DNA of 31,859 bases from a virus. Of this stretch, positions 1 to 31,859 are shown in pieces. The position numbers were made by a program, and so were the translations under genes. The stretch lies in IMG/VR virus record IMGVR_UViG_3300005523_000007, positions 1 to 31,859 of that record. One strand, 5' to 3'. Under the pieces are notes generated by a model. The model saw only the letters and a program-made list of their open reading frames with translations. It was not told where the DNA came from and ran no database searches. Position 1 is the first letter of the stretch; the number at the start of each line of letters is the position of its first letter.

Positions 1-2
1 CT

Positions 3-539
3 CTTCAAGAAGTTTTAGACGAAAGAACACCTTACGAAAAAATTTATATTGTTAGGTCTTTAGTTGCAACTAGGGAGATTGGTTTCCTCCCCGGAGATCA
101 TGAAGATAAGTCTTCTCTTTATCAAATCCCATACAAGAACATGGTCAAATACATGTTCTCCATGCCTACGGATTCTGATTTTGAAATGCTATATGGAAAT
201 CTTAAAACGCAAGGCACTATTAGTTTCTGGTCTACATCATTTATTCGTGGAACTACTCTTGATAATGCCATTGTTATTGTGGATGAATTTCAGAATCTAA
301 ACTTTCACGAACTTGACAGTATTATCACTCGTTCTGGTGAAAATTCTAAGATTATGTTCTGTGGTGATGCAACTCAGAGTGATTTGATAAAAGCAAACGA
401 AAAGAATGGTATTGGAGACTTCATGAAAATTCTTCGCATCATGCCTTCTGTTGATATTGTTGAGTTTGGAGTTGATGATATTGTTCGGTCTGGTTTAGTT
501 AAAGAATATCTACTTGCGAAGATGGACGTTGGTGTATGA
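3..539 (+). CDS. phoH: PhoH-like P-loop ATPase, 5' end cut by the window
   Basis: C-terminal 178 residues of a PhoH-family (phosphate-starvation-inducible) ATPase; the frame is already open at base 3 and ends at TGA 537-539. Visible signatures are RSLVATREIGFLPGD near the left edge, a Walker B strand AIVIVDEFQN, and the following SKIMFCGDATQSDL, which match the second half of the PhoH domain. The Walker A loop must lie upstream of the window. PhoH is one of the commonest genes of marine phages. It is a cytoplasmic ATPase of RNA-helicase-like ancestry whose exact role in infection is unsettled. It is followed after 50 nt by a nuclease gene on the same strand. The family assignment is secure; the function is inferred from the family only. 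Confidence 0.93.
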   Translation, partial: LQEVLDERTPYEKIYIVRSLVATREIGFLPGDHEDKSSLYQIPYKNMVKYMFSMPTDSDFEMLYGNLKTQGTISFWSTSFIRGTTLDNAIVIVDEFQNLNFHELDSIITRSGENSKIMFCGDATQSDLIKANEKNGIGDFMKILRIMPSVDIVEFGVDDIVRSGLVKEYLLAKMDVGV

Positions 540-589
540 GGTCAAAACCACATAATTTTTTGAATCTTTAAATTGCAGACTTGATAGAT

Positions 590-1270
590 ATGATTTTTGA
601 ATACGTAAATCACCTTGGTGATCTTGAACTAAACAAAAAAGAAACGAATGGAATTCGATTATATAATCTTCCAAATGGAGAATGGGTTCCTTCTATTACA
701 TCCGTAACTTCTTTTTATAATCGACAGATTTTTGCTAAGTGGCGAAAAAAAGTTGGTATTGAAGAAGCAAATCGTATTACAAAAAAAGCAACTGCCCGTG
801 GAACGGATTTTCATGAAGCTGTTGAAGTTTATATGAGAAACAATGAAATAAACTGGGATGAGTTTAGACCTGCCACTCAGTTTATGTTTCATCATGCAAA
901 GCCATATCTAGACAAGATAAATAATATACACGCTATAGAAAGGACTCTATATTCAGAGTACCTTGGTTTGGCAGGCAGAGTTGACTGCATTGGAGAGTAT
1001 GAAGGAGAACTCGCAGTCATCGACTTTAAGACATCTGAAAAGATTAAACCAGAAGAGTGGTTGGAAAACTACTTTGTCCAAGAAACTTTCTATGCGGCAG
1101 CGTACTACGAACTGACTGGTATTCCCGTCAAAAAACTGATTACCATCATGGTTACTCCTGGTGGTGAGGTAAAAGTATTTGACAAAAGAAACAAAGGGGA
1201 CTATATTAAATTGTTAGTACGTTATATTAAAGAATTTGTACATCACAATACTGGGTCAGATGGAGAATGA
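590..1270 (+). CDS. PD-(D/E)XK exonuclease, MGME1/Cas4-like
   Basis: 226-residue protein with the motif set of the PD-(D/E)XK exonucleases related to mitochondrial MGME1, RecB and Cas4. It has GTDFHEAVE (residues 71-79, the conserved H with G and E), an acidic residue at D132 (GRVDCIG), the core D145-F-K147 in VIDFKTSEK, and the downstream Q164-x3-Y168 helix. Such enzymes cut single-stranded DNA from an end, so a role in phage recombination or host-DNA processing is likely; this is inference. I chose ATG 590 over the in-frame TTG at 581. The end overlaps gene 33 by 11 nt, so the two are probably translationally coupled. The nuclease family is confident; the precise substrate is not known. Confidence 0.82.
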   Translation: MIFEYVNHLGDLELNKKETNGIRLYNLPNGEWVPSITSVTSFYNRQIFAKWRKKVGIEEANRITKKATARGTDFHEAVEVYMRNNEINWDEFRPATQFMFHHAKPYLDKINNIHAIERTLYSEYLGLAGRVDCIGEYEGELAVIDFKTSEKIKPEEWLENYFVQETFYAAAYYELTGIPVKKLITIMVTPGGEVKVFDKRNKGDYIKLLVRYIKEFVHHNTGSDGE

Positions 1271-1517
1271 ATTAGAAAAGGTGCTTGAAAGTAAATTCTT
1301 CTGTCCATCGAGATTTGCACAGGAGATTGAAAGTCTTGTGCAAGTAAATGTTGAAATGAATTACATCGATGCAATAATTCATTTCTGTGAGAAGAATGGT
1401 ATTGATCTTGAATCCGTACCCAAACTTATCTCTAAACCGTTAAAAGAGAAGATTAAATACGAAGCAACGGAACTAAACTTTCTTAAGAGAAGTTCCCGTG
1501 CAAAACTACCCCTCTAA
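1260..1517 (+). CDS. 33: gp33-like late-transcription coactivator
   Basis: Small 85-residue charged, helical protein that I recognise as the marine T4-like version of gp33, the RNA-polymerase-associated coactivator that links the sliding clamp to late transcription. The stretch ISKPLKEKIKYEATELNFL and the end RSSRAKLPL resemble other marine gp33 proteins; T4 gp33 is longer (112 residues). The start is ATG 1260, which overlaps the upstream stop, rather than an in-frame TTG at 1236. Its place between the nuclease and gene 59 agrees with the 33-59-32 order of T4. The late promoters elsewhere in the window (TATAAATA type) would be its targets with a gp55 sigma factor, which is not in this window. 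The call rests on context and recalled similarity. Confidence 0.68.
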   Translation: MENELEKVLESKFFCPSRFAQEIESLVQVNVEMNYIDAIIHFCEKNGIDLESVPKLISKPLKEKIKYEATELNFLKRSSRAKLPL

Positions 1518-1589
1518 CCAAAATTAACTTTTAATTTCAAAAATCAGGGAAAAAAAATCCCGGCAAAATTTGACCATATTACTTTTTTC

Positions 1590-2186
1590 ATGATGCCTTT
1601 TGATGCTTATAAACAGTATCTTGCGTTGAAGAATCACTTCACGAAAGATAAGTATGACTATCACAAATACTGTGGCAAGAGTCGCGCAACTGTTCAGTCA
1701 TTCTACAAAAGGAAAGACCGCTTTTGGTTTGAGAAGTTAGCACGGGGCAAAGATGATAAGGAAGTGGTAGACTTCTTTGTGTCTAACTTTATCACCTGCA
1801 CTGATCCAAGTAAACTTTGGATAGGAGAAATGATACGCGAGGGTGAGGGCAGATATACGGCATGGAAAAAGAGAAATCAATCTCTCTCGTATATTTTTAA
1901 AGAAGAGAGTGAATCATTATTTTTTGGTAATAAAGTTGATGTTGTATTTGATTGTACAAAGGGACATCCACTTGTTTTGAAAAAGCACCTTGGTGGGGAC
2001 ATTAGTATAGAAACAATGGTAATATATGATAAAATATTTTCTTATAGAAATAACTTTGACAAAAAAATGGATGATCCAGTGTGGGAAACCGTCAGTATGA
2101 AAATAAAAAAATATTCGCCTTTCCTAAATATTGATGTATTTCGCTTTCGTAAAATTTTGAAGGAATTAATCCTGGAGGATTCATGA
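1590..2186 (+). CDS. 59: gp59 loader of the replicative helicase
   Basis: 198 residues (T4 gp59: 217). The N-terminus MMPFDAYKQYLALKNHF, the segment DYHKYCGKSRATVQSFYKRKD and the central KLWIGEMIREGEGRYTAWKKR are the typical gp59 pattern in T4-like phages. gp59 binds forked DNA and gp32-coated single strands and loads the gp41 helicase, so it acts at replication forks and recombination-dependent starts. The protein is basic and helical, as expected for a fork binder. Its stop overlaps the next start (ATGA at 2183-2186). It lies two genes upstream of gene 32, whose product is its physical partner. A second ATG at 1593 is an equally possible start. Confidence 0.9.
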   Translation: MMPFDAYKQYLALKNHFTKDKYDYHKYCGKSRATVQSFYKRKDRFWFEKLARGKDDKEVVDFFVSNFITCTDPSKLWIGEMIREGEGRYTAWKKRNQSLSYIFKEESESLFFGNKVDVVFDCTKGHPLVLKKHLGGDISIETMVIYDKIFSYRNNFDKKMDDPVWETVSMKIKKYSPFLNIDVFRFRKILKELILEDS

Positions 2187-2518
2187 GTTTTTTTAAGTCT
2201 GATGTCGTTCGTGCAGAGATGGCTGAAATTAGTGAATTGCAAGAAGAAGTTTACCAAAACGTCTTCAAATTTCCTTCTATGTCGAAAAAAGAGAGATTAG
2301 AGCATGTAGGTATTCTGGAAAAACTTTTGGAAAAACAAAAAGTTCTTTATACAAGGATGAGTTTATCTGATGATCCAGATGCAAAAGAAATGAGGGAAAG
2401 AATTAAAGAATCTGCTGTTATGATGGGAATGCCACCCAATACTGACATGAGTATTGTTCTCAATAATATGTCTAGTATGCTCAATATGATGAAGCAACAG
2501 ATTGACAATGAACCCTGA
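2183..2518 (+). CDS. DUF1825-like small helical protein
   Basis: 111 residues, mostly helical. The middle segment (MSKKERLEHVGILEKLLEKQKVLYTRMSLSDDPDA) follows the pattern of DUF1825, a small family of cyanobacteria and their phages, and the end is methionine-rich (MMGMPPNTDMSIVLNNMSSMLNMM). Function is unknown. Placed between genes 59 and 32, it may belong to the replisome, but nothing in the sequence proves this. The start is supported by a good ribosome-binding site (GGAGGA just upstream) and by the 4-nt overlap with gene 59. The last codons carry the -35 box of the gene 32 promoter. Confidence 0.7.
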   Translation: MSFFKSDVVRAEMAEISELQEEVYQNVFKFPSMSKKERLEHVGILEKLLEKQKVLYTRMSLSDDPDAKEMRERIKESAVMMGMPPNTDMSIVLNNMSSMLNMMKQQIDNEP

Positions 2519-2530
2519 CTCCTCTATACT
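2502..2530 (+). promoter_or_regulatory. sigma70-type promoter of gene 32
   Basis: TTGACA at 2502-2507, a 17-nt spacer, then TATACT at 2525-2530: a consensus -35, ideal spacing and a five-of-six -10 box. It overlaps the stop codon of the preceding gene and lies 43 nt before the gene 32 ATG. No late-type TATAAATA is seen here, so gp32 can be made early by host polymerase independently of the genes upstream. Confidence 0.72.
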
Positions 2531-2573
2531 AACGAAGTACACACAAGCCAAATCCAACTAATCTAACAAATCT

Positions 2574-3506
2574 ATGTCTTTCGCAAATCTTAAAAAGCAA
2601 TCTTCTCTTGGTTCTCTAACTGCCAAATTGGTTAAAGAAGTTGAGAAGCAAAGTAATACTGGTGGTGGAGGAGATGATCGTCTCTGGAAACCCGAAATGG
2701 ACAAAACCGGCAATGGTTATGCCGTTATTCGTTTTCTTCCTGCATCTGAAGGTGAAGATGTGCCGTGGGCAAAGATGTACTCCCACGCATTCCAAGGTCC
2801 TGGTGGATGGTATATTGAAAACTCTTTGACCACTAATGGTGGCAAAGATCCCGTGTCAGAATATAATCGTGAACTGTGGAACAGCGGTATTGACTCCGAT
2901 AAAGATACTGTTCGTAAGCAGAAGCGCAAACTGTCTTACTATGCCAACATTTATGTTGTGCAGGACAAAGCAAATCCACAGAATGAAGGTCGTGTCTTCT
3001 TGTACAAGTTTGGTAAGAAGATCTTTGACAAGATCATGGAAGCAATGCAACCTGAGTTTGAAGACGAAACTCCTATCAATCCTTTCGATTTTTGGCAGGG
3101 TGCTAACTTCAAACTTAAACTCAAGAAGAAAGATGGTTATTGGAACTATGATGCTTCTGAGTTCGATCGTCCTTCTCCTTTGCTTGATGATGACGATGCA
3201 CTAGAAGGAGTATGGAAAAAGCAATATTCTCTTGCAGCAATTACTGCTCCGGATCAATTCAAAACTTATGAGGAACTTGAAACACGTCTGAAGATGGTTT
3301 TGGGACAGAAGTCTCGTAATGTTGTTCGTGATGAATCTTATGAAGATGAAAGTGAAGGTCGCGGATCCTTTACACCTAACTTTGAGTCGAGTAAACCTCC
3401 TGCACCTGCAGCAGACTTTAATGCTCCGGACATCACTCCAACCAAGTCCGTTGACTCTGATGAAGATGATGCTCTTAGTTATTTCCAGAAACTCGCTGAG
3501 AGTTGA
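2574..3506 (+). CDS. 32: gp32 single-stranded DNA-binding protein
   Basis: 310 residues (T4 gp32: 301). Recognised by the OB-fold core: GYAVIRFLPASEGED, SHAFQGPGGWYIEN, RKQKRKLSYYANIYVV, EGRVFLYKFGKKIFDKI and NPFDFWQGANFKLK, all matching T4-like gp32. The N-terminus SFANLKKQSSLGSL is the cooperativity (LAST-type) region. The C-terminus is strongly acidic (DSDEDDALSYFQKL), the usual partner-binding tail for gp59 and the polymerase. The protein contains no cysteine at all, so the T4 zinc site (His plus three Cys) cannot form; only the histidine of SHAF remains. It coats single strands during replication, recombination and repair. The stop directly abuts the stop of the opposing gene 53. Confidence 0.96.
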   Translation: MSFANLKKQSSLGSLTAKLVKEVEKQSNTGGGGDDRLWKPEMDKTGNGYAVIRFLPASEGEDVPWAKMYSHAFQGPGGWYIENSLTTNGGKDPVSEYNRELWNSGIDSDKDTVRKQKRKLSYYANIYVVQDKANPQNEGRVFLYKFGKKIFDKIMEAMQPEFEDETPINPFDFWQGANFKLKLKKKDGYWNYDASEFDRPSPLLDDDDALEGVWKKQYSLAAITAPDQFKTYEELETRLKMVLGQKSRNVVRDESYEDESEGRGSFTPNFESSKPPAPAADFNAPDITPTKSVDSDEDDALSYFQKLAES

Positions 3507-4508
3507 TTACTGATATATTCTAATATTATCTCCTCTCTTTAAGGTGCTGTTCCTATACTGGGCAGCACCTATTTTATATGGCATGATAGTAGCAATATCA
3601 TCTTGAACGATGCGTAAATAATCTGGTTTTAGAATTAATATATTTCTTTTTTTCTCTTCTTCTATAGATTCGTATTCGTAGTTTGTTATTGGTGTAAGTA
3701 AATCTGTTGATGATATCGTAGAATATTCCTCTAAAATCTCATCAAAAAACTCAAAGTAGAATGAATTTCCAGACCCAATAATATCATAAACAGTGAATAA
3801 CACTTCCTCTCTATTAGAGGTGCTCATCACAGGATTCAGTACTGTGGGAACAGTATCGAGTTCATATGTGAAGGAAATAACCGATCCACTAATAGAAGTA
3901 GTACCAGTTACAACAAATTTACCATTATATACAGACTCAGATACATTTTGAACATTAACTTGATCACCAACAGTGAGATTGCTGATGCCATTATTCATTG
4001 TGATGGTAACAACTCCATCGGAGTTAGAAAAAATCTGAGAGATTTTATTATTTGATATTTGTATAAAGTTACCGTTTGTTCTCCATGTATTTGGAGATCT
4101 TAAACCGCCAGGTAGAACTATCGCACCAGAAGAATCCTTAATTTCTTTAGTTTCATAGTGATGAATATCAGAATATAATTTTTCGTAAGTGCCATATTTT
4201 TTTAACATGACCTCATCAAATACTTGTTGTGGTAATGGCCACTCAGATTGTACATTTAGTATGTTATTAGCAAGTAAAATAACCCAATCTAATGTAGAGT
4301 CTTCATAAAACTTAAATGCGACATTATCGGGTCTTTCATCTCCCTTAATTGAGTATTTTTCAAAAAGAGATAAATTTCCAAAAATATCATCTCTCAACTT
4401 TCCTCTTTTGAAAAGATTTTTTACTGGGGTAAAATTTGATATTCCTTTACTGTCATCGTCTCTTGAGACGTATTCAAAATCCGGAACTTGTCTGAAGTAT
4501 GATGCCAT
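3507..4508 (-). CDS. 53: gp53 baseplate wedge protein with inserted beta module
   Basis: 333 residues against 196 in T4. The N-terminal 110 residues carry the gp53 pattern: SYFRQVPDFEYVSRD, then FEKYSIKGDERPDNVAFKFYEDSTLDWVILLANNI, which is the LysM-like part of gp53. The C-terminus TNYEYESIEEEKKRNILILKPDYL is also typical. In between, about residues 152-235, sits a beta-rich module (VTITMNNGISNLTVGDQVNV, YNGKFVVTG) that resembles modules of the large fibre protein at 24109-29919. In T4, gp53 joins neighbouring wedges so that six close into the baseplate. It is the last gene of the minus-strand operon, 1 nt after gene 48, and its stop abuts gene 32's stop. Confidence 0.9.
   Translation of the reverse strand: MASYFRQVPDFEYVSRDDDSKGISNFTPVKNLFKRGKLRDDIFGNLSLFEKYSIKGDERPDNVAFKFYEDSTLDWVILLANNILNVQSEWPLPQQVFDEVMLKKYGTYEKLYSDIHHYETKEIKDSSGAIVLPGGLRSPNTWRTNGNFIQISNNKISQIFSNSDGVVTITMNNGISNLTVGDQVNVQNVSESVYNGKFVVTGTTSISGSVISFTYELDTVPTVLNPVMSTSNREEVLFTVYDIIGSGNSFYFEFFDEILEEYSTISSTDLLTPITNYEYESIEEEKKRNILILKPDYLRIVQDDIATIMPYKIGAAQYRNSTLKRGDNIRIYQ
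3542..3570 (+). terminator. Stem-loop 36 nt after gene 32, inside gene 53
   Basis: AGGTGCTG at 3542-3549 pairs perfectly with CAGCACCT at 3563-3570 (8 bp, 13-nt loop), followed by ATTTTAT. It is the best candidate terminator for gene 32 transcripts. It lies within the last codons of the convergent gene 53, where it encodes the GAAQYRNSTL segment. The U-rich tract is short and interrupted, so termination strength is uncertain; RNA 3'-end stabilisation is an alternative role. Confidence 0.5.
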
Positions 4509-4509
4509 T

Positions 4510-5940
4510 TTAGAATCCTATGCTGGTATCTGAGTTTTGATCGATTGCCGTGTAGTCATCATCATAGAGAGGTTCAAGTTCACTGAAGGTTAATCCTAGA
4601 TTGTATTGAACCATTGCACCATCTTCATAAGTAGAAAAATTTCCTAATGGCGTATAATCTACAGTACAAGCAGTCAGAGCACATTCTTTAATTTTATTCA
4701 TCCAAGGATGAGGTTGTCCGTCCCTTGCATAAACGTAGGAGATTGCAAAAGTATTGGGTGATTTTAAATAAAGAGAAGATTTTGCTCTCTTTACGGTCAT
4801 ACCCTGCTTGAAGAATCTAATAATTTTTCTAATTGCTTGTGCCTCTCTGTTTTCTCTTGCAGACATAACAAAATTAAAACTGAATGTTCTCAATTGAGGT
4901 CCATTGAAAAGAAGTTCAAGATTGGGGTTGACAATAGCACCTGTAGTTCTTGTAAAAAGACTTTTACTATCAGCACCAACTGCCGCAGCTGCCAGACTAC
5001 TTACTATTTGCTGTTTGACTCCTGCTGAATTGGCTTGAATAGTATTACCTATATTCTGTGCAGATGACTCTGCACCTGCAACCCCCGCATTCATCACTGA
5101 TTCCGCTGCAGCAGCAAAATTAGCTTGAATTGCACTAAGTTGATTTTCTCCCCAATCAACATTATTCTGGTCTTGTATTCCAGATTGAATTGGTAGGGTA
5201 ACGGTTCCCATGGGAACTCTATCTTCCGCCTTTGTTCTTCCACCAAAATTTACACCCATTAAATTCTCTCCTCCAGTTCCAGATCCACTCGATGTTGATA
5301 GACCTTTTGGTTGATAACGAACCATTGAAAACTGGATGTAATCTTGTTTGGTGGTTGCTAATTCTAAAGGATAAGTTGAATGACCATAATCTGATCTAAC
5401 CCCACCCTCTGCATCCTCAGTCTGCGCTTGTTCTGCTTGTGTTGCTTGCCCTGGATCTGTTTCATCTCCTTCTGTAGTTTCAACATTTTTATTGCTATCA
5501 AGGAGTTTTGCTTTTTCTGATGGGGGTACTCCTGCTTTGTCTGCTGCTTTGTTTATATTTGCATCAACATTTTTATGCATAGCTCCTTGAGGATCGCTAA
5601 GTTCTTTTTTTAAACCAGCACCCGCTACATCATCGTCAAAAGTATATGTCTTTCCGCCATCATTCGAGGTTGCAGCCTTTTGCCACTTATTATCTTTAAT
5701 TATATAAACATCTGTGGTTGAGGTTCCATCAGGATTTAATTTAGTTGCAGAGGCATGATAAATTCCTGTTCCTGGATTAATTACTTTTTCCCTGGTAATT
5801 ACTCTGGCACCTCGGGGGTTGAATGTTTCCGTTTTGGTTTCTCTGCCAACAAACGTCCGAGATTGTCCACTACAAATACTCCCCTCCGGACATGGTGGTT
5901 TACCTGGAACGCCGCTTGTTTTTCTATTTGCTGATCCCAT
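4510..5940 (-). CDS. 48: gp48 baseplate tail-tube cap protein
   Basis: 476 residues (T4 gp48: 364). The C-terminal half has the tail-tube-like fold signature of gp48: LELLFNGPQLRTFSFNF, then MSARENREAQAIRKIIRFFKQG and a closing strand set VQYNLGLTFSELEPLYDDDY. The middle (residues 235-330) is an alanine-rich helical stretch. The first 185 residues are extra compared with T4: a Cys-containing start (PPCPEGSIC), a beta-hairpin-like segment rich in Thr and Asp, and an acidic linker (TEGDETDPGQATQAEQAQTEDAEGG). gp48 caps the hub and, with gp54, starts tube polymerisation. The gene lies between the small unknown gene and gene 53 in one minus-strand operon. Confidence 0.85.
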   Translation of the reverse strand: MGSANRKTSGVPGKPPCPEGSICSGQSRTFVGRETKTETFNPRGARVITREKVINPGTGIYHASATKLNPDGTSTTDVYIIKDNKWQKAATSNDGGKTYTFDDDVAGAGLKKELSDPQGAMHKNVDANINKAADKAGVPPSEKAKLLDSNKNVETTEGDETDPGQATQAEQAQTEDAEGGVRSDYGHSTYPLELATTKQDYIQFSMVRYQPKGLSTSSGSGTGGENLMGVNFGGRTKAEDRVPMGTVTLPIQSGIQDQNNVDWGENQLSAIQANFAAAAESVMNAGVAGAESSAQNIGNTIQANSAGVKQQIVSSLAAAAVGADSKSLFTRTTGAIVNPNLELLFNGPQLRTFSFNFVMSARENREAQAIRKIIRFFKQGMTVKRAKSSLYLKSPNTFAISYVYARDGQPHPWMNKIKECALTACTVDYTPLGNFSTYEDGAMVQYNLGLTFSELEPLYDDDYTAIDQNSDTSIGF

Positions 5941-5952
5941 TGAACGAGGTTT

Positions 5953-6303
5953 TTATTTATTTAGCACCAATTTTCCATATTGTAGCGAGACTAGATCATC
6001 AAGTTCAGTTCTATTTACAATGTATACTTGAGTTCCCAGTTCTTCCCAAGTATATTGCCTGTACTCACCATGATGAAAGTTAAGACCACGAAATCCCCAG
6101 GAAAATATCTCTGTCACTGCAACAAGGGGATGTTGATCATATTCAATATTCGGGGTTTTTGCATAATATTTAAAAGTACAAATATTTCCCTCTTCTGGTA
6201 TAGGTGTTACTGTATCATTCAAAGCATACATTATAAGTTCCATTCTATCTTCAACATTTGTTTCCGATTGAATGTCTTGTATTATTGGTTCTATACGATT
6301 CAT
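5953..6303 (-). CDS. Conserved small protein of the gp4-gp48 operon, function unknown
   Basis: 116 residues, not matched to a named T4 protein. The central motif FKYYAKTPNIEYDQHPLVAVTEIFSWGFRGLNFH, followed by RQYTWEELG, recalls a conserved family of marine T4-like phages that I have seen only as hypothetical. The composition is mixed alpha/beta, with no signal peptide and no membrane segment. Its start overlaps the gene 4 stop (ATGA), so it is probably translated in coupling with gp4, and it is followed 12 nt later by gene 48. The context suggests a role in particle assembly; this is inference. Confidence 0.7.
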   Translation of the reverse strand: MNRIEPIIQDIQSETNVEDRMELIMYALNDTVTPIPEEGNICTFKYYAKTPNIEYDQHPLVAVTEIFSWGFRGLNFHHGEYRQYTWEELGTQVYIVNRTELDDLVSLQYGKLVLNK

Positions 6304-6743
6304 TTGATACCCAGTTCGTCTTCTGTGATAATCTTAAATTCTAATTTTCTGTCATCACACCATTCTTTCGCCGCTTTCCATTTTGCCTGATTAACGGCAT
6401 AAGTTTTCATTTCATATAAGTATGATTTTGTTTGCCTCTTTGGTTTTTTAGGTGGAGAACATTGTTTTTTGGGTTTCACTTCAATGACGTATGTTTTTAT
6501 CTTACCGTCTTTTTCTTTAACCTTTATTAAATAATCTGGAAAATATCTATGAACGCGATTATCTATTGGCGAAATATATCCGATGCAAAATTCTTCTGAT
6601 GCCCATGAAATTATGTTTTCATTGTGATCACACCAATAAGAAAATTTTCTTTCCCAACTACTTCTACAAATTATATTATTTGGATCTCCCTTATATTTCT
6701 CTGGATACGATGGTTTATAGATGCTTTTAATACTTTCTGCCAT
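6300..6743 (-). CDS. 4: gp4 head completion protein (TnsA/PD-(D/E)XK fold)
   Basis: 147 residues (T4 gp4: 150). The pattern YKPSYPEKYKGDPNNIICRSSWERKF, then WASEEFCIGYISPIDNRVHRYFPDYL and YVIEVKPKKQ, is the T4 gp4/gp50-65 family. It keeps a full nuclease-like triad: E31, D70 and E88-x-K90, as in TnsA and other PD-(D/E)XK enzymes. In T4 the protein is needed after packaging to finish the head so that tails can join; an endonuclease role in trimming DNA ends is plausible but unproven. It is the first gene of the minus-strand operon, with a TATAAATA late promoter 33 nt upstream, divergent from gene 54. Confidence 0.92.
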   Translation of the reverse strand: MAESIKSIYKPSYPEKYKGDPNNIICRSSWERKFSYWCDHNENIISWASEEFCIGYISPIDNRVHRYFPDYLIKVKEKDGKIKTYVIEVKPKKQCSPPKKPKRQTKSYLYEMKTYAVNQAKWKAAKEWCDDRKLEFKIITEDELGIK

Positions 6744-6750
6744 TTTCCAT

Positions 6751-6758
6751 TATACATA
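6751..6758 (+). promoter_or_regulatory. Probable late promoter of gene 54
   Basis: TATACATA, one mismatch from the T4 late box TATAAATA. The gap to the gene 54 ATG is 27 nt, as at the best late promoters in this window (27 and 28 nt). It lies in the 42-nt divergent gap between genes 4 and 54, so the two promoters cross. Confidence 0.45.
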
Positions 6759-6776
6759 ATAATAACGGTTAAAAAC

Positions 6777-6784
6777 TATTTATA
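6777..6784 (-). promoter_or_regulatory. Late promoter of the gp4-gp48-gp53 operon
   Basis: A perfect TATAAATA on the minus strand (plus strand reads TATTTATA). The gap to the gene 4 ATG at 6743 is 33 nt. It sits one base before the ATG of gene 54 on the other strand. Confidence 0.65.
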
Positions 6785-6785
6785 G

Positions 6786-7754
6786 ATGGCAAATCCAAAG
6801 CCAGTAAATCCCAGCATAAGAAAAGTAGAGGACATTAAAAGGAATTTATTGCATCCTGCATTAACTTCCCATTTTGAATGCTCTTTTGTCATTCCCGATT
6901 CATTTCCATCAGAGAGACAAGGTACGCCAAAAAGATTTATTGAGTTAGTTACTCCTGCAGATACGGATCTATTAACATTATCTTGTTCCGAAGCATCTCT
7001 TCCAGGATCTAATCTTGCTACCAATGAATTGAATAGTGATTTTACTGGAGTAACACAAAGACATGCACATAGAAGAATATATGATGATCGAGCAGATTTT
7101 ACTTTTTATGTAAATAAAGACTACAATCAGATACTTGTATTTGAAAGATGGATGCAATTTATATCTGGTGAACAAGTAGCAAATTCATATGAGTTAAATC
7201 AGAGTTATCGTATGATGTATCCAAAATCATACAAAACCACAATGTTCATTACCAAGTTTGATAGAACTGCAAGGTCAATTACAGGACGTAACATCAATTC
7301 AAATGGAAAAACATATGCAAGTTCCGGAATTAAGTATACGTTCTTTAATGCATTCCCAATATCAATAACATCGATGCCAGTTTCTTATGATGCATCAAAT
7401 TTATTGAAATGCACGGTTTCATTTACATATGATAGATATGTAGTTGACAATTCAATAATCCCAGCAAGTCCTCCCAGCACACCAGCACAGGAAACAGCAA
7501 AAGGAGTTCCCGATCCAAACAAAAGTCAATATCCTCTTGGAGAAGATGTTCCATCAAAAGCACAACCACCAACACCACCACCGCCACCACCAGCAACAGG
7601 AGGAGGTCCGCCAGTTGGACCTAAACTCGCTCTTTTTGGAGGCAGAACTTTCACCAGAAGAGACATTGAGGGTATGAGGAGACAGGGTGCATCAGAGGAA
7701 TATATTAGAAGTCTACAAGCGAAGGTTGGTGACACTCCTTTCCGAGACCAATAA
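6786..7754 (+). CDS. 54: gp54 baseplate tail-tube initiator
   Basis: 322 residues (T4 gp54: 320). The N-terminal 225 residues show the tail-tube fold seen in gp19/gp54-type proteins: LTLSCSEASLPGSNLATNEL, GVTQRHAHRRIYDDRADFTFYV, then FERWMQFISGEQV and a final strand LLKCTVSFTYDRYVVD. The last 90 residues form a low-complexity proline/glycine tail (TPPPPPPATGGG) ending in a helical TRRDIEGMRRQGASEEYIRSLQ segment that T4 does not have in this form. gp54 completes the hub cap and nucleates the tube. A tail-tube protein (gp19) is the main alternative, but the size and the adjacency to the 48/53 operon favour gp54. The stop codon overlaps the next late promoter. Confidence 0.78.
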   Translation: MANPKPVNPSIRKVEDIKRNLLHPALTSHFECSFVIPDSFPSERQGTPKRFIELVTPADTDLLTLSCSEASLPGSNLATNELNSDFTGVTQRHAHRRIYDDRADFTFYVNKDYNQILVFERWMQFISGEQVANSYELNQSYRMMYPKSYKTTMFITKFDRTARSITGRNINSNGKTYASSGIKYTFFNAFPISITSMPVSYDASNLLKCTVSFTYDRYVVDNSIIPASPPSTPAQETAKGVPDPNKSQYPLGEDVPSKAQPPTPPPPPPATGGGPPVGPKLALFGGRTFTRRDIEGMRRQGASEEYIRSLQAKVGDTPFRDQ

Positions 7755-7757
7755 ATA
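7750..7757 (+). promoter_or_regulatory. Late promoter of the tail operon
   Basis: AATAAATA, one mismatch from the T4 late consensus, overlapping the gene 54 stop codon and 28 nt before the ATG at 7786. It would drive the chaperone, tape-measure and hub genes that follow. Confidence 0.6.
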
Positions 7758-7785
7758 ATCACACTGAAATATACTATAGGATATT

Positions 7786-8505
7786 ATGCCTTTACCGAAA
7801 ATTGCTACACCAACATATGAATTGGTTTTGCCTTCTACTGAGCAAAAAGTAAAATACAGACCATTTCTTGTTAAAGAAGAAAAACTTCTTGTCATTGCAC
7901 TAGAATCTGAAGACACAAAACAAATTACTAATGCAATTAAATCGGTTATTAAAAATTGCATTTTAACAAGAGGAATTAAAGTAGAGTCTTTGCCGACTTT
8001 TGATATTGAATATTTGTTTTTAAATATTAGGGGGAAATCTGTTGGAGAGGTAATCGATGTTAATATCATTTGCCCCGATGACGGTGAAACAACTGTTCCA
8101 ATTCAAATCAATGTTGATGAAATTCAGGTTGTGAAGAGTGATGATCATGATACAAAAATAAAATTAGATGATAGTCTAATGATGCAAATGAAATACCCAT
8201 CATTGGATCAATTCATTAAGAGTAATTTTGATTTTACAGATGACAATGCTATGGAGCAATCTTTTGAACTGGTTGCTGCCTGTGTAGATCAAATCTTCAA
8301 TGAAGAAGAAGCGTGGTCTACTGCTGATGTGACAAAGAAAGAATTGTTAGATTTCTTGGATCAAATGAACACATCGCAATTTAAACAAGTTGAAAAGTTC
8401 TTTGAGACAATGCCAAAACTTTCACATAAAGTTATGGTAAAAAATCCAGAAACAAATGTAGAAAGTGAGGTAGTTTTGGAGGGTCTGTCGAGTTTTTTCG
8501 CATAG
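7786..8505 (+). CDS. 26: gp26-like protein, candidate tail assembly chaperone
   Basis: 239 residues (T4 gp26: 208). The start MPLPKIATPTYELVLPSTEQKVKYRPFLVKEEKLL is the recognisable gp26-type opening, followed by DIEYLFLNIRGKSVGE and a metal-site-like ICPDDGE strand. The C-terminal half is helical. In T4, gp26 is needed for hub assembly. Here the gene sits exactly where other long-tailed phages keep a tail assembly chaperone: just before a small frame and the tape-measure gene. The gene ends in TCG AGT TTT TTC GCA TAG, which holds a -1 slippery heptamer (see 8493-8529). Slippage would make a 302-residue fusion with the next frame. gp26-type identity is fairly sure; the chaperone role is inference from architecture. 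Confidence 0.78.
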   Translation: MPLPKIATPTYELVLPSTEQKVKYRPFLVKEEKLLVIALESEDTKQITNAIKSVIKNCILTRGIKVESLPTFDIEYLFLNIRGKSVGEVIDVNIICPDDGETTVPIQINVDEIQVVKSDDHDTKIKLDDSLMMQMKYPSLDQFIKSNFDFTDDNAMEQSFELVAACVDQIFNEEEAWSTADVTKKELLDFLDQMNTSQFKQVEKFFETMPKLSHKVMVKNPETNVESEVVLEGLSSFFA

Positions 8506-8529
8506 GCATGGTTCATATGGACCTGCCTA
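8493..8529 (+). promoter_or_regulatory. Candidate programmed -1 frameshift cassette
   Basis: The heptamer T_TTT_TTC (8493-8499) is in the zero frame of the gp26-like gene, 3 nt before its TAG stop (8503-8505). It is followed by a hairpin: bases 8503-8508 pair with 8524-8529, 8509 is bulged, and 8510-8514 pair with 8519-8523 including one G-U, closing on an ATAT loop (11 bp in all). The G-C core begins 5 nt after the heptamer. A -1 slip continues at CGC ATA GGC ATG directly into the frame of 8508-8693, which has been open since base 8469. Confidence 0.7.
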
Positions 8530-8693
8530 ATTATTTCCGCCTTAATTTTTCGTTAATGCAGTACCATAAATATTCATTGACTGAAATTGAAAATATGATA
8601 CCTTGGGAGAGAGACGTATATGTCGAACTTCTCAGGCAACACATAGAGGAAGAAGAGTACAAACAACAGCAGAATGCCAACAACAAGTACTAG
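8508..8693 (+). CDS. Small frame after gp26, probable frameshift extension of the chaperone
   Basis: 61 residues if started at ATG 8508, with another ATG at 8517. The sequence is FSLMQYHKYSLTEIENMIPWERDVYVELLRQHIEEEE, a pattern of aromatic residues followed by an acidic helix that resembles the T part of GT-type tail assembly chaperones. No clear ribosome-binding site precedes the ATG, whereas the frame is in register with a -1 slip on T_TTT_TTC at 8493-8499; the fusion would be 238 + 64 = 302 residues. Its 3' end overlaps the tape-measure start by 20 nt. T4 gp51, a hub assembly factor, could be a functional counterpart, but I cannot show homology. Independent translation by coupling to the upstream stop is possible. 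Confidence 0.72.
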   Translation: MVHMDLPNYFRLNFSLMQYHKYSLTEIENMIPWERDVYVELLRQHIEEEEYKQQQNANNKY

Positions 8694-10977
8694 AGAACAA
8701 ATAGATGAAAGAATTCTAAGAATAATCGGTCTCGAAGACTATGAAGTCGAGATGGATTATTCTACTTATAAAAGTGCTATTAAAGAGTTCTTATCTGCTG
8801 TAGATAGAGGAAAGAAAGTAGATAGTGGAGAAGTTGAATTAGTATCAACAGAGTTTAAAAGAATAAAAAGGAAGCAAGGTAGATTTAGAGTAGAACCAAA
8901 AAAGACAAAGATATCTGCAGAATCACTAGGTATTGGTGGTATTAAAAAACAGACTGGGGCAGTACAAGGAAGATTGATGCTTCCCCCTGGTGGAGGCGGT
9001 GCGCTTGCTAAAACAAACGTCGATGCAATATCAAAAGAAGATGTAGGAGAAAATCCTTTAATCACTATTAGTAAGACTCTTGATTCGATATTAGCAACTT
9101 TAGTTAAGATTGCTGATCAAAGCAAAGACTCTGCAGAAGCAGAAAGAAAAAAAGCAGAGCAGGATAAGAGAAAGAAGAGGGAACTTGGATTAGAATCAAA
9201 AGTATTTGAAGGACTTAAAAAAGCAGTATCGACTGTAACAAAACCATTTCAAAGTATTTTTGATAAAATAATTAAATTTATTATGTTTACTTTGATCGGA
9301 AGAGCAGTAGTTAAACTGTTTGATTGGTTTAGTGATAAAAAGAATAAGGATAAGATACAAAGCATCTTCAGATTCCTTAAGGATAAGTGGCCACTTCTCT
9401 TAGCACTGTATTTAAGATTTGGAACAGGATTCGGAAGATTTATTGGCACACTAACAAATCTTTTAATAAAAGGTGCGGTAAAACTTTCGATCGTTATTGC
9501 AAAACTTTTAGCAGCAAAGAAAGTAGCAGGTGCTAGACGTATTGCTAGTTTCCTTAGCGGTGGAAAAGGAAAACTTTTAACTGGCGCTTTAAGTATTGGT
9601 GCCACTGCTTTAACTGTAGGGGCAACCTCAAATGCAATTAGTAATTTTGGAGGAGTAGATCCAGAACCATCCCAATCTGGATCTGAAAAACCACCAACGC
9701 CAAAATTTAATGGTGGTGGTTTGATGAACATTGGGAGAATGTTCAGTGGTCTTGTAAAAGGACCTAAAGGAAAAGACAAAGTTCCTGCAATGCTTACTGA
9801 CGGGGAATTTGTGATGTCGAATGGTGCTGTTGAGAGATATGGAGTTGACACTTTAGAGTCAATGAATGCGGCAGGTGGCGGAACTAATATCCCAGAAATA
9901 TCAATGGAAGGTGTGACTTATGCTTCTGGTGGTGGATATATTGGAGAAGATGCTGGTAAGGAAAGGGTAAGAGATCCATTACTTATTAAGAATTCTAGAA
10001 TTGATGCAACAAAAATATCATCTAGTCCTGTTACGAGTCCTAGTAGTTCAGTTGATTTAAATGCAAATGTAGGAGATTTCGATATTGATGTAAGAGTGTC
10101 TGAGTTAATGAAGAGTACCAGTTCTGGTAAAATTGCAAATTACGATAAAGAGTATGGAAGAGGTGCATATGAAAGAAAACTTCGCCAGAAATTGGAAAAA
10201 ATTTACTCTTCATCAAATAAATCAGATTTATCTCTGCCACCTGATATAAAAACCACAGGTCCACTTCTGGGTAGGATGGCGATGAATCTTCCTATTCCTG
10301 GCATGAGTGGAGGTGGCGGCGGCACTAATGCTTTGACAAATCAGGCAAAAGTTAGATCTATTCCTGGTATGCTTAGTAGTTTATTTGATTCTTTTAGAAA
10401 AAAAGAGATTGATACACAGACTATTCTTGAGGAAGTAAAATCCAGAGCAAAGAGTATGGCAACATCCATGGGTGGAACGGTTAAGGATGGAAATATAGGA
10501 ACACCAACAGCACAAGAACAAAAAGACTTTGATACTCTTGCTGCAAGCAAAGCAAAACTAAAGGGTTCCTCCTTTATGGGAACACCTAAACAAGATGATT
10601 CTGCATTGAGAGCAGAATATTTGGCAATACAAGACGATCCACATCACCCACTCCATACAAAAGTGAGAGGTGGATATGATGTTGATGATTTTGGAATGTC
10701 TTTTTCTGAATTTAAGAGATTTAAAAAAGGACCACAAGTGCAGTCTGCTGCAACAACATCCCCGACAAAACATTTATCTTCTTCTAATCAAAAAAAATCC
10801 GCGCCAAAGATTACTCCGATTCCGATGGCAAAACCAGAAACTTATGCTGCAAAAATGGGTCGGAGACAGAAAAATAAGCGTGGTAGTGGAGCGAGAGGAC
10901 AAACGGCACCAAGTCCTTCACCTACTCATAGCAGTGGAACTTCATTGGCACAGGCAACACTGGGAGTTAAGCGATAA
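8674..10977 (+). CDS. Probable tape-measure protein (virion structural)
   Basis: 767 residues. The first 175 residues are charged and helical (many Lys/Glu, coiled-coil-like). Two hydrophobic stretches follow near residues 199-219 (IIKFIMFTLIGRAVVKLFDWF) and 240-262. A glycine-rich linker leads to VPAMLTDGEFVMSNGAVERYG (about residues 365-387), the short motif often found in tape-measure proteins. The C-terminal 350 residues are low-complexity and Ser/Pro/Lys-rich. Placement straight after the chaperone pair is the usual place of a tape measure. By the rule of thumb of about 1.5 angstrom per residue, 767 residues would set a tail of roughly 115 nm. T4's own tape measure, gp29, is not recognisable here. 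The stop overlaps the next start by 1 nt (TAATG). Confidence 0.68.
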   Translation: MPTTSTREQIDERILRIIGLEDYEVEMDYSTYKSAIKEFLSAVDRGKKVDSGEVELVSTEFKRIKRKQGRFRVEPKKTKISAESLGIGGIKKQTGAVQGRLMLPPGGGGALAKTNVDAISKEDVGENPLITISKTLDSILATLVKIADQSKDSAEAERKKAEQDKRKKRELGLESKVFEGLKKAVSTVTKPFQSIFDKIIKFIMFTLIGRAVVKLFDWFSDKKNKDKIQSIFRFLKDKWPLLLALYLRFGTGFGRFIGTLTNLLIKGAVKLSIVIAKLLAAKKVAGARRIASFLSGGKGKLLTGALSIGATALTVGATSNAISNFGGVDPEPSQSGSEKPPTPKFNGGGLMNIGRMFSGLVKGPKGKDKVPAMLTDGEFVMSNGAVERYGVDTLESMNAAGGGTNIPEISMEGVTYASGGGYIGEDAGKERVRDPLLIKNSRIDATKISSSPVTSPSSSVDLNANVGDFDIDVRVSELMKSTSSGKIANYDKEYGRGAYERKLRQKLEKIYSSSNKSDLSLPPDIKTTGPLLGRMAMNLPIPGMSGGGGGTNALTNQAKVRSIPGMLSSLFDSFRKKEIDTQTILEEVKSRAKSMATSMGGTVKDGNIGTPTAQEQKDFDTLAASKAKLKGSSFMGTPKQDDSALRAEYLAIQDDPHHPLHTKVRGGYDVDDFGMSFSEFKRFKKGPQVQSAATTSPTKHLSSSNQKKSAPKITPIPMAKPETYAAKMGRRQKNKRGSGARGQTAPSPSPTHSSGTSLAQATLGVKR

Positions 10978-13900
10978 TGGCAAATCTAATTCCATATGGA
11001 AAGGGCGAGTCATCAATCGTCAAACCAAAAACTAATATTTCTAAAGCACTTGTTAAAATATCAAAAGTAAAAAGTGATGGAGGTAAAATTGTTAAGAGTT
11101 CTAATATTAATATTTTAGAATCAATTAAACAAAAAGTAATTTCTGTCGATACTATTTTAAAAAGTTCTTTTTTAACAAAAAAGAAGATACAGGAAAAAGA
11201 TAGAAAGGATGAAGAGAAAGAAGAATTTAAAGCAAGAGAAAAGGCACTAGAAAAGAATAAACCGAAAGATGTTAAGGGCGTCAAAGTGCCAGCAGCACCC
11301 AAACTCGGGTTGTTTGGGTGGATAAAAAGATTCCTTTTTAACACTCTTTTAGGGATTATTGCAGTAAAGTTATTACCTGTTGTACCAGATTTACTAAAGA
11401 TATTTCCTAAGATTGTCTCTGCTGGAGAATTCATTATGAATATCTCTGGAAAACTTTTGGATGGATTTGTAACTTTTGTTGATTGGGGATATAAAGCACT
11501 TGACGGAACAAAAGAATTTTTAAAGAATGTTGGTGGTGAGGGACTAGCAGAGAATTTTGATAAGTTCACTGGTTTAATGGGTACGTTAATTGATGTAGCG
11601 ATAGTGACTGCTATCGCAACTGCATCTTCGGGTGGTGGTGGTGATGGTCCTGGAATTGGTGATGGACTTGGTAAGAAATTAGGCGGAAAGATAACTGGAA
11701 CTCTAGCAAAAGGAGGTAAACTCACTGTTGCTGGAACTGCCTCTGTAGTTGCTGGAGCAGGATTACTCGCATCTGCTTTAGGTGAGGGTGCTTTCCAACT
11801 TAGAGGTAAGGGTAAGGAAATAGAAGAGGGTGCTAAAAAGAATTACGAAAAACACAAAGATAAATGGAAAATAGATCCAAGAAGAGCTTTTAGTTGGGCA
11901 GTTTTTCAAGCATCAAGATTTGCTAATACAAGTCTAAGCTTTACTGGATTTTTACTTGACCTTGTTGGTGCTCCCTTTAGATATGCAATAGAACTTCTTC
12001 GTTTTCCTTTCTTAAGTGAAAAGGATAAAGAAAAGCAAGCAAATAATCTTGCTAAATTTGATGCAAGAATTCGTGAAGATGTAAGAAAAGCACTGAATAT
12101 GTTGACTTTGGGTCTTGCATTCAAAGAAAAAGGTTCTTTCGGAAATATTTTTGGTAATGACAAATCTCAAAAAGAGATGATGAGTAAGATGGCGGGCGGT
12201 GGTAAACCTGCTACTAGAGGTGGAAAAGTTGTTGGTGGGAAAGCAAAAAGGTCTATAAAAACTAGACAACAACCACAAAAAATTCTAGTATCCCAACCAA
12301 AAGTTAATCCAGGAAAATCTATTGGTGGCGAAAAAGTAGTCAAATCAATATATCCAGATACTTTAGATAAAAATAACAAAAAAGCAAGTGTGTATGATGT
12401 TCTTGTAGAAACTCACGACCAATACAGAAAATCAGGAAATCTTGGTTCTCTAATTGCTTTGGGACTCAAAACAATATTAGGGGACAAACCATCTAAAGCA
12501 GACTACGATGGTGCTGGTGCTGGTCTCAATAACTGGATGAATAAATCGATCGCATCTGGTAGACTTGAGTATTTTGGTGGTGGTCAAGTTGACTTGGCAA
12601 GCATCTCTTCGGGAGGAAATTATAGCAAAACACTTTCACAATCTATTGAGAGAAACATATCAAAAGAAGTCAATAAAGCTATCAAGAACTTTAAAGATCG
12701 ATTGATTAAAATAGATCCTTCATCTAAAAATCGTGACTTAGAGGATAGACATAAACAAACTGGTTTGAAACCATCAGAAATTAGTGGTGCTGATTTGAAT
12801 TTAACACAAAAGCAAGCATTTGCGACGGTGTATGAATTGGCAAAGAAATATAATGCAAAATATCCTGAGATTGTTGCTGCTCAGGCAATGCATGAGACTG
12901 GATATATGGATCCTAATCTATCCAGTGTTTTCAATTCCACTGGAAGGACAAACGCATTTGGTCAAACTGGTGATAGAGGTTATGGTACGATAGTACGATC
13001 AGGTGACTCTAATGGATGGACCAAGTACCCGACTTTAGATAAAGCAGTTGAAGATAATATAAAATTATGGCATAGAGTTGATAATCATCCCCAAAACTAT
13101 GAGGCATTTGAAACTCCCATAGAAGGAATCTTAGCAGTTGTCGGTAAATATTCTCCAAATACAGATCCTGCCAATATTGCACGGGGTTTTAGTGAAAAAT
13201 CTTATGTTGGAGCAATGCAAAAAATTATGAAGAGTATGGGATTTGATCCATACAAGAAAAATGAGATTAGCGATTTAAGTAGTGATGCTAAGTTAAAAGC
13301 AGTCAATCCTCTAATGGCAAAGAAAGTTACTCCTACTGATGTCACTCCTGTTGATGTCTCTGGTGCTAATGTTGGTGGCGGAGAGGGAGAAGGTGGAGTT
13401 AAAATTGCTGGTGATCTTGGAGATTTTATGAAAGCAAACAGGGGTAATATCGGAGTTACTGGCAGTGTCCACCAACACCCAAGACATCCTGGTCAATTCA
13501 AGAGATCTTATTTTTCTTATCATAATCAAAATAGAGCACTTGATATTGGTGGATATTCTCCTACACACCCAAAAAATCCCAACGGGCAAGATGAACAAGC
13601 ACCAGTAATCAAAGCATTGTTAGAATGGAACAAGAAAAATGGATATAGTCCGATAGAAATTATTCACGGTTCTCCTGCATACGCCAATTTAGGAACATTT
13701 GAATCGCAGGGTTCAGCACTTCATGCAGATCACGTCCACGTTGCATACAACAAAGGAGGACGTATTTCTGAACCAACCTTCGCTTTAATTGGTGAGAAGA
13801 AACCAGAATTTATCTTCGATGGTGACACTACAGAAGCAATGGATAAACTTGCACCTGGAATGTTAGAACAACTGCTTGTGGCAAAAACTAAACCACAAGT

Positions 13901-14075
13901 AGATTCGATCCTACAGTCTTATATGAACTACAGTTCTCCTTATGGTGGACAACAAATTGTTGAAGTTCCTGTAGAAGTAGAAGTTGAAGTTCCTGTTCCA
14001 ATTCCAATGAGTTCTATGCAATCTTCCGGTGGCGGAGGTATAGATAATAAGTATGAAACTCTATCAATAATATAA
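10977..14075 (+). CDS. Tape-measure-like hub protein with two putative cell-wall hydrolase domains
   Basis: 1032 residues. The N-terminus is basic, then WIKRFLFNTLLGIIAVKL resembles the hydrophobic stretch of the preceding protein, followed by further apolar helices to about residue 370. Residues 605-755 look like a glucosaminidase domain: LTQKQAFATVYELAKKYN, then IVAAQAMHETG with candidate catalytic E640. Residues 835-925 look like an M15-type peptidase: SYHNQNRALDIGG (H849, D856) and HADHVHV (H916, H919, H921), the spacing of the M15 zinc site. Then GGRISEPTFALIGEKKPEFIF, a typical tape-measure tail motif, and a Val/Glu/Pro repeat (VEVPVEVEVEVPVPIP). It probably cuts peptidoglycan during injection, replacing the lysozyme of T4 gp5. 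Domain calls are by motif only. Confidence 0.7.
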   Translation: MANLIPYGKGESSIVKPKTNISKALVKISKVKSDGGKIVKSSNINILESIKQKVISVDTILKSSFLTKKKIQEKDRKDEEKEEFKAREKALEKNKPKDVKGVKVPAAPKLGLFGWIKRFLFNTLLGIIAVKLLPVVPDLLKIFPKIVSAGEFIMNISGKLLDGFVTFVDWGYKALDGTKEFLKNVGGEGLAENFDKFTGLMGTLIDVAIVTAIATASSGGGGDGPGIGDGLGKKLGGKITGTLAKGGKLTVAGTASVVAGAGLLASALGEGAFQLRGKGKEIEEGAKKNYEKHKDKWKIDPRRAFSWAVFQASRFANTSLSFTGFLLDLVGAPFRYAIELLRFPFLSEKDKEKQANNLAKFDARIREDVRKALNMLTLGLAFKEKGSFGNIFGNDKSQKEMMSKMAGGGKPATRGGKVVGGKAKRSIKTRQQPQKILVSQPKVNPGKSIGGEKVVKSIYPDTLDKNNKKASVYDVLVETHDQYRKSGNLGSLIALGLKTILGDKPSKADYDGAGAGLNNWMNKSIASGRLEYFGGGQVDLASISSGGNYSKTLSQSIERNISKEVNKAIKNFKDRLIKIDPSSKNRDLEDRHKQTGLKPSEISGADLNLTQKQAFATVYELAKKYNAKYPEIVAAQAMHETGYMDPNLSSVFNSTGRTNAFGQTGDRGYGTIVRSGDSNGWTKYPTLDKAVEDNIKLWHRVDNHPQNYEAFETPIEGILAVVGKYSPNTDPANIARGFSEKSYVGAMQKIMKSMGFDPYKKNEISDLSSDAKLKAVNPLMAKKVTPTDVTPVDVSGANVGGGEGEGGVKIAGDLGDFMKANRGNIGVTGSVHQHPRHPGQFKRSYFSYHNQNRALDIGGYSPTHPKNPNGQDEQAPVIKALLEWNKKNGYSPIEIIHGSPAYANLGTFESQGSALHADHVHVAYNKGGRISEPTFALIGEKKPEFIFDGDTTEAMDKLAPGMLEQLLVAKTKPQVDSILQSYMNYSSPYGGQQIVEVPVEVEVEVPVPIPMSSMQSSGGGGIDNKYETLSII

Positions 14076-14079
14076 GATA

Positions 14080-15387
14080 ATGTCATTAGATTCAGATTCT
14101 AAAGCTGATATTAAAAAATTTGATATTACTCCCAACTCTGGGGAGGAAGCAGTAAGTTTTGCTGGAGGTGTTAGTGAACTAAGTTACTATGAAGACATTA
14201 TGTCTCCTACTATCAAACTCACCATTGCGGTTGTTGATACTGGTAATGCAGCTCCCTCTGATGATGGACAAGGACAGGTTTCAGCATCAGATAAGATAAA
14301 ATTAACTTATGGTGAGGAGTGTGAAATTGAAGTAGAAGATGCTAAACAACAAAAAATTACACTGACGAATATTAATATAGGTTCTAGACAGAGAATATCT
14401 GAAAAGAAAACTGATGTAGAGATTTATGAAATAGTATCAGAAGAAAATCTCAAAAATGATACAGTCAGAGTTACGAAAAAATATGAAGGAAAAATATCTG
14501 ATTCCGTTAGAAAAATAATGGAAGAAGTTATAGAAACAGAAAAAGAACTTGACATAGAAGATACTAAAAATCAAAGATCTTTTATCGGAACAACTAAAAA
14601 ACCATTTTGGTTTATCTATTGGTTAGCAAGTCAATCGATAAGAGAGGACACAACTGCGGTTGGATTTAGTGCTGGATATTTCTTTTATGAGACACAATCG
14701 GGATTTAAGTTTAAATCGATAGATGCGATGTTAGATCAGAAAGCAGTTAAAAAATACATTTATAACAACTCATCTTCCATGAAGATGCCTGCTGGGTATG
14801 ATGCAAAAATTATTAATTTCAATGGAAATGCCACATCTAACATGAATGATCAACTATTAATGGGATCATTCAATTCTACGGTTAATCTATTTAATACTTT
14901 TGAGAGTTCTTTTGGTTGCAATCCACTGACCATAGATGCACAGGAGTCAAAAAGTTTGCATGCTGGGTCTGAGTTTGGACAAAACCTCAATAAACTTTTT
15001 ACTGAAGCACCATCTAGATTTTTTACTGCAAATGAGTCTATAGGGGGATATACTGATATTGATCGCTCTCATGAACTTGACGTGGAAAAACCTCAGATAT
15101 TAGCAACTGCCGCGTCAAGATTTAATCAAATATTTCAAAACAAAATTTCGATTGTTATTCCTGCAGATTTTAGTTTAGAAGCAGGACAAGTAGTATTTGT
15201 CGATTTGCCAGAGCAATCAACAAAACCAAATCCAGAAAGTAGTCAGAGGATGGGTGGAGCGTATGTTATATCAGCATTATGTCACAGAGTTTCTCCCGGT
15301 AAAGGAAGTGGTGGTTTTCAGGGATTAACCTCGCTAGAATTAATCAGGGACTCGTATGGAAGACTTCCATCTAAAGCAAGTTCCTAA
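14080..15387 (+). CDS. gp27-like baseplate hub protein
   Basis: 435 residues (T4 gp27: 391). A beta-rich N-terminus (KKFDITPNSGEEAVSFAGGVSELSYYEDIMSPTIKLTIAVVDTG) and the run EIYEIVSEENLKNDTVRVTKKYEGKISD, then RSFIGTTKKPFWFIYWLA, follow the pattern of the hub family that includes T4 gp27 and phage D-type proteins. Near the C-terminus, SIVIPADFSLEAGQVVFVDLP is the usual late beta-barrel segment. gp27 forms a trimeric ring beneath the tube and holds gp5. The next structural gene is the gp5-like protein, so the hub pair 27-5 is preserved, split only by the CP12-like gene. Homology is by pattern and context. Confidence 0.72.
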   Translation: MSLDSDSKADIKKFDITPNSGEEAVSFAGGVSELSYYEDIMSPTIKLTIAVVDTGNAAPSDDGQGQVSASDKIKLTYGEECEIEVEDAKQQKITLTNINIGSRQRISEKKTDVEIYEIVSEENLKNDTVRVTKKYEGKISDSVRKIMEEVIETEKELDIEDTKNQRSFIGTTKKPFWFIYWLASQSIREDTTAVGFSAGYFFYETQSGFKFKSIDAMLDQKAVKKYIYNNSSSMKMPAGYDAKIINFNGNATSNMNDQLLMGSFNSTVNLFNTFESSFGCNPLTIDAQESKSLHAGSEFGQNLNKLFTEAPSRFFTANESIGGYTDIDRSHELDVEKPQILATAASRFNQIFQNKISIVIPADFSLEAGQVVFVDLPEQSTKPNPESSQRMGGAYVISALCHRVSPGKGSGGFQGLTSLELIRDSYGRLPSKASS

Positions 15388-15393
15388 TTTTCT

Positions 15394-15401
15394 AATAAAT
15401 A
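15394..15401 (+). promoter_or_regulatory. Late promoter before the CP12-like gene
   Basis: AATAAATA, one mismatch from the late consensus, 7 nt after the preceding stop codon and 23 nt before the ATG at 15425. The gap is slightly shorter than the 27-28 nt seen at other late boxes here. Confidence 0.5.
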
Positions 15402-15424
15402 GTACATAACTCCATTAACTACTC

Positions 15425-15652
15425 ATGGAAAGCATCGAATCCCATATCAAAAAGGATAAGGAGATCCTTGAAGATCCTACAACCAATCCACAAATGCGTC
15501 GTCACATTGAGGGCGAATTGCATGATCTGGAAGAATATGTAGAGCATCATAAAAAGGAGATTGAACAAGGCGATCATCATGACCCAACTTATCTTGAACT
15601 CTTTTGTGATCAAAATCCATCTGAACCCGAATGTTTAATTTACGATGATTGA
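15425..15652 (+). CDS. CP12-like small protein
   Basis: 75 residues, very acidic. The C-terminal end LELFCDQNPSEPECLIYDD matches the GAPDH-binding end of CP12: two cysteines eight residues apart, N-P between them and a closing E-C-x-x-Y-D-D. The N-terminal cysteine pair of full CP12 is missing; instead there is a helical, His/Glu-rich region (RRHIEGELHDLEEYVEHHKKEIE). CP12 holds GAPDH and phosphoribulokinase in an inactive complex and so shuts the Calvin cycle. Cyanophages are known to carry CP12 homologues, thought to push carbon to the pentose phosphate pathway. Here the gene lies inside the baseplate operon after its own late-type promoter. It supports a cyanobacterial host. An unrelated structural role is possible. 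Confidence 0.65.
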   Translation: MESIESHIKKDKEILEDPTTNPQMRRHIEGELHDLEEYVEHHKKEIEQGDHHDPTYLELFCDQNPSEPECLIYDD

Positions 15653-15654
15653 TT

Positions 15655-17562
15655 ATGTCTGATGTAACTACCGGAACTGCTTTTAATCCTCAATTCTTCA
15701 TGAATCCACCTTGGTGGATGGGAAGAGTTGAGGATAAAGAAGTTTGGACCGATAACATCCAAGGATCAACTTTTACAGGTGTCTCAGATATAAAAGGTTG
15801 GGGACATAGGTATAAAGTAAGAGTTTTCAACTGGCATACAGGAGACACTGAAGACCTCCAACCAGAAGAAATTGCAATGTGTCAGGTTTTAATGCCTGTC
15901 ACAGCAGGTTCTGGTCATGGAGGAGCATCTATAACACCATCGATAGAGTCCGGATCTGTTGTATTCGGATTCTTTATGGATGGAATGGCAGGACAAGAAG
16001 GATATATTTTAGGAGTTCTAGGCAATTCAAACAACAACTGCCCCAAGGAGAGAGGAGAACCTGCCCCCAATCAAACAAAAACCAACGTTGAACCTGGACC
16101 CGATGGAAAACCACAGGTAACACAATCAAAACCACCTACCCCACCAACTGGTCCTGGAAGTGCAGCGAATCAACCACTTCCACCAAAGGTAGATGATTTA
16201 AGTGTGAATCAACTTAAAAAACTTTTAGATCCATCTAAAACACCATCAAGAGAAGTTTTTAAAGCAGCATCAGAAGCTAGACAAAAAGCAAAGGCACAAG
16301 GCAAATCTCCTAAAGAAATTGAAAGACTAGTTTTACTTGCGACAGTAAAAGAATCTAGAAAATCTGGTTCTGATGCGGGCGGAAATGCCAATTGTAATAA
16401 AGGATATCAACAATTTAATAACACGTATTCGGATGGTCAAGAAGAAACTTCTGCAAAAGTTCCAGACAATCTAAGGTATAGCACAGGACCACTTTCTACG
16501 ACAGAAGCATTCCACGTAAAAGTAAAGTCCACTGATGATTTGAAAAGAGATGGGAAAGTAAAAATTCCTCTACTTGATGTATCTAAAGAAAACAATAGTT
16601 CTACTACTGGAATATCAAAATCTATTTCAAATTTAGTTAATACTGTTGAAGATCTTAAAAAAACTTACAATCAAGTATCTGCATTTGCGACAGATTCATT
16701 AGAATTTGTAGATGAAATTCAAAAGGAAATTTCTGGAGTTACAAAAGAAATTTCCGGATTCACCAAAAATATGATAGCAGGAGTCAGATCATACACTTAT
16801 GATAGACTAGCAAAAGAAGCCAGAACTGCTGCTTCAAATCTATTCCCATCAGAAGTTCCAAAGTTTTTCCAAGGTGTAGAAGGTGCTATGTCTGGAATAG
16901 CATGTGGATTCAATAAAATTGTTGGGCAACTTGGAGATATAATTGGTGGGTTGCTTAAAGATATGTTGGATAAAGTTATAAGCACCCCTCTATGTGCAGC
17001 AGAACAATTCTTATCTAAGATACTGGATAATATTATGGATAAGATGACAGGTTTGTTAGATGGTATTTTTGGAAAATTAAAATCACTTCTCGGTGGCATT
17101 ATGGGTCTCATTTCTGGTCCCATGGATGCGATTGGAGGTTTATTTGGAAACATCTTTGATGCACTCGATTACGTCGCTGGAATTGCAGAATTCTTTACTT
17201 GCGATGAACCTGAAGAACCTGTAAAATATACAGAGATATCTCTAGATGGTCCTGCTGTTCCTGGTGGTGATGCTGCTGCAACTCCAACAGAAGACGGTGG
17301 GGCACCAGTCGGAACAGGAGATCCAACCGCATCTAAAGCAAACATAGTCAATAATGTAACAAGCACTGCTCCTACACCAGATCCAAATGATCGATCATTA
17401 GAAGCAACTCTTGCAAGAGAAGAAGCGGGATTGAATGCTGCATTGGAAAAAGAAGCACAGGCAGCAAAGGAAGATCAAAACAATATAGATAATCCTACAA
17501 CAGATCAATTTAGAGAAGCGGTTAAGAGAGGAGATAGTGATGTTACTGGACTTGAATTTTAA
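15655..17562 (+). CDS. 5: gp5-like baseplate hub protein without lysozyme domain
   Basis: 635 residues. Residues 1-125 form the gp5 OB-fold: PWWMGRVEDKEVWTDNIQGSTF, YKVRVFNWHTGDTEDL, IESGSVVFGFFMDGMAGQEGYILGVLGN. A Pro/Gly linker and a helical Lys/Ala segment follow, then a long stretch (about 340-500) of amphipathic, glycine-spaced helices (GGLLKDMLDKV, DKMTGLLDGIFGKLKSLLGG) and an acidic end. I see no lysozyme domain and no triple-stranded beta-needle, both of which belong to T4 gp5. The needle seems to be a separate gene (18948) and the lytic domains lie in 10977-14075. I start at ATG 15655 rather than the in-frame TTG at 15649. It should sit on the gp27-like ring. Confidence 0.8.
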   Translation: MSDVTTGTAFNPQFFMNPPWWMGRVEDKEVWTDNIQGSTFTGVSDIKGWGHRYKVRVFNWHTGDTEDLQPEEIAMCQVLMPVTAGSGHGGASITPSIESGSVVFGFFMDGMAGQEGYILGVLGNSNNNCPKERGEPAPNQTKTNVEPGPDGKPQVTQSKPPTPPTGPGSAANQPLPPKVDDLSVNQLKKLLDPSKTPSREVFKAASEARQKAKAQGKSPKEIERLVLLATVKESRKSGSDAGGNANCNKGYQQFNNTYSDGQEETSAKVPDNLRYSTGPLSTTEAFHVKVKSTDDLKRDGKVKIPLLDVSKENNSSTTGISKSISNLVNTVEDLKKTYNQVSAFATDSLEFVDEIQKEISGVTKEISGFTKNMIAGVRSYTYDRLAKEARTAASNLFPSEVPKFFQGVEGAMSGIACGFNKIVGQLGDIIGGLLKDMLDKVISTPLCAAEQFLSKILDNIMDKMTGLLDGIFGKLKSLLGGIMGLISGPMDAIGGLFGNIFDALDYVAGIAEFFTCDEPEEPVKYTEISLDGPAVPGGDAAATPTEDGGAPVGTGDPTASKANIVNNVTSTAPTPDPNDRSLEATLAREEAGLNAALEKEAQAAKEDQNNIDNPTTDQFREAVKRGDSDVTGLEF

Positions 17563-17575
17563 GGGGGATTAAAAT

Positions 17576-18946
17576 ATGTTTTCTAAGGAAATACCATTCG
17601 ATTCTGCAATTAAAGTATCATTTTTCGATAAGGATGGTACGAAGGTAAATGGAATAAGTATCGAGCAAGCAAATAAAGTTCATGAACTCGATCCAGATAC
17701 TTTATTCTATTTCAAAACTGGTGATGGAACAGAAAAAGAACTAACAATAGAAGAAGTTCGCGAATTACCAAACAAAAAGAATATTTTACCATCTAAACCT
17801 TGCGATACCGGACCAAAAGAATGTGGACCTCCACTTGTTAGATTTTTTGGCGGTGGTGGATTTGGTGCAGCAGCAAATGCTATCATCAGTCCAATATCAT
17901 CTTCCGTAATTGGATTTGATATTGTAAACCGTGGAAAGAAATATAAAACTCCTCCAAATGCGGAACTTGTTGATCCATGCGGAAAAGGAAGTGGATCTAG
18001 TGTAGTCGTAACTATTGATGAGGATGAAAACAGTCCCGACTTTGGTAAAATTGACGATGTAATTGTTATTGCTCCTGGAGATGGGTATATTCCTGCTCCA
18101 GATGGTAGTTTGGGTGGAAATGATAGGGTTTGGAAAGAACCAGACGAAGGTTGGTGTGAAACCCCTGAAGGTGGATATTGTGTTGTTCAACCATATAGAC
18201 CAATAAAATTACCGGGAGGTAGTACATATCATCCTCCCGATGGACCACCAAGAATTATACGTGAGGGGGGAGAATTAATTACAATAGATTTGGTTCCAGT
18301 TAAACCACCAGATGAAGAAGAAGAGAAAAAGACTTCAGATCCAAAGGAACCAACGGATTTAATAAGCACTGGACCTACCCCCCGTCGTTCCGGAGGAATT
18401 ACTCCCCCACCTGGCGGTGGTAAGACACCTGTCAGCAATTCTTCAACCCCTATTCCCGATCCCACTAAACCTGGACTTGGTGATGGAACTGGTGACGGTA
18501 CTGGCACTGGAACTGGTACTGGTACTGGTACTGGAAGAGGGGAATCTGAAGGTGCATTTAAAAAACCATCATCATCTTATCCAGTTTACTTATGTCTGGT
18601 TAAATTTAGGGTCATTGATCCTGGATTTGGTTATAGACCAGGAGATAAATTAATTGTTAGTCCAAATTTAGGAGTAGAAACTGAACTAATTGTAAATGAA
18701 TTTGGACAAGTTACTGAAGCAAGGGTAATTAAAAAAGGATGTGGTTTTGTTGATATACCAAAAATTAGAACCAATTCTTCTACAGGATTTAATGCGACTT
18801 TCGTTCCCATCTTCAGCACACAAAGATTATCGGATGCTGAAAAACAAGCATTCACCATTGAGGAAGGAGTGGGTATCGTCGATGTTGTCGATTGTGTAGG
18901 TATAGTCCCACCAAAACAAGTATTTGATATAGTACCGAGGTATTAA
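17576..18946 (+). CDS. Glycine/proline-rich virion structural protein
   Basis: 456 residues, not matched to a T4 protein. It has a strong ribosome-binding site (AAGGGGGA). Two copies of a beta module occur: IGFDIVNRGKKYKTPPNAEL with VIVIAPGDGYIP (about residues 107-180), and FRVIDPGFGYRPGDKLIV with EARVIKKGCGFVDIP (about 343-400). This 'G-x-GY' module is common in phage tail proteins and also appears in the big fibre protein of this window. Between them lies a disordered, Pro/Gly/Thr-rich linker with the (GT)n run at 18479-18535. Between the gp5-like and needle genes, it is likely part of the baseplate centre or spike; this is inference. It is predicted non-enzymatic. Confidence 0.65.
   Translation: MFSKEIPFDSAIKVSFFDKDGTKVNGISIEQANKVHELDPDTLFYFKTGDGTEKELTIEEVRELPNKKNILPSKPCDTGPKECGPPLVRFFGGGGFGAAANAIISPISSSVIGFDIVNRGKKYKTPPNAELVDPCGKGSGSSVVVTIDEDENSPDFGKIDDVIVIAPGDGYIPAPDGSLGGNDRVWKEPDEGWCETPEGGYCVVQPYRPIKLPGGSTYHPPDGPPRIIREGGELITIDLVPVKPPDEEEEKKTSDPKEPTDLISTGPTPRRSGGITPPPGGGKTPVSNSSTPIPDPTKPGLGDGTGDGTGTGTGTGTGTGRGESEGAFKKPSSSYPVYLCLVKFRVIDPGFGYRPGDKLIVSPNLGVETELIVNEFGQVTEARVIKKGCGFVDIPKIRTNSSTGFNATFVPIFSTQRLSDAEKQAFTIEEGVGIVDVVDCVGIVPPKQVFDIVPRY
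18479..18535 (+). repeat. In-frame hexanucleotide repeat coding Gly-Thr
   Basis: About nine tandem copies of a GGTACT-like hexamer (variants GGTGAT, GGAACT, GGTGAC, GGCACT), encoding DGTGDGTGTGTGTGTGTG in the linker of the structural protein at 17576-18946. The last copies are almost identical. Six-base units keep the frame when copy number changes. Confidence 0.85.
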
Positions 18947-18947
18947 A

Positions 18948-19544
18948 ATGTCACTATCAGAAAATAAAGAAACTAAAGACATTAGAACTAAAGACGGCAA
19001 TCTAAAGTTTGGACATATTCATACTGATCAAGTCAAGTCCTCCATCATGATGCAAGCTCAAGGTGGTCTTGAATATATTACAATGGACCAAACTGGAAAA
19101 AGGAAGGGGTGGATAACTTCTAGGTGTAGAGGAAGATATCAAGTTAAATGTGGCGATGATGTCCCAGAAGGAGATGTGGCAATCTTTATTTCTTCTGCCG
19201 GAGAGACTGGACTTAATTTAGGAAATATTGAGATTCATACAAAGGGAACATTCAAAGTTAATGCAAAAGATATACAATTAATAGCAACTGGAACTGACAA
19301 TCGTACTGGAAGAGTTACTATTGAATCAAATGAAGAGATTAAACTAAATTCAAAACAAATCAATATTAATGCCAAAGAGGCAATGAGTTTAGTTTCAGAT
19401 GGGGAACTAAATACTACTGCACAAAATATTATGAAAATGACGGCAGGGAGCTTTCAAAAGATTAGTTCTGCTAGTACGTTTAAACCTCCGGGATTAGTGG
19501 GAAGTTTAAACCCTAGATTAGCCAAATCAGTTAAGAGGAAATAA
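18948..19544 (+). CDS. Baseplate spike/needle-like protein (gp5 C-terminal type)
   Basis: 198 residues. The central and C-terminal part is a regular beta repeat: IEIHTKGTFKVNAKDIQLIA, RVTIESNEEIKLNSKQININ, EAMSLVSDGELNTTAQNIMKM. Strands of about eight residues alternate with short turns, as in the triple-stranded beta-helix needle of T4 gp5 and VgrG. The N-terminal 90 residues (GGLEYITMDQTGKRKGWITSRCRGRYQVKCGDDVPEGDVAIFI) could fold separately. In T4 the needle is the end of gp5; here it appears as its own gene, one base after the preceding stop. The role is probably membrane piercing at the tip of the hub. Function is by fold pattern only. Confidence 0.65.
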   Translation: MSLSENKETKDIRTKDGNLKFGHIHTDQVKSSIMMQAQGGLEYITMDQTGKRKGWITSRCRGRYQVKCGDDVPEGDVAIFISSAGETGLNLGNIEIHTKGTFKVNAKDIQLIATGTDNRTGRVTIESNEEIKLNSKQININAKEAMSLVSDGELNTTAQNIMKMTAGSFQKISSASTFKPPGLVGSLNPRLAKSVKRK

Positions 19545-19546
19545 TT

Positions 19547-20359
19547 ATGTCATCGTTTAGCGATTCAGAATATATTAATCAGTTATTTGTTGCCAAAGAT
19601 GAAGTTAAACCAGAACTTTTTGGTAGAGGTCCAATAAAAATTAACGGAAGTACATATCTCCAATGTCCTGTCTTAGCAGGAAAGGATGATACCTTTGCAA
19701 CTATTGTTGCGACTGTTATGATTGGTCCTTTAGAGAATAGTGATTCTCCAGATCCCATAGTTGGAGGTGCTATTCCTGCATGTAGTCCTTCTCAAAATTC
19801 TCCATACTCACTAGCGGTTAGTGGACCATCTGTTCTTCTTGGACCACTTGACGTTGATAATACGGTTAGTGCTACCGGAGATGTTCAAGCAGGAGGAAAT
19901 ATTATTGCTGTTGGTGATGTAAAATCTCAATGTGGTGGTCATATTCTATCCGCTAAGAAAAATTTTGATATACCTCATCCATCAAAAGAAGGGTGGAGAT
20001 TGAGACATACTTGTCCTGAAGGACCTTCTAATGATGTTTATTGTAGAGGTAGAGTAAGAAAAACGGAGATTGATTTACCATCTTATTGGAAAGATTTTGT
20101 TGATTTTGAATCAATTACGGTCAATTTAACTCCTATCGGATCGCATCAACATGTTATAATTAAGAGGATCGATGATGAAAAAGTATATCTTCAATCTAAT
20201 GGAGGTATGCCAATCGATTGTTTTTACCATATTTTTGCTGAAAGAAAAGATGGTGAGAAGTTAATTCCAGAGTATCAAGGAGAAACACCATCAGATTACC
20301 CCGGAAACAATAAAGAATATTCTGTTTCTGGATACCATTATGACGTAAAGGAGAATTGA
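19547..20359 (+). CDS. Structural protein with C-terminal FDIPHP domain, copy 1
   Basis: 270 residues. The first 130 residues are beta-rich (INGSTYLQCPVLAGKDDTFATIVATVMIGPL; SGPSVLLGPLDVDNTVSATGDVQAGGNI). The C-terminal 130 residues carry a conserved domain: KNFDIPHPSKEGWRLRHTC, PEGPSNDVYCRGRV, EIDLPSYWKDFVDFESITVNLTPIG, and FAERKDGEKLIPEY. The domain recurs in the next gene and, as I recall, in fibre-like proteins of many viruses; no enzyme activity is known to me. A ribosome-binding site (AAGAGGA) precedes the ATG, 2 nt after the needle gene's stop. The context argues for a baseplate-tip or short-fibre role. Confidence 0.65.
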   Translation: MSSFSDSEYINQLFVAKDEVKPELFGRGPIKINGSTYLQCPVLAGKDDTFATIVATVMIGPLENSDSPDPIVGGAIPACSPSQNSPYSLAVSGPSVLLGPLDVDNTVSATGDVQAGGNIIAVGDVKSQCGGHILSAKKNFDIPHPSKEGWRLRHTCPEGPSNDVYCRGRVRKTEIDLPSYWKDFVDFESITVNLTPIGSHQHVIIKRIDDEKVYLQSNGGMPIDCFYHIFAERKDGEKLIPEYQGETPSDYPGNNKEYSVSGYHYDVKEN

Positions 20360-20362
20360 TAG

Positions 20363-20980
20363 ATGACCACATTACCAACAGAACCCGCTAATCCTAGAGG
20401 CGGTAAAAATTGTGGCGATGCTGTAACAGGAACACCCCATCCCAATTTTGATTATCTTTCCAGAACTACAACGGGAGATGATGTTTATCCTGATGATGCA
20501 TGCCCAAGATACCTTCAAGTAAAGGGTAAGTTTGATGATCTTCAAGTTACTAATACAGTAACGGCATCAGAAGTTTCCGCTGGTGGAATCACACTTACCT
20601 CTAGAAAGTCGTTTGATATCCCACATCCAGTTAAAAAAGGATATCGTTTGAGACATGTTTGTCTTGAAGGTCCAGAAGCAGGTGTTTATCATAGGGGAAG
20701 AATTACAAACAGTAATGTTATTGAACTTCCCGAATATTGGAGAGGTCTTGTTGATCCAGAAACAATTAGTGTGTCTTTAACTCAAATTAACACATCGCAA
20801 GATTTAATTGTTGAAGGAATTGAGTGGGGCACCAGAATTAAAATTAAATCAGGTAACGGAACAAATATTGATTGTTACTATCTTGTCCATGCAGAGCGAA
20901 AGGATGGTGAGAGACTTATCGTTGAGTATGAAGGAGAAAATTATCCAGGAGATGACAGTCAATATAGTTTGAACCGTTGA
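20363..20980 (+). CDS. Structural protein with C-terminal FDIPHP domain, copy 2
   Basis: 205 residues, paralogue of the preceding gene. The shared domain reads KSFDIPHPVKKGYRLRHVC, LEGPEAGVYHRGRI, VIELPEYWRGLVDPETISVSLT and HAERKDGERLIVEYEGE. The N-terminus is shorter and different (NCGDAVTGTPHPNFDYLSRTT; YLQVKGKFDDLQVTNTVTASEVSAGGI), ending in a short beta-repeat. It begins 3 nt after copy 1 with a good ribosome-binding site (AAAGGAG). The stop codon lies inside the -35 box of a sigma70 promoter, which marks the end of the late operon. Probably both copies are exposed particle components. Confidence 0.65.
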   Translation: MTTLPTEPANPRGGKNCGDAVTGTPHPNFDYLSRTTTGDDVYPDDACPRYLQVKGKFDDLQVTNTVTASEVSAGGITLTSRKSFDIPHPVKKGYRLRHVCLEGPEAGVYHRGRITNSNVIELPEYWRGLVDPETISVSLTQINTSQDLIVEGIEWGTRIKIKSGNGTNIDCYYLVHAERKDGERLIVEYEGENYPGDDSQYSLNR

Positions 20981-21005
20981 CAGGGGCACGAGAAGGGCCT
21001 ATAAT
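20977..21005 (+). promoter_or_regulatory. Consensus sigma70 promoter of the non-structural cassette
   Basis: TTGACA at 20977-20982, exactly 17 nt, then TATAAT at 21000-21005: a perfect host-type promoter. It overlaps the stop codon of the structural gene upstream and precedes the ATG at 21032 by 26 nt. It should drive early transcription of the small genes and possibly the tRNA, amidohydrolase and oxygenase. Confidence 0.85.
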
Positions 21006-21031
21006 AAACAGGTAATCAAGGGACCACCCCC

Positions 21032-21289
21032 ATGCAAATGGACGAACAAAACTTCCAAGACTATATCGATGCTTCTGTAGACTCCAATGAACTACAGATG
21101 GAAGTTGAAGATGACGAGTATCTGACCCGTTGTGTGGTAGACCCTTCCGCAAGAACCATTTATCTTTATTCTAGCGAGGGGTCAGAAAAAGAAGTGGTCT
21201 GCGAGACGGTTGACGAATTTATGAGTGTGCTAAATTTTATTCGTAAAATCTGTGATGAAAAAGTTCTTTTTTACGCAAATCCTCTATGA
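21032..21289 (+). CDS. Small acidic protein of unknown function
   Basis: 85 residues. The N-terminal third is very acidic (MQMDEQNFQDYIDASVDSNELQMEVEDDEYLTR), then alternating beta strands (RTIYLYSSEGSEKEVVCETVDEFMSVLNFIRKIC). No family recognised; similar short proteins occur in cyanophages, as I recall. It is the first gene after the consensus early promoter, so it is likely made at the start of infection. An in-frame ATG at 21038 is another possible start. Its stop overlaps the next start (ATGA). Confidence 0.68.
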   Translation: MQMDEQNFQDYIDASVDSNELQMEVEDDEYLTRCVVDPSARTIYLYSSEGSEKEVVCETVDEFMSVLNFIRKICDEKVLFYANPL

Positions 21290-21447
21290 GCATGAGACCA
21301 GAAACCCGACAGTCTATGGAAATGTTATTCACTGCAAAGTGGAATCTCCCAAAAGCAGCACAAAATTGCAATCTGACTAATAAAGAGATGAAGATTACAT
21401 TCAACGAATATTGCATTTTTCACCCCCCAACCTATGAGACTGAATAA
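21286..21447 (+). CDS. 53-residue conserved-looking small protein
   Basis: A short frame that starts with ATGA overlapping the stop of the gene before it and ends inside the start of the next gene, so all three are tightly coupled. The protein (MSMRPETRQSMEMLFTAKW, then NLPKAAQNCNLTNKEMKITF and NEYCIFHPPTYETE) is helical with a helix-turn-helix-like middle (LPKAAQNCNLTNKEMKITF), which might bind DNA. I recall similar short proteins in cyanophages, but not a function. The coupling on both sides and protein-like composition argue that it is real. Confidence 0.62.
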   Translation: MSMRPETRQSMEMLFTAKWNLPKAAQNCNLTNKEMKITFNEYCIFHPPTYETE

Positions 21448-21715
21448 TCTTAAAATCTACTGTCAGACTGAAGAAGACCAATCAAATATCTTTGATTTTC
21501 TGTTTTTAGAATATCGAAATAGTATTTCATATTCTACTTGGGAACCTGATCCTGTAGATACTGGTTCTTGGGGAATGTTTGTTGATGATTTTCCACCAGA
21601 AGTATGGGATCATCTAGTCAACTATCTTGAGAGTGAAGATTCTTGGGCACTTGACGAAGATGTGGAGATGGCGTTAGAATGTGATGAACCAAGGGTATAC
21701 AAATACTATCCTTGA
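21434..21715 (+). CDS. Small acidic protein of unknown function
   Basis: 93 residues, rich in Asp, Glu and Trp (STWEPDPVDTGSWGMFVDDFPPEVWDHLVNYLESEDSWALDEDVEMALECDEP). It overlaps the preceding frame by 14 nt. No family recognised. The strong negative charge is reminiscent of small phage inhibitors or DNA mimics, but this is speculation. It ends 6 nt before the tRNA gene. Confidence 0.65.
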   Translation: MRLNNLKIYCQTEEDQSNIFDFLFLEYRNSISYSTWEPDPVDTGSWGMFVDDFPPEVWDHLVNYLESEDSWALDEDVEMALECDEPRVYKYYP

Positions 21716-21721
21716 TTTTTT

Positions 21722-21806
21722 GCGAGTGTGGCGGAATCGGTAGACGCACCAGACTTAAAATCTGTTGGGCATTATGCCCGTGGGAGTTCAAGTCTCCCTA
21801 CTCGCA
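21722..21806 (+). tRNA. tRNA-Leu (anticodon UAA)
   Basis: 85 nt, type II tRNA. Acceptor GCGAGTG (21722-21728) pairs with TACTCGC (21799-21805) with one G-U; discriminator A at 21806 and no encoded CCA. The anticodon loop CTTAAAA (21754-21760) holds TAA at 21756-21758. The long variable arm is GGGCA/TGCCC, as expected for leucine; the T arm is GGGAG-TTCAAGT-CTCCC. The outermost anticodon-stem pair is a C-U mismatch. It reads UUA codons, which are frequent in AT-rich phage genes. Confidence 0.95.
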
Positions 21807-21824
21807 CTATATAAAAGAAAAGCT

Positions 21825-22886
21825 ATGAAAATAATAGAACGAATTGAATCTCTTTCTAAAATAGGATTAACTGAAACTGGTATCTGTCGTTCTGCTGGTA
21901 GTAAAGAAGATCTTGAAGGAAAGAATCTTGTAGTTTCTTGGATGCTGGAAGATGGTTTAGAAGTTAGACGAGATAATTATGGAAATATTATTGGAAGAAT
22001 GCCTGGTTCTGGTCCACCAATCGTAACTGGATCTCATACTGATACTGTAGCAACTGCCGGGAAATACGATGGTGTTCTTGGTGTTTTAGCAGGATTGGAA
22101 GCAGCAAGAGAGTTGAAGGGAAAAATTTCTAGTCCAATAGAAGTTGTAATCTTTCACGATGAAGAAAATACAATGTCTGGATCTATTGGATATTGCTCTA
22201 AAAAACCAAACATCAAAGCATTTATTGAATTGCACGTTGAGCAGGGACCAGTTCTAGATTGTCAGCAAGTTGATATTGGTGCTGTCACTGGCATTGTTGG
22301 TCAACGCAGGTGTTTAATTTCTGTATTTGGTCAAGAGAATCATGCAGGAACAACACCTATGAATATGAGGGATGATGCACTTGTTAAGACTGCAGAAATT
22401 ATTTCTCATATCAATAAGAAAGCATTAGAGTGTGATGGTTTGGTTGCTACTGTGGGTGTACTAGATGTTTTCCCCAATGCTTTTAGTGTTGTTCCTGGTC
22501 AAGTTGATTTCACCCTGCAAGTTCGGGACTTAGATGCCATAATTATGGAAAGTTTTGTTGAGGAGGTATGCAAAGAGTTCAATCTTAGATATGAAATTGC
22601 ATACAAATCAGAACCCGTATTATGTGATAATGAAATCATTGAAAGCATCTTAGAGTCTTGTTCTCATTATGGAATGAAAAGTATTAAAATGCCTTCTAGA
22701 GCATCTCACGATGCTCAAAACTTTACCTTCTGTCCTATGGGTATGATCTTTGTTCCTTCAATCGGTGGCATTAGTCATTCTCCAAAAGAAGATACATCAG
22801 CAGAAATGTGTTACAACGGTACTAAGGTCTTAATTGACACCATTAAAAAACTTGACCGTATGGATACTAACTACTTAAGCAAGTAG
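21825..22886 (+). CDS. M20-family amidohydrolase (allantoate/N-carbamoyl amino acid type)
   Basis: 353 residues, a metal-dependent amidohydrolase of the AllC/HyuC (hydantoinase/carbamoylase) group. All metal ligands appear present: H71 (GSHTD), D82 (GKYDGV), E113-E114 (HDEEN), H137 (ELHVEQGP, the family's hallmark) and H318 (GGISHSP). NHAGTTPM (H173) and SRASHDAQN (H295) also match. The protein is about 55 residues shorter than usual (about 410); the segment normally lying between the EE motif and ELHVEQGP is cut to some 22 residues. Such enzymes release ammonia and CO2 from allantoate or carbamoyl amino acids, so a nitrogen-scavenging role is a reasonable inference. The start is ATG 21825, 18 nt after the tRNA; the frame stays open back into the tRNA but that is not coding. 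Likely an auxiliary metabolic gene. Confidence 0.82.
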   Translation: MKIIERIESLSKIGLTETGICRSAGSKEDLEGKNLVVSWMLEDGLEVRRDNYGNIIGRMPGSGPPIVTGSHTDTVATAGKYDGVLGVLAGLEAARELKGKISSPIEVVIFHDEENTMSGSIGYCSKKPNIKAFIELHVEQGPVLDCQQVDIGAVTGIVGQRRCLISVFGQENHAGTTPMNMRDDALVKTAEIISHINKKALECDGLVATVGVLDVFPNAFSVVPGQVDFTLQVRDLDAIIMESFVEEVCKEFNLRYEIAYKSEPVLCDNEIIESILESCSHYGMKSIKMPSRASHDAQNFTFCPMGMIFVPSIGGISHSPKEDTSAEMCYNGTKVLIDTIKKLDRMDTNYLSK

Positions 22887-22903
22887 ATCAGCAAGATAAA
22901 AAT

Positions 22904-23593
22904 ATGTTTGAACTAAATCCAAATCTAGAAGTAAAGAAAGAATATGTTCAAGATTATCCAATATATCTTGTAGATAATTTTTATAAAAATCCTGATGAGG
23001 TGTCAGATTATCTTTTTAATCGAGATGTGCCTCTTTGGAAAATAGGAGAACATCCTAGTTTTAATTCAAAGCACTTTTTTGATCATAGGTTTATTGACCA
23101 CGATGATCGAATTTATCCAGTATATAAATTTTTAACAGAAATTTTTGATTCTACATATCAGTTGGATAATGCTGTAATTACCAATATGACCCGATTTGTA
23201 AATAATCCTTTTAATAACTATAAGGAAAAATATTGGTGGCCACATGTAGATGGTGAAAATAAAGGTCAGATTTTGAATGCTATCGTATATTTAAACAAAA
23301 ATGAAGAAAATTCTGGAACCAATTTATATGATCCAGAGGTAATGAATCGCCCTGGTTGGAAAGGTAGACAAAAATATCCAGAACATTTTCTTTGTTGGGC
23401 ATCAAAAAGTAATTTCAAAGTTATCAAAACTTTTAAATCAATCTATAACAGATTAGTTATATTTGATGGAAGTATTCCTCATGGAATGAATATTACAAAT
23501 GATCGTTTCTTTGGAAATGAATATAGATGTAACCAAGTGTTTTTCCTGAATAAATATCAGCGTGGTACGCAGTACGAAAATGTACCAACTTAG
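22904..23593 (+). CDS. 2OG-Fe(II) oxygenase-like protein (DUF6445 type)
   Basis: 229 residues. The motif WWPHVDG gives the H114-x-D116 iron ligands, and IPHGM gives the distal H193; R208 in EYRCNQVFF is a candidate 2-oxoglutarate binder. Strands around them (LNAIVYLNKN, NRLVIFDGS) fit the double-stranded beta-helix. The N-terminus YPIYLVDNFYKNPDEVSDYLFN is typical of the phage oxygenase/DUF6445 group. The substrate is unknown; in cyanophages these enzymes are common and may modify proteins, nucleic acids or metabolites. The gene starts 17 nt after the amidohydrolase and overlaps the next gene by 14 nt. Confidence 0.78.
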   Translation: MFELNPNLEVKKEYVQDYPIYLVDNFYKNPDEVSDYLFNRDVPLWKIGEHPSFNSKHFFDHRFIDHDDRIYPVYKFLTEIFDSTYQLDNAVITNMTRFVNNPFNNYKEKYWWPHVDGENKGQILNAIVYLNKNEENSGTNLYDPEVMNRPGWKGRQKYPEHFLCWASKSNFKVIKTFKSIYNRLVIFDGSIPHGMNITNDRFFGNEYRCNQVFFLNKYQRGTQYENVPT

Positions 23594-23852
23594 CACCGAG
23601 TACGCTTGGTATGATACAAGAGAAGAAAGTAAAGTAGTCCTGGTGTATATGATTCAAGGAATACCTTTTACTTTTGACGAACTTCCAGAGATAGCTAGAA
23701 ATTTACCGGAGGTAGTAGAAACAGCAGAAGAAAATAAAAGATGGTCTTGTCAAGAAATGTATCAAGCTTCAATGTATTTGATGACAGAAGAATGCCATCC
23801 TATGATGTATGATTTAGAAGTAGATAAACCCGAACTTCTCCCAGTAGACTGA
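23580..23852 (+). CDS. Small acidic protein of unknown function
   Basis: 90 residues: YDTREESKVVLVYMIQGIPFTFDELPEIARNLPEVVETAEENKRWSCQEMYQASMYLM. Mixed alpha/beta, acidic, no recognised domain. I take ATG 23580 as the start rather than the in-frame GTG at 23562, as the overlap with the oxygenase gene is then only 14 nt. It is followed after 1 nt by another small gene, so the group is one transcript. Confidence 0.62.
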   Translation: MYQLSTEYAWYDTREESKVVLVYMIQGIPFTFDELPEIARNLPEVVETAEENKRWSCQEMYQASMYLMTEECHPMMYDLEVDKPELLPVD

Positions 23853-23853
23853 T

Positions 23854-24051
23854 ATGGTTATTAATCTTTGGCACAACAGCGCAATGGATCAATGGAGATG
23901 GACTCTATCAGATCCCAAAACTTTAGATCAACATTCTGGTACTCAAAAAGATATAAGAATTGCTATGGAGGATATAGCAACCACAGTAGAATACTTAATA
24001 AAAGAAAAAAATATTGACATGGAGTTAGAGATCAGAGACTACATGAAATAA
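23854..24051 (+). CDS. Small protein of unknown function
   Basis: 65 residues: MVINLWHNSAMDQWRWTLSD, then a helical end (IRIAMEDIATTVEYLIKEKN). The Trp-rich beginning is like small proteins I recall from other cyanophages, but I know no function. It is the last gene of the cassette begun by the sigma70 promoter at 20977, ending 57 nt before the giant fibre gene. Confidence 0.62.
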   Translation: MVINLWHNSAMDQWRWTLSDPKTLDQHSGTQKDIRIAMEDIATTVEYLIKEKNIDMELEIRDYMK

Positions 24052-24072
24052 ACATTTGCCCTTTTTTCCGAT

Positions 24073-24080
24073 AATAAATA
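24073..24080 (+). promoter_or_regulatory. Late promoter of the giant fibre gene
   Basis: AATAAATA, one mismatch from the T4 late box, 28 nt before the ATG at 24109: the same gap as at 7750-7757. Late transcription resumes here after the early-type cassette. Confidence 0.65.
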
Positions 24081-24108
24081 AGTTATAACGGAAACTAGTG
24101 TTAATAAG

Positions 24109-27100
24109 ATGGGTCTCTCCAGATTAGATAATTTTCTGAAATCAGTTCGCGGTACTATTCTATACGTAGATCCGAATAGTATCGATTCCACTGATGCCTT
24201 TGATAATCAAGGTAATAGTTTAACAAGACCCTTTAAAACTATTCAAAGGGCTCTGATTGAAGCATCCAGATTTTCTTATCAAAGAGGACTTGATAATGAT
24301 AGATTTGGAAGGACAACTATTCTTTTATATCCTGGCGATCATCTTGTAGATAACCGTCCTGGATGGATTCCTGATGGTGCAAATAATTTTATTCTTAGAA
24401 GTAGTATTCAATCCACAGATTTTCCCGCATGGGATTCTACTACGAATTATGATTTAACAACTAACGATAACGCACTTTATAAACTTAACAGTATTCATGG
24501 CGGTGTTATTGTTCCAAGAGGAACTTCTATTGTTGGTTTAGATTTAAGAAAAACAAAGATAAGACCCAAGTACGTTCCAGATCCAGAGAACGATCAAATC
24601 GAAAGATCTGCTGTCTTCCGCGTAACTGCTGGTAGTTATTTCTGGCAATTCTCTGCGTTTGATGCAGATCCTAATGATGTATGCTATAAAGATTACACAT
24701 CTAATACATTTGTTCCTAACTTTTCTCACCATAAATTAACTGTATTTGAATATGCGGATGGTGTGAACAATGTTTCAATTAATGATGATTTTATCAACTT
24801 CACTGCTGATAAGACCGATTTAGATCTTTACTATGCTAAGGTCGGTTTAGTATACGGAACCTCTTCTGGTCGTAATGTAGAACCTGACTATCCATCAAAC
24901 GCTATCGATATTGAAACTAAGGTCGATGAATTTCGTATTGTTGGATCTAAAGGACAAGAAGTTGGAATCACTAGTATTAAGGCAGGAGACGGAGTTAATT
25001 CCTCCACTTTAATTACAGCAACTCTGTCTGAAGATGCAACTGCTTTTGACGTAGACACTCCAATTAGAATTGAAGGTGTTGGTGAAAGTGGATATGATGG
25101 ACAATTTGTTGTTGCATCTAAACTTGATAACACAACAATTCAATATAATGTACAAAATGCTCCTTTAAATGCATTACCAACTATTGCTGGAGCAACTATC
25201 AATATTTCCGTTGATACTGTAACCTCTGCATCTCCATACGTCTTTAATTGCTCAGTGCGTTCCGTCTATGGCATGTGTGGTTTGCATGCTGATGGATCCA
25301 AAGCATCTGGATTCAAGTCGATGGTCGTTGCACAATACACTGGTATTGGACTTCAGAAAGATCCAAAGGCATTTGTAATTTACAATCCAATTACTGGTTT
25401 ATATGAAGATAGCACGGCAGCTGGTAATGAAAATATTCAAACTAATACACGCGCAAGATACAAACCTTCTTACGCATCATCACATATCAAGACAAGTAAC
25501 GATGGATATATCCAGATAGTTTCTGTATTTGGTATTGGATACTCTGCACACTTCCTTTCTGAAAGTGGCGGTGATCAATCTATTACCAACTCTAACTCAA
25601 ACTTTGGTAGTGTAGCATTAAGATCCTCTGGGTTTAAAAAGGATGCTTTCCCTAAAGATGATGTTGGATATATCACCCATGTTGTTGCTCCAAAAGAAAA
25701 TGAAGATGCTGAAGTAAGCATAGAATATTATGCTATCGACGTTGATAAAACTGTCAGTGTTGGTGCTACATCTAAGTTATATCTTTATGGTCAGACAAAT
25801 GCCTCTGTTGCACCCGATTCAATTATCGATGGATATCGTATTGGTGCAAAGGCAGGTGACACTCTGAATGTTTTAATTTCTCAGAGTGGAATATCTACAG
25901 AATATACAGCAGAAATTGTCATGCCGGGAACTGAATTAAGTTCTCAGAAGAAATTTGTCGTAGGTAGAAGTTCTGTTGGAATTAATAGCATTTCAAGTGA
26001 CGTTATCACTTTTACCGAGAATCATAACTTTGTAAATGGAGAATCAATTCGTATCATAAGTGAAACTGGCACTTTGCCAGATGGAATTACAAATAATACA
26101 ATTTATCATGCTATCACATCTGGAACTGGAATTTCTGGATCCAATCAAATCAAGATTGCTCAGACACAGAAAGACGCTGCAGTTGATAATTCTATTACTA
26201 TTAATAGTAGAGGTTCTGTCTTATCAGTAATAAGCAGAGTTAGCGATAAAAAAGCAGGAGATATTGGACACCCAGTCCAATATGACAATCAGTGGTATGT
26301 AAGTGCTCCAGAATCTAATGCTTTATTTGATATCATTAACAGTTTAGGAGTTGCTGGACTTGGTGCAGCATCTCCGAGAACTTATATTAAGCGTAAACCA
26401 GATAATAGAAGTCTTAACGATACAATTTATCGTTTACGTTATGTGATTCCTGCGGATTCTACTGTTACTGCATCTCCACCAACAGAGGGATTTATAATCC
26501 AAGATTCTAATGTTTCTATTGGTTCTACTTTAGAAGTAGCATCTCTTTATAGTCCATCTTTCACAACACTTTCTAATTCCACACAATTAAGAAATCCAAG
26601 ATTTATTGCTGATGCATCTTGGGACGGTGGAACTGCAAACTATAGAACAGAAATTCCTCATGGACTTTCCGTTGGTGCCGAGGTTGAAATCTTCAATGTA
26701 ACTAGTACAAATAATACGGCAGGTATAGCGAACTCTGCTTATAATGGAACATTTACCGTATCTGGAATCAGTAGTTCAAAGCACTTCAGTTTTGATATTG
26801 CAAATGATCCTGGAACTTTCTCAAACAATACTTCTATAAGAACACCAGATCTTCCATTCTTCAAAAAGAAGAAAACATCTGGAACTTACTATGTTTATAA
26901 AAGCGAAGAGATTCAAAATTACATTTCCGGAAAACAGGATGGAATTTATCATCTGACTGTTTTAAACTCTTCAAACGCACCTTCTATTGCTCCATTTACA
27001 TCCACCAAATTCTCTCAACCAGTACAAAATCTTTATCCACAAAAAAATAGAGACAATCCAGTATCCAATCCTGAAGCAGCAACTTCCTCTGCTTTACCAG

Positions 27101-29919
27101 ATATTATTGGACAAGTTGTTGTAAATGATCCACAAAAGTCAATTACAAGAGAAACATTAAACAAAAGTCTTCTTGACAATGGTGTTGGTATTGGTTTGAC
27201 CAATGTTGTATCTTTCTCTAATGGAAAAGATCATATCTTATATACAGATATAGATCATGGATTTGATGGAATTACTGGCGTCACCGTTGGAAGTCCCGGA
27301 TTCAACTATGCTGATGGTAATTACTATAATGTAAGTCTGGTTGGATTTGCAGGATCTACAACAGGTTCTCAAGCTACTGCGCGTGTAACCGTCTCCGGTG
27401 GTACTCTTTCATCAATAAAGATCATTGATGGTGGTAGTGCATATGGAATAGGAAATACCCTTGCACTTATCGGAGTAGGAACTGCATCTCCACATGTTCC
27501 TGGTTATGTGATAGTTGATAAGATCAATAGCAGTGCTGGAGATGCTGTCAGTGTAGATGGAATCACAAAGGAAGAATTTAAATCCTATAATACATCATAT
27601 AAAATTTCCTCAGTAACCAATTCTAAGGAAATACTTGTTTCATCTGCTTCAACAATTTCAGTTGCTGGATTAGCATATACTACTGGAATTGGAATGACTT
27701 CTTTGGTGAATGCAAGTGCAGTTCCTCTTGGAAAAACTTTAGATGTACATTCTTTTGCATATGACAATATCACCGGAATTGCAACGGTACTTACCAACCT
27801 AAATCACGGTTTAAAACTCAATAGCAATGTTCGTCTTAGCGGAACTGATGATATTTTCTTTGAGAAAGACTACATTGTTAAATCTGTTGGTACAACAACA
27901 TCATTCACAGTAAATGCCGATGTAAGCACTAGTGCTCGTTCGACTTCTGGTAACATTACTGTCTTCCCCTCTAAGTATTCTTCAAGTGGCGGTAACATTG
28001 TTACCTCTGATGAAGATTCTTCTGGAAGATTAATTGCTGAGTATGCTGGAATAACAACTACAACTGCATCTTCTATTGGTGTTCTTGATAATACAGTTGC
28101 ATTTAATAATCTTGCTGATCTTAATCTCAACATTGGTGATTATCTGTTAGTTGATAGTGAACTGATGAGAATCAATGCAACGGTTTCTACTGGAACAGTT
28201 TCAGTATTCCGTGGAGTTCTTGGAACAAAGACAATTTCTCACGTTTCTGGATCGGTTGTTAGAAGAGTTCATCCACGTCCAATTGAATTACGTAGAAATT
28301 CTGCTATTCGTGCCTCTGGTCACACATTTGAATATACTGGATTTGGTCCTGGTAACTATTCAACTGCTCTACCACAAAAGCAAGATAGAAATCTTACTCC
28401 ACAGGAAGAAATTCTTTCTCAAGCAACCAAGTCTGAGGGTGGTTTAGTATCACTCACAGGAATGAATGATAGAGGTGACTTCTATATTGGCAATAAGAAA
28501 GTCAATCCCACCACTGGTAGCGAAATTGTATTTGATACCCCAATTCCAACTGTAACTGGTGAAGATGTAATTCCTGGTGAGGTCATAGGATTTGATCTTC
28601 AAACCAGTTCAGAATCTACGATTACAAGATCTATTAGAGTTGAAGGTGGATCAGATTCTAATGCAATAAGTCAATTTGATGGTCCCGTAATTTTCAACGG
28701 TAAAGTTGTTTCAAACTCTACTAAAGGTATTGAAGCAAATTCCCTTTACTTACAAGGGGACACAAATGTTTCTAGAAAGTATACCGTTGGTATTGCAACT
28801 CCCGTTCTTGCAGGAAACCCTGGAGATGTTCACTATAATGCTTTACCTGCTGGTGGAGAGTATGTTGGATGGGTTTACACCAACAATAATCGTTGGGAAC
28901 AGTTTGGATATATTGGCAACCCCGTAACTCCTGCTGGTGTTGGTATATATTCTGGTTCTAATTATGTTGGGTTCTCTTCTAATATAGACTTTATCTCTGG
29001 TATTGGCGCAACGATCAGAACTGTATTTGATTCTACTGTAGGCATCACCACAGTTACATTTGATTCAGAACCACTTCGCGTGGGAATATCAACAGGACTC
29101 GGTGCTGAGAAAGTATTTGCTGGTATCGCAACAGAGATTAACTTCATCGGTTATGGAATATCTATCACTGCTGTTCAGAACGCAACAGGAATCGCAAGCA
29201 TTACGTTTGATGGATCTGCTAGCGGTGGTGGTGGCGGAGCTCCTGGTTTACCAGTCAATTCCCTTCAGTTTAACAAAAATGGATTCTTTACTGGAAATGC
29301 TGGTCTCACCTATGATGAGACTAATCTTTATGTCCAGAATTCGATTGGAATCAATACAGGTTCTCCAACAGCAAAACTTGAGATCGTCCATGGATCAACA
29401 GAAGGACTTCGCATTCAAAACAACACTGAAGATCCAAACCCAATTGTTGTAGATGCATCTGGAAATCTTGGAGTTTCAACTGTAACTCCTATTGCTCCTC
29501 TTGATGTTATGGGAGATGCAGCAGTTAGCGGAGAATTGAAAATATATGATCCAAATAGAGATTGGTATGTTGGATTAAATGCAACAACAGGCATGAGCAA
29601 TCATGCAAGACTTACTCTCCCGACTACTGTTGGAGGTGCTAATAGCATCTTCTACAGCACTGGAAATGGTGTTCTTGATTGGATTTCTCCTGCCGGAGTT
29701 GCTGGATTAGCATATACAAATACCGATGGACTTTCTGAAGGTTCAGCAAATATCTACTTCACAGATGAAAGAGCACAAGATGCCATTGGCGCAGCAATTG
29801 CCGCTGGTATCCAAACTGGTATTACTGTAACTTATGATGATGCAAATGATCGTATTAACTACTTCGTTTCTGCTCAGGTATATCCATTCACAACTAAGGG
29901 ATTTAGTATGCCACTGTAA
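24109..29919 (+). CDS. Giant virion protein: beta-helix start, modular fibre
   Basis: 1936 residues. The start (LSRLDNFLKSVRGTILYVDPNS; TRPFKTIQRALIEASRF) is the opening of pectate-lyase-like right-handed beta-helices found in marine T4-like phages. The N-terminal 450 residues are conserved (WIPDGANNFILR; PRGTSIVGLDLRKTKIRPKYVP; VPNFSHHKLTVFEYADGVNNV). The middle repeats beta modules of the form 'NHGL..G..V.I....YNG.F.V' (around residues 300-350, 630-680, 845-900, 1220-1270) and one 'GxGY' module (SPGFNYADG; IDGGSAYGIG). The end is fibre-like (SLQFNKNGFFTGNAGLTYDETNLYVQNSIGIN; EGSANIYFTDERAQDAIGAAI). Probably a long tail-fibre or baseplate fibre base. No catalytic residues assigned. Its stop abuts that of the minus-strand gene. 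Confidence 0.8.
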   Translation: MGLSRLDNFLKSVRGTILYVDPNSIDSTDAFDNQGNSLTRPFKTIQRALIEASRFSYQRGLDNDRFGRTTILLYPGDHLVDNRPGWIPDGANNFILRSSIQSTDFPAWDSTTNYDLTTNDNALYKLNSIHGGVIVPRGTSIVGLDLRKTKIRPKYVPDPENDQIERSAVFRVTAGSYFWQFSAFDADPNDVCYKDYTSNTFVPNFSHHKLTVFEYADGVNNVSINDDFINFTADKTDLDLYYAKVGLVYGTSSGRNVEPDYPSNAIDIETKVDEFRIVGSKGQEVGITSIKAGDGVNSSTLITATLSEDATAFDVDTPIRIEGVGESGYDGQFVVASKLDNTTIQYNVQNAPLNALPTIAGATINISVDTVTSASPYVFNCSVRSVYGMCGLHADGSKASGFKSMVVAQYTGIGLQKDPKAFVIYNPITGLYEDSTAAGNENIQTNTRARYKPSYASSHIKTSNDGYIQIVSVFGIGYSAHFLSESGGDQSITNSNSNFGSVALRSSGFKKDAFPKDDVGYITHVVAPKENEDAEVSIEYYAIDVDKTVSVGATSKLYLYGQTNASVAPDSIIDGYRIGAKAGDTLNVLISQSGISTEYTAEIVMPGTELSSQKKFVVGRSSVGINSISSDVITFTENHNFVNGESIRIISETGTLPDGITNNTIYHAITSGTGISGSNQIKIAQTQKDAAVDNSITINSRGSVLSVISRVSDKKAGDIGHPVQYDNQWYVSAPESNALFDIINSLGVAGLGAASPRTYIKRKPDNRSLNDTIYRLRYVIPADSTVTASPPTEGFIIQDSNVSIGSTLEVASLYSPSFTTLSNSTQLRNPRFIADASWDGGTANYRTEIPHGLSVGAEVEIFNVTSTNNTAGIANSAYNGTFTVSGISSSKHFSFDIANDPGTFSNNTSIRTPDLPFFKKKKTSGTYYVYKSEEIQNYISGKQDGIYHLTVLNSSNAPSIAPFTSTKFSQPVQNLYPQKNRDNPVSNPEAATSSALPDIIGQVVVNDPQKSITRETLNKSLLDNGVGIGLTNVVSFSNGKDHILYTDIDHGFDGITGVTVGSPGFNYADGNYYNVSLVGFAGSTTGSQATARVTVSGGTLSSIKIIDGGSAYGIGNTLALIGVGTASPHVPGYVIVDKINSSAGDAVSVDGITKEEFKSYNTSYKISSVTNSKEILVSSASTISVAGLAYTTGIGMTSLVNASAVPLGKTLDVHSFAYDNITGIATVLTNLNHGLKLNSNVRLSGTDDIFFEKDYIVKSVGTTTSFTVNADVSTSARSTSGNITVFPSKYSSSGGNIVTSDEDSSGRLIAEYAGITTTTASSIGVLDNTVAFNNLADLNLNIGDYLLVDSELMRINATVSTGTVSVFRGVLGTKTISHVSGSVVRRVHPRPIELRRNSAIRASGHTFEYTGFGPGNYSTALPQKQDRNLTPQEEILSQATKSEGGLVSLTGMNDRGDFYIGNKKVNPTTGSEIVFDTPIPTVTGEDVIPGEVIGFDLQTSSESTITRSIRVEGGSDSNAISQFDGPVIFNGKVVSNSTKGIEANSLYLQGDTNVSRKYTVGIATPVLAGNPGDVHYNALPAGGEYVGWVYTNNNRWEQFGYIGNPVTPAGVGIYSGSNYVGFSSNIDFISGIGATIRTVFDSTVGITTVTFDSEPLRVGISTGLGAEKVFAGIATEINFIGYGISITAVQNATGIASITFDGSASGGGGGAPGLPVNSLQFNKNGFFTGNAGLTYDETNLYVQNSIGINTGSPTAKLEIVHGSTEGLRIQNNTEDPNPIVVDASGNLGVSTVTPIAPLDVMGDAAVSGELKIYDPNRDWYVGLNATTGMSNHARLTLPTTVGGANSIFYSTGNGVLDWISPAGVAGLAYTNTDGLSEGSANIYFTDERAQDAIGAAIAAGIQTGITVTYDDANDRINYFVSAQVYPFTTKGFSMPL
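27660..29717 (+). repeat. 21-nt direct repeat within the fibre gene
   Basis: The same 21 bases occur at 27660-27680 and 29697-29717, both reading VAGLAYT in frame. Only the two ends are repeat; the span between is unique fibre sequence. A related AGLAYT coding stretch occurs in the next fibre gene at about 31567-31587. Confidence 0.8.
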
Positions 29920-30372
29920 TCATCCACCTTCAGGTATTACAAGAATATTGTAACTACCATCGATGGTTACAGACTGCGCTTGTCCTGATATTGCAGAATT
30001 ATTAACTGCTGTAATAGAGAAGGTTTGTCCATTTGCTAACATTACTTCAGTAGGTAGACCTTGTACAAAGTGTCCACTAGACTGCACAGCAGTATCTACA
30101 AGGTTATTGATTGCTAATGAGAGTCCGCCAGTTCCCTGAACAATATCCTGATATGCTATATTTTTCCCAAACCAAAAATCTCCAGCTTGATTATTAGATG
30201 CGGTATAATATGCAACGGCACCATTCCCCCAAGCAATTGTGTATATAAATGGTTTAGCCGCATCGAGCCAATTATGATTTCCCTTGAAATAATTAATTAT
30301 AACTCTGACATTTTGTCCGGTGTTGTTGGTATATGCAACCGCACCATTACCACTTAAAACTGTTGCTGCCAT
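29920..30372 (-). CDS. Small protein on the opposite strand within the fibre block, function unknown
   Basis: 150 residues, neutral, rich in Asn, Gly, Ala and Val; no cysteine and no signal peptide. Two similar segments occur: SGNGAVAYTNNTGQNVRVIINYF and WGNGAVAYYTASNNQ, suggesting a repeated beta-hairpin. The end SVTIDGSYNILVIPEGG is also beta-like. No family recognised. It is the only minus-strand gene in this block, is transcribed from a late box with a 27-nt gap, and meets the giant fibre gene stop-to-stop with no base between. A small decoration or fibre-associated structural protein is the best guess. Confidence 0.68.
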   Translation of the reverse strand: MAATVLSGNGAVAYTNNTGQNVRVIINYFKGNHNWLDAAKPFIYTIAWGNGAVAYYTASNNQAGDFWFGKNIAYQDIVQGTGGLSLAINNLVDTAVQSSGHFVQGLPTEVMLANGQTFSITAVNNSAISGQAQSVTIDGSYNILVIPEGG

Positions 30373-30399
30373 TTTATTAAATAATTTTTTTCCTGATTA

Positions 30400-30411
30400 T
30401 ATTTATAAATA
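30400..30411. promoter_or_regulatory. Palindromic bidirectional late promoter
   Basis: TATTTATAAATA is its own reverse complement and contains a perfect TATAAATA on each strand: plus 30404-30411, minus 30407-30400. The gap to the plus-strand ATG (30439) and to the minus-strand ATG (30372) is 27 nt in both cases. Confidence 0.75.
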
Positions 30412-30438
30412 AGTAAAAAGGGTGGAGAGTGAAACCCA

Positions 30439-31859
30439 ATGTCAGTTAACAAGAATTTTATAGTAAAGAATGGTCTTGAGGTAGCAGGAGATCTTATCTT
30501 TGCCAATGATGCAACCAATAATATTGGTATTGGTACGACCAATGTATTATATACGATGCATGTGGTTGGTGGAATTGGAGCAACCGCTCTAAATGTAACA
30601 GGTGTATCTACGCTTGCCAGTGATGTAACTATTGGTGGTAATCTGCAAGTTGCATCTAATCTGCAATCTACAACTGCAACGATTAATGCACTATCTTTAC
30701 CAGGAACGGTATCTGTTGGTGCATCTAGTTATTCAGGACTAGACGGTCAATATTTAAAATCAACTGGAACAGGGGTTGCATGGGAAAACTTCCCTGTTGG
30801 TAGAACTTCTTTTAATTTTACAGCAACACCAGGTCAAACTGTATTCAATGCCAGTTATAATGTAGGATTGGTTGATATCTTCATTAATGGTGTTAAGTTA
30901 ACTCCCGTTGAATTTACTGCGGATGACGCAGTATCAATTATTCTTGCCGAAGCTTGTTTTGGTGGAGAATCTGTCGATATTCTTGCATATGCAATACAGG
31001 GTCTGGGTGCTGGAAATACTGGCATCACTGGTCTAACGATTCAAGATGAAGGAGTTATAGTTGGCAATCCAGTAAACGTTACTTCACTCAACTTTACTGG
31101 TGCAGCAGTAACCGCAGTTGGTTCTGGTGCTGGCGTAACAGTAACGGTATTTGGTGGTGGAGGACCAGGAGAAGGACTATTTGCATTAACAGATGTAGGT
31201 ATTCATACACTTGCGAATGTTGGTTTAGGAACAACTAATCCAACTGGTTCTCTTTCTGTTCGTGGAAGCGGTATTGATGCCAATCAAATATTTGCATCTG
31301 GAATATCAACTTTTACTGGAATAGATGTCCCTGCAACTAGCACTCTTAGTATAGGATCTAGTGGAAATCCAGCATCCGACGCTATTCATATTTACACCGG
31401 AGTTTCTCCTACAGATTACTTCCGGATGTATGGTTCTGGGAATAATTTATATCTTCGCCATGCTGGTGCATATGCAAATGATATTATTGTAAATGCTAAA
31501 AATAGCGTAACTATCGGTGGTGGAGGAACAACATCGTACTCCATTTTTGCTAATTCTGATGGATCTGCAGGTTTAGCATATACGGGTGCTGAGAAATTAA
31601 GAACTCTTGGTATTGGTGTAACTGTCACGGGCGAACTGAGTGTTTCTGGTAGAATAGTTGGTGCTGCTACAAGCAATATCATTCCATTCTTATTTGGAGA
31701 CTATTCAGATTTACCAAATGCATCTGATTATCACGGAGCATTTGTTCATGTTCACAATGCACAGAAAGGATTCTTTGCCCATGGTGGTCAATGGATCGAG
31801 TTAGTTAATGTTAGTAATAATGTAGTAGGAACTGGAACCGAAACATACAACATTGGCGG
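30439..31859 (+). CDS. Tail-fibre protein, 3' end beyond the window
   Basis: 473 complete codons, open to the right edge. The start (MSVNKNFIVKNGLEVAGDLIFA) and the repeated IGIGTTNVLYTMHVVGG / VGLGTTNPTGSLSVRG segments are fibre shaft repeats. VGRTSFNFTATPGQTVFNASY with VDIFINGVKLTPVEFTADD is a module very common in cyanophage fibres, and FLFGDYSDLPNASDYHGAFVHVHNAQKGFFAHGGQWIELVN is another. It probably lies in the host-recognition apparatus; the receptor-binding end is out of view. A ribosome-binding site (GGTGGAGAG) precedes the ATG, 27 nt after the late box. Confidence 0.82.
   Translation, partial: MSVNKNFIVKNGLEVAGDLIFANDATNNIGIGTTNVLYTMHVVGGIGATALNVTGVSTLASDVTIGGNLQVASNLQSTTATINALSLPGTVSVGASSYSGLDGQYLKSTGTGVAWENFPVGRTSFNFTATPGQTVFNASYNVGLVDIFINGVKLTPVEFTADDAVSIILAEACFGGESVDILAYAIQGLGAGNTGITGLTIQDEGVIVGNPVNVTSLNFTGAAVTAVGSGAGVTVTVFGGGGPGEGLFALTDVGIHTLANVGLGTTNPTGSLSVRGSGIDANQIFASGISTFTGIDVPATSTLSIGSSGNPASDAIHIYTGVSPTDYFRMYGSGNNLYLRHAGAYANDIIVNAKNSVTIGGGGTTSYSIFANSDGSAGLAYTGAEKLRTLGIGVTVTGELSVSGRIVGAATSNIIPFLFGDYSDLPNASDYHGAFVHVHNAQKGFFAHGGQWIELVNVSNNVVGTGTETYNIG

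Follow-up and report, generated by a model that had tools for sequence, protein, structure and literature searches.

A conserved site for programmed -1 frameshifting predicted at the gp26-like/gp51-like junction of a marine T4-like phage

Phage lambda reportedly makes its tail chaperones G and GT by a -1 frameshift, in work attributed to Xu, Hendrix and Duda in 2004. The lambda heptamer is G_GGA_AAG, unlike the T_TTT_TTC considered here. The -1 signal of E. coli dnaX combines a Shine-Dalgarno (SD)-like element, located ~10 nt before the heptamer A_AAA_AAG, with the slippery heptamer itself and a downstream stem-loop. The tail chaperone genes of T4-like phages were published in 2022 by Vladimirov, Gautam and Davidson (Virology 566:9-15, as cited in PMC10885494 and PMC12846349). 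In the citation given by the PRFect paper (PMC10885494), some T4-like phages have a short gene and a longer fused gene with no frameshift, and the 2025 paper on phage Adele (PMC12846349) credits the same work with poly-T slippery sequences in T4-like TAC-N genes. Frameshifted chaperones in T4-like phages, of which a sequence-only reading of the DNA studied here knew no earlier description, are therefore not a new idea, and going by these two citing papers the outline of the central idea counts as published. What may be added to this prior work is the SD-like element and the extent of conservation reported below.

The DNA analysed is a 31,859-nt viral stretch (IMG/VR record IMGVR_UViG_3300005523_000007, positions 1 to 31,859), hereafter the window; the features at the junction are collected in Table 1. 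The 3' end of the gp26-like gene reads GAG GGT CTG TCG AGT TTT TTC GCA TAG, which places T_TTT_TTC in frame, 3 nt (one codon) before the stop. The -1 frame enters the small downstream ORF without a stop, reading ...SSFF-RIGMVHMDL... and remaining open until the stop at 8691-8693, and the predicted -1 fusion product is 302 aa in all. The ORF at 8508-8693 is the portion of this extension downstream of a Met codon, and its ATG has no SD sequence at normal spacing. What the sequence-only reading had said of the heptamer, the two frames and the start of the small ORF was borne out. The end of the extension overlaps the presumed tape measure gene by 20 nt. Bare TTTTTTC is neither rare nor enriched in the AT-rich window (15 found, ~20 expected), so the case rests on comparison with relatives.

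Table 1. Features at the frameshift junction and in the following gene, in window coordinates.
Feature	Position	Strand	Evidence or remark
TAC-N gene, gp26-like putative short tail assembly chaperone, 239 aa	7786..8505	+	PF12322 E 2.9e-73, phrog_150 E 7e-79
GGAGGG, putative SD-like stimulator	8478..8483	+	9 nt upstream of heptamer
Slippery heptamer T_TTT_TTC, predicted -1 slip	8493..8499	+	
0-frame stop TAG ending short form	8503..8505	+	
Bulged stem-loop, 11 bp	8503..8529	+	begins 3 nt past heptamer
-1 frame extension, gp51-like C-terminal domain	8499..8693	+	phrog_634 E 1.6e-26 for 8508-8693; gap-free alignment from slip codon
Probable tape measure protein, 767 aa, expected client	8674..10977	+	phrog_35029 E 2.8e-111 (unknown function)

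Relatives were gathered from viral contigs using the window, S-PM2, Cr30, LPCS28 and C48C1 proteins, together with annotated phages, and the junction was readable in 205 homologous loci. An in-frame T_TTT_TTN lies 0-3 codons upstream of the stop in 201 of these, and all 201 have an open -1 frame reaching at least 164 nt downstream of that stop. It is this fixed phase and position of the heptamer that goes beyond chance. Both the heptamer and the frame relation are shared by cyanophages and by phages of Methylophilales, Caulobacter, Sinorhizobium/Rhizobium/Agrobacterium, Stenotrophomonas, Vibrio, Aeromonas and Cronobacter. The +1 frame, inspected as an alternative in distant phages, is closed by stops. 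The four loci lacking the heptamer belong to two Ackermannviridae and two Vibrio phages that form one clade in the tree. The junctions of this Ackermannviridae-like clade (L096 at ~3980-4005, L097 at ~3970-3995, L086 at ~6700-6720 and L090 at ~6705-6725) keep the -1 extension but read ATTTTC, GTTTTC, CTTTTC or CTTTTT where the heptamer would be; on inspection of the early -1 frame of one member, Serratia 3M (L097), no ATG was seen.

For codon-level comparison we used 110 representatives sharing <90% nucleotide identity (mean pairwise 59%); all were picked from slip-bearing loci, so that the unbiased figure for conservation is the 201 of 205 given above. Within this set the slippery heptamer is conserved codon by codon, in the correct phase for an X_XXY_YYZ site. 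The TTT codon is present in 110/110, and so is the preceding wobble T, which is carried by six different codons encoding Ser, Asn, Asp, Ala or Gly. The second slip codon is TTC in 97, TTT in 11 and TTG in 2. Other Phe-Phe pairs in these genes (n=98) are mostly TTC-TTT (65), with TTT-TTC accounting for 8. Starting at the slip codon, the peptide read from the open -1 frame is itself conserved, with extensions of 56-68 aa. On this comparison of relatives the programmed -1 frameshift reading is supported, and the junction is almost certainly a real programmed -1 frameshift site, a strongly supported one, in a marine T4-like phage.

Upstream of the heptamer lies an SD-like GGAGGG that the sequence-only reading had missed. 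Pairing with the anti-SD across the 110 representatives gives a single sharp peak upstream of the heptamer, with a mean of ~-6 kcal/mol. The observed pairing (-6.19) compares with -5.07 +/- 0.15 under synonymous recoding and was stronger in 200/200 trials, and Gly is encoded by GGG in 29% of cases at the element versus 5% elsewhere. Judged by codon choice, the element is conserved beyond coding need in relatives. Its spacing, 9 nt from the heptamer and ~24 nt from the ATG at 8508, fits slippage stimulation and not initiation.

The 11-bp bulged hairpin proposed to follow the heptamer is real in the window, where TAGGCA.GGTTC-ATAT-GGACC.TGCCTA, with one bulge, has a folding energy of -15 kcal/mol (z -2.87), a value reached by 3 of 200 dinucleotide shuffles. 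Its outer part, however, is for the most part found in the window alone. The inner 5 bp form in 30-43 of the 44 members of the clade, with some double changes; among the six outer pairs, two form in just 1-2 of the 44 and three more in 22-30. When the junction is aligned across relatives, therefore, the heptamer and its frame relation persist but the 11-bp hairpin as such does not. Downstream stems differ from lineage to lineage, with no hairpin conserved in register across lineages, and RNAalifold found no common structure across the representatives, so we do not claim a single conserved hairpin or pseudoknot. The 45 nt downstream of the heptamer have a mean folding z of -1.44, while control stretches average -0.26 (p 5e-16, a value that overstates independence because the representatives share ancestry). 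As sequence, the site thus carries an SD-like element and enriched downstream folding, the latter lineage-specific.

The small neighbour had been proposed as a possible gp51 counterpart, and this holds: by phrog_634 and the collinear alignment, the extension shares homology with the C-terminal part of T4 gp51. The short form matches PF12322 (Table 1), as do T4 gp26 (E 8.8e-64) and T4 gp51 (E 3.9e-52), and hhalign of the window N domain against the gp51 profile gives a probability of 96.6. T4 gp51 consists of an N domain and a C-terminal domain, and the 302-aa fusion is collinear with it, with no gap at the joint. By these profile matches T4 gp26 and gp51 are paralogues within one family, PF12322.

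Directly behind the chaperone gene lies the presumed tape measure gene. Its product gives several weak tape-measure family matches (best E 2.3e-4), and the gene lies close to where Caulobacter phage Cr30 has its annotated tape measure gene. The AlphaFold model of the short form (pLDDT 85.6) has one match of useful probability in the PDB, the HK97 tail assembly chaperone 2ob9 (2ob9_B, probability 0.84, rmsd 2.7 over 62 columns), at an E of 0.79 that is not significant alone; among viral models it resembles baseplate hub chaperones and subunits of myophages. Among PDB sequences, profile searching turned up no credible relative, and for the T4-like gp51 model no fold match in the PDB was meaningful. 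From the modelled match, the gene position and the literature we infer membership of the tail-chaperone fold, and the position before a probable tape measure protein together with the short/long design point to a tail assembly chaperone role. The weak similarity to the HK97 protein and the annotation of cyanophage gp26 as a baseplate hub subunit would also suit a real frameshift whose products are not tape-measure chaperones but, for example, structural hub subunits. We regard this as unlikely given the gene order, the short/long isoform pattern, the HK97 chaperone as the one PDB match of useful probability and the literature assignment of chaperone genes in T4-like phages, as cited in PMC10885494 and PMC12846349.

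Other genes of the window also drew attention. In a 1032-aa tail-cluster protein (10977-14075) a glucosaminidase domain (PF01832) stays below threshold, scoring E 3.5e-6 and 28.1 bits where the cutoff is 30.2. The adjacent ORFs 15649-17562, with a TTG start, and 17576-18946 hit the N and C portions of one hub/tail-lysozyme family (phrog_1922), which suggests that a gp5-like gene is split here. The neighbours 19547-20359 and 20363-20980 both match phrog_17490 and phrog_28536, an apparent tandem duplication.

Databases annotate the junction as two genes, and the small ORF could in principle start at the ATG at 8508, independently or by termination-reinitiation, with the heptamer a relic of Ser-Phe-Phe coding. 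The window ATG lies 2 nt past the TAG, stop and ATG overlap (TAATG or TGATG) in several relatives, and such overlaps are also seen in XF4, D504 and K469, members of the Ackermannviridae-like clade that lacks the heptamer. Two separate proteins are nevertheless hard to reconcile with the relatives at large. No ATG, GTG or TTG occurs in the first 14 codons of the extension in 21 of the 110 representatives, and no ATG in 36. Of the 74 extensions that do have an ATG, 5 carry an SD motif ahead of it, compared with 65 of 102 for the gene's own start. The extension aligns gap-free across the joint in the 110 representatives, so that its conservation begins upstream of the ATG; the codon choice of the heptamer is invariant; and the SD-like element is spaced for the heptamer and not for the ATG. 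In LPCS28, CC2 and Serratia 3M the extension region carries no annotated gene. We therefore consider it very unlikely that separate starts account for this junction. In 74 of the 110 relatives, among them the window, the extension has an ATG close to its beginning, so that a small protein could also be made separately, in addition to the fusion.

Transcriptional slippage on the T run, yielding mixed mRNAs of which some encode the fusion, might be entertained for relatives with up to 8 T (GAT TTT TTT TAA in C48C1), but it is highly improbable because the run in the window and most relatives is just 6 T followed by C, shorter than such slippage usually needs, and because the X_XXY_YYZ phase is fixed and SD-like and stem elements flank the run.

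We propose that the gp26-like gene encodes a short tail assembly chaperone (TAC-N, with a role like that of lambda gpG), and that some ribosomes, a minority, would be held up between anti-SD pairing at the upstream GGAGGG and the stem-loop ahead, slip by -1 on T_TTT_TTC, bypass the TAG and enter the -1 frame. The slip would yield the 302-aa long form (TAC-NC, with a role like that of gpGT), whose extra domain is the counterpart of the T4 gp51 C-terminus, and both forms would coat the neighbouring tape measure protein and deliver it as the tail is assembled. We think it very probable, from the sequence comparisons, that a single gene serves the tape measure in this way through a short form and a minority slip product. 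In T4 and its close relatives the short form instead has its own gene (26), and a fused gene (51) encodes the long one.

The paralogy of gp26 and gp51 sets two genes in T4 against one gene plus a slip here. Genes 26 and 51 are divergently oriented in T4, Aes508, SFHK24, phiP4-3 and KARL-1, and in the tree gp26 forms one clade (100/98) and gp51 another (100/100), both apart from the frameshifting lineages. T4 gp26 ends ...EFFELL, its Phe-Phe retained as the non-slippery TTC TTT, and Krischvirus has TTC CTT at the corresponding position; the slippery word is thus absent where a separate long gene exists. The frameshift layout is kept in the other Straboviridae LPCS28, CC2 and Va3. In RB43 (L101, 4001-4744) a gp51-like gene lies on the same strand directly behind a series of genes, unlike the divergent layout of 26 and 51 in T4. 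The direction from frameshift to two genes is our inference from an unrooted tree. A tentative scenario, to which we give somewhat less than even weight, is that most T4-superfamily chaperone genes use an old dnaX-like three-part signal, its SD-like element and slippery codons (T_TTT_TTN) retained and its stem-loop swapped by lineage, and that in T4 and its closest relatives a gene duplication took the place of recoding and gave genes 26 and 51. This duplication scenario, like the upstream SD-like element, may be unreported so far.

These results would correct many marine T4-like genome annotations, which either enter the second product as an independent 'baseplate hub assembly catalyst' or miss it. 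They reveal the counterparts of T4 genes 26 and 51 in other phages and also offer a natural comparison of two ways of making short and long chaperone forms, by recoding in most lineages and by two genes in T4 and close relatives. Among the closest known systems is T4 gp26/gp51, of the same PF12322 family and short/long design and with gp51 collinear to the -1 fusion; the two T4 forms come from separate divergent genes without a slippery site, whereas this phage has one gene and a predicted -1 slip. The Vandenendeviridae/Andersonviridae locus (phage Adele, PMC12846349) likewise has a conserved poly-T slippery motif at the end of TAC-N and an open -1 frame, a likeness of motif and frame in different phage families with a different motif (GTTTTT). 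Lambda G/GT is alike in design: its short and long chaperones also arise by a -1 slip close to the end of the first gene, and the locus sits just ahead of the tape measure gene. The dnaX signal of E. coli has the same three-part layout as the window site; there the frameshift shortens the protein, whereas the slip on T_TTT_TTC would extend it.
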